From contig NZ_CP095481.1 in assembly GCF_023023025.1 (NCBI RefSeq), positions 5,283,001-5,347,000 of the forward strand: a DNA stretch of 64,000 nucleotides, given 5' to 3'. This DNA is from Amycolatopsis sp. WQ 127309. GTDB lineage: Bacteria > Actinomycetota > Actinomycetes > Mycobacteriales > Pseudonocardiaceae. Below the pieces are notes generated by a model. The model saw nothing but the letters and a program-made list of their open reading frames with translations. It had not been told where the DNA came from and made no database searches. The position numbers and the translations under genes were made by a program. Position 1 is the first letter of the stretch; each line of letters begins with the position of its first letter. Shown in pieces: positions 1 to 64,000 of the stretch.

Positions 1-1510
1 GTTCGAGCTCGTCCAGCTGCCCGTAGGAGACCGCGCAGGCGCCGGCGGCGCGTCCGGTCAGCCCGGGTGCGTCCCGCCACGGTCCCGACTCGTCGAGCAG
101 CGCCGTCAGTTCGCTGAGGGACCAGGACCCGTGCAGCCGAAGTTGCGCGGCCAGCATCTTGATGGGGAGCGGGACATAGCCGCACCGCACCACGAGGCTG
201 TCGACGAGCGCCGACTCACCTCGGACCCGATCGGCGCCGACGAGGCCGTGAAACAGCTCGATGGCCGCCTCGGGCTGCAGCGGTCCCAGCTGGATCTCGT
301 CCGCGATGTCGAGACCTCCGGTTCGCCGGCTGGTGACCAGTGCGGCACAGCCGGGCTCGATCGGAAGGAGCTGCTGTGTCTGCTCTTCGCCCGCCGCGTT
401 GTCCAGCACGACAAGGGTGCGTGTGCCCGCCAGCGCAGCCTGGTAACTGGCGATGCGCTGACTGATCGTCGGCGGGTGTTGTTCCGGCGGGACCCCGAGC
501 GCCGTCAGCAGGCCGGCCAGCGCGTCCTCGGTGGTCACTGGGGCCACCTCCGGGGTGAAGCCGTCGAGCTGCACCAGCACCTGCCCGTCGGGGAAGCGCT
601 CGCGCAGGAGGTAGGCCGCTTGGACGGCGAGCGCGGTCTTGCCGATCCCCGGCATCCCGCTGATCCACAAGGTCGCCGATCGGTGCGCGGCGGCTGCGAC
701 GAGCAACCGCGACTCGATCCTCGCCAGTTCGCGCCCTCGACCCCCGAAGCGGGGCGGCCGGCTGGGCAGCAAGACGCGCCGCCCGCTCAGCTGAGCGAAT
801 TTCGCCAACCGCCGCAGCTCGACCGGGACGTCCATACCGTAGTCATTGAGCGCCGCCCTGGTGTCGTGGTAGACGTTCACCGCCTGTACGCGGTCGCCGT
901 TGGCCACCAACGCCCGCATCAGCAGCCCCGCGAGCCGGTGCCGCGTCGGCTCGGCACTCACCAACGACTGCAGCCGATCGCGGACCCACCGGTGGTTTCC
1001 TTCGCCGAGCTCGAGCTCGGCGAGGTCGCCCAGGACGTCGATGTACGCCTCTTCCGGTGAGAACAGACCGGTCGAGCCGACGCGGTCGTGGTCGAGGTCC
1101 TCCAGGTACCGGCCGCGCCACAGTTCGGCGGCCTCGCGCAGCAGCGCGAGCCGCCGGGCACGGTCGGCGCAGTCGTGTGCCCGGTCACGCAACGCGAGAA
1201 ACCGCTCGAGGTCGATCCGCTCGGGCGCGATCCGCAGCACGTAGCCCGTCGCGACGCGGTCGATCACCGGCCGGTCGGTCTGCTCACCCCGCTCGAGGAT
1301 CTTGCGCAAGCGAGCGATGTAGCCGGGGACCAGGTTGGTCTTCGGCTTCTCCACCCCGTTCCAGACGATGTCGGTGAGCCGTTCGGCCGATATCGCGCGG
1401 TTCGCGTGCAGCACGAGGACGGCAAGGATGTACCGCTGCTGTAAGTCACCGAGTTCGACCGGTTGACCGCTCGTTCGCAGTTCGAACGGCCCCAACAGGC
1501 GTACTTCCAT
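1..1510 (-). CDS. SARP/AfsR-type transcriptional regulator with NB-ARC ATPase domain (C-terminus beyond window)
   Basis: Reads leftward from ATG at 1510, with AAGGAG upstream, and is still open at position 1. Residues about 1-95 look like an OmpR-type winged helix (start MEVRLLGPFELRTSG, later RAISAERLTDIVW). Residues about 95-245 look like the bacterial transcriptional activation (BTAD) domain. An NB-ARC module follows with P-loop GMPGIGKT and a hydrophobic strand TLVVLDN suitable for Walker B. This is the AfsR layout: a SARP activator whose binding is gated by a STAND ATPase. It is divergent from the VWA gene at 1791, and the shared region holds two triplets of 11-bp-spaced repeats. Inference: it regulates itself, the VWA gene and perhaps the operon at 11007. 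Any C-terminal TPR sensor lies outside the window. Confidence 0.9.
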   Translation of the reverse strand, partial: MEVRLLGPFELRTSGQPVELGDLQQRYILAVLVLHANRAISAERLTDIVWNGVEKPKTNLVPGYIARLRKILERGEQTDRPVIDRVATGYVLRIAPERIDLERFLALRDRAHDCADRARRLALLREAAELWRGRYLEDLDHDRVGSTGLFSPEEAYIDVLGDLAELELGEGNHRWVRDRLQSLVSAEPTRHRLAGLLMRALVANGDRVQAVNVYHDTRAALNDYGMDVPVELRRLAKFAQLSGRRVLLPSRPPRFGGRGRELARIESRLLVAAAAHRSATLWISGMPGIGKTALAVQAAYLLRERFPDGQVLVQLDGFTPEVAPVTTEDALAGLLTALGVPPEQHPPTISQRIASYQAALAGTRTLVVLDNAAGEEQTQQLLPIEPGCAALVTSRRTGGLDIADEIQLGPLQPEAAIELFHGLVGADRVRGESALVDSLVVRCGYVPLPIKMLAAQLRLHGSWSLSELTALLDESGPWRDAPGLTGRAAGACAVSYGQLDELE

Positions 1511-1588
1511 GCCGTCTCCTTCGACGCGGTGTCATGACACTCTCAGTGAAACCGATCGCTCGGGGGATGAGAACACGTTCGGTTTGTG

Positions 1589-1669
1589 GTCCATTTTTCG
1601 TCCACTTTCCGTCCTTTCGTGACCTGAAGCGGAACTCGAGGTCCACCCGCGGTCCACGCTTGGTCCAAG
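1589..1669 (+). promoter_or_regulatory. two triplets of 11-bp-spaced direct heptamers (candidate SARP operator)
   Basis: Heptamers beginning GTCC start at 1589, 1600 and 1611 (GTCCATT, GTCCACT, GTCCTTT), and again at 1641, 1652 and 1663 (GTCCACC, GTCCACG, GTCCAAG). Each triplet has an exact 11-bp period. SARP regulators are known to bind direct heptamers spaced 11 bp apart, ending about 8 bp before a -10 element. A weak -10 (GAGACT, 1679-1684) lies 9 nt after the last repeat, facing the VWA gene. That the neighbouring SARP binds here is inference. Confidence 0.65.
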
Positions 1670-1790
1670 CCGGGATGTGAGACTGTCGGGGAGCGCCCGC
1701 AGGGACCCCCTCGAAGTGGGGCCTGCGGAGCGGCGGGCGAGTCCCGCGGTCGCGGTGAATCACCGGCCTTCCCCAGACGAGGAGAATCCG

Positions 1791-2444
1791 ATGTCCGATC
1801 GAATCCTGCCCTTCTACGTGGTCTGTGACGAGTCCTATTCGATGGCCGATCACCTGGACCTGCTGAATGACAGCCTCGATGATGTGTACCGGGTCGTACG
1901 CACGGATCCGGCCCTGGCCGGCCGGACTCGGCTGGGGGTGATCGGCTTCTCCCGGGAAGCCCGTGTTGTCGCGCCGCTCTCCCGCAGGGCGGAAAGAATC
2001 GGCAAGCCGGAGCTGAGAGGCGGCGCGGAGACCAATTTCGGCGCCGTGTTCACCACGCTCCGCGAAACGATCGAACACGACGTCGAGCGGCTCCGGGCAG
2101 AATCTTGTTCGATCTACAGACCCGCCGTGTTCTTCCTGTCCGACGGGCAGCCGACCGATCACGCGGACTGGCCCGCGGCCCACGCGAGACTCGTGGACCG
2201 GAGCTGGCCGGCTCGGCCGCGGATGATCGCGTTCGGCATCGGGGACGCCGACCGGGCGACGATGAGCCAGATCGGTACCTACCGCGCATACCTGAGCCGG
2301 ACCGGCGTGACGCCACGCCGCGTGATCCGCGAGTTCGCGAAAACGCTGGCCAGTTCGCTGTTCCTGTCCGGCGCGGCCGGAGACGACCTGCACGTGCCGG
2401 CCCAAGTGTCCGGTTTCACCGCGCTGGAGCGATCTTCGGTCTGA
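1791..2444 (+). CDS. von Willebrand factor A (TerY-like) domain protein
   Basis: 217 residues, almost all one VWA domain. ATG at 1791 follows GAGGAG; upstream in-frame codons have no Shine-Dalgarno and overlap the operator repeats. The MIDAS residues are visible: DESYS near residue 13 (the DxSxS motif), a threonine in AETNFGA near residue 85, and an aspartate in LSDGQPTD near residue 120. VWA proteins of this type are metal-dependent protein-interaction modules; TerY-like ones often sit with kinases, phosphatases or ATPases in stress and conflict loci. No phosphatase or kinase follows here. The gene is divergent from the SARP gene and convergent with the TIR operon. The exact role is unknown; an adaptor for the island proteins is inference. 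Confidence 0.85.
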   Translation: MSDRILPFYVVCDESYSMADHLDLLNDSLDDVYRVVRTDPALAGRTRLGVIGFSREARVVAPLSRRAERIGKPELRGGAETNFGAVFTTLRETIEHDVERLRAESCSIYRPAVFFLSDGQPTDHADWPAAHARLVDRSWPARPRMIAFGIGDADRATMSQIGTYRAYLSRTGVTPRRVIREFAKTLASSLFLSGAAGDDLHVPAQVSGFTALERSSV

Positions 2445-2812
2445 GCCCGGAGCCGAACGATCCCACTCGATCGCCGACGCCGACGGCGAGGGCGGCTGCC
2501 GGCGGCGGCACTGATCAGCGCGGGTCGTGGCGCAGCTACCGCGGTGACGCGTGCGGATGTGCCGCGCCGGCAGCGGGAGCAGCGGTAGGACACCGGCGGA
2601 AGTCTGTCGAGAAGCGACTTGGACCACAGCTGCGGGGATTGCCGTCGATCCGACCGCGAGCCCGAGGCCTGCGATCTCGGACGGACTTCCGTCGGCCGTC
2701 CGCCAGGCAGTTGCAGACCGTCAGTGACGATCCGAGCTGTCGTCACACCCCAGCGAAGATGATGGCTGACCGAGAGGACCTCGACGGAGAAGGAGCCCGG
2801 GGAATGACAGGT
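2445..2812. other. intergenic stretch without a supported gene
   Basis: 368 bp between the convergent ends of the VWA gene and the TIR gene. All six frames are open only in arginine/serine-rich shadow fashion, with no recognisable domain or ribosome site. A degraded remnant of a VWA partner gene is possible, but I could not align any stretch to a family. Confidence 0.6.
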
Positions 2813-5250
2813 TCACGAAATCCGCGCTGACCCCAGCGATCGCAACAGCAGCGACATCCCGGCCGCCCAGTCAGCTGAAAGGTCGACGTGGTGGATCTGC
2901 TCGTCGAGCGTCCGGCCCGGGCCGACGGCCAGCTCAGGCAGGGCGCACGGCCCGAGGAGCACGGGGATGAACCACTGCCGTCCTTGTGGCATCAACCGTA
3001 GCCGCTCGACCGCGGTGATGAGCTCCTCGTTCATGTACGAGACATCTTTGCTGGCATAAGCGGCGGAAAGCACCCGATGAAATAGTCGCCGGCCCGGATC
3101 GCCTTCTTGATCTCGGATCGCCACACCTGACCGGCGAGCAGGTGTGTGCGGTCCATCCAGACGTCGAACCCGTGCTCGCCCAGCTCCGTCACCAGACGGT
3201 CGACCGTCGAGCTGTCCTCCCGCACATAGGAAACGAAGATCCTCTTCCGGCTCGGCAATGGAGCTCCTTCCTCGTCTCGGACGCCCGGATCGGGCGCCGG
3301 AACCTGAGCAGGCGGCCGCCGGGTGCCCGCTCGGCTCGTGGTGTTCAAGTAATCCTGCGCATCCCGTTCTTGGAGGCGGAGCTGGACTCGGAGCCGGACG
3401 TCGGCGACGTCGAAGACGGCGACGCTGTCACCCCCGACGACTTCGTGTCCGGGAAGGTGGGCACATGCCTCGACGCAGTCGATCAGGATTCCCGTCTCCA
3501 GGCCCTCTGGCGAGTCGCCCAGTCCCGAAGCCCGGGCCGCCGCATCCTGCAGGAAGAATTCGTTCCAGAGCGCTGTGGCCAAGCCTGCTTTGACAGCGAA
3601 CAGGTGGTCGTGGTGACGTACGGCATCGGCTGTGAGGGTGGCCAGCCGTTCCCAGGTGCGTTCGCTGCCACCCCGGCGCCCGGCCAGCGCGGCCACCAGT
3701 TCGCGAGCCGGCGCGCAGGCATCTGCACCGCTTTCGGCCGCGATCAGCAGATCCAGCGATGGGACGCATCCCCGTCGGCCGTCGCTGAAGATCTCCGCGT
3801 GTTCGTCGAGGTTCGGTGGTTCTCCGGCCGTGTGAGCCAGGGTGGTCAGCTCCTTCGTCCGCCACGATCGGTGGGGCCGGTTCCGGTCGGTACCGATCCA
3901 CCGCGCCACTGCTCGCGCGATCGGGTCGTGTGCGGCCTGCTCGCGCAGCCGCGTGTGGATGGCATCGCCGGCGTCGGGATCGAGCTCGTAGCAGCTGAGC
4001 GCGTGTTGGACGAGTTCGCCGGCGAACAGGGGCGGCCGCACTCGTCCCGATGCCCATGCCTGCTCGATGCCCAGTGCGGCCTCCAGCCCGCGCTCCAGGT
4101 GGTCTCCCAGCAACTCGGGCCGGTCGGGAAGGTGCACCGGGCGGACGGCACCGGCCAGCAAGGTGTCGGCGACTGTGGTGGGGACCGGCGAAACGATGGG
4201 TTCTTCGCACCATCGCGGGCTGGTGTGGCGGCGCTGGGCACCCGGGGTCCGGAAGCGCACCGGCAACACCGGATCGACCGCACCGTCCACGATGTCGATC
4301 ACCACCGCCACGTTGACCCCACCGCGGCGCTGTTGCTCGAGCCCGGTCGCACCCAGGGGCGCGGTAACCAGAGCACGGTTGCCGTCCGTCGACATCGACA
4401 GCTCCCGGACTGCCAGCGGAAGGCCGTTCGACGAGGCGATGTCCGACCGTTGTTCCATTGACCCGGTCGAAACGTCGTAGTCGTGGATGACCAGCCGGCC
4501 GGTCATCGGCTCGACAGTGGTCACCGTCATCGCGTTCGCCCCGTTTCCCGGGTTCCACCCGGCGCCCACCGACCTGAAGGGGAGCGGGACCACGATCCCG
4601 TCCGCCAAGCCCACCAGGTAGTTGGCGCCGCCGATCCAGTCGCACAGGTGCAGCCACAGGCCGTCACTGCTGTAGGTCAATTCGACGTGGCTCAGGGGCC
4701 ACGCCGGAGGCAGGTCGACGACCCGGCGTCGTTGCCCCAGCGCGAGGTCGTACTCCCAGAGCACGTACTTCGCCGCGTCCGGCAGCGCGGCAAAGCGGCC
4801 GAGGCGCTCGTCGAGCACGCAGACCTTCCGGCCGTCCGGCCGCCACGCGACCGGTCCGGCCGAGCAACCGGGGATCTGCAGCCGGGACTCCGGCTGACCG
4901 AACTCCTGGATGTAGAGCTGACGGTGGAAGTGTGGTTCAGCCGGGTAGGGGGACCCACCGAGGAAACTCAGATGGGGTGCGTGCGTGCGGACGAAGTCCG
5001 TGCCTGTCGGGAACCCGAGCGCTTCCGCTTGCGGCGATCGGCAGAATGCCCAGGCACCGCCAGGCAGGTGGGGTGCGCCCATCCGGTCCGAGTAGCACGG
5101 ATCGGTGACTGGCCGGCCGCCTTCGTCGACCACCACCGATGCCGCGGCGTGGCCTCGTTCCTCGGCGACGGCGAAGAACACCCGCAGGTCGCTGTGGGAG
5201 TCGTTGGAGTGGTCGACGATGATCGTCTCGCCGGTGACGACCGTGCTCAT
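2813..5250 (-). pseudogene. beta-propeller-like protein with C-terminal TIR domain, broken by a single-base frameshift
   Basis: Starts at ATG 5250, overlapping the preceding stop (ATGA). The N-terminal part (about residues 95-290) has propeller-like strands such as GPVAWRPDGRKVCVLDE, ELTYSSDGLWLH and SMSTDGNRALVT. A long alpha-helical middle follows, then a TIR domain from about residue 715 (KRIFVSYVREDSS, DVWMDRTHL). After GDYFIGCF the frame is lost at the three-A run 3067-3069 (plus strand) and stops at 3031. One extra base there restores SAAYASKDVSYMNEEL and a complete 812-residue protein ending at 2813, including the glutamate expected at the TIR active site. Without the correction the product lacks the TIR C-terminal half. 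Last gene of the operon. The break may be real decay, a sequencing error or recoding. Confidence 0.75.
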
Positions 5251-6201
5251 CTTCGTTCCTCCGGGATCTCGTGTTCGCCGAACAGTTCTTGTGGCGACGC
5301 GTTCCGCCAGAGGACCGTCCGGACGTCGACGTCCGGTGCGGCTGCGGTCAGGTCGGCCAGCGCTTCGAGGTAGAGCGACGGATCGACGCCCGCGTCCTGG
5401 CACGCGGTTGAGATCGTTCTCAGGCGGTGGGTGACTTCCCGGACCGAGGCGCCCACGTCGGCGTCAGGGTCGACTTTCCGTACGTTTCGCAAGGTCCGCA
5501 CGTACAGGTCGAGCACGGCTCCGTCGCGGCGTCCGTGTTTCAGAGCGAGCATTCCGCCGGCCGCGATCGACTCCGGTGAACCGTTGTGTGCTCCCACGTC
5601 GTCCGCGAACCGTTGCTCGCCTTCAGCCAGCCAGGTCGAGGACGGCTCGATTTCGAAGGTGGCGCGTGGAGCTCGGGAAACCCGGCCGGCGGCCGCACTG
5701 ATCTGCGACAGGTGTTCTTCGGCCGCCGGTGCCAGGCCAAGGAATACGGGCTCGGGCTGTCGGTCACTCGCGTCGACGCACCACTTGGCGAGCCAAGCCC
5801 ATAGCGAGCGGTGCCCCGGATAGGGCTGAGCGCCCGGGGGGAGACACGCATCGGAACCGCCTGTCCAGTCGTGGTCGAGTCGGAACGTCCCCTGGATCGC
5901 CCGGGTGGCACGTCATTGTTACGGCATTCGCCCGATCGGATGTCCTGACTGCTTCCGGGGTGAAGGTGCCGATCCATCACTGCGCTGCCCGCTTGCCCGG
6001 ACCGACGACCGTGATGCGTTCTTCGCGGCTGCCGCGTCGGGTAAAGCGTGGAACCGGAGCTCTGCCCCGGAGGACTCCGAGACGCGGACAAGCGCAGGTT
6101 TACCCTGATAACCGATGACCGAGAACCAGCTGGCGGTTGGTCGCTGCCGCGTCTTGCAGGATCGGGAACAGGTGGCCGGCGAGGTCACGTGCGTCAGGCA
6201 C
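5247..6201 (-). pseudogene. unknown protein gene with several frameshifts and one internal stop
   Basis: A GTG at 6201 lies 16 nt after the CHAT stop and opens MPDARDLAGHLFPILQD. Coding-like sequence then moves between frames: near 6102-6126 to GYQGKPALVRVSESSG, near 6012-6040 to ITVVGPGKRAAQ, through a TGA at 5977-5979 into WIGTFTPEAVRTSDRAN, and at the CCCC run 5889-5892 to GTFRLDHDWTGGSD, which stays open to the stop at 5247. The intact final portion has about 224 residues with no upstream start codon in its own frame; a GTG at 5597 would give only 116 residues. The stop overlaps the next start (ATGA). I recognise no family. Position suggests a partner of the CHAT or TIR proteins. Confidence 0.6.
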
Positions 6202-6217
6202 CGCTGATCCGTCCCGG

Positions 6218-9200
6218 TCACGGGCCGACGTGGAGATAGGGTGCCCACATGCTCGGTGTGCCGGGGTGGCGGTTCCGCAAGGCACGTACGGCTGCGTGGA
6301 GCGCCTTCGCTGATCCGGCGGCGTCCAGCTCACCGTCTCGGGCGAGCGCGTCGTAGACGTCGCGGGCGACCCGGACGGTGGCCGTGTCCGCGACCGACCA
6401 CAGGGTGCCTATCACGTGCCGATAGCCGGCGAACTGCATACCCGCGGCGAGGTTGATCGCCTCTTCGGGCAGCTTGCTGCCCCCGACGGCGGTCTCGCAC
6501 GCACCGAGGAAGGCGAATTCGGCGTTGGCAGCGCTGGGAGTCCGGGTGAGGTCGGCCACGGTGAGCCGGTCGTCGAGGAGGACCAGTCCGCCCTGGTAGG
6601 GCGCGTCGAGGTCCTGAGCGCCGTGGCAGCCGAAATGCACCCACGCGTGCCCGGCGAGCTGCGCCAGCACGGTCGCCCGGGTCGCGTACTCCGGTGGGAT
6701 GGTGGTGTGCCGGGGAAACAGCCGTTCCAGCCGCGCCCTGGTCCGGCCCACCCCGGGTACCGTGCGTGCGCCTGGCGTGCGCGGTGTGGCGACCACCAGC
6801 AGGCTCCGGCGATCCGGCGCCGGATCAGTGGCTCCGATGGCACGGCACAGGGCCTGCACGGTCGGTGTGTAGGAGGAGACGACCAGGTCGAGCACCGAAT
6901 CGGTCTCGTTGCCTGCTGCGTGTAGCGGCAGGAACGTCAGCAGCCCGCTCGGGCACCACCAGATCCGGTCGGGCCGGTCGAGCTCCGTGAGCACGGGTTC
7001 GGCGATCGTGTCCCACATCCAGCGCAGGGTCTCCGACATCGCGACCTGCAGGTCGGCGCGCCCGTCTCGGTCGCCCACCTCGCCCAGGGACCGCAGCAGG
7101 GACGCGTGCTTCTCGCCCCGGAGGGTCGTCTCGCCGAGCGTCAGTTCGGGGAGTGGGACGACTTGGGGTTCATCGAGGCCGGAATGCAGCACGAGGGCGT
7201 CGCAGCGCCACGCGCTGACGTTGATCAGCACGACGGGACCGGCCTGCGCGGCGGTGCGCAGTTCCGCGAAAGCCGCCGCGGTGAGGAACGACTCGAACCC
7301 GGGAATCGAGCGGACTCGTCCCACCAGGTCATCCCACTCACTCGCCCACGTGACACGCGCATCACTGGGAAACGGCTCAGTTCCGGCCTGGTCGTCCCGA
7401 TCGAGGGCCGTGCCGACGTCTTCAAGCCTGCGAGCCAGTTCGGGAGCCACGTCGGACAGCAACGACAGGTCGGTGCGGGTTTCCAGGAGCTGACTCCAGA
7501 GCACGCCGCGGCCGAGCTCGAACAGCTCGACCGCCGTGGCCGGTTCGCCCGCCGCGATGGCGGCGGCGACCGCCCTGCCGGTCAGGGTCTGCCAGTCGCC
7601 GAGCACGCGTTCCCGGGTGTTCTGGTCCACACCCCGCCACGCGACGCGTGGTAGCAGTTCCACGGCGGCGGCGAGTCCGGGCAGTCCGGTTGCGGGGTCG
7701 CCGGAGACCGCGATCTCGTAGCGGCCCCAGCGATTGGCGGCGTCCAGGCGCAGGTGTGGAGGTGCGGCGGAGAGGGCGTGAGCATCGCGTGCTGTCGCGG
7801 CAGCGAGCCGGGCGTCCGCCGGATCGCCGGTCAGCTCGTAGCGATCGAACCGGGCGATCGACAGGTTGACCAGCCGCTGCGCCCGGTCGCCGGCCGTCGC
7901 ACTGTCCTGAATGGATTCGCGGAGCAGGTCGATCGCCGTGTCCAGGTCACGCGGATCGGTGCTGAGCTGGTGCCTCAGGTGGTAGGCGGCGCCGAGGTTG
8001 CCGACAGCCGCGGCTCTGTCGGTGTGGTCGGGCGGGTACAGGTCGAGCGCCTGGTGCGTGCTGGCGATGGCCTGGAGCAGGTCGGCCGGGTCGGCGGTGC
8101 GCTGGTAACGGGTCTTCGACACCGAGGCGAGCCCCAGCAGCACCGCCTCGCGGTCCATGGGCTGGTCGCTCGCCGCGGCTGCCGAGATCTCGACGAGGGC
8201 CTCGTCCAGGTCGAGCGTGTCCTGGGTCACGCCGTGGCGCAGCAGCCGGTACCCGGCGAGGTGCGCGAGGTTCGTCGCGTACTCGGGGTGCCCCGTGGGC
8301 ATTGCCCGGACCGCTTTCGCCGTCAGGTCGATCGCCTCGGTCACGTCCTCGAGTTGACCGTACTGGTCGAAGCGGTACGACAGCGCCATCGCCAGGGCCT
8401 GCTGGCTGCGCGCGAACTCGGGCGATCCGGCGGGAGAACCGGCGACCGCCGAGCGGAAGACGGCGACCACATCGTTGAGCAGGGCCAGGTCGCCGTCTCG
8501 CATCCACTGGGAGAGCAGCGCGTTGCCGAGCGTGATCTGGGTGGAGGGCAGTACGACGAACAGGTCGTGCGGGAGCTGGACGGCGTGGCGGAGGGTGGTC
8601 ACCGACTCGTTCAGATCCTGGTCGAGGTGCGTGACGAGGTAGCGGCTGAACAGGATTCCGCCCAGCATCGCGAGTGCGGCTGTGTGCCCCGGTCCACCGG
8701 GGTGGGTGGCAGCGAACGCGGTGCGCGCCGCGTGCACGGCGTCGTCGTACTCCGCGCGGGACCGCCGCAACTGCGCCCGCTCCCGCATGGTGCTCGCCAG
8801 CACCACCAGTCTCTGGGAGTGGTGCGGCCTCCCCTGCGGGGTACCAGCCGACTCGGCGAACCTCGCGATGGCCTCGTCGAGATCGTTCTGGTGACTGCGG
8901 AAGCGGTACCGGTCGAGCAGGCCCATGCCGAGCATGTATTGGAACTCGGGCCGGTCGGGGTGTCCTTCCGGAACAGTGCCGAGCGCCTGCCGGAGGAGCT
9001 CGATGACACGTTCGACGGACTCGGGCATGATCCGAGCCGCGGTGTGGGCTGCGTTGACCAGCTCACCTCGGTCGGAGGCGGACCAGGAGCGCGGGAACAG
9101 CGGGTCGAGGTCGGGTGCCAGTACCGCGAGCTTGTTCTCCGGCACCAGGGAGGGGTCATGGCCGGCCACCGCGGCGAGGATTGCCAGCCAGTACTGGTAC

Positions 9201-9430
9201 CGCAGGTTGTCCCCCTCCGCGTCGAGCATCATCCCGCAACGCAGGTGCCAGTCGGCGACAGCACGCAGCACTCGCGGCGACGCAAGGTTGTCGGGCGACT
9301 CCAGCCGGGCGGCAGCGAGCAGTTCAGCCACCATGTCTTCGGCGTCGAACAAGCGGCGATCGCCCGTCGCCTGGTCCCACGCGGCGAGCACCCCCGCCAA
9401 CCGGGCGTGCAGGTCTCCCGCGCGGCTCAC
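6218..9430 (-). CDS. TPR-repeat protein with C-terminal CHAT (caspase-like) protease domain
   Basis: 1070 residues from GTG 9430, which overlaps the upstream stop (GTGA); earlier starts would run deep into the ATPase gene. The first roughly 700 residues are tetratricopeptide-like helices, for example EYATNLAHLAGYRLL and AAAVGNLGAAYHLR. The CHAT domain fills the last 290 residues. The expected catalytic pair is present: histidine in HFGCHG (about 936) and cysteine in GACETA (about 978). CHAT proteases of bacteria are peptidases, some activated by sensors in defence systems (known for the family, including gasdermin-cleaving and Craspase-type enzymes). The intact dyad means it could be active. 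The substrate is not evident; no gasdermin-like gene lies nearby, although the adjacent unknown gene is a candidate. Confidence 0.88.
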   Translation of the reverse strand: MSRAGDLHARLAGVLAAWDQATGDRRLFDAEDMVAELLAAARLESPDNLASPRVLRAVADWHLRCGMMLDAEGDNLRYQYWLAILAAVAGHDPSLVPENKLAVLAPDLDPLFPRSWSASDRGELVNAAHTAARIMPESVERVIELLRQALGTVPEGHPDRPEFQYMLGMGLLDRYRFRSHQNDLDEAIARFAESAGTPQGRPHHSQRLVVLASTMRERAQLRRSRAEYDDAVHAARTAFAATHPGGPGHTAALAMLGGILFSRYLVTHLDQDLNESVTTLRHAVQLPHDLFVVLPSTQITLGNALLSQWMRDGDLALLNDVVAVFRSAVAGSPAGSPEFARSQQALAMALSYRFDQYGQLEDVTEAIDLTAKAVRAMPTGHPEYATNLAHLAGYRLLRHGVTQDTLDLDEALVEISAAAASDQPMDREAVLLGLASVSKTRYQRTADPADLLQAIASTHQALDLYPPDHTDRAAAVGNLGAAYHLRHQLSTDPRDLDTAIDLLRESIQDSATAGDRAQRLVNLSIARFDRYELTGDPADARLAAATARDAHALSAAPPHLRLDAANRWGRYEIAVSGDPATGLPGLAAAVELLPRVAWRGVDQNTRERVLGDWQTLTGRAVAAAIAAGEPATAVELFELGRGVLWSQLLETRTDLSLLSDVAPELARRLEDVGTALDRDDQAGTEPFPSDARVTWASEWDDLVGRVRSIPGFESFLTAAAFAELRTAAQAGPVVLINVSAWRCDALVLHSGLDEPQVVPLPELTLGETTLRGEKHASLLRSLGEVGDRDGRADLQVAMSETLRWMWDTIAEPVLTELDRPDRIWWCPSGLLTFLPLHAAGNETDSVLDLVVSSYTPTVQALCRAIGATDPAPDRRSLLVVATPRTPGARTVPGVGRTRARLERLFPRHTTIPPEYATRATVLAQLAGHAWVHFGCHGAQDLDAPYQGGLVLLDDRLTVADLTRTPSAANAEFAFLGACETAVGGSKLPEEAINLAAGMQFAGYRHVIGTLWSVADTATVRVARDVYDALARDGELDAAGSAKALHAAVRALRNRHPGTPSMWAPYLHVGP

Positions 9431-10407
9431 CGTTCTGCCAGCAGGTTGAGGGAGGTCTTCACCAGCGCCCGCGCCGACGCGGGGATCGAGACGGCGTCCC
9501 CGCTGGTACCGACCGACAGAACCGGTGCGGCCAGCTCCAGCCCACGGGTGAGCTGGTCCACGACGTTGGCCGACCCGGCGCGCAGAGCCTCGGCCAGCAG
9601 CGCGAGCTCGTGTTCGATCGACGCCCACTGCGCCGGGTCGAGCTCCCACTCCAGCAGATCGGTCAGCACGTCGGCAGCGTCCTCGTACACCTGGTCGGAC
9701 CTGGCCGTGACGACCCGAGCCGCACCGCGCACATACGCCGGCCGGTCGGCCACGAGTTGGGCGGTCGCTGCCAAGTCCCTGGCGAGCAACGCCGTGACGG
9801 GCTCGACGTCGCCATCGGCCAGCGACGTCGCGAGCACGGTCAGCAGGCGGGCGCGGTCAGTGTCGCGGCCGGCCCACGCGTCCAGGAGTGCCAGGGGTGC
9901 ACGGGTGTCACCCACGCCGGTGAGCAGTGGCAAGACCGTGAGTTTGCCCCGCCCGAACGGGAGCTGGTCGCGGACACGGCTCGCCTCGGTCGCCAGGCTC
10001 GCCACCGAGCCGGGTTCACCCGCCAGCACGAGAGTGTCGGGGAGTTGCGCGAGGCAGATCCCTGTCGCGTCGTCCAGGCCCGAGCCCGCGTCGACCACGA
10101 CGTGGTCGTAGGCCGACCGCCAGGAGGTGGCGCAGTCTTCCAGGTGCCAGCCAAGACCGTGGTCGGCGTACAGCTCGTCGAGATCGGCTGTGCGGCCCAG
10201 CCGAACCACGTCGGGCGCACCTGCACCCGGCTCCGGGTAGCTCGCTGGCTCGCGCCCACCCGCGTCCGCGTACTCCGGCAGGATTCCTCCGGGCCCGGAC
10301 ACGGCCTCGACCAACAGGGTCCGGTAGCCCCAGCGGTGCAGTTGCGCGGCGGCCCGAGCCGCGAAGACGCGCTGGCCGAGCGCGGAGGAGTGGAACGCGG
10401 TGATCAT
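9427..10407 (-). CDS. MinD/ParA-like ATPase of the KGGVGR-variant type, with degenerate P-loop
   Basis: 326 residues; ATG 10407 directly follows the TGA of the TIR gene. The N-terminus has the strand-loop-helix pattern of SIMIBI ATPases, but the loop reads FHSSALGQR instead of the KGGVGRT of related conflict-system ATPases, so the usual P-loop lysines are missing. A Walker B-like VVVDAGSGLDD (about residues 107-117) and the strand DTLVLAGEPGS are retained. The C-terminal third is helical. The gene is translationally coupled on both sides, so TIR, ATPase and CHAT are probably made together. It may bind nucleotide weakly or act as a pseudo-ATPase scaffold; family assignment rests on fold pattern and context. 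Confidence 0.65.
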   Translation of the reverse strand: MITAFHSSALGQRVFAARAAAQLHRWGYRTLLVEAVSGPGGILPEYADAGGREPASYPEPGAGAPDVVRLGRTADLDELYADHGLGWHLEDCATSWRSAYDHVVVDAGSGLDDATGICLAQLPDTLVLAGEPGSVASLATEASRVRDQLPFGRGKLTVLPLLTGVGDTRAPLALLDAWAGRDTDRARLLTVLATSLADGDVEPVTALLARDLAATAQLVADRPAYVRGAARVVTARSDQVYEDAADVLTDLLEWELDPAQWASIEHELALLAEALRAGSANVVDQLTRGLELAAPVLSVGTSGDAVSIPASARALVKTSLNLLAER

Positions 10408-11007
10408 TCACAGCTCCAGACGGGGGAGCGTCGGACGTTGTGGTACGAGGTCCTTGGGCCGGAACACCAGCCAGTTCGCCTGCCACGCGGGCACGTGGTC
10501 GAGCAGTTCAGCCAGCTCCTGGGCGACTTTCTGCACCTGCCGGTGCAGTTCCAAGAACTCCGGGGAGTCCTGGTAGGTCAATCGGCCGACGGTGACATGG
10601 TGCAGGTTGACCGCCTGCCGCAGCAGTGCCTGCTTGGGGAAGTGCCTGCCGTCGGCGAACACGACGGGGTAGATGAGCCCGCGGTCGTCGTGCCGGCTCG
10701 CCCGACCGGCAACTTGCTCCCTGGCCGACATGGTGGTCAGCTCCGCCAGGCACCACGGCGACTGGAAGTACGGTGGCGACCACACGGCGACAAGCAGCCG
10801 GCTGTGCCGCAGCGCCCGTTCCAGCCGCGCGGGCCAGTACGTCCCCGTCTCCTGCTCGACGTCGAGGAAGATGCGCGGTGGGGTGGCGAGTTCGTCGGCC
10901 AGGCAGTCGCGCAGCAGCGGGTGGAAATGATTGCGCACCCATTCGCCAGCCAAGCCCGCTCCCGATCTGCGGTAGCTGAGAAAGATGTCGTACTCGTAGT
11001 CCGGCAC
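10408..11007 (-). CDS. TIR domain protein
   Basis: About 199 residues, nearly all one TIR-like domain. Beta A reads YDIFLSYRRSG. A loop with IFLDVEQETGTYW follows, then LVAVWSPPYFQSPWCLAEL, whose glutamate sits where TIR NADases carry their catalytic residue, and a C-terminal region ending LPRLEL. GTG at 11007 is preferred because GGAGGGG lies 9 nt upstream; an in-frame GTG at 11043 lacks such a site. First gene of the five-gene operon, and the only apparently intact TIR gene of the window. TIR effectors of defence systems cleave NAD or make cyclic ADP-ribose isomers (family knowledge); activity here is inferred only from the retained glutamate. Confidence 0.82.
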   Translation of the reverse strand: MPDYEYDIFLSYRRSGAGLAGEWVRNHFHPLLRDCLADELATPPRIFLDVEQETGTYWPARLERALRHSRLLVAVWSPPYFQSPWCLAELTTMSAREQVAGRASRHDDRGLIYPVVFADGRHFPKQALLRQAVNLHHVTVGRLTYQDSPEFLELHRQVQKVAQELAELLDHVPAWQANWLVFRPKDLVPQRPTLPRLEL

Positions 11008-11073
11008 TGCCCGCCGCCCCTCCACGTGCTCTGCTCGACGCACGATAACCCATCCGGAGGGATGCCCGCTGGG

Positions 11074-11102
11074 CTGTCCGGGATCTGTCCGGAATTTGTC
11101 GT
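11074..11102. promoter_or_regulatory. three 11-bp-spaced heptamers upstream of the TIR-CHAT operon
   Basis: CTGTCCG at 11074, CTGTCCG at 11085 and TTGTCGT at 11096 (plus strand) repeat with an exact 11-bp period, 31 to 67 bp before the candidate starts of the TIR gene. The geometry matches the repeats at 1589-1669, although the sequence is shifted relative to GTCCA. No convincing -10 lies 8 bp away. Candidate SARP-family site. Confidence 0.5.
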
Positions 11103-11134
11103 GACACTGGTGTCTCGGTCCATTGCCGCACGTA

Positions 11135-11610
11135 TTATTTCGGTGCGGTGACGCTGCGATGAGCGGAGCGTTGCAGCTGATGCCGAACGCAGGATCGGTG
11201 CGATCCGGCCGATCGCCTGCATCCGGTTTTCTTGTCCGCCGCCAGGACCAACGTGTTCTCCGTCAAAGCCTCGTACAAACTGATGACGTCACGGACTTTG
11301 TCCACGAACTGAGGATCAGTCGACAATTCCAGGCCCGTGATCGAGGCCATCAACCCCGTTGGCCAGTGGGTATCTTTGCCCGGTGTTCCTTCCGAGTCCT
11401 TGGTGATCGCCTGCTTGACCCGGTCGGGTGATGAACCGCGGCCGTCCCGGCCGCGGTTCGTCCGGCAGGCCTTCCCGTCGGCCGGTCAGGAACTCCAACG
11501 CCACTTGGAAACCATGTCCCGGGAGACGCAAGACCTGCTGCTCCTCGTCGGACCACACTACCGGCGAACCAGCTACCTGATCCGCCCCACGGTGAGGCAA
11601 CCGGACGACA
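11135..11610 (-). mobile_element. IS630-family transposase remnant
   Basis: Fragments in three frames, in transposase order on the minus strand: VSRDMVSKWRW (helix-turn-helix, about 11500-11530), LTGRREGLPDEPRPGRPRF, VKQAITKDSEGTPGKDTHWP, LSTDPQFVDKVRDVISLY, ENTLVLAADKK and finally QAIGRIAPIL. These match the IS630 pattern: SKW helix, DEPRPG linker, STDPxFVxKV block, LVLxxDEK and QALDRTAPIL. The segment between THWP and LSTDP is shortened and at least three frameshifts are present. No intact transposase or terminal inverted repeats are visible. It sits between the TIR operon and the SEFIR-NACHT gene. Confidence 0.8.
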
Positions 11611-11633
11611 TCCCGCCGACGGCTTGACCGGCT

Positions 11634-14340
11634 TCAATCTTCAGGTGTGCCGGCGAAGTGGTCCTGCACCACCAGGTGCCGGAACTGGGTCGCGGTACCG
11701 GAGAGCCGGAAGATCCCGGCACCGTAGGCCCAATCGGCGAACTTGTCCGGGCGCCGCGGCAGCTCGCCACGGCGAGCCATCCCGCGAACCGTCAGGAAGT
11801 GCTGAAGGAAGAGCGGAAAAGTGCTCATGCCCACAATGAAGAACGAAAGTACGACAGAAGAACCTATCATCATGGCCTCGACCGAGGTCAGTACGCCAAG
11901 AATCAATGGCGCAATGACCACGACCGCCATTGCGACGAGTGAAGACGCTAGCACATAGGCGGCCACTCCGAGCCTGTTCTGCCGCAACGGATCGCTGGGT
12001 CTATTCGTAATGTTGTGTGGAACGGTCAAGGCGTCGAAGACCTGCAGTGTGACCCCGGGTGCAATCCCGAGAGGCGAGAATATCACTATGCCAGCCATCA
12101 TGAATCCAATAAGTCCGACTACAATACTGGCATGATGGGCTGCCGCGATCTCTCTGCCGGGAGGCAGTGATCCATACAGTGTGCCCAGTAGCGCTCCCGC
12201 TGTCACGCTACTTAAGAACACTTTTCTAATTCCGCGAGAAAGACGTGCTCGACCTTTTAGTGTACGAATGTACCGCAGATTGATTTGCGGCGCCTCCCGG
12301 CCGGGAAATTTGGTCGGCGTATAAATCAAGAAACATGCCAGGAAAAAGAAAAGTCCCACGCCTGCAGCCAAAGACCAGCCCGGACGAGTGTCCGGCACCA
12401 GCCGAGAACCGATCAGCTGTGGGATGACGGCAGCACCGGAAGCCAGGAGTGCTGCCTGGCAACGGATGCGCAAGCCCGGCCGTCGTGGTGAGCCGGTGGT
12501 TCGCCACAGGTCGCTCAGGTAGAAGTCCGTCGCCGACTCTCCCAGCTTCACCATGCGGCCCAGGTGTGCGGCGAGCGTCCGCAGCCAGCGGTCGACCTCC
12601 GCGGCGTCGTACCGAGTACCGTCCGGGCACACATGGTCCCTCGTGATCGCCGGAACCAATCTGCTGAACAGGTTGTTCTCCAGGGCAGCCCCATTGAGCC
12701 CGCACATCTTGGCCGGAACGGTGGCGGGGTTGCGGTAGACCGTAACGGCGAGGTAGAGCCGAAGCGGGGACTTGAGGCAGCGTGCGAGGTCGCCGTCCGG
12801 ATCCTCGCGCAGCGCGGCCGCGACCGGCCGCCAGCGGGCCTGGATACCGTCTTCCGCGTCGGGGTCGGGGTCGGGAAAGCGGTGGGTAAGCCACGCGACG
12901 ACTTCACCGGCTTCGAGCGGCTGCACCGTGACGGCCCTGACGTGCTGCAGTGCGTAGTCGGGATCGGTCTCGTCGCCCTCGATGATTTTGTTGTGCTGGG
13001 CCGTGCGGCACGTCAGGACCCCTCGCCACTTCACCCGCCCCAGCGTGACGTTGAGGGCGGACAAGACGCGTCGGGCCTTCAACGGAAGGCCGTCTTCAGG
13101 GTCGATTTCGTCCAGACCGTCGAGCACCGGGATGATCCAGTCACCCTTGACCAACGCCTGAGCCGTGGCCTGCTTCACCCCGTAGACGTTTGTCAAGTGC
13201 TCCGCGATCCACGCGTCCAGCCGGGCCCGGACGTCGACCGGTGGAGTCTCGGCATCGGGCACTGCGAACGCCGACAAGCTCAGCCGCAGCGGTACCGCCT
13301 GATCACGGCCGGTGGCGAGGGAGTCGGCCGCCAAGTCCAGCACCAGCTGGATGGCGAGGACCGTCTTGCCCGCGCCGGGTGCGCCCAGGATTCAGGAGCC
13401 GCTCCGGATCGAGGTCCTGGTAGTAGCGGCTGATCGTCGACAGTGACCCGGCGGTGGCGGTGGTGTTGTCCGGGCGCCATCGCACCAGCGACGGCAGGAA
13501 GCGCACGTCGGCCGGCTGCGGGTCGCCGGTGTCGCCGAGCAGCCGCTGCAACGTCCGGCTTTCGGTGGTGACGATCTCCTCCAGCAACGCGCGGGCTCGC
13601 AGCGCGAGCACCGAGCGGTCGTCTGCCCGGGGGCGTGCACGGAAGCCGTGCACCTGCAACGCAAGGCCTGCGCCGACCGCGACAAGACCCGGCACCCGGA
13701 CGTCGGGCGTCGTGGCGAGCAGCAGTCCGGCAACGAACGTGACCAGCCCCGCGACCGCGGGCAGCCACGCCCGCCGCGGCCACGTCGGCACCGGAACGGT
13801 GACCGTGGCTCTGTGTTCTGGTGATGGAGGAAGGCGAGCGCCCAGCGGCGGCGCCGGATGGACCGGCCGGCCGGTCAGCATCCGCAGAAGGTCGTCGACG
13901 CCGTCGCGGGTCAGCTTCGCAACGGCGACGCGCGAGGCGGAGTGGGGCTGCAAGAGGGCGGGGATCTCGCCGATGGAGCGGCCGGGCAGGAGTACCGGCA
14001 GCACGCTGACCAAGCCGTCGTCACCGTCGGCGTGGACGCGCTCCTTGATGAGCTTCCATTCGGTGCGGATCCCGCGGTATACCTCCGCGGAGAGGTCGCC
14101 GTCGCTGAGGGCGCGGTAGGCGGGCGAGGCGATGACCAGGACGTAATCGCTGCGCTGGACCTGTCTGGCCATCCAGTCGACCCAGTCTTGGCGGACGTGC
14201 GTGTCGTACTCGTCGATCCACGCGTCGACGCCGTTTTCCCGCAGCAACTCGCAGAGCCGCCGGACTTCACGGCAGTGGGCGGAGTTTTCCTGGGCGTAGG
14301 AGATGAACACTTTCGGCACCCGCGTGTTCTCCCCGATCAT
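11634..14340 (-). pseudogene. SEFIR-transmembrane-NACHT-transmembrane protein, frameshifted at the Walker A motif
   Basis: ATG at 14340. Residues about 8-140 form a SEFIR/TIR-like domain (KVFISYAQENSAHCREV, DAWIDEYD, SDYVLVIASPAYR). A hydrophobic pair follows near 195-235, then a NACHT-type NTPase. At 13391-13392 (plus strand TT, minus strand AA) one extra base shifts the frame: the upstream reading ends at 13303, whereas removing the base continues ERLLILGAPGAGKT, a Walker A motif, into VLDGLDEID (Walker B) and a complete 901-residue protein ending at 11634. The C-terminal half contains about six hydrophobic segments. SEFIR-NACHT fusions are sensor-effector proteins of conflict systems. The break hits the nucleotide-binding loop exactly. 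It could be decay, a sequencing error or a slippage site. Confidence 0.78.
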
Positions 14341-14710
14341 CCCAGACGTCTCTCGGACACGACCTCCCTGATCCCGGGCCCGACATTACTGGCGGTGACC
14401 GGACGGCACCAACTCACCAGGCCGTCCGGACCTGTTTGTCCACGTTCTGGCAACTTTCGCGATCGCGTGCCGGTCCTCAGCTCGTGGCGCCGATCAGGGA
14501 GCCCATCTTCGTGGCCTGCACTGCCGGGCACGAAAAGCGGCACGGGATCGTCGAGCTGCGCGTTCAATCAGTCGTTCGGTCGCGAAGCCTGATCGGCACC
14601 CTTGACCTCGTCGACGGAGCAACGAAGGGTGCTTCGTCACCCTTCGACCTGCGGTCCCCGAGGTAGGGCGGAACCTTTACCTGGTCAGGTGGGGGTTACC
14701 CTGAATCACG
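14341..14710. other. intergenic region at the island/core boundary
   Basis: 370 bp between the divergent SEFIR-NACHT and miaB genes. It holds a hairpin at 14623-14646 and a TACCCT -10-like hexamer (14697-14702) 8 nt before the miaB ATG, which would give a nearly leaderless transcript. No gene, tRNA or attachment-site repeat is visible, so the right end of the island has no obvious integration scar. Confidence 0.5.
14623..14646. terminator. inverted repeat upstream of miaB
   Basis: Perfect 9-bp arms (CGAAGGGTG and its complement) around a 6-nt loop, without a following T run. It may end stray transcription from the island or act in the miaB leader. Confidence 0.4.
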
Positions 14711-16204
14711 ATGACCGAGACACAGGCACCCAGGGCGTACCAGATCCGCACCTTCGGCTGCCAGATGAACGTCCACGACTCCGAGCGCCTCGCCGGGCAG
14801 CTCGAAGAGGCCGGCTACGTGCCCGTCGACAGCGGGGCCAAGCCCGACCTCATCGTGTTCAACACCTGTGCCGTCCGGGAGAACGCGGACAACAAGCTCT
14901 ACGGCACCCTCGGGCACCTGCGGCCCGACAAGACCGCGAACCCGGACCTGCAGATCGCCGTCGGCGGGTGCCTGGCGCAGAAGGACCGCGGGGAGATCGT
15001 CAAGCGCGCTCCCTGGGTGGACGTCGTGTTCGGGACGCACAACATCGGGTCGCTGCCGGTGCTGCTGGAGCGCGCGCGGCACAACGCCGAGGCCCAGGTC
15101 GAGATCCTCGAATCCCTCGAGACCTTCCCGTCGACGCTGCCCGCGCGCCGCGAATCGTCCTACGCGAGCTGGGTGTCCGTTTCGGTCGGCTGCAACAACA
15201 CCTGCACCTTCTGCATCGTGCCCGCCCTGCGCGGTAAGGAACGCGACCGGCGGCCCGGCGAGATCCTCGCCGAGGTCGAGGCGCTCGTCGCCGAGGGCGT
15301 GCTCGAAGTCACGCTGCTCGGCCAGAACGTGAACTCCTACGGCGTCGAGTTCGGCGACCGGCTGGCGTTCGGGAAGCTGCTGCGCGCGACCGGCGCCATC
15401 GACGGCCTGGAGCGCGTCCGGTTCACCTCGCCGCACCCGGCCGCGTTCACCTCCGACGTGATCGACGCGATGGCCGAGACGCCGAACGTCTGCCACCAGC
15501 TGCACATGCCGCTGCAGTCCGGGTCCGACCGGGTGCTGCGCGAGATGAAGCGGTCCTACCGCTCCGCGCGCTACCTGAAGATCCTCGACGAGGTCCGCGC
15601 GGCGATGCCCGACGCGGCGATCACCACCGACATCATCGTCGGCTTCCCCGGCGAGACCGAGGAGGACTTCCAGGCGACCCTGGACGTCGTCGCCGAGTCC
15701 CGCTTCTCCAGCGCGTTCACCTTCCAGTACTCGAAGCGCCCCGGCACGCCGGCCGCGACGATGGCGGGCCAGCTGCCCAAGGAGGTCGTCCAGGAACGCT
15801 ACGAGCGTCTGGTCGAGCTGCAGAACCGGATCTCCTGGGACGAGAACAAGAAGATCGTCGGCCGCCGCGTCGAGCTGCTCGTCGCCGACGGCGAGGGCCG
15901 CAAGGACGCCGAGACGCACCGGATGAGCGGCCGCGGCCGTGACGGCCGGCTGGTGCACTTCGCGCCGACCGGACCGGCCGTGGACCGCGGCGTGCGGCCC
16001 GGCGACATCGTCGAGACGGTCGTCACCTACGGCGCGCCGCACCACATGGTCGCCGACGGGGACCTGGTCTCGCACCGGCGGACGCGTGCGGGCGACAACG
16101 CCGAGGCGGGGCTGCGGCCCAAGACCAACGGCGTCACGCTGGGCCTGCCGGGCTTCGGTGCCCCGGCGGTCCGGCCCGAACCGGTGAGCGGGTGTGCGTT
16201 GTGA
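14711..16204 (+). CDS. miaB: tRNA-2-methylthio-N6-isopentenyladenosine synthase MiaB
   Basis: 497 residues with the complete methylthiotransferase plan. The N-terminal domain has three cluster cysteines (C17 in FGCQMN, C53 in NTCAVR, C87 in GGCLAQ). The radical SAM core has CNNTCTFC (C161, C165, C168). A C-terminal TRAM region follows. The enzyme methylthiolates i6A37 in tRNAs reading UNN codons, acting on the product of MiaA, whose gene lies 2 kb downstream. The extra C-terminal tail of about 40 residues (after TRRTRAGDN) is typical of actinobacterial members. Its stop overlaps the GTG of the next gene (GTGA), indicating coupling. Confidence 0.97.
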
Positions 16205-16674
16205 CCGAATCGCAGAAGTCCGGCGAGCTGGACGAGCTGGCCGCCGAGATCGACGAGGTCGGGCAGCAGGCGTCCCGCACGGTGGAGCTCGGCCGGCGCG
16301 GGTTCACCATCGCGGTGTTCACGTTCGTGCTGCTCGGCTGCCTGCTGCTGCCCTGGGTCGGCGATCACGTCGGCTGGCAGGTGCTGGCCGGCGAGGGCGG
16401 CGGCATCCCGCAGCTGTTCGCCGCGACGTCGACCGCCGTCGGCGTCGTCGCGTCCGCGCTCGCGCTGGTGACGCGCCGGTGGTGGCTGGCCTGGGTCTGC
16501 GCCGCCGGCGGCTGGTTCGCCTCGGTCGACGGCCTCCTGGCCATCTGGTCCCAGCAGTCGTCCCACGCCCCCGGCGCCGCCGGCGGCGGACCCGGCGCCG
16601 GCCTGATCATCGCCTGGATCGCGATGATCTGCCTCGCCGTCCAGTGGATGCGGACAGCCTTCTCCCGCTCGTAA
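16201..16674 (+). CDS. Rv2732c-like small membrane protein
   Basis: 157 residues from GTG 16201, which overlaps the miaB stop; an in-frame GTG at 16192 would add three residues. A charged amphipathic N-terminus ([12 protein letters not shown]) is followed by four hydrophobic segments: [16 protein letters not shown], a segment near [27 protein letters not shown], and [13 protein letters not shown]. The same gene follows miaB in mycobacteria (Rv2732c next to Rv2733c), and this conserved pairing is the main clue. Function unknown; coupling to miaB suggests co-expression only. Confidence 0.75.
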
Positions 16675-16684
16675 CCACCGTAAA

Positions 16685-16737
16685 GCCGTGAAGGCCTCCT
16701 TACCGGCTCTTATGGCCGGTAAGGAGGCCTTCACGGC
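16685..16737. repeat. 53-bp dispersed palindrome, copy 1
   Basis: Perfect 23-bp arms (16685-16707 and 16715-16737) around the 7-nt loop TCTTATG. A second copy with the reverse-complement loop is at 55109-55161. It sits between convergent genes, where it could act as a bidirectional terminator. Its length and exact conservation point to a dispersed REP-like element. Confidence 0.85.
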
Positions 16738-16752
16738 ACTTCCAGGGACGAC

Positions 16753-18066
16753 TCAGCGGTCGGCGATGGCCGCCTCCGCGGCCTGCAGCCACTCGCGCCA
16801 CTGCGCGGCCTGCTCGTCGGCCTTCTTGGCGCGACGCTCGTCGCCCGCCGCGCGGGCCTTCTCGGCCTGGCTCTCGAACTGCTCGACGCGCTCGCGGAAC
16901 TGCGCGGCCCGGGCCTGGGCCTCCGGGTCCGTGCGGCGCCAGCGGGAGTCCTCGGCCGACTTCACCGAGTCCTGGACCGCCTTCAGCCGGCCGTCCAGCT
17001 CGCGGATGCGCTCGCGCGGGACCTTGCCGATCTCGTCCCACTGCTCCTGGATCTTGCGCAGCGCGTTCTTCGCCGCTTCGAGGTTCGAGCCGGCGTCGAT
17101 CTTCTCGGCCTCGACCAGCAGCTCCTCCTTGCGGGACGCGTTCGTCGAGAACTCGGCGTCGCGCTCGGAGAACACCGTGGACCGGCGGGCGAAGAACTTG
17201 TCCTGCGCGGCGCGGAAGCGCTGCCACAGGGCCTCGTCGCTGTCCTTCGGGGCCCGGCCGGCGGCCTTCCACTCGGTCATCAGGTCCTTGTAGCGGCCCG
17301 CCGTGTCGCCCCAGTCGTCGGACTCGCTGATGGCCTCGGCCTCGGCGATGAGCTCTTCCTTGCGCGTCTTGGCCGACGCGCGCTGCTTGTCCAGCTCGGC
17401 GAAGTGGGAGCCACGACGCCGGTTGAAGCCCTCGCGGGCCTTGGAGAACCGCTTCCACAGCTCGTCGTCGGTCTTGCGGTCGACGCCCTTGACCGTCTTC
17501 CACTCGTCCAGGATCGTGCGCAGCCGGTCGCCGGCCGCCTTCCACTGGGTGGAGTCGGCGGCGATCTTCTCGGCTTCCTCCGCCAGCTCCTGCTTGCGGG
17601 TGACGGCCGCGGCGCGGGCTTCCTCACGCTCCTGCTTCGCGCTGGCCAGGGCCTTCTCGGCGTGCCCGATGACGTACTCCAGGCGCGCGCCCAGTGCGGC
17701 CAGGTCACCGACCAGGGCGGACTCGGCCAGCCCGTCGCGCAGCTGCGTGGCGCTCGACAGCGCGTGCTTCGGGTCGCCGGCGCCCGACACCAGGCGCGTC
17801 TCCAACAGCTCGACCTCGGTCCGCACGTCGTCGAAGCGGCGGGCGAAGTGCACCAGGCCCTCGTCGGGGCTGCCCGCCTGCCAGACGCCGACGGCGCGTT
17901 CGCCCTCGGCGGTGGTGACGTAGACCGTGCCCTCTTCGTCGACCCGGCCCCAGGTGGACGGGGTGGGCTCGGCGGGCGGCACGGGCGGTGCGGCGTGCCC
18001 GGTGTGCAGCGCGTGCGGCACCGGGTGCGGGGCCGGGGTACCGGTGGAAGTGTTCTCCTGGGCCAT
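16753..18066 (-). CDS. DUF349 domain protein (Rv2731-like)
   Basis: 437 residues. After a proline-rich N-terminus (about 40 residues) the protein is almost wholly charged alpha-helix with at least three DUF349-type repeats, each built around W-x-x-A/I-G...LW-x-R-F, for example QWKAAGDRLRTIL, DELWKRFSKAREGF, EWKAAGRAPKDSDEALW and QWDEIGKVPRERI. Long coiled coils with Glu/Lys/Ala runs dominate. DUF349 proteins are cytosolic and poorly characterised. The gene is convergent with the miaB pair and divergent from miaA, as in mycobacterial genomes. Start ATG 18066 is the only reasonable one before the proline-rich segment. Confidence 0.85.
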   Translation of the reverse strand: MAQENTSTGTPAPHPVPHALHTGHAAPPVPPAEPTPSTWGRVDEEGTVYVTTAEGERAVGVWQAGSPDEGLVHFARRFDDVRTEVELLETRLVSGAGDPKHALSSATQLRDGLAESALVGDLAALGARLEYVIGHAEKALASAKQEREEARAAAVTRKQELAEEAEKIAADSTQWKAAGDRLRTILDEWKTVKGVDRKTDDELWKRFSKAREGFNRRRGSHFAELDKQRASAKTRKEELIAEAEAISESDDWGDTAGRYKDLMTEWKAAGRAPKDSDEALWQRFRAAQDKFFARRSTVFSERDAEFSTNASRKEELLVEAEKIDAGSNLEAAKNALRKIQEQWDEIGKVPRERIRELDGRLKAVQDSVKSAEDSRWRRTDPEAQARAAQFRERVEQFESQAEKARAAGDERRAKKADEQAAQWREWLQAAEAAIADR

Positions 18067-18285
18067 CGCAGGCTCCTTATCGCCTGTACGCCCGCTGGCG
18101 CGGGCGCCCCGCCGGTGCGGCGGGGCCGGGTAATGCGGTCGTCACGGGCCGTGCTCGGATGCTACGGCCCCCACGCGGCATTCAAGCAGCTCAGCGCGCA
18201 CCGTGGTACCGGATGAGCTACTCGAAGCTCGTGATCCTACTTCCGGTGGACGCTCCGTGTCGGGACGCCGGTATCGTCAGCCGCC

Positions 18286-19212
18286 GTGACCAGCCCCGCC
18301 GCCCCGCCCCCGATCCGCCCGGTCGCGGTGGTCGGGCCGACGGCCACCGGCAAGACGGCGCTGGCCGTGGAACTGGCGCTGAAGCTCGGCGGGGAGGTCG
18401 TCAACGCCGACGCCCTGCAGCTCTACCACGGCATGGACATCGGCACCGCGAAAGCCACTGAGCAGGAACGTCGTGGTGTTCCGCACCACCTGCTCGACGT
18501 GCTGGACGTGACCGAGACGGCGTCCGTCGCGGCCTACCAGCGCGACGCGCGCGCCGCGGTCGAACGGCTCCTGGCCGCGGGCCGGGTGCCGGTGCTGACC
18601 GGCGGGTCCGGGCTCTACGTCCAGGCGGTGCTCGACGACCTGCGCTTCCCGGGCACCGACCCGGCCGTGCGCGCGCGGCTCGACGCGGAGGCGGCCGAAC
18701 TGGGCACGCCGACCCTCTACACCCGGTTGGGTGAACGCGATCCGGTCGCCGCGGCCGCGATCCTGCCGACCAACACCCGCCGGATCGTGCGCGCGCTGGA
18801 AGTCATCGAGATCACCGGGGAGCCGTTCTCCGCGAACCTGCCGAAGCCGGGGCCGGCCCGCTACGGCACGGTCGTGATCGGCGTCGACCGCGCGCCCGAG
18901 GAGCTCGACGAGCGCGTGAACGAGCGCGTCCGCCTGATGTTCGAGGCCGGTCTCGTCGACGAGGTCCGCGAGTTGCTGGAGCGTGGCCTGCGCGACGGGA
19001 AGACGGCGTCGCGCGCGCTCGGCTACCAGCAGGTGATCACCGAGCTGGACGGCGAGGGCGACTTCGCGGCCGCCGCCGCGGCGACGGCGCAGGCCACCCG
19101 GCGCTTCGTCCGGAAGCAACGGTCCTGGTTCCGGCGCGACCAGCGGATCCACTGGTTCGACGGCGCCGAAGCCGGGCTGGCCGCACGCGTCCTGGATACC
19201 CTGGCCCGGTAA
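18286..19212 (+). CDS. miaA: tRNA dimethylallyltransferase MiaA
   Basis: 308 residues from GTG 18286. P-loop GPTATGKT at residues 17-24, then [18 protein letters not shown], the substrate-binding DSxQxY-type motif in which the usual serine is alanine, as in several actinobacterial enzymes. Further family motifs are [26 protein letters not shown] and RQ-like [13 protein letters not shown]. The enzyme adds the dimethylallyl group to N6 of A37, giving the substrate of MiaB. A TATCGT hexamer at 18272-18277 ends 8 nt before GTG, so the mRNA may be nearly leaderless. dapF follows after 10 nt, so the two genes are probably co-transcribed. Confidence 0.97.
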
Positions 19213-19222
19213 CCTTGCCCCC

Positions 19223-20053
19223 ATGGGCGGAATCGAGTTCCTCAAGGGGCACGGCACGCAGAACGACTTCGTGCTGCTCCCCGACGCGGCGGGCCGCCTC
19301 GAGCTGACCGAGGCCCGGATCGCCGCGTTGTGCGACCGCCACCGCGGCCTCGGGGCCGACGGCGTGCTCCGCATCGTCCGGGCCGACGCGCTCGAAATCG
19401 CCTCCGAAGGCGAGTGGTTCATGGACTACCGCAACGCGGACGGCTCGATCGCGGAGATGTGCGGCAACGGCGTGCGCGTCTTCGCCCGCTACCTCGTGGA
19501 TGCCGGGCTCGTGACCGAGGGCGAGTTCGTCGTCGGCACCCGCGCGGGCGACCGCCCGGTGGTGGTGCACCCGGACCGCACGGTGACCGTCGGGATGGGC
19601 CCGGCGACGATCACCGGCACGTCGGTCACCGTGGTCGCGGGCCGGCCGTTCTCCGGCGTGGCCGTCGACGTCGGCAACCCGCACCTGGTCACGGTGCTCG
19701 ACGACACCGACGTCCGGGACCTGGACCTGCGCGACCAGCCCGACTTCGACCACGACGTCTTCCCGAACGGCGTGAACCTCGAGTTCGTCAACCGCCTCGG
19801 CGAGGGCGCGCTGCGGATGCGCGTCCACGAGCGCGGGGTGGGGGAGACGCGCGCCTGCGGCACGGGCACGGTCGCCGCGGTGGCCGCGGCCTTCCACCTG
19901 GCGGGCACCGACACCGGAGCGTCCACAGTGGACATCCCGGGCGGCCGGGTGGACGTGACGGTGTCCCGCGGCGCGTCGACGCTGTCGGGCCCGGCGGAGA
20001 TCGTGGCCCGCGGCGAGATCGACGACGCCTGGTGGACCGCCGCCGGTTCCTGA
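19223..20053 (+). CDS. dapF: diaminopimelate epimerase DapF
   Basis: 276 residues. The two catalytic cysteines are in clear context: C80 in AEMCGNGVR and C212 in TRACGTGT. N-terminal [10 protein letters not shown] and mid-protein VGNPHLV are further signatures. It converts LL- to meso-diaminopimelate for lysine and peptidoglycan synthesis, PLP-independently, in the cytosol. It lies 10 nt after miaA, an arrangement shared with mycobacteria. Confidence 0.97.
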
Positions 20054-20110
20054 CGGCGGCGATCTGCCGCGACAGAGGCGGAAACAGGCATCCGTAACAA
20101 ACGCCCGAAC

Positions 20111-20464
20111 GTGAACGACCTTGGGTCCGCAATCAGGACTTCGTCGTATTCGTGTGAGGGTAGGTGTCCGGATGGATACTCGCCGCACGATGTGCGGCGC
20201 ACGCAAGAAATCGTCGACACGGCCTTCGGAGGTGCCTGGGCAATGCTGTGGACCGCGGCATCCGGCCCAGGCAGCATCAACAAGCGCCGGCGGGGTAAAG
20301 ATCGCGGTATCACGATGTCCATCGACATCGAGGCGCATCCCGGTGGTGGTTCGCAAGTGGAAATGTGGGCGTCCCAAACCAACGTCTACTTCGGGCTGTT
20401 CGTCAATTTCTCGGGCGCGGTCAACAGTCGTAAGAAGGCGATTTCGCGCCTTCTCGCGAGTTGA
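20111..20464 (+). CDS. small hypothetical protein
   Basis: 117 residues from GTG 20111, or 73 residues from ATG 20243, which has GGAGG 11 nt upstream. The better-looking coding part is the C-terminal half: a basic stretch NKRRRGKDRG, then SQVEMWASQTNVYFGLFVNFSG and a basic tail SRKKAISRLL. No signal peptide or known motif is present. It is slightly less GC-biased than its neighbours. It precedes, on the same strand, a cysteine-rich microprotein with a 54-nt gap, so the two may be a small operon. Function unknown. Confidence 0.5.
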   Translation: MNDLGSAIRTSSYSCEGRCPDGYSPHDVRRTQEIVDTAFGGAWAMLWTAASGPGSINKRRRGKDRGITMSIDIEAHPGGGSQVEMWASQTNVYFGLFVNFSGAVNSRKKAISRLLAS

Positions 20465-20518
20465 GCCAAGAGGCGAATACGCGATTGTCACCCGCTGATC
20501 GACGAGAGGACACGTGAG

Positions 20519-20695
20519 ATGCCCGGCTACGACCCCCAGTGCGGCAACTGTCATCGCTGCTCGAAGTGCCGCGGTGACGGCACCGTGATGGTCAGGAAGT
20601 ACGACAGGGACAAGCACTACGACATCCGCGAGACCTGTCCGACGTGCAACGGCGTCGGCGGTTACGTCGGCGTCGGTGAGCATCGGCACAACTGA
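20519..20695 (+). CDS. DnaJ-like zinc-finger microprotein
   Basis: 58 residues from ATG 20519, with GAGAGGA upstream. It contains CGNCHRC near the N-terminus and two CxxCxGxG-type knuckles, CSKCRGDG and CPTCNGVG, separated by a charged spacer (VRKYDRDKHYDIRET). Two CxxCxGxG repeats are the hallmark of the DnaJ cysteine-rich domain, which binds zinc and unfolded or disulfide substrates. There is no J-domain. It follows the small hypothetical gene in the same direction and is convergent with valS. A free-standing zinc knuckle that assists or regulates its neighbour is inference. Confidence 0.7.
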   Translation: MPGYDPQCGNCHRCSKCRGDGTVMVRKYDRDKHYDIRETCPTCNGVGGYVGVGEHRHN

Positions 20696-20752
20696 CGAAC
20701 CAGTGCGGGCCGCGTCGGTGGGGGTGCTACCGCCGCCGACGCGGCCCCGGCG

Positions 20753-23269
20753 TCAGCCGACGGTCACGTCCAGCGCCAGCTCACCGTCGCGCGTCGTGAC
20801 GTCGGCGATCGCGCCCGCCAGCCGGATGTCCGGCTCGATGCGCGCGAACCGCTCCAGCACGTCGGCCGGCCCGGTCACCGTCAGGGTTTCCACCGCCGTG
20901 CGCATCGAGACCTTCGCGTCCGTCTTCGCCCGGCGCACCGCCGCGATCACCTCGCCCGCCAGCGTCAGCAGGGCGGGATCACCGTCGACCGCCGCAGCGA
21001 CCGGCCACGGCGCCCGGTGCACCGAGCCCGGCTGCCACCACGACCACACCTCCTCGGCCGCGAACGGCAGGAACGGCGCCAGCAGCCGCAGCACCGCCGA
21101 CAACGCCGTGACCAGCGCCGCCTGGGCCGACGCAGCTCCCGAAGCGCCACTGTCGCCGTACGCGCGGCCCTTCACCAGCTCGACGTAGTCGTCGCAGAAC
21201 GTCCAGAAGAACGTCTCGGTCACCTGCAGCGCCCGCGCGTAGTCCAGCGCCTCCAGCGCCGCCGTCGCCTGCTCGACGACGGCGGCCAGCGAAGCCAGCA
21301 GGGCCCGGTCCAGCGGTTCGGTGGCCGACGCGTCCGGCGACGGCACGCCGAGGCCGAGCACGAACCGGCTGGCGTTGAGCAGCTTCGTCGCCAGGCGCCG
21401 GCCGACCTTCATCTGGCCTTCGTCCACCGCCGTGTCGACGCCGGGGCGCGCGCTCGCCGCCCAGTACCGCACCGCGTCCGAGCCGAACCGCTCCAGCAGG
21501 TCCACCGGCGTCGTCACGTTGCCCTTGGACTTCGACATCTTCTTGCGGTCCGGGTCGAGCACCCAGCCGGCGATCGACGCCGCCCGCCACGGCAGCACGC
21601 CGTGCTCCAGTTCCGCGCGCACCGCCGTCGAGAACAGCCAGGTGCGGATGATCTCGTGCGCCTGCGGCCGCAGGTCCATCGGGAAGACCCGCTCGAACAG
21701 GTCGTCGTCGAGGCTCCAGCGGCCGACGATCTGCGGGGTCAGCGACGACGTCGCCCACGTGTCCATCACGTCGGCCTCGGCGACGAAACCACCCGGCACG
21801 CCCCGCTGGTCCTCGGTGAAGCCGGGCGGGACGTCGCTGCTCGGGTCCACCGGCAAGGACTCCGGCAGCAGGTGCGCGTCGTAGTCCGGCTCGCCGTGCG
21901 CGTCGAGCCGGTACCACAACGGGATCGGCACGCCGAAGAACCGCTGACGGCTGACCAGCCAATCACCGGCGAGGTTCGCCACCCACGACGAGTAGCGCAC
22001 CTTCATGTGCTTCGGCACCCAGGTGAGTTCTTCGCCCCGGGCCAGCATCTTCTCGCGGAACGCCGGGTCGTTGCCGCCGTTGCGCAGGTACCACTGCCGG
22101 CTGGCGACGATCTCCAGCGGCTTGTCGCCCTTCTCGTAGAACTTCACCGAGTGCGTGATCGGCCGCGGTTCGCCGCGCAGGGCCCCGGCTTCGCGCAGCA
22201 GGCGGACCAGGATCTCGCGTCCCGTGTGGACGGTCTTGCCCACCAGCGGCGCATAGGCCTCCGCGGGCACGCCGTGCGGCGCGTCGGGCAGGAACCGGCC
22301 GTCACGGCCGAGCACCACGCGCGTCGCGAGGCGCAGTTCGCGCCACCACGTGACGTCCGTGGTGTCGCCGAAGGTGCACACCATCGCGATGCCGCGGCCC
22401 TTCTCCGGGTCGGCCAGGTGGTGCGCCACCACGGGCACCTCGACGCCGAACACCGGCGTCGCCACGGTGGTCCCGAAGAGCGGTTTGAAGCGTTCGTCGT
22501 CCGGGTGCGCCACCAGCGCGACGCACGCGGGCAGCAGCTCGGGCCGGGTCGTCGCGATGACGACGTCGGACCCGTCGGGCGCGGTGAACGCGAGGTCGTG
22601 GAACGCGCCGGGGCGTTCGCGGTCCTCCAGCTCGGCCTGGGCGACGGCGGTGCGGAACGTGACGTCCCACAGCGTCGGCGCTTCGGCCTGGTAGGCCTCG
22701 CCGCGGGCGAGGTTGCGCAGGAACGCGCGCTGCGAGATCAGCCGCGAGTCGTGCCCGATCGTCTGGTAGGTCATCGTCCAGTCGACGGACAGCCCGAGCT
22801 GCCGCCAGAGCGCTTCGAAGACCTTTTCGTCGGTCACCGTCAGGGATTCGCACAGCTCGACGAAGTTCCGCCGCGAGATCGAGATGGTGTTCTTTGCTGG
22901 CTTCTCCGGCGCTTCGAAGCCCGGGTCGTAGGGCAGCGATGGGTCGCAGCGGACGCCGAAGTGGTTCTGCACCCGGCGTTCGGTCGGCAGGCCGTTGTCG
23001 TCCCAGCCCATCGGGTAGAAGACCTCGAACCCGCGCATCCGCTTGAACCGCGCGAGGACGTCGGTGTGGGTGTAGGAGAAGACGTGCCCGATGTGCAGCG
23101 ACCCGCTGACCGTCGGCGGCGGGGTGTCGATCGAGTAGATCTCGTCGCGGGTTTTGGTGCGGTCGAACCGGTAGGCGCCCGTGGACTCCCATACGGGTAC
23201 CCACTTGGCCTCCAGACCGTCGACACCGACCTTGTCCGGAACCTGTGGGCGCTCGAGGGGAGTGTTCAT
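20753..23269 (-). CDS. valS: valyl-tRNA synthetase, archaeal-type
   Basis: 838 residues. Class Ia motifs: [10 protein letters not shown] (HIGH, about residues 57-66) and KKMSKSKGN (KMSKS, about residue 577). The CP1 editing domain contains [14 protein letters not shown] with the usual Thr-rich strand. The sequence [14 protein letters not shown] after HIGH, and the lack of a long C-terminal coiled coil, resemble the archaeal/alternative ValRS lineage rather than the common bacterial enzyme of about 870-950 residues. It charges tRNA-Val. MFS and valS genes lie 9 nt apart on the same strand. Confidence 0.93.
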
Positions 23270-23278
23270 GAAGCAACT

Positions 23279-24532
23279 CTAGGCGGCGCCGGAACCCGTT
23301 TTCGCCGTGGTCGGCAGATCGCGCATGTGCCGCAGCGGGGAGAAGACCACCCACAGCACCGCGGCCACTTCGCCGGCCACGCCCACCCACGTCGCGCCGC
23401 GCAGCCCGAGTCCCTCGCCGAGCGCGCCGCCCAGCAGTCCGCCCAGCGGGATCACGCCCCAGACGACGAACCGCACGCTCGCGTTCATCCGGCCGAGCAG
23501 CCGGTCCGGGCAGATCGCCTGCCGGTAGGACACCTGCGCGACGTTGTAGATGATGATCCCGAACCCGCCGATCGCCGCGCCGAGCCCGGCGAGCCCGAGC
23601 CGCCAGTCCGGCCCGGCGAAGGGGAACAGGAGGTTGGCCGGCATGGTGAACAGCGGGACCAGCCAGATCGCCCGCGCCTGGCCGATCCGCCGGGTCACCG
23701 CGCCCGAGCAGACCGCGCCGAGGATCCCGCCGGCGCCGCCGACCGCCAGGAGCACGCCGACCGCGGCCGGCGCCAGCCCGACGGTCCGCGTCAGGAACAG
23801 CACCTGCACGGCGCTGAACGCGCCGTGGAAGAAGTTCGCCGTCGCCGTGGTCGCCACCATCGCCCGCAACGGCTTGTCGGAGAACACGAACCGCAGCCCT
23901 TCGGCGATCTGCGGGAGCAGCCGGGTGTGGCCGCGGGGTTCCGGCTCGGGTTCTCGCGTGCGGATGCGCAGCAGGCACAGCGCCGACGTGAGGTAGCCGA
24001 AGCCGGTGATCAGCACGGTGTTCGCGGCGCTGACCAGCTGGACCAGCACACCCGCGCCGCTCGGACCGGCGATCTGCGCGACCGACTGGACGGCCTGCAG
24101 CTTGGCGTTGCCCTCCAGGAGGTGCTCCCGGCCGACGAGCGACGGCAGGTACGACTGGTAGGCGATGTCGAAGAACAGCGTCGCGATGCCCACGAGCAGC
24201 ACGACGACCAGCAGCTGCGCGAGCGTCAGCACCCCGCCCCACCAGGCGAGCGGCACGCTGAGCAACAGGGCGAAGCGGGTGAAGTCGGCCGTGAGCATGA
24301 CGCGGCGGCGCCGCAGCCGGTCGACCCACACGCCGGCGGGCAGCCCGAGCAGCAGGAACGCGAGCGTCTCGGCCGCGGTGAGCAGACCCATCTCGAACGG
24401 CGTCGCGGCCAGCGTCACGGCCGCGAGCAGCGGGATGGCCGTGTTGCCGACGAAGGTGCCGAACTGGCTGGCCGTGTCGCCGGCCCACAGTCTCCTGAAG
24501 TCGGCGTGGAAGAAGAGTGACCCCCTGGACAT
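23279..24532 (-). CDS. MFS exporter (EntS/MFS_3-like)
   Basis: 417 residues with about 11-12 hydrophobic helices. N-terminal FRRLWAGDTASQFGTFVGNTAIPLLA is typical of the MFS_3 group, and the loop 2-3 motif GVWVDRLRRRR matches the MFS signature region. Members export siderophores, macrolides or other small molecules. The gene is divergent from an ArsR-like regulator at 24596, and the 63-bp gap carries an inverted repeat, so drug- or ligand-induced export is the likely scheme. Substrate unknown. Confidence 0.88.
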   Translation of the reverse strand: MSRGSLFFHADFRRLWAGDTASQFGTFVGNTAIPLLAAVTLAATPFEMGLLTAAETLAFLLLGLPAGVWVDRLRRRRVMLTADFTRFALLLSVPLAWWGGVLTLAQLLVVVLLVGIATLFFDIAYQSYLPSLVGREHLLEGNAKLQAVQSVAQIAGPSGAGVLVQLVSAANTVLITGFGYLTSALCLLRIRTREPEPEPRGHTRLLPQIAEGLRFVFSDKPLRAMVATTATANFFHGAFSAVQVLFLTRTVGLAPAAVGVLLAVGGAGGILGAVCSGAVTRRIGQARAIWLVPLFTMPANLLFPFAGPDWRLGLAGLGAAIGGFGIIIYNVAQVSYRQAICPDRLLGRMNASVRFVVWGVIPLGGLLGGALGEGLGLRGATWVGVAGEVAAVLWVVFSPLRHMRDLPTTAKTGSGAA

Positions 24533-24550
24533 GGTCCCGAGTGTGCCGCG

Positions 24551-24574
24551 AGTGATTGGAAAGTGTCAATCACT
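24551..24574. promoter_or_regulatory. inverted repeat between exporter and regulator genes (candidate operator)
   Basis: Arms AGTGATTG (24551-24558) and CAATCACT (24567-24574) are perfect complements across an 8-nt spacer. The site lies between the MFS start at 24532 and the regulator GTG at 24596. A TAAGCT hexamer (24582-24587) that could be the regulator -10 lies just downstream. Confidence 0.65.
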
Positions 24575-24595
24575 GTTCGCTCTAAGCTGTGTGCC

Positions 24596-25099
24596 GTGCC
24601 CTCTGGGAAACGACGTACCGCGACCGAAGCCGAGGCCGCCGCGCTGGCGTCCGGAATACGGCTGCGCATCATCCGGTTGACCTTCTCGGACGCCCTGACG
24701 AACAAGGAGCTCGCCGAGCGGCTCGGCCGCGACCCGGCGACGACCCTGCACCACGTGCGCAAGCTCGTGGAAACCGGCTTCCTGGCGGCGCAGCCGCCGC
24801 GGCGCGGCACCCGGGGCGCCAGGGAAATTCCCTACCTCTCCACCGGACTTTCGTGGACACTCGACTCATGCGGTGATCGGGGCGTTGAAGAGGCGGTGCT
24901 CGAGGCCTACCTGGCCGAGATCGCCGAAACCGGGTTCGAGGGCGTGCACCAGTCACGCCTGGTCGTCCAGGTGGCCCCCGAGGAGCGCGAAGAGCTGGAC
25001 AACCGGCTGACCGCCCTCCTCGAGGAGTTTCGCGCACGACCGCGCCGTCCCGGCGCGGAACGCACCGCGATCTACCTCGCCACCTATCCGAGCAGCTGA
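24596..25099 (+). CDS. ArsR-like winged-helix regulator
   Basis: 167 residues from GTG 24596 (MPSGKRRTATEAEAAAL). The upstream in-frame GTG at 24563 lies inside the operator and is less likely. The HTH spans about residues 17-75: SGIRLRIIRLTFSDALTNKELAERLGRDPATTLHHVRKLVETGFL, here interrupted by no gap. The C-terminal part is a helical, acidic dimerisation region (LEAYLAEIAETGF, PEEREELDNRLTALLEEF). A hexamer TAAGCT ending about 8 nt before GTG suggests a near-leaderless mRNA. It probably represses itself and the divergent exporter through the palindrome at 24551. Confidence 0.85.
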   Translation: MPSGKRRTATEAEAAALASGIRLRIIRLTFSDALTNKELAERLGRDPATTLHHVRKLVETGFLAAQPPRRGTRGAREIPYLSTGLSWTLDSCGDRGVEEAVLEAYLAEIAETGFEGVHQSRLVVQVAPEEREELDNRLTALLEEFRARPRRPGAERTAIYLATYPSS

Positions 25100-25142
25100 A
25101 GAGTTCGGTTCCCGCGTCGAAACGTGGGACCATGGAGGCACG

Positions 25143-26588
25143 ATGACAGATCTGACACACACCGAAGACCACGAAGACCCGTACGACGCCGAGCTGTCCA
25201 CGGGCGAGATGGAGCTCGAGGACCGGGCGTCACTGCGCCGGGTCGCGGGGCTCTCCACCGAGCTCGACGACGTCACCGAAGTCGAGTACCGGCAACTGCG
25301 GCTCGAGCGGGTCGTGCTGGTCGGCGTGTGGACCGAGGGCACCGCCCTGCAGTCCGAGGCGTCGCTGGCCGAGCTGGCGCGCCTGGCCGAGACCGCGGGT
25401 TCGGAAGTCCTCGAAGGTCTCATCCAGCGGCGGACCAAGCCGGACCCGGCCACCTACATCGGCTCGGGCAAGGTGCGGGAAGTGCGCGACATCGTCGGGT
25501 CCACCGGCGCCGACACCGTGATCTGCGACGGCGAGCTCTCGCCGGGCCAGCTGCGGCAGCTCGAGGAGAAGGTCAAGGTCAAGGTCATCGACCGGACCGC
25601 GCTGATCCTCGACATCTTCGCCCAGCACGCCCGGTCCAAGGAGGGCAAGGCCCAGGTCGAGCTGGCCCAGCTGCAGTACCTGATCCCGCGGCTTCGCGGG
25701 TGGGGTGCCTCGCTGTCCCGGCAGGCGGGTGGCCGGGCCGGTGGCGCGAACGGCGGCGTGGGCCTGCGTGGTCCCGGTGAGACCAAGCTCGAGACCGACC
25801 GGCGGCGGATCAACAAGCGCGTGGCGAAGCTGCGCCGCGAGATCGCCGCCATGGACACCATCCGCGAGACCAAGCGCGGCCGCCGGATGGCCAACGAGGT
25901 GCCCAGCGTGGCGATCGTCGGCTACACGAACGCCGGCAAGTCGAGCCTGCTCAACGCGCTGACCGGCGCCGGGGTGCTGGTGGAGGACTCGCTGTTCGCC
26001 ACCCTCGACCCGACCACGCGGCGCACGCAGACCGCGGACGGGCGCACCTACACGCTGACCGACACCGTCGGGTTCGTGCGGCACCTGCCGCACCAGCTGG
26101 TGGACGCGTTCCGCTCGACGCTGGAAGAGGCCGCGGACGCGGACCTGCTGGTGCACGTGGTGGACGGGTCCGACCCGGCACCCGAGGAGCAGGTCAGCGC
26201 CGTGCGCGAGGTGCTCGGCGAGATCACGCGCAAGCGCAAGGAGCCGCTCCCGCCGGAGCTGCTGGTGATCAACAAGACCGACGCGTCCGACGAGGTCACC
26301 CTCGCCCGGCTGCGGCACGCGCTCTCCGGTTCAGTGCAGGTCTCGGCGCGGACCGGGGCGGGCATCGAAGCGCTCGTCGACGTGATCGCCGAACGCCTGC
26401 CGCGACCGGAGGTCACCGTCGAGGTACTGGTGCCCTACGCGCACGGCGAGCTGGTCTCGCGGGCGCACTCGGACGGCGAAGTGCTGGAAGAGGAGCACGT
26501 CGAGGAGGGCACGCGCCTGCTGGTGCGGGTCCGCCCGGATTTCGCCGCGGCTTTGCGCGAGTACGAGACCAACTCGACCAGGGCCTGA
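25143..26588 (+). CDS. hflX: GTPase HflX
   Basis: 481 residues. An N-terminal HflX domain contains TYIGSGKV and the glycine-rich loop RAGGANGGVGLRGPGETKLE with the adjoining helices. The G domain follows: P-loop GYTNAGKSS (260-268), G2 region ATLDPTTRR, DTVGF (G3), and NKTD (G4). The C-terminal ferredoxin-like part ends at YETNSTRA. HflX splits stalled or stressed 70S ribosomes using GTP. Strong SD-like GGAGG lies before the ATG at 25143. A 13-bp-arm hairpin begins 8 nt after the stop. Confidence 0.96.
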   Translation: MTDLTHTEDHEDPYDAELSTGEMELEDRASLRRVAGLSTELDDVTEVEYRQLRLERVVLVGVWTEGTALQSEASLAELARLAETAGSEVLEGLIQRRTKPDPATYIGSGKVREVRDIVGSTGADTVICDGELSPGQLRQLEEKVKVKVIDRTALILDIFAQHARSKEGKAQVELAQLQYLIPRLRGWGASLSRQAGGRAGGANGGVGLRGPGETKLETDRRRINKRVAKLRREIAAMDTIRETKRGRRMANEVPSVAIVGYTNAGKSSLLNALTGAGVLVEDSLFATLDPTTRRTQTADGRTYTLTDTVGFVRHLPHQLVDAFRSTLEEAADADLLVHVVDGSDPAPEEQVSAVREVLGEITRKRKEPLPPELLVINKTDASDEVTLARLRHALSGSVQVSARTGAGIEALVDVIAERLPRPEVTVEVLVPYAHGELVSRAHSDGEVLEEEHVEEGTRLLVRVRPDFAAALREYETNSTRA

Positions 26589-26595
26589 GACGTCT

Positions 26596-26630
26596 CCGTA
26601 GTGTGCGATCAAAGTGGTCGCACACTACGG
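26596..26630. terminator. 13-bp perfect hairpin after hflX, touching the next ribosome-binding site
   Basis: Arms 26596-26608 and 26618-26630 are exact complements with a 9-nt loop. No U run follows. The right arm ends in ACGG, which flows directly into the GGAGG Shine-Dalgarno of the gene at 26641, so the hairpin could both end hflX transcription and modulate translation of the next gene. Confidence 0.6.
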
Positions 26631-26640
26631 AGGTGGCTGG

Positions 26641-27660
26641 GTGCGCTTGGCGGTCGCGATAGCGGCGGGTTTCCTGGCTCTGCTGAGCGGACCGGTACCC
26701 GCGTCGGCGGCGGAAACGCCTCAGCCGCTGTGCACGGTGAAGGACTCGCGCCTCGGTGAGCTGTCCGGGCTCGTGTCCGACGGCGACCACCTCTACGCGA
26801 TCAACGACGGCGGCACCAAGGTCCAGGTGTTCGTGCTCGGCCGGGACTGCAAGGTGCAGAAGGTCCTCACCGACAAGACGGACCCGTTCGACGTCGAGGA
26901 CCTGGCCCGCACGCCCGACGGGCGGCTCTGGCTGTCCGACACCGGCGACAACCTGAAGGGCCGGCTGACCGTCGCGCTGCTCGAGCTGAGCCCGCAGGGC
27001 AAGCTCACGCTGCACCGGCTCACCTACCCCGACGGCCAGCACGACACCGAAGCGCTGATCATGGACAAGGCGGGGACGCCGTACCTGATCACCAAGGACG
27101 TCCTCGGCGACGCGAAGGTCTACCGGCCGTCCGGCCCGCTGGCCAGCCCCGGGCCCACGAACCTGGAGAAGGTCGGCTCGGTGAAGATCGAGACCACCGA
27201 CACGCCGGGCGGCCCGGTCGGGTCCATCGGCTCGGTGCTCGTCACCGGCGGCGCGTCCACGGCCGACGGCACCGTCGTCGCGCTGCGCACCTACACCGAC
27301 GCCTACCTCTACGCCGCACCCGACGGCGATGTCCTCGCCGCGCTGCAGCGCACCCCGGTCCGAATCCCGTTGCCGGGGGAGAAGCAGGGCGAGGCGATCG
27401 CGTTCGATCCCGACGGCACGCTGCTCTCGGGCAGCGAAGGGGTCGGCCAGCCCCTCCGCGCGGTGCGGGGCGCGGCCGCTCTGGCCGCGCAGTCCGGCGC
27501 ACCGGCGGAGGGCGAAGCCTCGACCGGCACCGGCGCGACGCCCGGTTCGGCGGGGGACGGGGCCGGGCTCCCCATCCTGCCCGCCGCGGGGATCACGCTC
27601 GCGGTGGTCGGGATCGGCTGGTTCGGGTTCGGCAAGCTGCGCCGCCGAAGCCGCCGCTAG
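26641..27660 (+). CDS. secreted, membrane-anchored beta-propeller-like protein
   Basis: 339 residues from GTG 26641. GGAGG lies 7 nt upstream, whereas the earlier in-frame GTG at 26614 lies inside the hairpin. Signal peptide RLAVAIAAGFLALL...PASAAE. The extracellular part has propeller-like blades: LGELSGLVSDGDHLYAIND, VEDLARTPDGRLWLSDTGD, HDTEALIMDKAGTPYLI, QGEAIAFDPDGTLLSG. A Gly/Ala/Thr-rich linker and a single C-terminal membrane helix (LPAAGITLAVVGIGWFGFG) with basic tail RRRSRR follow. This looks like an esterase/phytase-like propeller fixed to the outer face of the membrane. No catalytic motif is recognised. Confidence 0.75.
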   Translation: MRLAVAIAAGFLALLSGPVPASAAETPQPLCTVKDSRLGELSGLVSDGDHLYAINDGGTKVQVFVLGRDCKVQKVLTDKTDPFDVEDLARTPDGRLWLSDTGDNLKGRLTVALLELSPQGKLTLHRLTYPDGQHDTEALIMDKAGTPYLITKDVLGDAKVYRPSGPLASPGPTNLEKVGSVKIETTDTPGGPVGSIGSVLVTGGASTADGTVVALRTYTDAYLYAAPDGDVLAALQRTPVRIPLPGEKQGEAIAFDPDGTLLSGSEGVGQPLRAVRGAAALAAQSGAPAEGEASTGTGATPGSAGDGAGLPILPAAGITLAVVGIGWFGFGKLRRRSRR

Positions 27661-27961
27661 TTCTTTACGGGCCGAGCGATCGTGGGCCGGCTCTCGCGGG
27701 CTTGGCTCCCCACGGCCAAGACCACTCGATCCGGTGAACAATTCCGGGCTGTGCGAGACCCGGATCCAGGTTCGCCGCGGACCCTTCCGGCCTGTGCGAG
27801 CCTCAGCGGCAGGTAAGCCGACCGACTGAGGCGACCGAGGTGGGGGTCCGGGGGCTCGCCCCCGGGCGGGGTCTGGGGGTTGCACCCCCAGAAGACACGG
27901 GCTGGAGACGCTTGGCGAGCGCTCTCCGCGAGCAGACTCCGCCCGCGTTTCACGCCCCTCG
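27661..27961. other. intergenic region between convergent genes, with double hairpin
   Basis: 301 bp between the end of the propeller gene and the end of lexA. The only structure seen is a pair of GC-rich hairpins at 27848-27892. No coding potential supported. Confidence 0.6.
27848..27892. terminator. tandem GC-rich hairpins (bidirectional terminator or dispersed repeat)
   Basis: First hairpin: arms CCGGGGGC/GCCCCCGG (27848-27855, 27858-27865) with a 2-nt loop. Second: arms TCTGGGGG/CCCCCAGA (27872-27879, 27885-27892) with loop TTGCA. Closely similar double hairpins are common at gene ends in actinomycetes. Here they separate two convergent genes. Confidence 0.65.
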
Positions 27962-28687
27962 TCACAACCGCCTGAGCACCGCCACGACCTTGCCGAGCAC
28001 CGTGGCGTCGTCGCCGGGGATCGGCTCGTACGCCTCGTTGTGCGGCATGAGCCAGATGTGGCCGCCCTTGCGCTTGAACGTCTTGACCGTGGCCTCGCCG
28101 TCGATCATCGCGGCGACGATCTCGCCGTTGTCCGCGTCCGGCTGCTGCCGGACCACGACCCAGTCGCCGTCGGTGATGGCCGCGTCGATCATCGAGTCGC
28201 CGGTGACCTTGAGCAGGAACAGCTCACCCTCGCCGACGATCTCCCGCGGCAGCGGGAAGACGTCTTCGATGGACTGCTCGGCCAGCACCGGGCCACCGGC
28301 GGCGATCCGGCCGACCAGCGGCACGTACGCCGCCTTCGGCATGACCGGCTGCTGGTCCATCTCGATGCCCATGGGGTTGTCGTCGGTCGCGGAGAGCACG
28401 CCGACCGCGCGCGGCCGGTTCGCGTCCCGGCGCAGGTACCCCTTGCGCTGCAACGCCCGCAGCTGGTGCGAGACCGACGACGTCGACGTCAGGCCCACCG
28501 CTTCGCCGATCTCGCGGACGCTCGGCGGGTAGCCGAACCGGCTCACCCACGAGCGGATCACGTCGAGGACCTGCTGCTGGCGGACGGTGAGGGCGTCGTC
28601 CACGTCGTACACCTCGGGCATGGAGGCCACCTTTCCGGTGCCCCCGGGGGACCCACTGGTCCTGCCCGCCTTGTTCTCCTTCGCCAC
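27962..28687 (-). CDS. lexA: SOS repressor LexA
   Basis: 241 residues from GTG 28687; a shorter form from ATG 28621 (MPEVYDVDD) is possible. The winged helix (about 32-95) includes [15 protein letters not shown] and [15 protein letters not shown]. The autocleavage site is A130-G131 in [10 protein letters not shown]. The catalytic serine is S165 in VTGDSM and the lysine K202 in ATVKTF. Binding of RecA filaments triggers self-cleavage. Two boxes close to the actinobacterial SOS consensus lie in the 292-bp gap to the divergent LysM gene, so autoregulation is very likely. Confidence 0.97.
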
Positions 28688-28818
28688 TGCGTCGCCTCCC
28701 AGACGTTCGCTGCACGTATGCGCGCCGGCCGCCGTCCGCTGGGTGCGGGCAGCCTCGCCGGCGGCATCTGCCCGGCAGATGCCCTGGTCACCGACGTTAG
28801 CCCCCGGGCACGACGATT

Positions 28819-28834
28819 TCAAACATCTGTTCGA
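28819..28834. promoter_or_regulatory. LexA (SOS) box, lexA-proximal
   Basis: TCAAACATCTGTTCGA differs from the actinobacterial consensus TCGAAC-N4-GTTCGA at one position. It lies 132 bp upstream of the lexA GTG. Confidence 0.8.
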
Positions 28835-28898
28835 TCGACACGCCGTGTCCGCTCGATTTTGTCGGTGGTAGGTGGTAGACCTTCGCACTGACGTTCGA

Positions 28899-28914
28899 TA
28901 GAACGTCTGTTCGA
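28899..28914. promoter_or_regulatory. LexA (SOS) box, LysM-gene-proximal
   Basis: TAGAACGTCTGTTCGA differs from TCGAAC-N4-GTTCGA at one position. It lies 66 bp upstream of the LysM gene start and 80 bp from the other box. Confidence 0.8.
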
Positions 28915-28979
28915 CCTTGATCCACGAATCGCAGCCGGTTCCGGGATCAGGCGGACACCAGGGTTCAGAGGAGGTTCGG

Positions 28980-29453
28980 ATGTCCATTCTGGCCGAACGC
29001 GGTCCGGCTCGCCCGGCGACCCCGGCTCCGGCGCAACCCCGTCCTGTGCGCGTGCTGCGCGGACGGCGCGGTGAGGTGCAGCGCCCGCCGACACGCGCGC
29101 GGGTCGTCGCGGGCCGTCGTCCCGCCGGCGCGCCCTGCGCGGCGCCGCGGCGGGTGCCGGTGCGGTGGCCGTGGCTCGTCGCGCTCGCCGGCGCGAGCTG
29201 CCTCGTGGTCACCGGATTGGGTCTTCTGGGCGGCGGTGGCGCGAGTGCCCCGGTGCCCGAGTCCACCGCCACGGTGTCGGTCGAGCAGGGCGACACGCTG
29301 TCCGCGCTGGCGGCCCGATTCGCGCCGGACAGCGACACCGGCGCGGTTGTCGCCCGGATCGAAGAGCTCAATCGCCTGGACCAGCCCGTTCTGGTGCCCG
29401 GGCTGGCGCTCACGGTCCCGGTCGCCGACCCGGCAGCCGTGCCCGCTCCTTGA
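28980..29453 (+). CDS. LysM membrane protein, ChiZ/DivS-like SOS-controlled division inhibitor candidate
   Basis: 157 residues from ATG 28980 after GAGGAGG. A proline/arginine-rich cytoplasmic part (about 75 residues) is followed by one membrane helix ([21 protein letters not shown]) and an extracytoplasmic LysM domain ([21 protein letters not shown]...[12 protein letters not shown]). In mycobacteria and corynebacteria a LysM or small membrane gene divergent from lexA (Rv2719c/chiZ, divS) is SOS-induced and halts cell division. The same position, layout and a near-consensus SOS box 66 bp upstream support that role here. No experimental basis in this genome. Confidence 0.75.
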
Positions 29454-29552
29454 TTCGGCGCCGAGTTGTCGTGGCCGTCAACCACTCTCACCCGGGCGGG
29501 TTCCCGCCCGGCCGCGCCGCTTGCGCACGCACCTCCCGAGTCCTACTCTCTG

Positions 29553-29568
29553 CCGCTATATGTAGTAG
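29553..29568. promoter_or_regulatory. NrdR box candidate
   Basis: The core CTATATGTAGT matches 10 of 11 positions of the NrdR core (C-w-A-t-A-T-a-T-w-G-t). Only a half-site follows (TGTAGT at 29578), 17 bp on, overlapping the presumed -35. NrdR normally uses paired boxes, so the second is weak. Confidence 0.5.
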
Positions 29569-29583
29569 TTACACCGCTGTAGT

Positions 29584-29656
29584 TGGTCCACAGGTTGGGG
29601 TAGACTGGGCAGCAGTTGTCCACAGTTGACCGGCTCTTACCCACCGGATGTCCACA
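29584..29656 (+). promoter_or_regulatory. three DnaA-box-like nonamers at 32-bp intervals
   Basis: TGGTCCACA (29584), TTGTCCACA (29616, the exact actinobacterial DnaA box) and ATGTCCACA (29648) are in the same orientation with exact 32-bp spacing, about three helical turns. They straddle and follow the presumed start of the nrdR-nrdJ transcript. Confidence 0.6.
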
Positions 29657-29762
29657 AGTCGATCACCAGGGTGCAGGGGTGCCCGGGGGTCGCAGCACGG
29701 CCGCGCGTGGCGGCCTGGACGTCGACCGGGGCGGCCGGCGCGGAGGGGAAGGTGATCGGCGG

Positions 29763-30257
29763 ATGAGGTGCCCGTTCTGCCGGCATGCGGACTCTCGGGT
29801 CGTCGACTCCCGAGAGGTGGATGAAGGCCAGGCGATCCGCAGGCGGCGCTCGTGCGCGTCCTGCGGGAGGCGGTTCACGACGTCGGAGACGATGGTGCTC
29901 GCCGTCGTGAAGCGTTCCGGGGTCACCGAGCAGTTCAACCGGGACAAGGTGGTCAGCGGGGTCCGGCGCGCCTGCCAGGGCAGGCCGGTCGACGACGACG
30001 CGCTGCAGCAGCTCGCGCAGCGCGTGGAGGAGTCGATCCGCTCCGCCGGGCTGGCCGAGATCCCGAGTCACGAGGTCGGCCTGGCCATCCTGGGCCCGCT
30101 GCGTGAGCTCGACGGGGTCGCCTACCTCCGGTTCGCCAGCGTCTACCGCTCGTTCTCCTCGGTCGAGGACTTCGAGAAGGAGATCGCCGACCTGCGTGAG
30201 GCCATCGCGGATGCTGCTGCGCCGAAGGAGAGCGATCAGCGCGACGACGGCGATTGA
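29763..30257 (+). CDS. nrdR: transcriptional repressor NrdR
   Basis: 164 residues from ATG 29763 (MRCPFC). Zinc ribbon: C3 and C6, and the pair in CASCGRRF near residues 31-34. The ATP-cone spans about 47-135 ([24 protein letters not shown]). NrdR senses ATP/dATP and represses ribonucleotide reductase genes through NrdR boxes. It precedes nrdJ by 30 nt, so it is probably the first gene of an nrdR-nrdJ operon, as in Streptomyces. The acidic tail [10 protein letters not shown] is unremarkable. Confidence 0.96.
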
Positions 30258-30287
30258 CCGTCCCGCTGCGGGAGTGAGGGTTCGACC

Positions 30288-33200
30288 ATGACCGAAACCG
30301 TGGGGACCGGGGCCGGGGCGGCCACCGGCAAGAAGAGCAAGGCCGCCGGGCTGAGCGTGAAGCGTGTCTTCACCACCGAGGGCGAGCACCCGTACGACCA
30401 GGTCACCTGGGAACAATGGGACGTCGTCATGACCAACTGGCGCGACGGCTCGGTCAACTTCGAGCAGCGCGGCGTGGAGTTCCCCGAGTCCTGGTCGGTC
30501 AACGCCACGAACATCGTCACCAGCAAGTACTTCCGCGGCGCCGTCGGCAGCCCGCAGCGCGAGCGCAGCCTCAAGCAGCTCATCGACCGCGTCGTGCGCA
30601 GCTACGTCAAGGGCGCGCGCGACCACGGTTACTTCGCCACGCCGCGGGACCTCGAGATCTTCGAGCACGAGCTCACCTGGATGCTGCTGCACCAGGTCTT
30701 CAGCTTCAACTCCCCGGTCTGGTTCAACGTCGGCACGGCCTCGAAGCAGCAGGTCTCGGCGTGCCAGCCGTACGACGCCTTGGTGAGCACCCCCGGCGGC
30801 GCCGTGCCGATCGGCCGGTTCGTCGAGCTGAACGCCGTCGGCGCCAAGGTCTACGACGCGCACGGGCTGACCAAGGTCGTCGCCACGAAGGCCAACGGGA
30901 TCAAGGAAGTCCTGCGGATCACCACGAAGTCGGGTCACGTCCTCGACGTCACGGCCGACCACCTCGTCTGGCGCGCGGGTTCGAACGGTGGGAAGTTCGT
31001 GCCCGCCGGAGAGCTGCGGGCCGGCGACAAGCTCGAATGGCATCGTCGAAGTGCGTTCGGCGAAGAAGAAATCAGGGAACGCGACGTCGCCGAAGCCGCG
31101 CTGGCCGGCTGGCTGCAGTCGGACGGCTTCGTCGGCCAGTACCACGGGACGAACCGCTCGCTCACCATCGAAGCGATGACGGTGAACGACGCCGAGCTCG
31201 CTTGGGTACGCACCGCCCTCGACCGTGTCTTCCCGGACGTCCACCGGCACGAACGGGCCGTCGAAACACAGGACCCGGCGCTGGATTGCCGGCGGACCCG
31301 GCTCTACGGCGAGGTTCTCGAGACCTTCGTCCAGACCTGGGGCCTGCGTGCCCGGGGTACCGACATGGAGGTGCCGGAGTACCTGCACACCGCGCCGCTT
31401 CCGGTCGTCGCCGCTTACCTGCGGAGCATTTTCCAGGCCGAGGGCTACGTTTCCGCTCGGGAACGGTCCACGTTGGTCGCGCTGGACATGATCGGCGAGG
31501 ACTTGGTCCGTGGCCTCCAGCACCTGCTGGCCCGGTTCGGCATCTTCGCTCGTGTCGGCCGCAAGAAGGAGAGCCGGCCGGATCGCCACGACCTCTGGGG
31601 CATCCGGATCCAGAACGCCGGTGACCGCCGGATCTTCGCGGACGAGATCGGTTTCGTCGATCCCGTGAAGACCGCGAAACTGGAGGCGTCGTTCGAGAAG
31701 CCCGGCTTACCCGCCCGGGAAACGAAGCGGCTGGAGATCGCCGCGATCAAGAGCCGCGGCGAGCTGCCGGTCTACGACATCCAGACGGAGTCCGGTGAGT
31801 ACCTTTCCGGAAATCTCCGGGTCCACAACTGTTTCATCCTCGCCGTCGACGACACCATGGAGTCGATCCTCAACTGGTACCGCGAAGAGGGCCTGATCTT
31901 CAAGGGCGGCTCCGGCGCCGGGCTGAACCTCTCGCGGATCCGCTCCTCCAAGGAACTGCTCACCTCCGGCGGCACCGCCTCGGGTCCGGTCTCGTTCATG
32001 CGCGGCGCCGACGCCTCCGCGGGCACCATCAAGTCCGGCGGCGCCACCCGGCGCGCGGCGAAGATGGTCGTGCTCGACGTCGACCACCCGGACATCGAAG
32101 AGTTCATCCGGACCAAGGCGCGCGAAGAGGAGAAGATCAAGGTCCTGCGCGACGCCGGGTTCGACATGGACCTCTCCGGCGCGGACATCTCCTCGGTGCA
32201 GTACCAGAACGCGAACAACTCGGTCCGCGTGTCCGACGAGTTCATGCAGGCGGTCGAGAACAACACGGACTTCGCGCTGCGCGCCCGGCTCACCGGCGAG
32301 GAGATCGCCCGCACGGACGCGAAGAAGCTGTTCCGGACCGTGGCGCAGGCCGCGTGGGAGTGCGCCGACCCCGGCATCCAGTACGACGGCACGATCAACG
32401 ACTGGCACACCTGCCCGGAGTCCGGCCGCATCACCGCGTCCAACCCGTGCAGTGAGTACATGCACCTCGACAACTCCAGCTGCAACCTGGCCTCGCTGAA
32501 CCTGCTCAAGTTCGTCACGCCCGAGGGCACGTTCGACGCGCCGCTGTTCGCCCGTGCGGTCGAGTTCGTGATCACCGCGATGGACGTCTCGATCTGCTTC
32601 GCGGACTTCCCGACCGAGCCGATCGCCGACACCACGCGGAAGTTCCGCCAGCTCGGCATCGGTTACGCCAACCTCGGCGCGCTGCTGATGGCGCTGGGTC
32701 ACGCGTACGACTCCGACGGCGGCCGCGCGCTCGCCGCCGCGATCACGTCGCTGATGACCGGCGTCTCCTACCGGCGCTCGGCGGAGCTGGCCCAGGCCGT
32801 CGGCGCGTACGAGGGGTACGCCCGCAACGCCGAGGCGCACCAGCGCGTCATGCGCAAGCACGCCGCGGCGAACGAGCTCGTCCGCACCTACCACGCGAAC
32901 GACGGCGCGGTCCGCGCGCTGGCGACCGAGGAGTGGAAGCGCGGCATCGACATCGGCACCAAGCACGGCTGGCGCAACGCGCAGGCCTCGGTGCTCGCGC
33001 CCACCGGCACCATCGGCTTCATGATGGACTGCGACACCACCGGGATCGAGCCGGACTTCTCGCTGGTGAAGTTCAAGAAGCTCGTCGGCGGCGGCTCGAT
33101 GCAGATCGTCAACCAGACCGTGCCGCGCGCGCTGGAGGCGCTCGGCTACCAGGCCGAGCAGGTCGAGGCGATCGTCGAGTTCGTGGCGCAGAACGGCCAC

Positions 33201-34163
33201 GTCGTCGACGCGCCGGGGCTGCGGCCGGAGCACTACGAGGTGTTCGACTGCGCGGTCGGCGAGCGCTCGATCGCGCCGATCGGGCACGTCCGGATGATGG
33301 CCTCGGTGCAGCCGTTCCTGTCCGGCGCGATCTCGAAGACCGTCAACATGCCGGAGACGGCGACGGTGGAAGAGGTCGAGGAGATCTACTTCCAGGGCTG
33401 GAAGCTCGGCCTCAAGGCGCTGGCCATCTACCGCGACAACTGCAAGGTCGGCCAGCCGCTGTCGACGGCGAAGAAGGACAAGGCCGCGGCGGAGCCGGAG
33501 AAGGTCGTCGAGTATCGGCCGGTGCGCAAGCGCCTGCCGAAGAAGCGCCCGAGCCAGACGGTGTCGTTCACCGTCGGCGGCGCAGAGGGCTACCTGACCG
33601 CGGGCTCCTACCCGGACGACGGCCTCGGCGAGATCTTCGTCAAGCTCGGCAAGCAGGGTTCGACGCTGGCCGGCGTGATGGACGCGTTCTCGATGTCGAT
33701 CTCGGTGGGCCTGCAGTACGGCATCCCGCTCGAGTTCTACGTCTCGAAGTTCTCCAACCTGCGCTTCGAGCCGGCCGGCATGACCGACGACCCGGACATC
33801 CGGATCGCCACCAGCGTGCTGGACTACCTGTTCCGCCGGCTGGCGCTCGACTACCTGCCGGAGGAGAAGCGGGCGCAGCTGGGCATCCTGTCCGCGGACG
33901 AGCGTTCGGCGGAGGTCGAAGCCGGCTACGGCGGCAACGTGGACCTCGGCGCCCTGCAGTCCACAGTGGACGCCTCGCCGGAGCCGCACACGGAGGAAAG
34001 CGCGCACCCGCACCGCGAAGCCCAGACCACGACGGAGCTGATGGAGCTCCGCCTCGGCAAGGCCGCGGACGCCCCGCTGTGCATGACGTGCGGAACGAAG
34101 ATGCGCCCGGCAGGCTCGTGCTACGCCTGCGAAGGCTGCGGCGCGACCTCCGGTTGCAGCTGA
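30288..34163 (+). CDS. nrdJ: adenosylcobalamin-dependent (class II) ribonucleotide reductase with intein
   Basis: 1291 residues as translated; 935 after removal of a 356-residue intein (residues 159-514). Before the intein: FNSPVWFNVGTASKQQVSA. After it: CFILAVDDTM, where the first cysteine corresponds to the redox cysteine of the family (E. coli NrdA C225 equivalent). Further on are NPCSEY and SSCNLASLN with the thiyl-radical cysteine, and PTGTIGFMMDCDTTGIEPD. The C-terminal zinc-type tail reads CMTCGTKM...CYACEGCGATSGC. The enzyme makes dNDPs from NDPs using coenzyme B12, oxygen-independently. NrdR encoded just upstream should control it. Confidence 0.97.
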   Translation: MTETVGTGAGAATGKKSKAAGLSVKRVFTTEGEHPYDQVTWEQWDVVMTNWRDGSVNFEQRGVEFPESWSVNATNIVTSKYFRGAVGSPQRERSLKQLIDRVVRSYVKGARDHGYFATPRDLEIFEHELTWMLLHQVFSFNSPVWFNVGTASKQQVSACQPYDALVSTPGGAVPIGRFVELNAVGAKVYDAHGLTKVVATKANGIKEVLRITTKSGHVLDVTADHLVWRAGSNGGKFVPAGELRAGDKLEWHRRSAFGEEEIRERDVAEAALAGWLQSDGFVGQYHGTNRSLTIEAMTVNDAELAWVRTALDRVFPDVHRHERAVETQDPALDCRRTRLYGEVLETFVQTWGLRARGTDMEVPEYLHTAPLPVVAAYLRSIFQAEGYVSARERSTLVALDMIGEDLVRGLQHLLARFGIFARVGRKKESRPDRHDLWGIRIQNAGDRRIFADEIGFVDPVKTAKLEASFEKPGLPARETKRLEIAAIKSRGELPVYDIQTESGEYLSGNLRVHNCFILAVDDTMESILNWYREEGLIFKGGSGAGLNLSRIRSSKELLTSGGTASGPVSFMRGADASAGTIKSGGATRRAAKMVVLDVDHPDIEEFIRTKAREEEKIKVLRDAGFDMDLSGADISSVQYQNANNSVRVSDEFMQAVENNTDFALRARLTGEEIARTDAKKLFRTVAQAAWECADPGIQYDGTINDWHTCPESGRITASNPCSEYMHLDNSSCNLASLNLLKFVTPEGTFDAPLFARAVEFVITAMDVSICFADFPTEPIADTTRKFRQLGIGYANLGALLMALGHAYDSDGGRALAAAITSLMTGVSYRRSAELAQAVGAYEGYARNAEAHQRVMRKHAAANELVRTYHANDGAVRALATEEWKRGIDIGTKHGWRNAQASVLAPTGTIGFMMDCDTTGIEPDFSLVKFKKLVGGGSMQIVNQTVPRALEALGYQAEQVEAIVEFVAQNGHVVDAPGLRPEHYEVFDCAVGERSIAPIGHVRMMASVQPFLSGAISKTVNMPETATVEEVEEIYFQGWKLGLKALAIYRDNCKVGQPLSTAKKDKAAAEPEKVVEYRPVRKRLPKKRPSQTVSFTVGGAEGYLTAGSYPDDGLGEIFVKLGKQGSTLAGVMDAFSMSISVGLQYGIPLEFYVSKFSNLRFEPAGMTDDPDIRIATSVLDYLFRRLALDYLPEEKRAQLGILSADERSAEVEAGYGGNVDLGALQSTVDASPEPHTEESAHPHREAQTTTELMELRLGKAADAPLCMTCGTKMRPAGSCYACEGCGATSGCS
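30762..31829 (+). other. intein with LAGLIDADG-type homing endonuclease inside nrdJ
   Basis: 356 residues from C159 (CQPYDALVSTPGG) to the terminal His-Asn (RVHN), followed by the +1 cysteine of the extein. Block B has TADHLVWR. Two dodecapeptide-like motifs, ALAGWLQSDGFVG and YLRSIFQAEGYVS, mark a LAGLIDADG endonuclease. Block F-type ELPVYDIQTESGEYL precedes the C-terminal splice site. All residues needed for self-splicing (Cys1, Thr-x-x-His, His-Asn, Cys+1) are visible, so splicing is expected. The insertion sits immediately in front of a redox-active cysteine of the reductase, a typical conserved target. Confidence 0.93.
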
Positions 34164-34203
34164 TCTGCCGTTTTCCCGTTGCGTGGCCCGGGACACTGGA
34201 GTC

Positions 34204-34724
34204 GTGATCGACGACTACGTGTTCGCGGGCCACGCCGCGACGGCCGCCGGAGCGAAGCGGCTGTCGGTGAGCGACTGCCTCATCGACCTCGTCCCGGCCG
34301 AGCCGGGCGGGGACGACTGGTTCGGCGACTTCGCGGCCGCGGCGGCCCGCGGTGAATCGGTGCTCACCGTCGGCGTCCCCGTGGAGCACGTCCAGCCCCT
34401 GCTGGCCGACCTGGCCGCGGCGGGCTGGGTGCGGGGGAGCGGCGGCCTGCCGGACCGCCTGTGCCACCGGCTCCCGGTGCCGAGCGGGCAGGTCCTCGGC
34501 TTCGAGCCGATCGGGTTCGACGACGGAACCTGGCATTCCTGGGCCTGCCTGGGCGGCCTGGTCGACGACGTCCACACGCGACCGGCATCCGCCCGGCCGC
34601 CAACGGCCTGATCGAGGCGGAGACGGACGCCCGCGAGGCCGCCCGCTGGCTGACGGCGTCCGGCCTCGGGGACCCGAAGGTGTTCTTCTGGACCCCGGCC
34701 GTGGTGCTCGGAGTGCCGGGCTAG
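34204..34724 (+). pseudogene. small hypothetical protein gene with a frameshift
   Basis: GTG 34204 opens IDDYVFAGHAATAAGAKRL and reads through GTWHSWACLGGLVDDVH, then ends at 34611 in a nonsense tail (TRPASARPPTA). From about 34576 another frame continues with ATGIRPAANGLIEAETDA...VFFWTPAVVLGVPG to a TAG at 34722-34724. The two join naturally as DDVH-ATGIRP, so a 1- or 2-base change near the ACAC at 34574-34577 has split one gene of about 173 codons. Function unknown. It follows nrdJ by 40 nt and its end overlaps the end of the VOC gene at a CTAG. Confidence 0.65.
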
Positions 34725-35110
34725 GGCACGATCTCCGCGATGCCGAGCATGTTGCCCTCGCTGTCGCGGAACCACGCGGCCCGCTCGCCGCGGCCCTTAC
34801 TCGGGTAGTTGCCGTCGATGTCCATGATCCCGTCGACGCAGCCGTCGTACTCCTCGAACACGACACCCCGGCCGCGCAGGTCGGCGACCGCCGCGTCGAC
34901 GTCCTCGACGTAGAAACCCAGCTGCGTGAACGAGCCGTCGGACCGCCCGGCCGAGGTGTAGAGGCAGAAGACGCCGGACTCGCTCTCGTACCGCAGGCCG
35001 CCGGGCCGCTCCTCGGCCGGTTCGAGCCCGAGCTTCTCGGCGTACCACCGCCGGGCGCGGGCCAGGTCCTGCGTCGGAATGCGGGCTTCGAACCGCGGGG
35101 TGCTCGGCAT
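34721..35110 (-). CDS. VOC (glyoxalase/bleomycin resistance) family protein
   Basis: 129 residues, one vicinal-oxygen-chelate domain: FEARIPTQDLARARRWYAEKLGL, LQ-like SFTQLGFYVEDVDAAVADLRGRG, and AAWFRDSEGNMLGIAEI near the end. Metal ligand positions of true glyoxalases are only partly present. Such proteins act as dioxygenases, isomerases or drug binders; substrate not predictable. Divergent from the ferritin-like gene at 35201. Confidence 0.85.
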   Translation of the reverse strand: MPSTPRFEARIPTQDLARARRWYAEKLGLEPAEERPGGLRYESESGVFCLYTSAGRSDGSFTQLGFYVEDVDAAVADLRGRGVVFEEYDGCVDGIMDIDGNYPSKGRGERAAWFRDSEGNMLGIAEIVP

Positions 35111-35200
35111 CCTGCCGATGATAGGCCGAGCGCGACATCCACACCGGATCTCCACCGGAGCCGCCCACGGTGTCCACGAGTGTCCGGCATCATCGGCGCG

Positions 35201-35938
35201 ATGACCTACGCACACTGGCTCCGGGACTTCGAAACCGAAGCCGAACGCCGGCGGCTGCGGAGCGATCCGCCCTGGGCTCGGGGCGCGGAACTGCACCCCG
35301 ACGTCGCGCGGAGCATCCAGCGGTTCCAGGTCGGCGAAGCCGGCGACGGCGCCAACCTCATCGCGAAAGCCGCCGGCGGCGACTATGCGGCCGCCGTCAG
35401 GTTGTTCGTGGCCGAGGAGCAGAACCACGCGCGGATGCTCGAGGAACTCCTGCGGGCCGCCGGGGTGCCGACCATCACGAGCCACTGGTCCGACGCCGTT
35501 TTCGTGCGACTGCGGCGGGCGCTCGGGCTGCGGCTGGAACTGATGGTGCTGCTCATCGCCGAGGTCGTCGCGCTGCGGTACTACCGGGCGCTGCGCGACG
35601 GCACCGCCGATCCGCTCGTCACGCGGGTCGCGGGCCTGATCCTCGCCGATGAGGAGCGGCACGTGCCCTTCCACTGCCACCGGCTCCGGATCGGCTTCGC
35701 GTCGCTCGGCCGGCCGGCCCGCGCGGCCGTGTTCGGGGCTTGGCGGCTGCTCCTGCTGGGCGTGACGATCACCGTCACCGCCGATCACGGGCGTGCGTTG
35801 CGCCGGCTCGGCGTCGGGCGGCTCGTCTTCGTCGCCGACGTGCTCGTCGCCTTCGAAGCCGCTCTCGCGCGGATTCGCGGTGAAGAACCGAAGCCGCGTC
35901 ACGTCCCGAAGCGGGCCAGACCGCGTGGGCTCTTTTAG
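35201..35938 (+). CDS. ferritin-like diiron protein
   Basis: 245 residues from ATG 35201. Helix-rich, with two ExxH-type metal motifs in the ferritin arrangement: VAEEQNHARMLEELLRAAG (about residues 68-86) and ADEERHVPFHCHRL (about 148-161). A hydrophobic helix ELMVLLIAEVVALRYY lies between them. A basic C-terminal tail (HVPKRARPRGLF) follows. The class includes rubrerythrin-like and hydroxylase-type diiron proteins. The reaction is unknown. Stop overlaps the convergent TetR gene by 4 bp. Confidence 0.7.
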   Translation: MTYAHWLRDFETEAERRRLRSDPPWARGAELHPDVARSIQRFQVGEAGDGANLIAKAAGGDYAAAVRLFVAEEQNHARMLEELLRAAGVPTITSHWSDAVFVRLRRALGLRLELMVLLIAEVVALRYYRALRDGTADPLVTRVAGLILADEERHVPFHCHRLRIGFASLGRPARAAVFGAWRLLLLGVTITVTADHGRALRRLGVGRLVFVADVLVAFEAALARIRGEEPKPRHVPKRARPRGLF

Positions 35939-36483
35939 AACGCCCGGGCCGCGAGGGCCTGCAGTGACGCCGTGATCCGCTCCGGCGGCACGCCCTGGCC
36001 GGTCTGGTGCAGGAACAGTTCCGGTGCCAGCGGCGCGAGGAGGACGTCGGCCAGGACGCCGGGGTCCGGGGCGCCCGCGGCGACCGCCAGGACGCGGACG
36101 TGCGTGTGCCAGAAGCCGTACGCGCCCGTCTTGAAACGCGAATGGCCCACCTCCGTGCCCAGCACCAGGTGCGCGTGGCGGGTCAGCAGGTCGACCATCG
36201 CCGCGTAGAACGCCGCCAGCCGCTCGGCCGGGGGTGCGCCCGGGCCCAGCGGGGGAGCGCCGCGCAGCAGCGAGTCCTGCAGCCGGCGCTCGTGCTCGTC
36301 CAGCAGGGCCACGGCGATCGCCGCGCGGTCCGGGTAACGGCGGTACAGCGTGCCCCGGCCGACGCCGGCCGCGCGGGCGATGTCCTCCATCGTGACGTTC
36401 GCCGGGCCGTGGGCGGCGAACAGCTCCTCCGCGGCCGCCAGGACCTTCGCGCGGTTGCGGGCGGCGTCGGCGCGTTCGGGCAT
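35935..36483 (-). CDS. TetR-family repressor
   Basis: 182 residues. The HTH fills the first 50 residues: RAKVLAAAEELFAAHGPANVTMEDIARAAGVGRGTLYRRYPDR. The remainder is a helical ligand domain. It is divergent from the azoreductase gene, and the 77-bp gap contains a perfect 12-bp-arm palindrome plus a shorter related one, so it very probably represses azoR and the SMR gene, and perhaps itself. Confidence 0.93.
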   Translation of the reverse strand: MPERADAARNRAKVLAAAEELFAAHGPANVTMEDIARAAGVGRGTLYRRYPDRAAIAVALLDEHERRLQDSLLRGAPPLGPGAPPAERLAAFYAAMVDLLTRHAHLVLGTEVGHSRFKTGAYGFWHTHVRVLAVAAGAPDPGVLADVLLAPLAPELFLHQTGQGVPPERITASLQALAARAF

Positions 36484-36505
36484 GGCACCAGCCTAGGGAA
36501 TATCC

Positions 36506-36518
36506 GGACGAGGCGTCC
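36506..36518. promoter_or_regulatory. short operator-like palindrome
   Basis: GGAC-N5-GTCC, the same core and spacing as the centre of the larger palindrome at 36525-36553. It lies nearer to the tetR start. Confidence 0.45.
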
Positions 36519-36524
36519 AGTTAG

Positions 36525-36553
36525 CCTCAAGTGGACACCGCGTCCACTTGAGG
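36525..36553. promoter_or_regulatory. TetR operator candidate
   Basis: Perfect 12-bp arms: 36525-36536 (CCTCAAGTGGAC) and 36542-36553 (its complement), with spacer ACCGC. The right arm overlaps the GAGGAGG ribosome site of the azoreductase gene, so bound repressor would block expression directly. Confidence 0.75.
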
Positions 36554-36560
36554 AGGAACC

Positions 36561-37172
36561 GTGACCCACCTGCTGCACCTCGACTCCAGCGCCCGCCGCA
36601 CGTCGTTCTCGCGCGAGCTGACCGCGCGCTACGCCGCGACCTGGGCCGGCACGCGCACCCACCGCGACCTCGCCGCCGACCCGGTGCCGGTGATCGGCGA
36701 GGCCTGGACCGAGATCTGCGACGCGCTCCTGACCGCGGGGATCACCGACCCCGCGCACTACGCCGACGTCGTCGAGACGCCGGAGCAGAAGCGCGCCTGG
36801 GCGGTCGTCGAGCCGCTGCTGGCCGAGCTGCTCGAAGCCGACGTCGTCCTCATCGGCGCGCCGATGTACAACTTCTCGATCCCGGCCGCGCTCAAGACGT
36901 GGATCGACCAGGTGACGTTCCCGCGGATGTCGTTGCGGGGCAAGGCGTTCGTCGTCGCCGGGGCGCGCGGCGGGACGTACGCGCCGGGCACGCCGCGCGC
37001 GCCGTTCGACCACCACGAGGCCTACCTGCGGGACTTCATCGCCGGGCACTACGACGTCGACGACGTCCGCTTCGTGCACGCCGAACTGACCAACGCACTG
37101 GTCGACCCGCACCTCGCCGCGCGCGAAGCCGACCGGGCGGCGTCCCGCGACCAGGCCCTCGAGAGCATCTGA
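36561..37172 (+). CDS. azoR: FMN-dependent NADH:quinone reductase/azoreductase
   Basis: 203 residues from GTG 36561, with GAGGAGG 5 nt upstream. Flavodoxin-like fold: LLHLDSSARRTSFSRELT (FMN phosphate loop), LIGAPMYNFSIPAALKTWIDQV (hallmark MYNFxxP), and VVAGARGGTYAPG. AzoR enzymes reduce quinones and azo compounds with NADH. Its stop overlaps the ATG of the SMR gene (TGATG), and it is divergent from TetR, so enzyme plus exporter form a small inducible detoxification operon. Confidence 0.93.
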   Translation: MTHLLHLDSSARRTSFSRELTARYAATWAGTRTHRDLAADPVPVIGEAWTEICDALLTAGITDPAHYADVVETPEQKRAWAVVEPLLAELLEADVVLIGAPMYNFSIPAALKTWIDQVTFPRMSLRGKAFVVAGARGGTYAPGTPRAPFDHHEAYLRDFIAGHYDVDDVRFVHAELTNALVDPHLAAREADRAASRDQALESI

Positions 37173-37486
37173 TGGGCTGGGTGACGCTGGTCTGCGCCGG
37201 GCTCGTCGAAATCGCCTGGTCGCAGAGCATCAAGCCGACGGAGAACTTCACGAAGCCGTGGCCGACGCTGCTGTGCTTCGTGCTCTGCGCCGCCGCCGTC
37301 TACCTGCTTTCGCGCGCGATGGACACCGTCCCGGTGGGCACCGCCTACGCGGTGTTCACCGGGATCGGCGCCGTCGGCGCGATCGTGCTCGGCGTCGTCG
37401 TGACCAAGGACCCGCTGAGCCTCGGCCGGGTGGCCGCGCTGGCCCTGATCGTCGGCGGCGTCGTGCTCGCGCGCATCACTTCGTGA
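37172..37486 (+). CDS. SMR-family transporter (SugE/Gdx-like)
   Basis: 104 residues, four membrane helices. The conserved first-helix glutamate lies in AGLVEIAWSQSIK (E13), followed by FTKPWPTLL. The WAxxxK-F-T pattern resembles the SugE/Gdx subgroup (guanidinium export) more than the QacE drug exporters. It functions as an antiparallel dimer coupled to proton influx. Single copy and coupled to azoR, so an organic cation exporter under TetR control is the inference. The last 11 bp overlap the end of the convergent peptidase gene. Confidence 0.87.
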   Translation: MGWVTLVCAGLVEIAWSQSIKPTENFTKPWPTLLCFVLCAAAVYLLSRAMDTVPVGTAYAVFTGIGAVGAIVLGVVVTKDPLSLGRVAALALIVGGVVLARITS

Positions 37487-39488
37487 GCTGCTCCCACAGG
37501 AACTCGAAGACCAGCGCCCACTTGAACGCCAGCTGCTCGTTGTCCGCCGCGGCGCCGTGGCCGCCTTCGATGTTCTCGTGGTAGCGGACGTCGTGCCCCT
37601 GCTCACGCATCCGCGCCACCATCTTGCGGGCGTGGGCGGGGTGCACGCGGTCGTCGCGCGTGGACGTCACGAACAGCGACGGCGGATAGGACACTCCACT
37701 GTGGACGTTCTGGTACGGCGAGTACTTCGAGATGAACTCCCACTCGGCCGCCTCGTCCGGGTCGCCGTACTCGGCCATCCACGACGCGCCGGCCAGCAGC
37801 AGGTGGTAGCGGCGCATGTCGAGCAGCGGCACCTGGCTGACGATCGCGCCGAACCGCTCCGGGTAACGCGTCAGCATGACGCCCATCAGCAGGCCGCCGT
37901 TGCTGCCGCCCTGGATGCCGAGCCGTTCCGGCGTCGTGATGCCGCGCTCGGCGAGGTCCGCGGCGACGGCGGCGAAGTCCTCGTACACCCGGTGCCGCTC
38001 GGCTTTGATCGCCTGCGTGTGCCAGCCCGGCCCGTATTCGCCGCCGCCGCGGATGTTCGCGACGACGTACGTGCCGCCACGCGCGAGCCAGCCGCGGCCG
38101 ATCATCCCGCTGTAGGACGGCGTCAGCGACACCTCGAAGCCGCCGTAGCCCGTCAGCAGCGTCGGGCCGCCTTCGGCACCGGAAGGCCGGACGACGAAGT
38201 AGGGGATCTTCGTGCCGTCTTCGGACGTCGCGAAGTACTGCGCGACGCTCATCTCCGAAGCGTCGAAGAACGCCGGAGCCTGCTTCAGCACCTCGACTTC
38301 TTCGCCGACATGGCCGTAGCTCAGCGTCGACGGCTGGAGGAAGCCGCTGGAGTTGATCAGGTACTCGTCGCTGACGTCGGGATCGGTGTCGAAGATGTCC
38401 GCGCTGCCGAACTCCGGGCCACCCGAAAGCGGCTCCTCCGCCCAGCCGTCCGGACCCGGCGTGAGCGTGCGCAGCTCGGACCGGACGTCGCGCAGCAGGC
38501 CGAGCAGCAGGTGGTTGCGCGTCCAGGCCCAGTAGTCGAGCGAGGTGTGCGCGTCCGGCGTGAAGAGCGTCGTGAAGGTCCGCTCGCCACCCATGAAGGC
38601 GTCGAACAGGATCGCGATCAGCGAGCCGGCCGGGTGCTCGGTGCCGCCGACGGTCCACGCCGTCCGCGGCCGGACCAGCAGCCATTCGCGGTGCAGCGAC
38701 GCGCTCGCGTCGTCCGGGACGTCGATCTTGACCAGGCCGCCGGGCGTCCGCAGGAACAGCTCCGAGCGGTAGAAGTCGATGGCGCGGCTGACGAAGTCGC
38801 GCTCGAAGCCCTCGGTCGGGTCGTGGGACGCACCGATCGAGACGTCGTCGGCCTTGCCCTCGTAGACCGTCGTCGCGGCCTCGATCGGCGTGCCGCGGCG
38901 CCACTCCTTGCTCAGCCGCGGGTAGCCGGAGCTGGTCAGCGAGTCCGGGCCGAAGTCGGTGCCGACGTAGACGCGGTCCTCGTCGATCCAGCCGATGCGC
39001 GTCTTCGCCTCCGGCAGCGTGAAGCCGCCCTCGACGAACTCGTGCGCGTCGAGGTCGAACTCGCGCACGACCGTGGCGTCGGCGCCGCCGCGCGACAGCT
39101 CGACCAGGCCGCGGCGGTAACCCGGCCGCAGCACGGTCGCGCCCTGCCAGACCCAGTTCTCGCCCTCGGCCTCGGCCAGCGCGTCGACGTCGAGCAGCAG
39201 CTCCCACTCCGGTTCGGCCCGCCGGTAGGACTCCAGCGTCGTCCGCCGCCACAGACCGCGGGGGTGGCTCGCGTCCTGCCAGAAGTTGTAGAGGAGCTCA
39301 CCGCGGCGGCGCACGTACGGGATCCGGTCGTCGGCGTCGAGCACCTCGCGCAGTTCGTCGCGCAGTTCGGCGAACCGGGCGGCCTCGGTCAGCTCGGCCA
39401 GTGTTTCGCCGTTGCGGGCGCGCACCCAGTCCAGCGCTTCCTCGCCGGTCACGTCTTCCAGCCACAGGAGGGGATCCTCGACACTCAT
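37476..39488 (-). CDS. prolyl oligopeptidase family (S9A) serine peptidase
   Basis: 670 residues without signal peptide. N-terminal DPLLWLEDVTGEEALDWV leads into a seven-bladed propeller (about 70-400). The alpha/beta-hydrolase part has the catalytic serine S529 in GGSNGG, the aspartate about 612 in TRDDRVHP and the histidine about 644 in EGGHG. A further family signature is ANIRGGGEYGPGWH. It cleaves short proline-containing peptides in the cytosol. Confidence 0.94.
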   Translation of the reverse strand: MSVEDPLLWLEDVTGEEALDWVRARNGETLAELTEAARFAELRDELREVLDADDRIPYVRRRGELLYNFWQDASHPRGLWRRTTLESYRRAEPEWELLLDVDALAEAEGENWVWQGATVLRPGYRRGLVELSRGGADATVVREFDLDAHEFVEGGFTLPEAKTRIGWIDEDRVYVGTDFGPDSLTSSGYPRLSKEWRRGTPIEAATTVYEGKADDVSIGASHDPTEGFERDFVSRAIDFYRSELFLRTPGGLVKIDVPDDASASLHREWLLVRPRTAWTVGGTEHPAGSLIAILFDAFMGGERTFTTLFTPDAHTSLDYWAWTRNHLLLGLLRDVRSELRTLTPGPDGWAEEPLSGGPEFGSADIFDTDPDVSDEYLINSSGFLQPSTLSYGHVGEEVEVLKQAPAFFDASEMSVAQYFATSEDGTKIPYFVVRPSGAEGGPTLLTGYGGFEVSLTPSYSGMIGRGWLARGGTYVVANIRGGGEYGPGWHTQAIKAERHRVYEDFAAVAADLAERGITTPERLGIQGGSNGGLLMGVMLTRYPERFGAIVSQVPLLDMRRYHLLLAGASWMAEYGDPDEAAEWEFISKYSPYQNVHSGVSYPPSLFVTSTRDDRVHPAHARKMVARMREQGHDVRYHENIEGGHGAAADNEQLAFKWALVFEFLWEQLTK

Positions 39489-39600
39489 GCCGACAGTCTC
39501 GCCCGATCACGGGCCCGCTGGCCACCGGACGGCGTTTTCGATTCGTGATCCCGGCCTCTTCGGCGGTCGATATGCTGGGCGCACCGAGCAGGGGGAGAAC

Positions 39601-40614
39601 GTGAACGAGGCCGAAAGGGCCGGTCCGCCCGGGCCGCCACCGCCGTCACCGGCACCGGCGGCGCGGCCTCCGGAACCGGCGTGGGCGCCGGAACCCAACC
39701 CCTGGGCGTCACCCGGCTGGGCGACCGCACCCCCCGTCCCGATCGCCCCGCCGCGCAGCCGGCTCTGGGGCGCCGTCGGCGGGGTCCTGGTGATCGTCCT
39801 GGCCTTCTCGCTGGTCGCCGCCACTTTCCCGCACCGCGTCGACGGCCACGCGCTCGTCGCCGAGGGTGTCGACACCGGCCGCGCGTACGGCGGCACGTCC
39901 GACGGCAAGCCGCCGAAGTCCGTGCCGGAGCTGTCCACCAACCCGCTGCTCGCCGCCGGCATCACGCCCGGGCCGGCGCACTGCGCGCTGCCCGCCCTCG
40001 GCCGGGCCGCCGAGCAGCTCAAGGCGTACTACGACGCGCTGGCCGGCTGCCTCGAACAGTCGTGGCGGCCCGCACTGGCCAAAGCCAACGAGCCGACGCT
40101 GACCGCCAAGGTGTCGGTGGTGCTGCCCGAGCACAGCGCGTGCGGCGCGGCGCCGTCGGAGAACGAAGCCGTCGCGTACTACTGCGGCGGCGACACCACG
40201 ATCTACGCCCCGACCGACTGGATGCTGTCGGACGCCGGGCTCAACAAGGCGCGGCACATCGCGACGATCGCCCACGAGTACGGCCACCACGTGCAGCGCG
40301 AGAGCGGCATCCTGTCCGCCGCGGCCGACAAGATGACCTCGCCGGACGAGGACAGCCCGGCCGACAAAGAGGTCGTCCGCCGGATCGAGCTGCAGGCGAA
40401 CTGCTTCGGCTCGCTGTTCCTCGCCGCGGTCGCCGGCACGGGCTCGATCAGCCGGTCGCTGGCCAACGCCGCCGTCGCCGACTACGGCCGGGCCGACGAC
40501 AGCGACACCCACGGCTCGCGCGCGCACCAGCTGTCCTGGGCGAAGGCCGGGTACGACGGCAAGACCACGAAGTCGTGCGACACGTGGGGCGCGCCGGTCA
40601 CCGAGGTCAGCTGA
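39601..40614 (+). CDS. membrane-anchored neutral zinc metallopeptidase-like protein
   Basis: 337 residues from GTG 39601, after GGGGGAG. A proline/alanine-rich cytoplasmic N-terminus (about 50 residues), one membrane helix (LWGAVGGVLVIVLAFSLVAA) and an extracytoplasmic domain follow. The zinc motif HEYGHHVQ (HExxH, about residue 225) and downstream ELQANCFGSLFLA match the YpfJ-type putative neutral zinc metallopeptidase group. Two cysteine pairs could form disulfides. A TATGCT -10-like hexamer is at 39571-39576. Physiological substrate unknown. Confidence 0.83.
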   Translation: MNEAERAGPPGPPPPSPAPAARPPEPAWAPEPNPWASPGWATAPPVPIAPPRSRLWGAVGGVLVIVLAFSLVAATFPHRVDGHALVAEGVDTGRAYGGTSDGKPPKSVPELSTNPLLAAGITPGPAHCALPALGRAAEQLKAYYDALAGCLEQSWRPALAKANEPTLTAKVSVVLPEHSACGAAPSENEAVAYYCGGDTTIYAPTDWMLSDAGLNKARHIATIAHEYGHHVQRESGILSAAADKMTSPDEDSPADKEVVRRIELQANCFGSLFLAAVAGTGSISRSLANAAVADYGRADDSDTHGSRAHQLSWAKAGYDGKTTKSCDTWGAPVTEVS

Positions 40615-41179
40615 CGCGCCAGGCGGGATCGCGGCCCAGCAGCGCCAGGAACCGGTCCAGGTCGCTCGCGTCCGCCGGGACGTCGACGCTGTGCGCGAAC
40701 GAGCCGTTCTTCTCGCGGCCCTCGTCGGGGATGCGCTCGGCCATCCGCAGCGCGGCGGACACGGCGTCGGCGTCCGGCTCGTAGGGGAGGCCGAGCGTGC
40801 GGGCGAGGTCCCAGCCGTGCGCGACGGTGTCGACCAGGTGCATCAGCGCGGCGATCGGGCCGGGGAACGTGCCGAAGGTGCTGACGGCGAGCTCGCGGGT
40901 CAGCACGGCGTCGTCGGCGAAGGCGTCGAGGTAGTCGTCGACGGACGCCTGGTAGGCGGCGTACGGGTCGTCGCCGAGGTCGCCGGCGTCCCAGTCCGGC
41001 GCCGAGCCCTCGCGGGCCGCCGTCGCGAAAGCGTGGTTCTCGCTGACCTGGTGGCGGAGGAGGTCGGCCAGCGTCCAGCCCGCGCACGGGGTCGGCCGGG
41101 CGAGGTCGGCGGGCGTGGCCGTGGCGACGATCTTGTCGAGGACGAGCAGGGTGCGGCGGTCGAGTTCGCGGAAGTCCAT
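40607..41179 (-). CDS. DinB-like / mycothiol-dependent maleylpyruvate isomerase N-terminal domain protein
   Basis: 190 residues from ATG 41179. The four-helix DinB/MDMPI fold is marked by CAGWTLADLLRHQVSENHAFATA, with a histidine metal-ligand position, MHLVDTVAHGWDLARTLG and the length typical of the TIGR03086 group. Members bind a divalent metal and are thought to be thiol-dependent (mycothiol) transferases. Reaction not predictable. Its end overlaps the convergent metallopeptidase gene by 8 bp. Confidence 0.8.
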   Translation of the reverse strand: MDFRELDRRTLLVLDKIVATATPADLARPTPCAGWTLADLLRHQVSENHAFATAAREGSAPDWDAGDLGDDPYAAYQASVDDYLDAFADDAVLTRELAVSTFGTFPGPIAALMHLVDTVAHGWDLARTLGLPYEPDADAVSAALRMAERIPDEGREKNGSFAHSVDVPADASDLDRFLALLGRDPAWRVS

Positions 41180-41249
41180 GAGCCCGACGCTAGGAGCGGA
41201 AGCGGACCACGCACAGTGCCAAAACCAGGCCAACCTTCGTGGGCCGATC

Positions 41250-41255
41250 TAGGAT
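41250..41255 (+). promoter_or_regulatory. -10 hexamer of the MocR-like gene
   Basis: TAGGAT (TANNNT) ends 7 nt before the GTG at 41263, placing the transcription start at or next to the start codon. This supports a leaderless mRNA and the shorter start. Confidence 0.45.
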
Positions 41256-41262
41256 CGAGCCG

Positions 41263-42675
41263 GTGGACGTCCACATCGACCTGACCGGGACCCGCGGCCA
41301 CCGCGACGCGATCTACCGGCAGCTGCGCGCGGCGATCCTCGACGGCCGGATCCGGCCCGGCGAAGCCCTGCCGCCTACGCGTGAGCTGGCCCAGCGGCTC
41401 GCCGTCTCCCGTACGACGGTCAGCGCGGCCTACGACCGGCTCACCGCCGAAGGGTTCCTGGCCGGGCGGGTCGGCGCGGGCACGTTCGTCACGGCGTCCC
41501 CGGCGGCGCGCCCCGAGCCGTCCCACGTCTCCGGCGTGCGGCCGCTGCCGGAGTGGGACGCCGTGCCGTCGCCGCCCGCGCCGTTCGCCCCGGCGCCGGA
41601 GTTCGACTTCCGCCCGGGCGTCCCGGACCTGGCGCGGTTCCCGTTCGACACCTGGCGCCGGCTTGTCACGCAGCGGCTGCGTGCCGGCCAGGCGGACCTG
41701 ATGACCTACGGCGACCCGCAGGGCCACGCCGGGCTGCGCGCCGAGATCGCCCGGCACGCCGGGGTGTCGCGCGACGTGCGGGCGAGCGCCGAGCAGGTCG
41801 TCGTCACCGCGGGCGCGCAGCAGACGACGGACCTGGTCGCGCGGGTGCTGCTGCGGCCCGGCGACCTGGCGGCCGTCGAAGACCCCGGGTACCCGCCGCC
41901 GCGGCTGGTGCTCGAGTCGCGCGGCGTGCGCGTCGCGCCGGTGCCGGTGGACGATTCCGGGATAGTCGTCGACGCCATCCCGGCCGGGACGCGGCTGGTC
42001 TACGTGACGCCGTCGCACCAGTACCCGCTGGGCCTGTCGATGTCGCTGGACCGCCGGCTCGAACTGCTCGACTGGGCCGAGCGCCACGACGCCGTGCTCG
42101 TCGAGGACGACTACGACACCGAGTTCCGCTACACCGGACGGCCGCTGGAACCGTTGCACAGCTTGGATTCCCGCGGCCGCGTCGTGTACGTCGGCTCGTT
42201 CTCGAAGGTGCTTTCGCCGGCGCTGCGGCTCGGGTTTCTCATCGCGCCGCCGGCGCTGGTGCCCGCGCTCGTGAAGGCCCGGTACCTGACGGACTGGCAC
42301 GCGCCCAACGTCGAGCAGGCCGCGCTGGCGGCGTTCATGGCCGAAGGCGGTTTCGCCCGGCACGTCCGCCGGATGCGCAAGGTCTACCGCGACCGGCACG
42401 AGCTGCTGTCGAGGCTGCTGGTCAGGGACTTCGCCGAGGTCCTCACGCCGCTGCCGTCGACCGCGGGCCTGCACCTGAGCGCGGCTTCCGTCTTCGACAC
42501 GCGCTCGTGGGTCCGGCGCGCCCGGCACCACGGCGTCCGGCTGTATTCGCTGGGCGATTTCGGTGTGGGCGAGCGGCGGCACGGGCTCGTGTTCGGTTAC
42601 GGTGCGGTCGCGACCGAGCGGATCGAGCCGGGACTGGCCCGGCTGCGCTCACTCGCCGATGGAGGAACGGCATGA
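41263..42675 (+). CDS. MocR/PdxR-family regulator (GntR HTH plus aminotransferase domain)
   Basis: 470 residues from GTG 41263; an in-frame GTG at 41239 lies upstream of the -10 hexamer. The GntR-type winged helix fills residues 5-75 (RGHRDAIYRQLRAAIL, RTTVSAAYDRLTAEGFL). A fold-type I aminotransferase domain follows, with VTPSHQYPLG, EDDYDTEFRY and the PLP-lysine context VGSFSKVLSPALRLGF. MocR proteins bind PLP and often control pyridoxine, GABA or neighbouring genes. The divergent DinB-like gene and the overlapping downstream gene (ATGA) are the likely targets. Confidence 0.92.
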   Translation: MDVHIDLTGTRGHRDAIYRQLRAAILDGRIRPGEALPPTRELAQRLAVSRTTVSAAYDRLTAEGFLAGRVGAGTFVTASPAARPEPSHVSGVRPLPEWDAVPSPPAPFAPAPEFDFRPGVPDLARFPFDTWRRLVTQRLRAGQADLMTYGDPQGHAGLRAEIARHAGVSRDVRASAEQVVVTAGAQQTTDLVARVLLRPGDLAAVEDPGYPPPRLVLESRGVRVAPVPVDDSGIVVDAIPAGTRLVYVTPSHQYPLGLSMSLDRRLELLDWAERHDAVLVEDDYDTEFRYTGRPLEPLHSLDSRGRVVYVGSFSKVLSPALRLGFLIAPPALVPALVKARYLTDWHAPNVEQAALAAFMAEGGFARHVRRMRKVYRDRHELLSRLLVRDFAEVLTPLPSTAGLHLSAASVFDTRSWVRRARHHGVRLYSLGDFGVGERRHGLVFGYGAVATERIEPGLARLRSLADGGTA

Positions 42676-43118
42676 CCGACGACGTGATGGTGGCGATCGA
42701 CGCCGGTCTGCGGCAGCACATGGGCGGCGACCGCGCGGGCGCGTACGCGACTTTCGCCGAGCTGTGGGCGTCGGTCGGCCCGGACGGCGACCCGCTGCAC
42801 CGCGTCGCGCTCGCCCACCACATGGCCGACGTCTGCGACGACCCGGCCGAGGAGCTCGAGTGGGACCTGCGCGCGCTGGCCGCGGCGGACTCGCTGACCG
42901 ACTCGCGGGCGCAGGAGTACCACTCGTCGCTGGCCGTGCGCGGGTTCTACCCGTCGCTGCACCTCAACCTGGGTGAGGACTACCGCAAGCTGGGTGATCT
43001 GACGGCCGCCCGCGAGCAGCTGGACCTCGCGCGAGGCCGTCTGGATGCCCTCTGCGACGACGACTACGCCGCCGGAATCCGCCTCGCACTGGACGGCCTG
43101 GCCGAACGTCTCGGCTGA
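42672..43118 (+). CDS. TPR-like hypothetical protein
   Basis: 148 residues from ATG 42672, overlapping the MocR stop. All-helical, with TPR-like spacing of small and aromatic residues: GDRAGAYATFAELWASVG, HMADVCDDPAEELEWDLRALAAAD, and LHLNLGEDYRKLGDLTAAREQLDLAR. No catalytic motif. Coupled to the MocR-type regulator; could be an interaction partner. Function unknown. Confidence 0.7.
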   Translation: MTDDVMVAIDAGLRQHMGGDRAGAYATFAELWASVGPDGDPLHRVALAHHMADVCDDPAEELEWDLRALAAADSLTDSRAQEYHSSLAVRGFYPSLHLNLGEDYRKLGDLTAAREQLDLARGRLDALCDDDYAAGIRLALDGLAERLG

Positions 43119-43220
43119 ATCGGTTCGAATACCACGGATACGCCCCGTTTGCCGGACTTTCGCGCGGTGCTGCCGGGCCCTAACCTGTTGTGACCCAGTT
43201 CACCGACGGGAAGGATCGCC

Positions 43221-43652
43221 ATGCGGATTGCGGATCTGCTGCGCAAGAAGGGGACGGCCGTGGCCACGGTCACTCCGGAAACCACGGTGACCACGCTGCT
43301 GGCCGGACTGGCGGACAAGAACGTCGGTGCGATGGTGGTCGTAGCACCGGACGGGTCGATCGCCGGCATCGTCTCCGAACGCGACGTCGTCCGCCGCCTC
43401 AACGACCACGGCCCCACCCTCCTGGACGGCCCGGTAGCCGACATCATGACGACGTTGGTCGCCAGCTGCGGCCCGGACGACTCGGTGGACCAGCTGTCGA
43501 TCCTGATGACCGAGCGCCGCATCCGCCACGTCCCGGTCCTGGACAACGGCCGCCTGGCCGGAATCATCTCCATCGGCGACGTGGTGAAGAACCGGATGGA
43601 AGAGCTGGAGAAGAGCCAGGAACAGCTGGAGGCCTACATCTCCCAGGGCTGA
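43221..43652 (+). CDS. tandem CBS-domain protein
   Basis: 143 residues, two CBS motifs and little else: first VTTLLAGLADKNVGAMVVVAPDGSIAGIVSERDVVRRL, second DSVDQLSILMTERRIRHVPVLDNGRLAGIISIGDVVK. A short coiled C-terminal helix (MEELEKSQEQLEAY) follows. Such stand-alone CBS pairs bind adenosine nucleotides and regulate partners. A strong SD-like GGGAAGGA precedes the ATG. A hairpin follows. Confidence 0.9.
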   Translation: MRIADLLRKKGTAVATVTPETTVTTLLAGLADKNVGAMVVVAPDGSIAGIVSERDVVRRLNDHGPTLLDGPVADIMTTLVASCGPDDSVDQLSILMTERRIRHVPVLDNGRLAGIISIGDVVKNRMEELEKSQEQLEAYISQG

Positions 43653-43665
43653 GGCTCAAGCAGTT

Positions 43666-43716
43666 CGGCGAACGCGCATGAGACGGGGACAGTCCCGCTC
43701 GCATGCGCGTTCGCCG
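43666..43716. terminator. hairpin between convergent CBS and DUF4139 genes
   Basis: 15-bp perfect arms (43666-43680 and 43702-43716) with a 21-nt loop that contains a smaller GGGAC-type stem. It lies 13 bp after the CBS stop and 11 bp from the end of the convergent gene. Bidirectional terminator is likely. Confidence 0.65.
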
Positions 43717-43727
43717 TTGTCGCGCTC

Positions 43728-45290
43728 CTACTCCCGCCAGCCCGACAGTTCCACGCCCTTCGCCACGTCCACCCGGTACGACAGCGTCACCACCTGCGTC
43801 GCGCCCGGCTCCACCGTCAGCTTCCACGTGAGCTCGCCCAGCTCCGACGTCTCCGCCGGCTCCGGCGACGTGCGAATGTCCCGGACCGTGATCGTGTCGT
43901 CCCGGGACACCGGCGCCTGGTCCAGCACCGTCACCTCCGCCGGGCGCGGACCGTGGTTGGCCACCGAAATGCGGTACTCCGCCTCGCGGCGCTTCTGGCC
44001 CGACAGCGTCGCCTTCGACGCCGTGCGGCGGGACAGCTCGCGCTCCACGCGGATCCGGTCGTCGACGCCCAGGGCCAGCTCCAGCTCTTCGCCCGGCGCC
44101 CAGGGCTCCAGCTGAGTCGTCCCGACGAACTCCGCGTCGTGGAACACCGATGCCCGGCCCGGGCGCAGCGCGTGCTCCGACGTGTTGACGACGACCGCCC
44201 GCAGGTACGCCTCCTGCGCCAGCACCGGCGCCGTGACGTAGCCCAGCGATGCCGTGAGGTCCAGCTGGGCCAGCGTCGTGCGGTGACCCTGTGCGCCCGA
44301 GGGCACCTCGACCGGGCGTGCCGGGCGGTAGGTGACGGCCGTCGTGCCCTGCTCGACCGCCGCGAACTTCGGCGCCATCGCCGGTGCCGGGGCCGACGCC
44401 GCGAAGCGGGCCATCCGCGCGCCCTCCGGGACGCCGCCGCCCGAGCCGCCGTACGCCGCCGCGGGGGTCGGGGGCGGGGGGACGCGGCGGTCGAGGTACC
44501 ACGGCTGCAGCTCCGGCACGACCACCGAGACCGCCGGCCGCGCGGTCGACAGCGCCAGCTCGCACTCCGGCCAGTCCTCGCCCGTGTACTGGCTGACCAA
44601 GCCGTACGACGTCACGGTGACCTCGGCGCCGCGGACGCGGATGTCGTAGCCCGGTTCCCAGCTGGCGCCGGGGACCACATAGGACAGTTCCAGGTCCGCC
44701 GAGCCCGCCGGGTCCGAGATCTCCAGCTCCACGACCACCGACGTACTGTCCTGTTCGGACTGGACGCTGTGCTCGCCGATCCGGCGGTCGAGCGCGGCGA
44801 GGTCGTCGCGCAGCTTCGTGACCCGGTCGGACAGCTGCCGCCGTGACTTCAACGCCGCGGCGAGCCGCTCGCTCAGCGCGTCGGTCACTTCGCCGACGCG
44901 GGACGGCTCGGCCGTGCCGGCGGCCAACGCCTTCGCGAAGCTTCCGCCGCTGCGCTTCGCGAGCGAAGTCAGCAGATCCACCTTCATCGCTTCGGCCGCT
45001 TCGTCGTCGATGACGCCGTCGAGCGTGGCCTGGTCCGCGCGCCGCTGCTCGGTCAGGGCCCGCAGCGCGGCGTCGGCCGGCGAAGCGTGCCGCTCGGTGC
45101 GGACGTCGACGCCGGTGATCAGCGCCGGCCCGGTGCCGGTGACCCGGACCGAGCCCGGGTCGAGCGACAGCGGCAGCCCGGCGAACGTCAGGCGCGAGCC
45201 GCCGTCGAGGGGCGCCTTGCCCCGGCGGGTGATCCGGGCCTGCTGCGGGTAGACGGTCACGGCGGCGATCGGTGCTTCGACGGTCGGCAT
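43728..45290 (-). CDS. DUF4139 domain (mucoidy inhibitor A-like) protein
   Basis: 520 residues from ATG 45290. The N-terminal DUF4140-type part starts VEAPIAAVTVYPQQARITRRG. A helical coiled-coil middle (about 80-190, ALKSRRQLSDRVTKLRDDLAAL) follows. The C-terminal DUF4139 beta-sandwich includes YVVPGASWEPGYDIRV, SQYTGEDWPECELALSTARP and a low-complexity Pro/Gly insert. No signal peptide. Family function is not established. Confidence 0.85.
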   Translation of the reverse strand: MPTVEAPIAAVTVYPQQARITRRGKAPLDGGSRLTFAGLPLSLDPGSVRVTGTGPALITGVDVRTERHASPADAALRALTEQRRADQATLDGVIDDEAAEAMKVDLLTSLAKRSGGSFAKALAAGTAEPSRVGEVTDALSERLAAALKSRRQLSDRVTKLRDDLAALDRRIGEHSVQSEQDSTSVVVELEISDPAGSADLELSYVVPGASWEPGYDIRVRGAEVTVTSYGLVSQYTGEDWPECELALSTARPAVSVVVPELQPWYLDRRVPPPPTPAAAYGGSGGGVPEGARMARFAASAPAPAMAPKFAAVEQGTTAVTYRPARPVEVPSGAQGHRTTLAQLDLTASLGYVTAPVLAQEAYLRAVVVNTSEHALRPGRASVFHDAEFVGTTQLEPWAPGEELELALGVDDRIRVERELSRRTASKATLSGQKRREAEYRISVANHGPRPAEVTVLDQAPVSRDDTITVRDIRTSPEPAETSELGELTWKLTVEPGATQVVTLSYRVDVAKGVELSGWRE

Positions 45291-45374
45291 GCCTCCGACG
45301 TTAGTCTCTTGACGCCGGATCGGGCCGGACGGAAGTGTGGTGAACCGTCCGCTTCGCCCGGCTTGGGGGGTTAA

Positions 45375-47174
45375 GTGAAAGCCGCAATCCTGGTCGCCGC
45401 CGTGCTCGCGCTGCCGTTGACCGCGGTCGCCGCCGAGGCCGCCGCACCGCCCGCCCCGGTGTTCACCGGCGGCCAGGCGCAGCCGGTGTTCGACCCGGCC
45501 GACGTGATCCGCGAGGACGTCTGGGTCACCGCGCCGGTCGACAGCGACCACGACGGCGCCGACGACCTCGTGCACGCCCAGGTGGTGCGCCCGCGCGCGA
45601 CGCTGCAGGGCATGAAGGTCCCGGTCGTCTACCAGGCCAGCCCGTACTACGCGGGCGGCAACGACGTCGCGAACCACGACGTCGACGTCGAGCTGTCCGC
45701 GCCCGGGTACGCCCGCGAAGCCGAAGGCCCGCGCGTCGCCGCGCACGGCGTCGGCCCGGCCGCCCCGATCACCTGGCGCTACCAGGACTACTTCACCGCG
45801 CGCGGCTTCGCCGTGGTGTACGGCGAATCGCTCGGCAGCGGCCTCTCGACCGGCTGCCCGACGACCGGCGACGTCAACGAGACGATCGGCGCCCGCTCGG
45901 TCGTCGACTGGCTCAACGGCCGCACGCCCGCCAAGGACGCCGCCGGCGTCGCGGCGAAGGCCGACTGGAGCACCGGCAAGACCGGCATGATGGGCGTGTC
46001 CTACAACGGGACGCTGCCCAACGCCGTCGCGAGCACCGGCGTCGAAGGCCTCGAAACGATCGTGCCGATCGCCGCGATCTCCAGCTGGTACCAGTACTAC
46101 CGCAACGACGGCGCGGTCGTCGCCGCCGGCGGTTACCAGGGCGAGGACGCCGACGTGCTCGCCGAGTACGTCTACACCCGCGCCGACCGGCAGGTCTGCC
46201 GCCCGGTCATCGACGGGCTGACCCGCGACCAGGACCGGGTGACCGGCGACTACACGCCGTTCTGGGACGTCCGCAACTACCGCAACGACGTCGCCAAGGT
46301 GCACGCGTCGGTGCTCGCGGTGCACGGCCTCAACGACTGGAACGTCAAGACCGACCAGGTCGCCGAGTGGTACGAAGCGCTGAAGGCGCACGGCGTCGAG
46401 CACAAGATCTGGCTGCACCAGGCCGGCCACGCCGACCCGTACTCGCTGCGCCGCGACGTCTGGCTCGCGACGCTCAACAAGTGGATGTCGCACTACCTCT
46501 ACGGCGTCGACAACGGCATCCAGAACGAGCCGAAGGCGACCATCCAGCGCGAAGACCTGTCGTGGGCCGACGAAGCCGATTGGCCGGCGCCCGGGACGTC
46601 CGACGTGCGCGTCTACCCGTGGCCCGGCGGCCGGTCGAAGGGCACCATCGACACCCGCACCCCGGTGCCGGGCAAGGCGACCGTCGAGACCCTCGCCGAC
46701 GACGCGAGCAAGACGATCGAGCAGCTGGCGGCCGCGACGTCGTCCGGAAACCGCCTGCTGTACGCGACTTCCGCGGCGAAGCAGCCGGTGCGCCTCTCCG
46801 GCACGGCGCGGGCCGACCTCGCGCTGTCGTTCGACCGGCCCGCCGCGAACGTCTCGGCGATCCTGCTCGACCGCGCCCCCGACGGTACGTCCCACGTGAT
46901 CAGCCGCGGCTGGACCGACCCGCAGAACCGCACCGACCCGGCCGTCACCGAGCCGATCACGCCGGGGCAGGGCTACCGCGTCGGCGTCGAGCTGATGCCG
47001 AAGGACTACATTCTGGCCACGGGGCACCGGCTGGAGTTCCTGCTGGCCTCCAGCGATCACGACTACACGCTGCGGCCGAAGCCGGGCGCGGGCCTGGCGC
47101 TGGACCTGACGAAGACGACGGTGACACTCCCGGTCACGGGCGGCAAGCCGGCCCTGCGAGCCGCGTTCGGCTGA
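45375..47174 (+). CDS. secreted Xaa-Pro dipeptidyl-peptidase (S15, CocE/PepX-like)
   Basis: 599 residues from GTG 45375. Signal peptide KAAILVAAVLALPLTAVAAEAAA. The alpha/beta-hydrolase part has the nucleophile serine in GVSYNGTLP (about residue 210), the acid in HGLNDWNVK (about 325) and the histidine in HQAGHADP (about 356). The C-terminal jelly-roll domain (PVRLSGTARADLALSFDRP) is typical of S15. Members remove Xaa-Pro dipeptides or hydrolyse esters. A secreted nutrient peptidase is the simplest reading. Confidence 0.93.
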   Translation: MKAAILVAAVLALPLTAVAAEAAAPPAPVFTGGQAQPVFDPADVIREDVWVTAPVDSDHDGADDLVHAQVVRPRATLQGMKVPVVYQASPYYAGGNDVANHDVDVELSAPGYAREAEGPRVAAHGVGPAAPITWRYQDYFTARGFAVVYGESLGSGLSTGCPTTGDVNETIGARSVVDWLNGRTPAKDAAGVAAKADWSTGKTGMMGVSYNGTLPNAVASTGVEGLETIVPIAAISSWYQYYRNDGAVVAAGGYQGEDADVLAEYVYTRADRQVCRPVIDGLTRDQDRVTGDYTPFWDVRNYRNDVAKVHASVLAVHGLNDWNVKTDQVAEWYEALKAHGVEHKIWLHQAGHADPYSLRRDVWLATLNKWMSHYLYGVDNGIQNEPKATIQREDLSWADEADWPAPGTSDVRVYPWPGGRSKGTIDTRTPVPGKATVETLADDASKTIEQLAAATSSGNRLLYATSAAKQPVRLSGTARADLALSFDRPAANVSAILLDRAPDGTSHVISRGWTDPQNRTDPAVTEPITPGQGYRVGVELMPKDYILATGHRLEFLLASSDHDYTLRPKPGAGLALDLTKTTVTLPVTGGKPALRAAFG

Positions 47175-47184
47175 AGCCGGGGGA

Positions 47185-47826
47185 TCAGTCCGCGATGCCC
47201 GCGCGGTAGGCGAACGCCACGGCCTGGGCGCGGTCGCGCAGCCCGGCCTTGGTGAACAGGTGGTTCACGTGGGTCTTCACGGTCGCTTCGCTCACCACGA
47301 GCGTCCGCGCGATCTCCGAGTTCGACAGGCCCGCCGCGATCAGCCGCAGCACCTCGATCTCGCGGGCGGTCAGTCCTTCGACCTCCTTCACCCGCGCGGG
47401 CGCGCTGCGTGTGGCCGCCTCGACCAGCCGGCGCTGCAGCTCACCGTCCACTGTGGACTGACCGTCGGCGGCCGAGCGCAGGGCGCGGGCGATCGCCTCG
47501 GCGTCGGCGTCCTTGGTGAGGAACCCGCGGGCCCCGGCGCGCAACGCGGCCAGCAGCGACTCGTCGTCGGCGTACGTGGTGAGCACGACGACCTCGGTGC
47601 CCGGGTGCTCGGCGCGGACGCGTTCGGTGGTCTCGACGCCGTCGCAGCGCGGCATCCGCAGGTCCACCAGCAGCACGTCCGGTTTGTGCTGCGCGACCAG
47701 GTCGAGCGCGGCGAGCCCGTCGGCGGCCGCGCCGACCACCTCGACGCCCGGCAGCAGCCCGAGCAGCGTCACCAGGCCTTCCCGCACCACCGCCTGGTCG
47801 TCGGCGAGCACGACGCGCAAGCTCAC
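47185..47826 (-). CDS. NarL/LuxR-type response regulator
   Basis: 213 residues from GTG 47826, which overlaps the kinase stop; an ATG at 47853 would add nine residues. Receiver domain with acidic DD (9-10), phospho-acceptor D55 in LLVDLRMP, and K in FLTKDAD. LuxR HTH at the C-terminus: LTAREIEVLRLIAAGLSNSEIARTLVVSEATVKTHVNHL. Translationally coupled to its kinase. Confidence 0.95.
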   Translation of the reverse strand: MSLRVVLADDQAVVREGLVTLLGLLPGVEVVGAAADGLAALDLVAQHKPDVLLVDLRMPRCDGVETTERVRAEHPGTEVVVLTTYADDESLLAALRAGARGFLTKDADAEAIARALRSAADGQSTVDGELQRRLVEAATRSAPARVKEVEGLTAREIEVLRLIAAGLSNSEIARTLVVSEATVKTHVNHLFTKAGLRDRAQAVAFAYRAGIAD

Positions 47827-48944
47827 GCCGGCACCGTCAGGTGAATCCGCCATCCGTCCTCCCCCGGCCCGCTCTCGAAGCGCCCGTCGAGCAGCGCGAC
47901 CCGTTCACTCATCCCGCGCAAACCGTAACCTGCCGCCGGCGCGTCCGGCGGCCGCCTGCCCTGCCGGTCGGCCACGGTCAGCGCCACCTCGGCGCCCGAG
48001 TAGTCCAGGCGCACGTCGACGTCCGCCTTCGCCGCGTGCTTGCGCGTGTTGGCCAGCGCTTCCTGCACCGCGCGGACCAGCGCGGTGCCCACCGCCGGGT
48101 CCAGTTCACGCGGTTCGCCGTCGATGCGCAGGTCCGCGCGGGCGCCGCTGTCGAGCCGGTACGCGGTGAGCAGGTCCGCGATCGTCCGCTCCACCGGCAC
48201 GGCGTCCTCGCGCAGCGCGGCGACCGCCTTCCGGGCCTCGGCGAGGCCTTCGGACGCCAGTTTCTGGGCCCGTTCGATCTGCGCGACGGCGTCCGGGCTC
48301 GCGTTGTCGCGCACCAGCATCAGCCGCGCGCCCTGCAGGTTCAGCGAGAGCCCGGCCAGCGAGTGCGCCAGGACGTCGTGCAGCTCACGGGCGATGCGGG
48401 CGCGTTCGGCGAGCGCGGCGGCGCGCGCGTGCTCCTCGGTCGCCGTCTGCGCGCGGGCCAGGGCCAGTTCGGTCTGCTCGATCTTGGCGAGCCGGGTCCG
48501 CCGGTTCAGTCCGAGCAGGATGAGGACGGCCACGATCGTGTAGGTCGGCAGGGCGCCGCGCCAGGCGTCGTGCACCGCGGCCCAGACCGTGATCGCACCG
48601 AGGTCGAACAGGACGGCCACCACGATCGGGACGACCGGCTGCCGGAGCACGATGAAGAACGTGGTGCTGAACATCGTGATCGAGGCGAAGCTGTTCGGCA
48701 CGGTCGCCCAGAGCGCGCCGGACGTGGCGACCACGGTGACCATCAGCGCCGCGGGCAGGGACGGGCGGCCGTCGGTGTAGAGCCAGAGCAGGGGGATCGA
48801 CAGGGCCAGGGTGATCCCGATGAGGATCCACGAGAGCGGGTCCGCCTGCGGCATCGAGGCGAACATCGGCACCACGATGAACCCCCAGCGCAGCCAGTCC
48901 TGGACCTGGGGGATCCGGTGGAACCGGGCCCATCGGGTGGTCAT
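47823..48944 (-). CDS. sensor histidine kinase (NarL-type partner)
   Basis: 373 residues from ATG 48944. About five or six membrane helices form the sensor (residues 15-150), with no large extracellular domain. The HisKA_3 dimerisation helix ERARIARELHDVLAHSLAGL carries the phospho-histidine, and the ATPase part ends with AAGYGLRGMSERVALLDG. Forms a two-component system with the overlapping response regulator. Signal unknown; the neighbouring secreted peptidase genes are possible targets. Confidence 0.94.
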   Translation of the reverse strand: MTTRWARFHRIPQVQDWLRWGFIVVPMFASMPQADPLSWILIGITLALSIPLLWLYTDGRPSLPAALMVTVVATSGALWATVPNSFASITMFSTTFFIVLRQPVVPIVVAVLFDLGAITVWAAVHDAWRGALPTYTIVAVLILLGLNRRTRLAKIEQTELALARAQTATEEHARAAALAERARIARELHDVLAHSLAGLSLNLQGARLMLVRDNASPDAVAQIERAQKLASEGLAEARKAVAALREDAVPVERTIADLLTAYRLDSGARADLRIDGEPRELDPAVGTALVRAVQEALANTRKHAAKADVDVRLDYSGAEVALTVADRQGRRPPDAPAAGYGLRGMSERVALLDGRFESGPGEDGWRIHLTVPA

Positions 48945-49038
48945 CGTCGCTGTCCTCCGCGGGGTGCTTGTACGGAAAATGTACCGACGCGGGCTTCGCT
49001 GTGCGGTGTCAAGCTTCCCCCTGTCAGGAGGTTCACCC

Positions 49039-49893
49039 ATGTCCAGGTTGCGACGGCTCGCCGTGTTCGCCGCCGCCGCGGCGCTGCCCGCGCTCGGCCT
49101 CACCCTCGCCGGCCAGGCGACAGCGTCGGCCGCGCCCAACTTCCAGGTGCCGTTCAAGTGCGGCACCACCGTGACCGCCGCGACGTTCAGCGGGCACAGC
49201 CCGGAGTACTCGGTCGACTTCCAGAAGTCGGGCATCACCGGGATGCCGGTGCTGGCGGCCGCGTCGGGCACCGTGACCCGGGTGGCGAACGAGGGCGACA
49301 CCAGCTACGGCAAGTGGATCGAGCTCGACCACGGCGGCGGCTGGCGGACGCGCTACGCGCACCTGTCCGCCCAGGAGGTCTCGGTCGGGCAGTCGGTCGC
49401 CGGCGGCAAGGAGATCGGCAAGGCGGGCGCGACCGGCGGAGTCACCGGGCCGCACCTGCACTTCGAAGAGCGGCTCGACAGCGTCGTGCAGAAGGCCAAG
49501 CTGAACGGCGTCGCGGTGCCCTACTACGGGCACACGAACTTCACCAGCAAGAACAACTGCGGCGGCAACCCGTACTCCGCCGAAGAGGTCTGCGGCTCCG
49601 GCTTCTCCGTCGTGGACCAGCAGGCCCTCGCCGGCTCGTCGGGCACGACGTACCTGCTGTACAACTCCTCGACCAAGGCGAACTGCGTGACGACGCTGAA
49701 GGCGACGTCGCTCGGCACGGCCAGCCCAGTCTCGGCGTTCCTGGAGGTCCAGGGTTCGGCGCGGACCACCGACTCCGGCAGCTTCACCTACTACGCCGGG
49801 CCGGTGAAGAAGACCGCCGCGGCCACCTGCGTGAAGTGGGGCGGCTCGGTGGGCAGCAACACCTACACCAGCCCGTTCGAACACTGCGGCTGA
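49039..49893 (+). CDS. secreted M23-family peptidase-like protein
   Basis: 284 residues from ATG 49039 after AGGAGG. Signal peptide RLAVFAAAAALPALGLTLAGQATASAAP. The LytM/M23 domain contains VDFQKSG (in place of the usual HxxxD first motif), GKWIELDHGGGWRTRYAHLS and GPHLHFEE (HxH). A histidine in the first motif is not obvious, so activity is uncertain. The C-terminal ~100 residues are a cysteine-containing beta domain. Likely cell-wall hydrolase or binder. Confidence 0.85.
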   Translation: MSRLRRLAVFAAAAALPALGLTLAGQATASAAPNFQVPFKCGTTVTAATFSGHSPEYSVDFQKSGITGMPVLAAASGTVTRVANEGDTSYGKWIELDHGGGWRTRYAHLSAQEVSVGQSVAGGKEIGKAGATGGVTGPHLHFEERLDSVVQKAKLNGVAVPYYGHTNFTSKNNCGGNPYSAEEVCGSGFSVVDQQALAGSSGTTYLLYNSSTKANCVTTLKATSLGTASPVSAFLEVQGSARTTDSGSFTYYAGPVKKTAAATCVKWGGSVGSNTYTSPFEHCG

Positions 49894-50050
49894 GCGACCC
49901 CGGTCGGTGGGGCCGGGCACTCTAGCCCGCCCCACCGACAGGAACCGCCACCCCGGCCGGCCCGGACCCCGGTTGTCCACATCGGCCCCGCCCATCCACA
50001 GATTCGCCGCCACCGCCCCACCCGGCCCCGTCCTGCCCCACGGTGGAGGC

Positions 50051-51103
50051 ATGACCACCTCCACTCCGACCGGCCGGCCGCCGGTCAGCCTCAGAGATCC
50101 CGCGCAGCTGCTGGCCGCGCTCCCGTACCTGCTCGGCTTCCGGCCCGGCGCCTCCGTCGTCCTGCTCGGCCACCGCCCACCGGACGGCCACCAGGTCGGC
50201 CTGGTGATGCGCGCCGACCTCCCGCCCGGTGCCGAGCGCGCCCGCCAGGCCCAGGCGCTCGCGCCGCTGTTCGCCGGCGCCCGGCACATCGGCGTGACAC
50301 TGGCGATCATCGGCGGTGAGCGAAGACCCGGCGCCCCGCCGCCGCACGCGGGCTTCGTCGACGAGCTGGCGGACGCCTTCGCCGAGCACGGCATCCCGGT
50401 GGTGCACGCGTTGTGGGCCGCCGACATCGTGGCGGGCGCCCCGTGGTCCTGCTACCCCGGCGAGGACTGCGTCGGCGAACTCCCGGACCCCCGTTCGACG
50501 GTGGCGGCCGCGGCCGCCACCGAGAGCGGCACGGTGGTGTTCGACAGCCGCGAAGAAATGCTGGCGCTGCTCGCCCCGCGATCGCCGGAGGCGGTGGCGC
50601 GCCGGTCCAGGGAACTGTCCAGGCTGTCCGGACTGCCGTGGCCCGAAGCGACCCGCGTCGCCGACGCGGCCGCGGAAGTCCGCGCGGCGTTCGACCGCCA
50701 GCGTCGCGGCGAAGGCCCGCCCACGGACGCCGAAGCGGTCCGGCTGGCCTGCGCCCTGACGCTCGCCGACATCCGCGACGTCTGCCTGACGATGGCGGTC
50801 CCGCCCCGTGCCACGGCGGCCCGCGAGGCCGAGCGCCTCTGGCTGACGCTGGTCCAGGAACTCCCGGCCCCCGAACGAGCCGAGGCGGCGGCCCTGCTGG
50901 GCTACACGGCGTTCATGCGCGGCGACGGAACCCTCGCGGGCATGGCGTTGGACAACGCCCTGGAGGCGGCCCCGGACCACGTGCTGGCCAACCTGCTGAG
51001 GAGGGTCCTGGACCGCGGAACGCCCCCGGACGTCCTCCTGGGCCTGGCCATGGCCACGGACCCGGAAGACGCTACCGGCTTCGGCCTGGAACCACCGTCC
51101 TGA
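50051..51103 (+). CDS. DUF4192 domain protein
   Basis: 350 residues from ATG 50051, with GGTGGAGG upstream. N-terminal signature LRDPAQLLAALPYLLGFRPGASVVLLGHRP defines the family. A middle region with WAADIVAGAPWSCY and a helical C-terminal part (GYTAFMRGDGTLAGMALDNALEAAPDHVLANLLRRVL) follow. DUF4192 is found across actinobacteria, without known function. A lone perfect TTGTCCACA lies 70 bp upstream. Confidence 0.9.
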   Translation: MTTSTPTGRPPVSLRDPAQLLAALPYLLGFRPGASVVLLGHRPPDGHQVGLVMRADLPPGAERARQAQALAPLFAGARHIGVTLAIIGGERRPGAPPPHAGFVDELADAFAEHGIPVVHALWAADIVAGAPWSCYPGEDCVGELPDPRSTVAAAAATESGTVVFDSREEMLALLAPRSPEAVARRSRELSRLSGLPWPEATRVADAAAEVRAAFDRQRRGEGPPTDAEAVRLACALTLADIRDVCLTMAVPPRATAAREAERLWLTLVQELPAPERAEAAALLGYTAFMRGDGTLAGMALDNALEAAPDHVLANLLRRVLDRGTPPDVLLGLAMATDPEDATGFGLEPPS

Positions 51104-51155
51104 CGCGACTCACCTTGGGCCACAGCGGATCCCGGCCGGTCACCGCGTCGTCGGC

Positions 51156-52142
51156 TCAGGCCTTGGCGCGTCGCGACTGGGTGAACGTCCACGCGTCGCG
51201 GACGATGCCCGTCAGGTCGGTGCGCTCCGGCTTCCAGCCGAGGTCCTCGCGGGCGCGGTCGCTGGCCGCGACGAGCACCGACGGGTCGCCCGCGCGGCGC
51301 GGCGCCACCGCGGCCGGCACCGGGTGGCCGGTGACCTCGCGGCAGGCCTCGATCACCTCGAGCACGGAGAAACCGGTGCCGTTGCCCAGGTTGTAGATGC
51401 GGTGCTCGCCCGCTGTCGCGTGCTTCAGCGCCAGCAGGTGGGCGTCCGCGAGGTCCACGACGTGGATGTAGTCGCGGACGGCGGTGTGGTCCGGCGTCGG
51501 GTAGTCGTCGCCGAAGATCTGGATGCGCTCACGGTCGCCCGTGGCGACCTGCAGAACGAGAGGGATGAGATGGGTTTCCGTGGCGTGGCGCTCACCGAAG
51601 GCGCCGTACGCGCCGGCGACGTTGAAGTACCGCAGGCTCACCGCGGCCAGGCCGTGCGCGCCGGCGAAGGTGGTGATCGCGTGGTCGATGGCCAGCTTGG
51701 TGGCGCCGTAGGTGTTGGTCGGCCGGGTCGGCGCGGACTCCGCGATCGGCGACGACTCCGGCTCGCCGTAGGTCGCCGCGGTCGAGGAGAACACCAGGCG
51801 CGGCGTGCCGTGCTCGTGCATGGCCTCGAGCAGCCGCAACGACGTGACGACGTTGCCTTCCCAGTACTTCGTCGGATCGGTCATCGACTCGCCGACCAGC
51901 GACTTCGCCGCGAAGTGCAGCACGCCGTCGAAGCCCTCGCCAAGCAGGCTGCCCGCCACCTCGGCGGCGTCACCCTCGATGAACCGCGCGTCCGGGTGGA
52001 CGGCGTCGGCGTGCCCGGTGGACAGGTCGTCGACGACCGTGACCTGGTGCCCGGCCTCGACGAGCCGGGCGGCGCAGACACTGCCGACGTACCCCGCTCC
52101 GCCCGTCACGACCAGTTTCAGGGCGTTGCTCTGCTCCGACAC
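51156..52142 (-). CDS. galE: UDP-glucose 4-epimerase
   Basis: 328 residues from GTG 52142, preceded by AGGAAGG; an upstream ATG at 52193 is less supported. Extended SDR: NAD loop TGGAGYVGS (13-21), catalytic Y145 and K149 in NTYGATK, Ser/Thr in [10 protein letters not shown], and [10 protein letters not shown]. Interconverts UDP-glucose and UDP-galactose. Third gene after ideR and galK on the minus strand, 90 nt after galK. Confidence 0.95.
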
Positions 52143-52232
52143 GTCCAAGCCTTCCTGCCGAGGGTGACTGTGCGCCACAGTCTTCCCCCACACCGACGTG
52201 CGGGCCCGGGCGGGGGTTGTCCCCGCACGGGC

Positions 52233-53417
52233 TCAGACCTCGTCGCGCCCGGCGCCGCGGGACGGGACCGCGGTGAACATCCGCGGCCGCCGGTAGCCGG
52301 CCTTCTCGAACGCCGTGTCCACGCCCGCCTTGACCGCGGCCAGGTCGGCGTCGCGGACCAGCGCGATCGCCGAACCGCCGAAGCCGCCGCCGGTCATCCG
52401 CGAGCCGAGCGCGCCGGCCGCGCGGGCCGAGTCGACCGCGAGGTCCAGCTCGGCCGTGGAGATCCGGTAGTCGTCGCGCATGCTGACGTGCGAGGCGTCC
52501 AGGTACGGGCCGATCTCGGCGATCTTGCCCTCACGCAGCAGCGCGACGACGTCGAGCACCCGCTGGTTCTCGGTGACCACGTGCCGCACCAGCGGCGCCA
52601 GGTCCGCCGGGAGCCGGTCGAGCGCGTCGGCGAGGCCTTCGGCGGTGACGTCGCGCAGGGCCTTCACCCCGAGCAGCTCGGCCGCCCGTTCGGTGCCCCG
52701 CCGCCGCTCGCCGTAACCGCCTTCGGCGTGGGAGTGCTTGGTGCGGGTGTCCATGATCAGCACCTGCAGCCCGGCCTCGGCCAGCCCGAACGGCACCTGC
52801 TCCTGCTCGCCGGACCGCACGTCGAGGAACAGCACGTGGGACTCGGTGCAGCACAGCGACGCCGTCTGGTCGAGCAGGCCGGTCGGTGCGCCGACGAAGT
52901 CGTTCTCCGAGCGCTGCACCCACCGGGCCACCTCGGGCCGGGCCGGGACGCGCTCGTCGGTTCCGTCGAGCTCCAGACCGGCCAGGCCCAGCAACGCCAG
53001 CGACACCGCGCACTCGAGCGCGTGGGAGGAGGACAGCCCGGCCCCCGACGGCACATCGCCGGCGATGACCAGGTTCGCCCCGGCCGTGAAGCCCTGGTCG
53101 CGCAGCACCCAGGCGACCCCCGCCGGGTACGCGGCCCACCCGTCGACCCTGCCGGGCTCCAGATCGGCGATCGTGAGCTCGCCGGACCGCTGGAGCTGCC
53201 CGTCGTCACCGAGCGTGGCCACGGACAGGACGCCGTCCTCCCGGGGCGACGCCGCCGCGGCCAGGCGGTGCGGCAACGCGAAGGGCAGCACGAAGCCGTC
53301 GTTGTAGTCGGTGTGCTCGCCGATCAGGTTCACCCGGCCGGGCGCCGACCACACGCCCGCCGGCGTGGAGCCGTGCACCGTGTGGAACGCCGCCGCGGCC
53401 TCCGAGGCCGGGCTCAC
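52233..53417 (-). CDS. galK: galactokinase
   Basis: 394 residues from GTG 53417, which overlaps the ideR stop (GTGA). GHMP kinase signatures: [21 protein letters not shown] (galactokinase signature), [13 protein letters not shown] (ATP loop) and [15 protein letters not shown]. Catalytic Asp in [10 protein letters not shown] context. Phosphorylates galactose at C1. It is transcribed with ideR and galE, linking the Leloir pathway to an iron regulator gene. Confidence 0.95.
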
Positions 53418-54103
53418 CTGGCCTGCGCCAGGACGGCGTGCAACGCGGACGTGGAGACCTGCGCGGTGTTGTCGCCGCCGGTGACCTCGATGGTGCTGCC
53501 GTTGGCCTTGCCGATGACGACCGTGCCGCCCGGCACGATCCCGACGGACTTGAGTTCGGTCATCAGCGACTCGTCCAGCTGGACGTGCTCGGCGATGCGC
53601 CGGATCTCGACCCGGCCGCCGCCGGTGCGGGCGAACTCGTCGAGCCGGACGAGGTCGGCCTCCGCGGGCGGCGCGGGATCGCCGTCGCCCAGCTTGTCCA
53701 GACCGGGGATCGGGTTGCCGTAGGGGGAGGTGGTCGGGTGGTCGAGGAGCTTGACGAGCTTGCGCTCGACGGCCTCGCTCATCACGTGTTCCCAGCGGCA
53801 GGCCTCGTTGTGCACGTGCTCCCACTCGAGCCCGATGACGTCGACGAGGAGGCGTTCGGCCAGACGGTGCTTGCGCATGACGGCGATGGCCAGTTCCCGG
53901 CCGTGGTCGGTGAGCTGGAGGTGCCGGTCGTCCGCGACCACGACCAGTCCGTCGCGCTCCATCCGGGCGACGGTCTGGCTGACGGTCGGGCCGCTTTGCT
54001 GCAGTCGCTCCGCGATCCGGGCGCGCAGCGGGACGACACCCTCTTCTTCGAGCTCGTAGATCGTACGCAAGTACATCTCGGTGGTGTCGATGAGATCGTT
54101 CAC
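53414..54103 (-). CDS. ideR: iron-dependent repressor IdeR (DtxR family)
   Basis: 229 residues from GTG 54103 ([16 protein letters not shown]). With this start the metal ligands fall exactly at the DtxR positions: M10, H79, E83, H98, C102, E105 and H106, which confirms the start over the ATG at 54130. HTH in [27 protein letters not shown], an SH3-like C-terminal domain after residue 150. It represses iron uptake and siderophore genes with Fe2+. First gene of an ideR-galK-galE operon. Confidence 0.95.
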
Positions 54104-54240
54104 GCTGTCCCCTTCGTCCGCGTTGCTCATCGTAGTCGTTGGCCCCGACAGCGGCGGCGGGCCTGGGGATAACAACTCACCGGCGGTGGAAATGTCCGGC
54201 CCGGGCGGATCCGGGCCGCGGACCGCTGCAAGATGGGGGT

Positions 54241-55086
54241 ATGCGCTCGCTGATCAGCACCACCGACCTCGCCGCCGCACTGGCCGGCCCGGCCGGCGAC
54301 CGGCCCGTCGTCCTCGACGTCCGCTGGCGGCTCGCCGGCCCGCCGGGGGCCGAGTCCTACCAGGACGGTCACCTGCCCGGCGCGGTCTTCACCGACCTCG
54401 ATCGCGTGCTCGCGAGCGAGCCGGGCGAGGGCGGCCGGCACCCGCTGCCCGACCCCGCCGACCTGCAGCGCGACCTCCGCGCGGCCGGCGTGCGCGCGGA
54501 CGGCCCGGTGGTGGTCTACGACGACGCCGACGGTTCGGTGGCGGCACGGGCCTGGTGGCTGCTGCGCTGGGCGGGCCACGACGAGGTCGCGGTGCTGGAC
54601 GGCGGTTACACGGCGTGGACCGCGGCCGGGCACCCGATCAGCACGGAGCCGGCGCACCCCGAACCGGGTGACATCGAGGTCCGGCCGGGCGGCATGCCGG
54701 TCCTGGACGCCGACGAGGCGGCCGCGCTGGCCCGCGACGGCCTGCTGCTCGACGCCCGGGCGGCCGCGCGCTACAGCGGCGAGACGGAGCCGGTCGACCC
54801 GCGCGCGGGCCACATCCCGGGCGCGGTGAACGCCCCGTTCAGCGGCCACACGGCCGCCGACGGCCACTGGCGCACGCCGGAGGAGCTGGCCGACCGCTTC
54901 GCCGGACTGGGCCTGCGCCCCGGCGAGCCGGTCGCCGCGTACTGCGGCTCGGGGGTGACGGCGAGTTCGGTGGTGCTGGCCCTGGAGATCGCCGGCCACC
55001 CGGGCGCGGGCCTGTACGCGGGTTCGTGGTCCCACTGGTCCCGCAACCCGGACCGCCCCGCGGCAACCGGCGACCTCCCCGGCTGA
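54241..55086 (+). CDS. thiosulfate/3-mercaptopyruvate sulfurtransferase (tandem rhodanese)
   Basis: 281 residues, two rhodanese domains. The first (inactive) has [18 protein letters not shown] and VVVYDDADG. The second has [10 protein letters not shown] and active-site C235 in AAYCGSGVT. The loop CGSGVT fits the mercaptopyruvate/thiosulfate sulfurtransferase group. Transfers sulfane sulfur to thiols or cyanide. Followed by the palindromic repeat at 55106. Confidence 0.93.
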
Positions 55087-55436
55087 CCCGGCGCCGACCC
55101 ACCTCAAAGCCGTGAAGGCCTCCTTACCGGCCATAAGAGCCGGTAAGGAGGCCTTCACGGCTTTACCGGCACACATCGGCAGCGGCCCGGCCGAGCTTTC
55201 GCGGGCTGCGCTCTCCGCGTGGTCGCGACCTGAAGCGGTCGGTCGGCCGAAGCGGGCTTTCGCGGCTGTGACCTGCGCCTGTCCGCGACCTGCGCGTGTC
55301 TTTGAACTGTGCGTGTCCGCGACCTGCACCGGCCCCCAACCCCGCCAGGGTCGCGATGCCGCGGACCAGCAGGGGAGACAACCAGCTCGGCTCCTCAGCG
55401 CCGCAGACCGCCCCGATCGGCACTACAGTCGGGCGT
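55087..55436. other. intergenic region with palindrome copy and short direct repeats
   Basis: 350 bp without a supported gene. It contains the palindrome at 55106-55164, an exact 14-bp direct repeat TGTCCGCGACCTGC at 55280-55293 and 55314-55327, and a TACAGT -10-like hexamer about 8 nt before the acuC ATG. Apparent small reading frames come from the palindrome and GC-rich repeats. Confidence 0.6.
55106..55164. repeat. dispersed palindrome, copy 2 (opposite orientation)
   Basis: Arms 55109-55131 and 55139-55161 are identical to those at 16685-16737; the loop CATAAGA is the reverse complement of copy 1's loop. Flanking AAA/TTT extends the stem to 26 bp. It lies between genes in the same direction. 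Confidence 0.85.
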
Positions 55437-56606
55437 ATGGCGCCGGCTGTCGTGTGGGACTCCTCCCTGCTGGGTTATGACCTTGGTGGGGATCACCCGT
55501 TCAACCCCGTCCGGCTGGAGCTGACCGTCCGGCTGGCCACCGAACTGGGCGTGCTCGACGGGGTCGAGCTGCTCGTCCCGTCCGCCGCCGGGGACGAGGA
55601 GCTCCTGCGGGTGCACGCGCCCGAGTACCTGGCCGCTGTGCGGGAGGCGCCGGTTGTCGGGTGGGATGTCGGGCATGGGCTCGGGACCTCCGACAACCCC
55701 GTGTTCAGCGACATGCACGACGCGTCGGCGCTGGTGGTCGGGTCGACATTGCTGGCCGCGCGCAAGATCGCCGAGGGTGAGGCGACCCGGGCGGTCAACA
55801 TCGCGGGTGGGCTGCACCACGCGATGCGGGACCGGGCGGCCGGGTTCTGCGTCTACAACGACTGCGCGGTCGCCATCTCGTGGCTGCTCGACCACGGCTT
55901 CGAGCGGATCGCCTACATCGACACCGACGTCCACCACGGCGACGGTGTCCAGGCCGCGTTCTACGACGACCCCCGCGTCCTGACGATCTCGATGCACCAG
56001 CACCCGTTCACGCTCTGGCCCGGCACCGGCTATTCGGCCGAGACGGGCCGGGGCAAGGCCGACGGCACCTCGGTCAACGTGCCGCTGCCGCCGCGCACCC
56101 GGGATCCCGGGTGGCTGCGGGCGTTCAACGCCGTCGTCCCATCCCTGCTGGCCGACTTCGAGCCTCAGCTGCTGTTCACCCAGTGCGGCGTCGACTCCCA
56201 CGAAGAGGATCCGCTCGCCGACCTCTCGTTGTCCGTCGACGGGCACCGGACCATCTACACCACCCTGCGCGACCTCGCCAACACCTACGCGGGTGGCAAG
56301 TGGATCGCCGTCGGCGGGGGCGGTTACCAGCTGATCCGCGTGGTTCCCCGGTCCTGGACGCACCTGATCGCCACCGTGCTCGACCGGGACGTCGACCCGG
56401 CGACGCCGCTGCCGCCCGGCTGGGTTTCCACCGTCACCAAGGCCGCGCCGAACGCCGAGCTGCCGCGGGCCATGACCGACGATCGCGACACGGGGTTCAA
56501 GCCGTGGGGCGACGGCGAGGACGACCCGGTCGACGTCGCCGTCCGGGACACGCGCCGCGCCGTCTTTCCCTCGCACGGCTTGGATCCCGACGACCCCAGG
56601 GACTGA
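55437..56606 (+). CDS. acuC: acetoin utilisation-type deacetylase AcuC (class I HDAC-like)
   Basis: 389 residues. Arginase/deacetylase fold with HPFNPVRLELT at the N-terminus, the double histidine of GGLHHAM (about 126-127), zinc ligands in DTDVHHGDGVQ (about 163-172), a later aspartate in QCGVDSHEEDPLADL, and VGGGGYQL near residue 300. AcuC-type enzymes remove acetyl groups from acetyl-CoA synthetase, reactivating it. Stop TGA is immediately followed by the GTG of the acetyltransferase gene, so deacetylase and acetyltransferase are made together. Confidence 0.93.
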   Translation: MAPAVVWDSSLLGYDLGGDHPFNPVRLELTVRLATELGVLDGVELLVPSAAGDEELLRVHAPEYLAAVREAPVVGWDVGHGLGTSDNPVFSDMHDASALVVGSTLLAARKIAEGEATRAVNIAGGLHHAMRDRAAGFCVYNDCAVAISWLLDHGFERIAYIDTDVHHGDGVQAAFYDDPRVLTISMHQHPFTLWPGTGYSAETGRGKADGTSVNVPLPPRTRDPGWLRAFNAVVPSLLADFEPQLLFTQCGVDSHEEDPLADLSLSVDGHRTIYTTLRDLANTYAGGKWIAVGGGGYQLIRVVPRSWTHLIATVLDRDVDPATPLPPGWVSTVTKAAPNAELPRAMTDDRDTGFKPWGDGEDDPVDVAVRDTRRAVFPSHGLDPDDPRD

Positions 56607-59294
56607 GTGACCATGGCCGGACGGGATCCCTTCGACTACCCCCGTGACTGGGAGGCCGACGTCGTGCTGTCCGACGGCGGCACCGTCCACCTGCGCCCGG
56701 TGCTCCCGACCGACGCCGACGGGCTCGTCTCCTTCCACGGGAAGCTCTCCGAGCGCACCCGCTACTTCCGCTACTTCGGCGCCTACCCGCGGATCCCGGA
56801 GAAGGACCTGAAGCGGTTCTCCACCGTCGACCACCACGACCGGGTCGCCTTCGCCGCGTTCCTCGGCGACGACATCGTCGCGGTCGGCCGCTACGAGCGG
56901 CTGGACAGCGGGCCGTCGGCCGAGGTGGCCTTCGTGGTCAGCGACGTGCACCAGGGCCGGGGCCTCGGCTCGATCCTGCTGGAGCACCTCGCCGCGGCCG
57001 CGTCCGAGAGCGGGCTGCGCCGGTTCGTCGCCGAGGTGCTCGCCGAGAACGCCGCGATGGTCCGCGTCTTCCGCGACGCCGGTTACCAGGTCAGCCGCGA
57101 GATCGAAGAGGGCGTGCTGCACCTGGAGTTCGACATCGACCCGACCGAGGAGTCGCTGGCCGTCGCCCGGTCGCGAGAGCAGGCCGCCGAGGCGCGCAGC
57201 GTGCACAACCTGCTGCACCCGGCGTCGGTCGCGGTGATCGGCGCGTCCACCGACCCGGGCAAGGTCGGGCACGTCGCCTTCGTGAACCTCCTCGCCGCCG
57301 CGTTCACCGGCACCGTCTACCCGGTCAACCCGGAGCACCGCTCGGTGCGCGGCGTGCGCGCCTACCCGTCGGTGCTCGACATCCCGGACTCGGTCGACCT
57401 GGCGCTGGTCGCGGTGCCGGCTGAGGCCGTCGAGTCCGTACTGGACGCCTGCCTGGCCAAGGGCGTGAAGACGCTGCTGATCGTGTCCGGCGGCTTCGGC
57501 GAGGCGGGCCCGCACGGCCTGCACGCCGAGCTGCGGCTGGTCGGCGAGGCCCGGGCGCACGGCATGCGCGTCGTCGGGCCGAACGCGCTCGGCGTGCTGA
57601 ACACCGCGCCCGGCATCCGGCTCAACGCCACCCTCGCGCCGCGGCTGCCGGGCCGCGGCCGCACCGGCTTCTTCTGCCAGTCCGGCGCGCTGGGCACGGC
57701 GATCCTGGCCGACGCCGAAGCGCGCGGGCTCGGCCTGTCGACGTTCGTCTCGGCGGGCAACCGCGCCGACGTCTCCGGCAACGACCTGCTGCAGTACTGG
57801 GAAACCGACCCGGACACCGACCTCGTGCTGCTGTACCTGGAGTCCTTCGGCAACCCGCGCAAGTTCGCCCGGCTGGCGCGGCGGCTGGGGCGGACGAAGC
57901 CGATCGTCGCGGTGAAGTCGGGGCGGCACGCGGTCCGCTCGCAGCTGGCTGCGACGTCCACCGAGATCGACGAGATCAGCGTCCAGGCCCTGTTCGAGCA
58001 GGCCGGCGTCGTGCGGGTCGAGTCGCTGGCGCAGCTGTTCGACACCGCGCTCGTGTTCGCCCACCAGCCGCTGCCCGCCGGGCCGCGGATCGCCATCGTC
58101 GGCAACTCCAGCGCGATCGGGCTGCTCGCCGCCGACACCGCCCGCGCGCAGGGGCTGCGGCTGGCGTCGGACCCGGTGGACGTCGGCCCGCAGGCCGGTC
58201 CGGAGGAGTTCGCCGCCGCGGTGGGGGAGGCGCTGACCTCGCCGGACACCGACGCGCTGGTCGTCGTCTTCGCGCCGCCGGTGGCGATCCCCGGCACCGC
58301 GTACGCGCGCGCCCTGCGGGAGACCGTCGTCGAACTGGGGCAGCGCAAGCCGATCGTCTCGACGTTCCTCGCCGCCGAAGGCGTCCCGCACGAGCTGGCG
58401 GTGTCGACCGAAGACGGCGTCCCGACGCGCGGCTCGATCCCGTCGTACCCGAGCCCGGAACGCGCGGTCAACGCGCTGGCGAAGGTCGTCCGGTACGCGG
58501 CCTGGCGGCAGCGTCCACAAGGGACACTGGTCCGGCCGTCGGGGATCCACACCGAGCAGGCGCAGGTGATCGTGCGCGAGCTGCTGGCCGCGGAGGACGG
58601 CAAGGCGATCCTCCTGACGGACCCCGACGTGGTGCGGCTGCTGGGGTGTTACGGCATCGACGTCGTCCCGTTCCGTGTGGTGTCCACTGTGGACGACGCG
58701 GTCGCGGCGGCGGCCGAGCTGCGCTACCCGGTGACGCTCAAGGCCGTCGACGAGCGGCTGCGCGGCCGGCCCGACCTCGCCGGGGTGCGGCTCGACCTGG
58801 CGTCGGAGGACGCGGTGCGCACGGCCTACGCGGTGCTGCGCGAGATCTCCGGCGAGGACGACGTGTACGTGCAGCAGATGGCGCCGAAGGGCCTGTCGTG
58901 CGTGATCGGGCTGCAGGACGACCCGTCGTTCGGCTCGCTGGTGTCGTTCGGGCTGTCCGGCCTGGTCAGCACGCTGCTGGGGGACCGCGCCTACCGGGCG
59001 GTGCCGGTCACCGACGTCGACGCGGCCACGCTGCTGCGCGAGCCGCGGACGGCGCCGCTGCTCACCGGCTACCGCGGTGACGAGCCCGCCGACCTCGCCG
59101 CGCTGCAGGACATGGTGCTGCGCGTGGCCGCGCTCGCCGAGGACAACCCCGAGGTGCGGTCGCTGACGCTGGACCCGATCCTGGCCTCGCCCGACGGCGC
59201 GTTCGTCGCGAACGCCCGCCTGGTGCTGGGCCCGCCGCCGTCCCGGCCCGACACCGGCCCGCGGCGCCTGCGCGCCATCAACCCCCAGGACTGA
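56607..59294 (+). CDS. GNAT protein acetyltransferase fused to acyl-CoA synthetase-like domains (Pat-like)
   Basis: 895 residues from GTG 56607; ATG 56613 is an alternative. An N-terminal GNAT domain (about 20-185) has VHQGRGLGSILLEHLAAAA, the acetyl-CoA loop. It is followed by an NDP-forming acyl-CoA synthetase-like region: CoA-binding ASTDPGKVGHVAFVNLL, FCQSGALGTAIL, and an ATP-grasp-like end (VTLKAVDERLRGRPDLAGVRL). In true synthetases the phospho-histidine sits in a SHTG motif; here the aligned sequence is ATSTEIDE, so the synthetase part is probably non-catalytic. GNAT at the N-terminus is the order described for Streptomyces PatA. Inactivates acetyl-CoA synthetase by lysine acetylation, opposite to AcuC. 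Confidence 0.88.
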   Translation: MTMAGRDPFDYPRDWEADVVLSDGGTVHLRPVLPTDADGLVSFHGKLSERTRYFRYFGAYPRIPEKDLKRFSTVDHHDRVAFAAFLGDDIVAVGRYERLDSGPSAEVAFVVSDVHQGRGLGSILLEHLAAAASESGLRRFVAEVLAENAAMVRVFRDAGYQVSREIEEGVLHLEFDIDPTEESLAVARSREQAAEARSVHNLLHPASVAVIGASTDPGKVGHVAFVNLLAAAFTGTVYPVNPEHRSVRGVRAYPSVLDIPDSVDLALVAVPAEAVESVLDACLAKGVKTLLIVSGGFGEAGPHGLHAELRLVGEARAHGMRVVGPNALGVLNTAPGIRLNATLAPRLPGRGRTGFFCQSGALGTAILADAEARGLGLSTFVSAGNRADVSGNDLLQYWETDPDTDLVLLYLESFGNPRKFARLARRLGRTKPIVAVKSGRHAVRSQLAATSTEIDEISVQALFEQAGVVRVESLAQLFDTALVFAHQPLPAGPRIAIVGNSSAIGLLAADTARAQGLRLASDPVDVGPQAGPEEFAAAVGEALTSPDTDALVVVFAPPVAIPGTAYARALRETVVELGQRKPIVSTFLAAEGVPHELAVSTEDGVPTRGSIPSYPSPERAVNALAKVVRYAAWRQRPQGTLVRPSGIHTEQAQVIVRELLAAEDGKAILLTDPDVVRLLGCYGIDVVPFRVVSTVDDAVAAAAELRYPVTLKAVDERLRGRPDLAGVRLDLASEDAVRTAYAVLREISGEDDVYVQQMAPKGLSCVIGLQDDPSFGSLVSFGLSGLVSTLLGDRAYRAVPVTDVDAATLLREPRTAPLLTGYRGDEPADLAALQDMVLRVAALAEDNPEVRSLTLDPILASPDGAFVANARLVLGPPPSRPDTGPRRLRAINPQD

Positions 59295-59296
59295 GC

Positions 59297-60424
59297 ATGC
59301 TCACCGAACTGCTGACCCGGCACGCCGCGGACCTGCCTGGCGCGGTCGCCCTCGTCGCGCGGGGCGACCAGGTCGAGGTGGCGGCGGTCGGCTCGGCCGA
59401 CGCCGGGGGCACCGTGCCGATGGCCCGGGACTCGCTGTTCCGCATCGCGTCGCTGACCAAGCCGCTCGTGGCCGCGGCGGTCATGCTCCTCGTCGATGGC
59501 GGCGAGCTCACGCTGGACGACCCGATCGCGCGCTGGCTGCCGGAATTGGCGTCCCCGGTGGTCGTGCGCACACCCAGCGGTCCGGTCGACGACGTCGTGC
59601 CGGCGGCCCGGCCGATCACGGTCGAGGACCTGCTGAGCTTCCGCTGCGGGTACGGCCTCGCGGCCGACATGGGGTTGCCCGCGGTGGACCTGCTGCTCCA
59701 GGTGCTGGGCCACCCGGCCGAGGCGTCCCGCGCGCTGCCGCCGGACGAGTGGCTGGCGGCGCTGGGCCAGGTCCCGCTGCTGCGCCAGCCCGGTGCGGCG
59801 TGGCTGTACGACACCCCGTCGGACCTGCAGGGCGTGCTGATCGCGCGGGTGTCGGGCCGGTCGCTGCCGGAGTTCCTGGCGGAGCGGCTGTTCGGGCCGC
59901 TCGGCATGGCCGACACCGGGTTCTCGGTGCCGACGCCGGCACTGGGCCGGTTCACCAGCGCCTACCGGCAGGGCGCGGCCGGGCTCGTGCTGGCCGACCC
60001 GCCGGAGGGCCGGTGGAGTGCCGAACCGGTGTTCCCGTCCGGCGGGGGCGGCCTGGTTTCGACGGCCGACGACCTGCTCGCGTTCGCCCGCTGCCTGCTG
60101 GCCGGGGGTGCGGTGGCCGGGCGCCGGCTGCTGGCGCCGGAATCGGTGCGCCTGCTGACGAGCGATCACCTGACGGCTGCGCAGCGCGCGGCGGCGAGCC
60201 TGTTCCTGCAGGGCCAGGGCTGGGGGTTCGGCGGTTCGGTCGACGTGGCGCCGACGCGGCCGTGGCACACGCCCGGCCGCTACGGCTGGATCGGCGGCGC
60301 GGGCACGGCGGCCCACCTGATCCCGGCGACGGGCACGGTCACGGTCCTGCTGACCCAGCTCCAGATGACCGATCCGCACCCGACGCCGTTGATGCAGGAG
60401 TTCTGGACCTACGCGGCGAAATAG
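59297..60424 (+). CDS. class C beta-lactamase-related serine hydrolase
   Basis: 375 residues, no clear signal peptide. Nucleophile motif S-x-x-K as SLTK (about residue 53). YDTP (about residue 174) replaces the YxN motif, as in esterase-type members. HTPGRYGWIGGAG is the third motif region. The gene starts 3 nt after the acetyltransferase stop. Members hydrolyse esters or D-amino-acid amides; a resistance role is not implied. Confidence 0.9.
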   Translation: MLTELLTRHAADLPGAVALVARGDQVEVAAVGSADAGGTVPMARDSLFRIASLTKPLVAAAVMLLVDGGELTLDDPIARWLPELASPVVVRTPSGPVDDVVPAARPITVEDLLSFRCGYGLAADMGLPAVDLLLQVLGHPAEASRALPPDEWLAALGQVPLLRQPGAAWLYDTPSDLQGVLIARVSGRSLPEFLAERLFGPLGMADTGFSVPTPALGRFTSAYRQGAAGLVLADPPEGRWSAEPVFPSGGGGLVSTADDLLAFARCLLAGGAVAGRRLLAPESVRLLTSDHLTAAQRAAASLFLQGQGWGFGGSVDVAPTRPWHTPGRYGWIGGAGTAAHLIPATGTVTVLLTQLQMTDPHPTPLMQEFWTYAAK

Positions 60425-61462
60425 CTACGGCGCGGCCAGTTCGTCGCCCAGGGTGAGCAGCTGCGGGGTGGCCGGGCCCAGCAGGAACTCCAGGCGCTTC
60501 GCCGCCACGAAGTACCGGTGCACCACGTGCTCGACGTCGATGCCGACGCCGCCGTGGACGTGGACCGTCGTGTGGGCCACCCGGTGCCCGGCCTCCGCGG
60601 CCCAGAACTTGGCCGTCGCCACCGCTTCCGTCGCCGGGAGGTCCGACGCGAGCCGCCACGCCGCCTGCAGCGACGTCAGCCGCACCGCCTCGACGTCCAC
60701 GTACGCGTCCGCGAGCCGCTGGCGGACCGCCTGGAAGCCGCCGATCACGTGGTCGAACTGCTTCCGCTCGGCCGCGTAGGCCGCCGTCAGCTCCAGCGCC
60801 CGTTCGACGACGCCCAGCTGCTGCGCGCACACCCCGGCCGTGCCGCGCAGGCGCAGCCACTCGCCGATCGGACCGAGGGAAATCCCGGCCACGTCGGACA
60901 GTTCCAGCAACGCCGCGTCCGCGTGGTCGACCGTCTGCTGCGGTCGCACGGTGACCCCCGGGGCCGCCGCGTCGACCAGGAACACCTCGTCGGGCGCCGC
61001 CACCAGGAAGCCGTGGGCGAACGCGCCGAACGGCACCGCGGACCGGGTGCCGGTCAGGCGGCCGCCGGTCACCCGGAAGCCGCACGGCGCGCCCGGGTCC
61101 GGCAGCGCCACCGTGAGCACGCGCTCGCCGCGCAGCACTGGCAGCACCCAGCGGTCCACCAGCTCCGGCGTGCCGAACTCCGCCAGCGCCGCCGCCGCCA
61201 TCGTGATCGACGTCAGGTAGGGGACCGCGGCCACCGCGCGGCCGATCTCGGTCAGCACCGCGCACTGCTCCAGCAGCCCGAACCCGCCGCCGCCGAGCGA
61301 CGACGGCAGCGCCGCGTCGAGCACACCCGCCTGGCCCAGTGCCGTCCACAGTGGAGCGTCGAAGCCGCCGGTGCCGTGCGGGTCGTGGGTGAGCTTGTCT
61401 TCCAGGATCCGCCGGGCCAGCGCGGCGAGGTCGGCCGACGCCTCGGAGGGAGTGAAGTCCAT
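60425..61462 (-). CDS. acyl-CoA dehydrogenase subunit (ChsE5/FadE27-like)
   Basis: 345 residues, shorter and more divergent than its partner. N-terminal helical domain with LGQAGVLDAALPSSLGGGGFGLLEQC, a mid beta-domain and C-terminal helices including AAYAAERKQFDHVIGGFQAV and VHVHGGVGIDVEHVVHRYF. The gene lies 8 nt after the larger dehydrogenase gene. Steroid-degrading actinobacteria use alpha2beta2 acyl-CoA dehydrogenases made of two such adjacent genes, in which each subunit contributes part of the active site. Side-chain beta-oxidation is therefore the likely role. Confidence 0.85.
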   Translation of the reverse strand: MDFTPSEASADLAALARRILEDKLTHDPHGTGGFDAPLWTALGQAGVLDAALPSSLGGGGFGLLEQCAVLTEIGRAVAAVPYLTSITMAAAALAEFGTPELVDRWVLPVLRGERVLTVALPDPGAPCGFRVTGGRLTGTRSAVPFGAFAHGFLVAAPDEVFLVDAAAPGVTVRPQQTVDHADAALLELSDVAGISLGPIGEWLRLRGTAGVCAQQLGVVERALELTAAYAAERKQFDHVIGGFQAVRQRLADAYVDVEAVRLTSLQAAWRLASDLPATEAVATAKFWAAEAGHRVAHTTVHVHGGVGIDVEHVVHRYFVAAKRLEFLLGPATPQLLTLGDELAAP

Positions 61463-61470
61463 GGGTGCTC

Positions 61471-62634
61471 CTAGCGCGTGACGGGCAGGCCGAGGGCGGT
61501 CGCGGCGATCATGTCCCGCTGGATCTCGTTGGTGCCGCCGCCGAAGGTGAGGATCAGCGCCGAGCGGTGCTGCCGTTCGATCCGCCCGGCCAGCAGCGCG
61601 CCCGGCGAGCCGTCGCGGACGACGGCCGCCGCGCCGAGCACCTCCATCAGCAGCCGGTACGCCTCGATCGCGAACTCCGTGCCGTACACCTTGGTCGCCG
61701 ACGCGTCGGCCGGCCCCAGCTCGCTCGCCGCGGCCGCCCAGGCGATCCGCCAGTTCCGCAGCTTCAGGTATTCCGCGCCGGCGTGCACCCGCGCGAGGTG
61801 CAGCCGCACCCACTCCTGGTCGATGGCGCCGGTCTCCTTCGCCCACGCCAGGACGTCGGCCAGGGCCTTGCGGACCGGTGCGGACGACGTCAGCGCGACG
61901 CGCTCGTGGTTGAGCTGGTTGGTGATCAGCGGCCAGCCCGCGTTCTCCTCGGCCACGCGCGCCGACACCGGCACGCGCACGCCGTCGTAGTAGGTCGCGC
62001 TGGTGCCCGCGCCCGCCACCGTGTGGACCTTGGTCCAGGAGAACCCGGGCGCCGTCGTCGGCACGATCAGGATCGACAGGCCGCGGTGCTTCTTCGCCTC
62101 CGGGTCGGTCCGGACGGCGAGCCAGACGTAGTCGGCGTGCTCGATCAGGCTCGTCCACATCTTCTGGCCGGTGACGACGTACTCGTCGCCGTCGCGCACC
62201 GCGCGTGTCCGCAGCGACGCGAGGTCGGTGCCGGCCTCCGGCTCGGAGTAGCCGATCGAGAAGTGCAGCTCGCCGGCGGCGATCTTCGGCAGGTAGAACG
62301 CCTTCTGCTCGTCGGTGCCGTAGCGCATGATGGTCGGCCCGACGGTGTTCACCGTCAGGAACGGGACCGGCACCCCGGCGACCGCCGCCTCGTCGGTGAA
62401 GATGAGCTGGTCGAGCATCGGCCGGCCTTGACCGCCGTACTCCGGCGGCCAGCCGAGCGCGAGCCAGCCGTCCTTGCCCAGCTGCCGGACGACGTCCTTG
62501 TAGACCAGGCCGTCGCCGTACTCGCCGCTGCCCGCGCGGAGGCCGGCACGACGCTCCGGCGTCATCAGCTCGGCGAAGTACTCCCGCAGCTCCGCGGCCA
62601 GTGCGCGCTGCTCCGGCGTGTAGTCGATCCGCAC
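61471..62634 (-). CDS. acyl-CoA dehydrogenase subunit (ChsE4/FadE26-like)
   Basis: 387 residues from GTG 62634. Complete acyl-CoA dehydrogenase plan: LGKDGWLALGWPPEYGGQG, FSIGYSEPEAGTDLASLRTRA, GQKMWTSLIEHADYVWLAVRT, and ALILTFGGGTNEIQRDMIA. Same gene order as mycobacterial fadE26-fadE27 (ChsE4-ChsE5), which dehydrogenate steroid side-chain CoA esters. It is divergent from a ferredoxin/SDR pair across a KstR-type operator. Confidence 0.88.
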   Translation of the reverse strand: MRIDYTPEQRALAAELREYFAELMTPERRAGLRAGSGEYGDGLVYKDVVRQLGKDGWLALGWPPEYGGQGRPMLDQLIFTDEAAVAGVPVPFLTVNTVGPTIMRYGTDEQKAFYLPKIAAGELHFSIGYSEPEAGTDLASLRTRAVRDGDEYVVTGQKMWTSLIEHADYVWLAVRTDPEAKKHRGLSILIVPTTAPGFSWTKVHTVAGAGTSATYYDGVRVPVSARVAEENAGWPLITNQLNHERVALTSSAPVRKALADVLAWAKETGAIDQEWVRLHLARVHAGAEYLKLRNWRIAWAAAASELGPADASATKVYGTEFAIEAYRLLMEVLGAAAVVRDGSPGALLAGRIERQHRSALILTFGGGTNEIQRDMIAATALGLPVTR

Positions 62635-62659
62635 CCGTCACCTCGATCCGGCGTTATAG

Positions 62660-62673
62660 TAGAACCTGTTCTA
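62660..62673. promoter_or_regulatory. KstR operator
   Basis: TAGAACCTGTTCTA, a perfect palindrome matching the KstR consensus TnnAACnnGTTnnA. It lies between the divergent dehydrogenase and ferredoxin starts (62634 and 62705), so it would serve both directions. Confidence 0.8.
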
Positions 62674-62704
62674 GTTGTACCAGGACTGACGCGGCGGAGG
62701 AAGC

Positions 62705-62896
62705 ATGGAGATCGGCGTCGATCGTTCGCTCTGCGAGGCGAACGCGGTGTGCTTGGGGTTCGCACCGGACATCTTCGACCTCGACGACGACGAAGAACTG
62801 GTCATCCAGCCGGGTCCGGTGCCCGGCGACCAGGCGGAACGGGTCTCCGGTGCGGTGCGGGGCTGCCCGAAGAACGCCCTGTTCATCGTCAGTTAG
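62705..62896 (+). CDS. small 3Fe-4S-type ferredoxin (FdxD-like)
   Basis: 63 residues. Cluster ligands C10, C16 and C54 (SLCEANAVCLG, GCPKNA). The position of the second cysteine of a 4Fe-4S motif is N13, as in the atypical single-cluster ferredoxins of steroid-degrading mycobacteria, so a [3Fe-4S] cluster is expected. Mycobacterial fdxD occupies the same place, divergent from fadE26. Electron carrier for a P450 or reductase of sterol catabolism. Confidence 0.88.
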   Translation: MEIGVDRSLCEANAVCLGFAPDIFDLDDDEELVIQPGPVPGDQAERVSGAVRGCPKNALFIVS

Positions 62897-62925
62897 CGGT
62901 GTTTACTGAAAAGCTTGCCCAAAAC

Positions 62926-62939
62926 GAGAACAGATTCTA
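62926..62939. promoter_or_regulatory. degenerate KstR-like site before the SDR
   Basis: GAGAACAGATTCTA keeps AAC and TCTA of the palindrome but has ATT in place of GTT and G in place of the first T. It lies in the 83-bp gap between ferredoxin and SDR genes. Confidence 0.4.
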
Positions 62940-62979
62940 GTGTAGGCCCGTCAACCAGGACTCGATGAGGAGGCCTCGC

Positions 62980-64000
<1,021 letters not shown>

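Follow-up and report, generated by a model that had tools for sequence, protein, structure and literature searches.

CATRA systems are mentioned in a passage of PMC8195603 as caspase-dependent ternary conflict systems. They (PF20269, PF20270, PF20271) combine a TPR-CHAT protein with CATASP, there a small protein, and a CATRA-N/C protein. The TIR-KGGVGR pair (NF047398) consists of a TIR gene followed by a gene for a ParA/MinD-like ATPase, and parts of ordinary modules of this type match the candidate defence models PDC-M28B and HerA. AfsR, the large SARP of Streptomyces, has SARP and NB-ARC domains, with 11-bp-spaced direct repeats at its candidate targets. AfsR-type regulators are described in PMC10936776 as functioning in antibiotic production and metabolism.

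Features of these systems are found side by side in Amycolatopsis sp. WQ 127309 (Bacteria; Actinomycetota; Actinomycetes; Mycobacteriales; Pseudonocardiaceae in GTDB), a soil bacterium that is kin of antibiotic producers. The window, the whole 64-kb stretch analysed, covers positions 5,283,001–5,347,000 of the forward strand of contig NZ_CP095481.1 (assembly GCF_023023025.1). An earlier note had delimited a candidate conflict island at 1..14340 of the window; the island exists, and the grouping of its genes proved largely correct, although not as a single conserved machine.

The core of the island is a minus-strand operon of three genes. The first (10408..11007) encodes a TIR protein of 199 aa starting from a GTG at 11007; it scores over the cut-off for Pfam TIR_2, and Glu89 of its WC..E motif is invariant in a 31-row alignment. 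The second (9427..10407, 326 aa) encodes a degenerate KGGVGR-type, MinD/ParA-like pseudo-ATPase to which a C-terminal CATASP domain is fused (residues 243–323, about 9439–9681; PF20271, 41.8 bits, cut-off 29). The third (6218..9430) encodes a TPR-CHAT caspase-like protease of 1070 aa, with a CHAT match of 132 bits (cut-off 24) and a TPR match below the Pfam cut-off (15.3 versus 24.2 bits). The motifs containing His936 (CHG) and Cys978 (GACET) align with those of solved TPR-CHAT proteins (7zoq). The TIR stop codon TGA adjoins the ATPase ATG, the ATPase and CHAT genes share a GTGA overlap, and the frames are open across 4.8 kb; these junctions bear out the proposal that the three genes are coupled.

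The degenerate, MinD-like character suggested for the second protein is likewise upheld. Its match to AAA_KGGVGR (NCBIfam NF047398) is weak (22.9 bits, cut-off 90), and the KGGVGR P-loop, the nucleotide-binding motif, is absent from it in an alignment with the family. With a KGGVGR profile from which this protein was left out its score is 127.5 bits, and with a CATASP profile 44.8 bits. A predicted model has a ParA/MinD-like fold, with low confidence in the CATASP half (pLDDT 45–59).

The TIR and ATPase genes are a unit, as had been supposed: a KGGVGR-type ATPase gene follows this TIR family in 64 of 65 loci, the KGG[V/T]GR loop being intact in 62 of these ATPases. The ATPase family is present in 57 of 80 genomes of the genus (59 with weak rows included), and many Pseudonocardiaceae ATPases of the pair also end in CATASP. 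The window therefore shares with the ordinary pair the TIR family, the direct succession of TIR and ATPase-related genes and the C-terminal CATASP, and differs from it in lacking both the P-loop and a weakly TIR-like middle part. Such a middle part (17.5 bits, below cut-off) is seen in another copy in the same genome, L095; there, a 209-aa gene and a HerA-like gene come after the gene for the CATASP-bearing ATPase, in the position that CHAT has in the window. Degenerate ATPases at two other loci, L093 and L094, have a dN/dS of 0.25, and thus selection keeps such pseudo-ATPases elsewhere. The window TIR is also a distant relative of FxsC_Nterm; an FxSxx/VMAP ternary system was considered and rejected, as the match to NF040588 reaches 59.5 bits against a cut-off of 130 and the nine island ORFs scanned gave no match to the partners MoxR and VMAP. 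Thoeris was also rejected, with weak TIR-level matches to ThcB4/ThsB only and no effector match among the nine ORFs.

Unlike the TIR-ATPase pair, the trio proposed in the earlier note is not conserved. CHAT was found beside this TIR family in none of the 65 loci, in the flanks examined, and this TIR or ATPase was beside CHAT in none of 40 CHAT loci; the combination is seen in one genome only, that of the window. The earlier note had named independent occurrence in other genomes as the result that would count against a single unit, and for CHAT this is what was observed. Selection on the trio is therefore unproven. The two sets of loci do not overlap, and the trio has the appearance of a hybrid between two types of suspected bacterial immune system. 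The reading tentatively preferred here, at somewhat less than an even chance, is that the core is a conflict operon, probably SARP-controlled, that derives from the widespread TIR-KGGVGR ATPase module and has been hybridized with CHAT.

The main competing explanation, possible although rather unlikely, is chance proximity: recombination in a variable region now in decay would have placed a TPR-CHAT gene next to a TIR-pseudo-ATPase pair, with no joint function. Proteins related to the CHAT protein are widespread, occurring in 76 of 80 genomes of the genus (E<=1e-5, TPR-only matches included), and the 40 CHAT loci without this TIR or ATPase are in keeping with a chance meeting. The main island genes have GC3 values of 0.74–0.87, those to the right mostly >0.9, and in G069 the same chromosomal stretch carries low-GC3 genes and a CATRA operon. 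Three adjacent genes appear to be broken and are unlikely to be working parts. The SEFIR-NACHT gene of the earlier note has both a SEFIR part (13303..14340, minus strand; PADLOC bSEFIR, 103.9 bits) and a NACHT-like/transmembrane part (11634..13343, minus strand), but as two ORFs rather than one gene, the reading frame changing next to the NACHT P-loop. That P-loop motif, in the frame of the NACHT-like part and immediately upstream of it, is the basis of the name NACHT; no Pfam match was obtained. The SEFIR domain is shared with the bSEFIR defence family, whereas in the window it precedes a NACHT-like/transmembrane part and the gene is split.

The large protein encoded at 3031..5250 (minus strand), described earlier as propeller-TIR, does have a partial C-terminal TIR domain, interrupted near 3.1 kb by a change of frame: the match ends at position 58 of the 122 in the profile and resumes in another frame. 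The proposed propeller part gave no Pfam match, and no relative of the gene was found in 199 other genomes of the family at 1e-10. The 'unknown' gene assigned earlier to the operon does not look intact; it is a minus-strand open stretch of 221 codons (5247..5915) that two stop codons precede, and it is probably decayed. Between the NACHT-like and TIR genes lies a probable IS630-family transposase remnant (11135..11353, minus strand), detected by tblastn, with matches in 184 plasmid records; three of the ten rows listed are annotated IS630, and Pfam gave no match. With several adjacent genes broken, the whole island could be decaying. Against this stand the tight TGA-ATG and GTGA coupling of the core genes, their retained CHAT and TIR catalytic motifs and open frames, and the retention in the ATPase of CATASP, a domain found beside CHAT genes.

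This last property also links the window to CATRA systems. All nine examined loci with CATASP outside a KGGVGR ATPase contain a CHAT ORF, and CATRA-N/C was found in the five of these nine that were tested. The window operon has TPR-CHAT and CATASP in common with CATRA systems, with CATASP fused to the pseudo-ATPase instead of forming a small protein. It differs further in beginning with a separate TIR protein and in lacking a CATRA-N/C protein, since Pfam detected neither CATRA-N nor CATRA-C in the nine island ORFs scanned. The shared parts would also fit a CATRA-like system whose CATRA-N/C protein has been replaced by the degenerate ATPase, with CHAT as sole effector and TIR as trigger; at L052 a CATRA protein bears a SEFIR/TIR domain after CATRA-N/C, so that elsewhere, too, CHAT and CATASP have a TIR-type domain next to them. 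This alternative is nevertheless improbable, given the missing CATRA-N/C domains and the sequence relationship of the ATPase and TIR to the TIR-KGGVGR pair. The type III-E craspase protein Csx29 shares the CHAT region and the His/Cys motifs (7zoq, 23.9 bits; NF041237, 36 bits, cut-off 300), whereas its operon is different, and no CRISPR partner was found among the island ORFs scanned.

In the preferred reading of a hybrid conflict operon, the ATPase has lost its P-loop and middle part and retained CATASP, with TPR-CHAT as the next gene. The pseudo-ATPase may serve as a scaffold on which TIR and CHAT act as effectors, CATASP docking the TPRs of the protease. The TIR protein would signal, or act through NAD+, to release CHAT proteolysis, and this would lead to growth arrest of an infected or damaged cell. 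The AfsR-type SARP, itself a STAND switch, would act via 11-bp GTCC repeats to raise transcription of the operon and of a VWA gene, whose product may be a peptide-binding adaptor or threshold part. A wider proposal is distinctly speculative: that CATASP is a transferable module on which TPR-CHAT proteases dock, that a CATASP-bearing pseudo-ATPase wires a TIR enzyme directly to a caspase-like protease in a two-effector immune machine (NAD+ and proteolysis) with an antibiotic-type SARP/STAND switch and a VWA adaptor, and that this machine exemplifies a SARP- and VWA-controlled TIR immune regulon occurring across Amycolatopsis. The apparent natural hybrid suggests CATASP as the interchangeable link that joins sensors to CHAT proteases, an idea open to direct testing.

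The regulatory pair identified earlier, an AfsR-like SARP gene and a divergent VWA gene, agrees with the Pfam domains and coordinates. The SARP gene (1..1510, minus strand; 989 aa in all) continues left to genome coordinate C1:5281541. Its 503 aa inside the window contain Trans_reg_C (38.2 bits), BTAD (75.4) and NB-ARC (34.1), all over cut-off, the domain set of a SARP/AfsR-type protein; this part scores 218 bits against NCBIfam AfsR, below the cut-off of 1430. It differs from AfsR also in facing a VWA gene and a TIR operon. The VWA gene (1791..2444, plus strand, 217 aa; PF00092, 30.3 bits, cut-off 23.8) starts at an ATG at 1791 with a likely ribosome-binding site. VWA relatives occur in 32 of the 80 genomes, the source genome included. 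Close relatives occur in 30, and all 30 are among the 57 with the ATPase family (hypergeometric 1.6e-6); with weak rows retained, 31 of the 32 fall among 59. In eight genomes the divergent pair lies 9.0–11.4 kb from a TIR-KGGVGR operon; in the remaining 22 of the 30, the listed VWA and ATPase matches are not close together. At L231, which has the closest relative of the pair (62% and 58%), neither TIR nor ATPase nor CHAT was matched within the 20 kb examined.

These data support SARP and VWA as a recurring divergent pair associated with TIR-KGGVGR modules, in agreement with the earlier note's grouping of both genes with the operon. The link of an AfsR-type regulator and a VWA protein to a TIR-ATPase system recurs in many Amycolatopsis genomes. 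This suggests that bacterial immunity, too, may be run by regulators familiar from the control of antibiotics. That the pair instead uses TIR and CHAT for hyphal cell death at some stage, as a developmental or stress switch and not in defence, is very doubtful: the roles of AfsR-type regulators in antibiotic production and metabolism and the spread of close VWA relatives, which resembles that of a genus accessory rather than that of a sporadic defence island, lend it some weight, but ordinary-module parts and the window SEFIR match candidate defence models (PDC-M28B, HerA, bSEFIR), and the trio occurs in one genome only.

The 11-bp-spaced repeats reported at both promoters were confirmed by a triplet test and by genome-wide pattern counts. 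The SARP–VWA intergenic region has GTCCA/GTCCA/GTCCT at 1589..1617 and three copies of GTCCA at 1640..1668 (plus strand); GTCCAN6GTCCAN6GTCCA has one exact match in the 11.1-Mb genome, at 1640..1668 (control 0). A third array, TGTCCGG/TGTCCGG/TGTCGTG at 11075..11103 (plus strand), lies 68–96 bp upstream of the TIR start and is inverted relative to the operon. The test finds nine heptad triplets spaced by 11 bp in the window; the six at 1589, 1639–1642 and 11075 all contain GTCC, in full or in part, and the other three are GC-rich runs. Other spacings from 8 to 20 gave 0 to 36 triplets, with peaks at 9, 12, 15 and 18, as expected of coding sequence. The looser pattern GTCCRN6GTCCRN6GTC matches 11 sites in the 11.1 Mb, against one for the reversed pattern as control; three of the 11 are at the SARP/VWA and TIR promoters, within 9.5 kb. 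The repeats fit SARP control, with binding of SARP putative. At 14 other loci the triple-heptad test was negative for the DNA upstream of TIR, as it was for the SARP–VWA regions of the eight linked genomes; L231 alone passed among 16 SARP–VWA regions. The array at the window TIR promoter is inverted compared with the TGTC-N7-TGTC of other TIR modules, its orientation occurring in none of 85. TGTC-N7-TGTC is present upstream of 12 of the 85 (0.5 expected), and of 11 of 65 after removal of near-duplicates (0.37 expected).

The TIR gene (10408-11007, minus strand) ends in a TGA stop that adjoins the ATG of the ATPase gene (9427-10407, minus strand), which has a GTGA overlap with the TPR-CHAT gene coupled to it (6218-9430, minus strand). 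The trio is best read as a hybrid. In the operon a TIR-KGGVGR module, its ATPase dead, is combined with a protease arm of the CATRA type; a recurring pair of SARP and VWA genes lies beside it. The genome is one contig of 11.13 Mb, in which the window is C1:5283001-5347000. Third-position GC of the main genes is 0.74-0.87 to the left of a miaB-like gene (14711) and mostly above 0.9 to its right; the names miaA, miaB and valS for neighbour genes are our assignments by eye. Some 4-13 kb to the left of the window are genes for two further TIR proteins (52 and 61 bits; L006:12183-12782 and 6411-7535) and for a protein of 757 aa that gives a weak STAND-type match (L006:4175-6448); the conflict-gene region reaches beyond the window.

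TIR and ATPase are conserved together as a unit. Relatives of the TIR protein were sampled in 77 GTDB loci, with Pseudonocardiaceae, Streptomyces, Frankia, cyanobacteria, an Anaerolineae bin and proteobacteria among the hosts; metagenomic TIR relatives of 50-55% identity (P0003-P0014) exist as well. Counts refer to 65 of these loci, whose TIR matches are strong (at least 129 bits, L113-L177), the 12 with a weak one (at most 55 bits, L178-L189) being left out. A KGGVGR-type ATPase gene lies downstream of the TIR gene in 64/65, which supports this part of the trio proposed in the earlier note; the sole exception, L174, shows no ATPase before the locus end. The KGG[V/T]GR loop is intact in 62 of the 65, two of which (L173 and L175) read KGGTGR, and the ATPase is degenerate in two, from Actinokineospora fastidiosa (L114 9573-10634) and Amycolatopsis rifamycinica (L117 8953-12136). 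Both loci carry a TIR of the same family; in the latter the frames after the ATPase look interrupted by eye, and a second TIR-like segment stands at their end. The conserved TIR residues are presumed to be catalytic. When the window ATPase was compared with a set of 5.8 billion proteins, the sole match among the 7997 scored candidates sharing most words was itself; relatives were therefore taken from genome searches and profiles. Assignments to FxSxx/VMAP and to Thoeris were dropped, their scores being too low.

Co-conservation of the whole trio in related genomes, which the earlier note had proposed as its check, was not observed. CHAT was found in the examined flanks of 0/65 TIR loci (many cut by contig ends) with a profile from genus and family proteins, and the window-type TIR and ATPase in 0/40 CHAT loci. 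The trio is, as far as searched, unique to the window's genome. The main rival to the hybrid reading holds that the region is variable and decaying and that CHAT stands there by chance. The domain at the C-terminus of the window ATPase, CATASP, is CATRA-associated according to its Pfam description. Where CATASP lies outside a KGGVGR ATPase, a CHAT ORF is present in the same 16-20 kb stretch in 9/9 loci, which are part of all CATASP matches and were partly chosen through CHAT or CATASP matches; the figure is thus not from an unbiased sample. A CATRA-N/C protein accompanies them in 5/5 of those tested (L054, L109, L110 and L111 were left out); CATASP of L054 and L110 lies in a long frame of some 450-500 codons from stop to stop. 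In alignment with solved TPR-CHAT proteins, the window CHAT protein has the His (936) and Cys (978) motifs in place; these residues are presumed to be catalytic. Among the CATRA loci, which include L108, L112 and L052, the last has the order CHAT, CATASP, CATRA-N/C, and its CATRA-N/C protein itself carries a SEFIR/TIR domain. The original CATRA paper is reportedly that of Burroughs and Aravind in 2020. A literature search, with most subscription journals outside its reach, found no description of the combination seen here.

An ordinary TIR-KGGVGR copy is present in the window's own genome at 7.84 Mb (L095 8237-14312), with the gene order TIR, 544-aa KGGVGR ATPase, 209-aa gene and 1062-aa HerA-like ATPase. 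Its KGGVGR match is 147.5 bits against a cut-off of 90; the middle part of the ATPase has a weak, below cut-off match to TIR_2 (17.5 bits), and CATASP is at its end. A bSEFIR-like gene is divergent from this module, and SEFIR-matching genes are near the module in 6/15 loci of one set (L093-L107) and 0/8 of another (L223-L230). By itself, the ordinary module of the genus is a candidate for a defence system not yet characterised. The genus modules examined (L095, L223-L230) have the 209-aa gene and a HerA-like ATPase of about 1030 aa.

The AfsR-like SARP gene (989 aa) faces a divergent gene for a 217-aa VWA protein (start ATG 1791), an arrangement already recognized in the earlier note, and a gene for an XRE-type regulator (L006 14173-15480, outside the window) adjoins the SARP gene. 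VWA relatives at E<=1e-6 occur in 32/80 genus genomes. SARP and VWA are divergent neighbours in 16/19 fetched VWA loci (L223-L241); the other three (L232, L240 and L241, VWA identity 33-36%) show no SARP match. All 30/30 genomes with close VWA relatives fall among the 57/80 with the ATPase family, counted irrespective of P-loop state (hypergeometric 1.6e-6, uncorrected for kinship). Left out were G050 (E 1.9e-17; with an ATPase match) and G068 (33% identity; no ATPase match) from the 32 VWA genomes, and G008 and G078 (E 4e-4 and 9e-5) from 59 ATPase genomes. In 8 of the 30 a TIR-KGGVGR operon lies near the pair, and the stretch that takes in the VWA and ATPase matches measures 9.0-11.4 kb. The pair most similar to the window's is that of L231 (SARP 62%, VWA 58%, XRE 63%); neither TIR nor CHAT has a match next to it, an argument against an obligate link. 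The pair is often followed by a gene of about 300 aa without any Pfam match; no remnant of it was found 3′ of VWA in the window (best E 0.17, elsewhere than the expected place).

SARPs bind direct repeats spaced 11 or 22 bp (PMC10936776). The window has three 11-bp-spaced GTCC triplets, at 1589, 1640 and 11075, which bears out the repeats noted earlier at both promoters. GTCCRN6GTCCRN6GTC occurs 11 times across the genome (control 1), and the window's three fall within 9.5 kb. Triple arrays had been expected to recur at linked SARP-VWA regions and other TIR genes; a search for heptad triplets did not bear this out, with none in 14 other TIR upstream regions or in the SARP-VWA regions of 8 linked genomes, and L231 alone passing among 16 such regions. 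A two-copy element, TGTC-N7-TGTC, lies upstream of other TIR modules in 12/85 regions versus 0.5 expected (Markov resampling, maximum 3 in 500). Several of these regions duplicate one another exactly or nearly; with near-duplicates removed the count is 11/65 versus 0.37 (maximum 3), kinship uncorrected. The TGTC spacing is clean at 11 (next best 4 in either set), and a GTCC..GTC test peaks at 11 and 12 (12 and 16 of 86 regions). The TGTC-N7-TGTC elements are all in operon sense, whereas the window's array is inverted. Given these counts, the inversion and the negatives of the stricter test, control by the SARP is likely for SARP/VWA and plausible for the TIR-ATPase-CHAT operon, as judged from sequence. 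In ten Lentzea loci (L118, L120, L129, L131, L140, L153, L155, L157, L161 and L162) a near-identical TGTCCAA...TGGTC...GCCCACTTTTTTGTC-type element lies about 75 bp upstream of TIR, which suggests that the ordinary module has a conserved regulator.

In the proposed mechanism for the hybrid, the SARP, a STAND-type switch, would activate the operon together with VWA, a candidate adaptor that would bind peptides. The TIR protein would act on NAD+, and the pseudo-ATPase would hold TIR and, via CATASP, the TPR-CHAT protease. After triggering, the cell would be stopped by proteolysis and by loss of NAD+.

Several island genes are broken. The SEFIR and NACHT-like parts (11.6-14.3 kb) proposed earlier are present, but in different frames rather than one intact gene. 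The change falls beside the P-loop; NACHT and P-loop are our readings by eye. Similarly, the open stretch at 5.25-5.9 kb, taken before as an operon gene, exists but is preceded by two stop codons. The TIR that ends the 3031 gene matches TIR_2 positions 1-58 of 122 only and then continues in another frame; the protein, whose propeller in the earlier note is putative, matched nothing at 1e-10 in the 199 further genomes of the family (5 candidates scored per genome). Frame changes and stops may be true decay or assembly error, one genome being at hand. An IS630-like remnant lies between NACHT and TIR. In genome G069 (L052 6366-12924 and L243 16134-19435) a CATRA operon (CHAT, CATASP, CATRA-N/C-SEFIR) is located between miaA-like and valS-like genes, and upstream of miaB there are low-GC3 genes, a radical SAM protein gene among them; the chromosome looks variable in this stretch.
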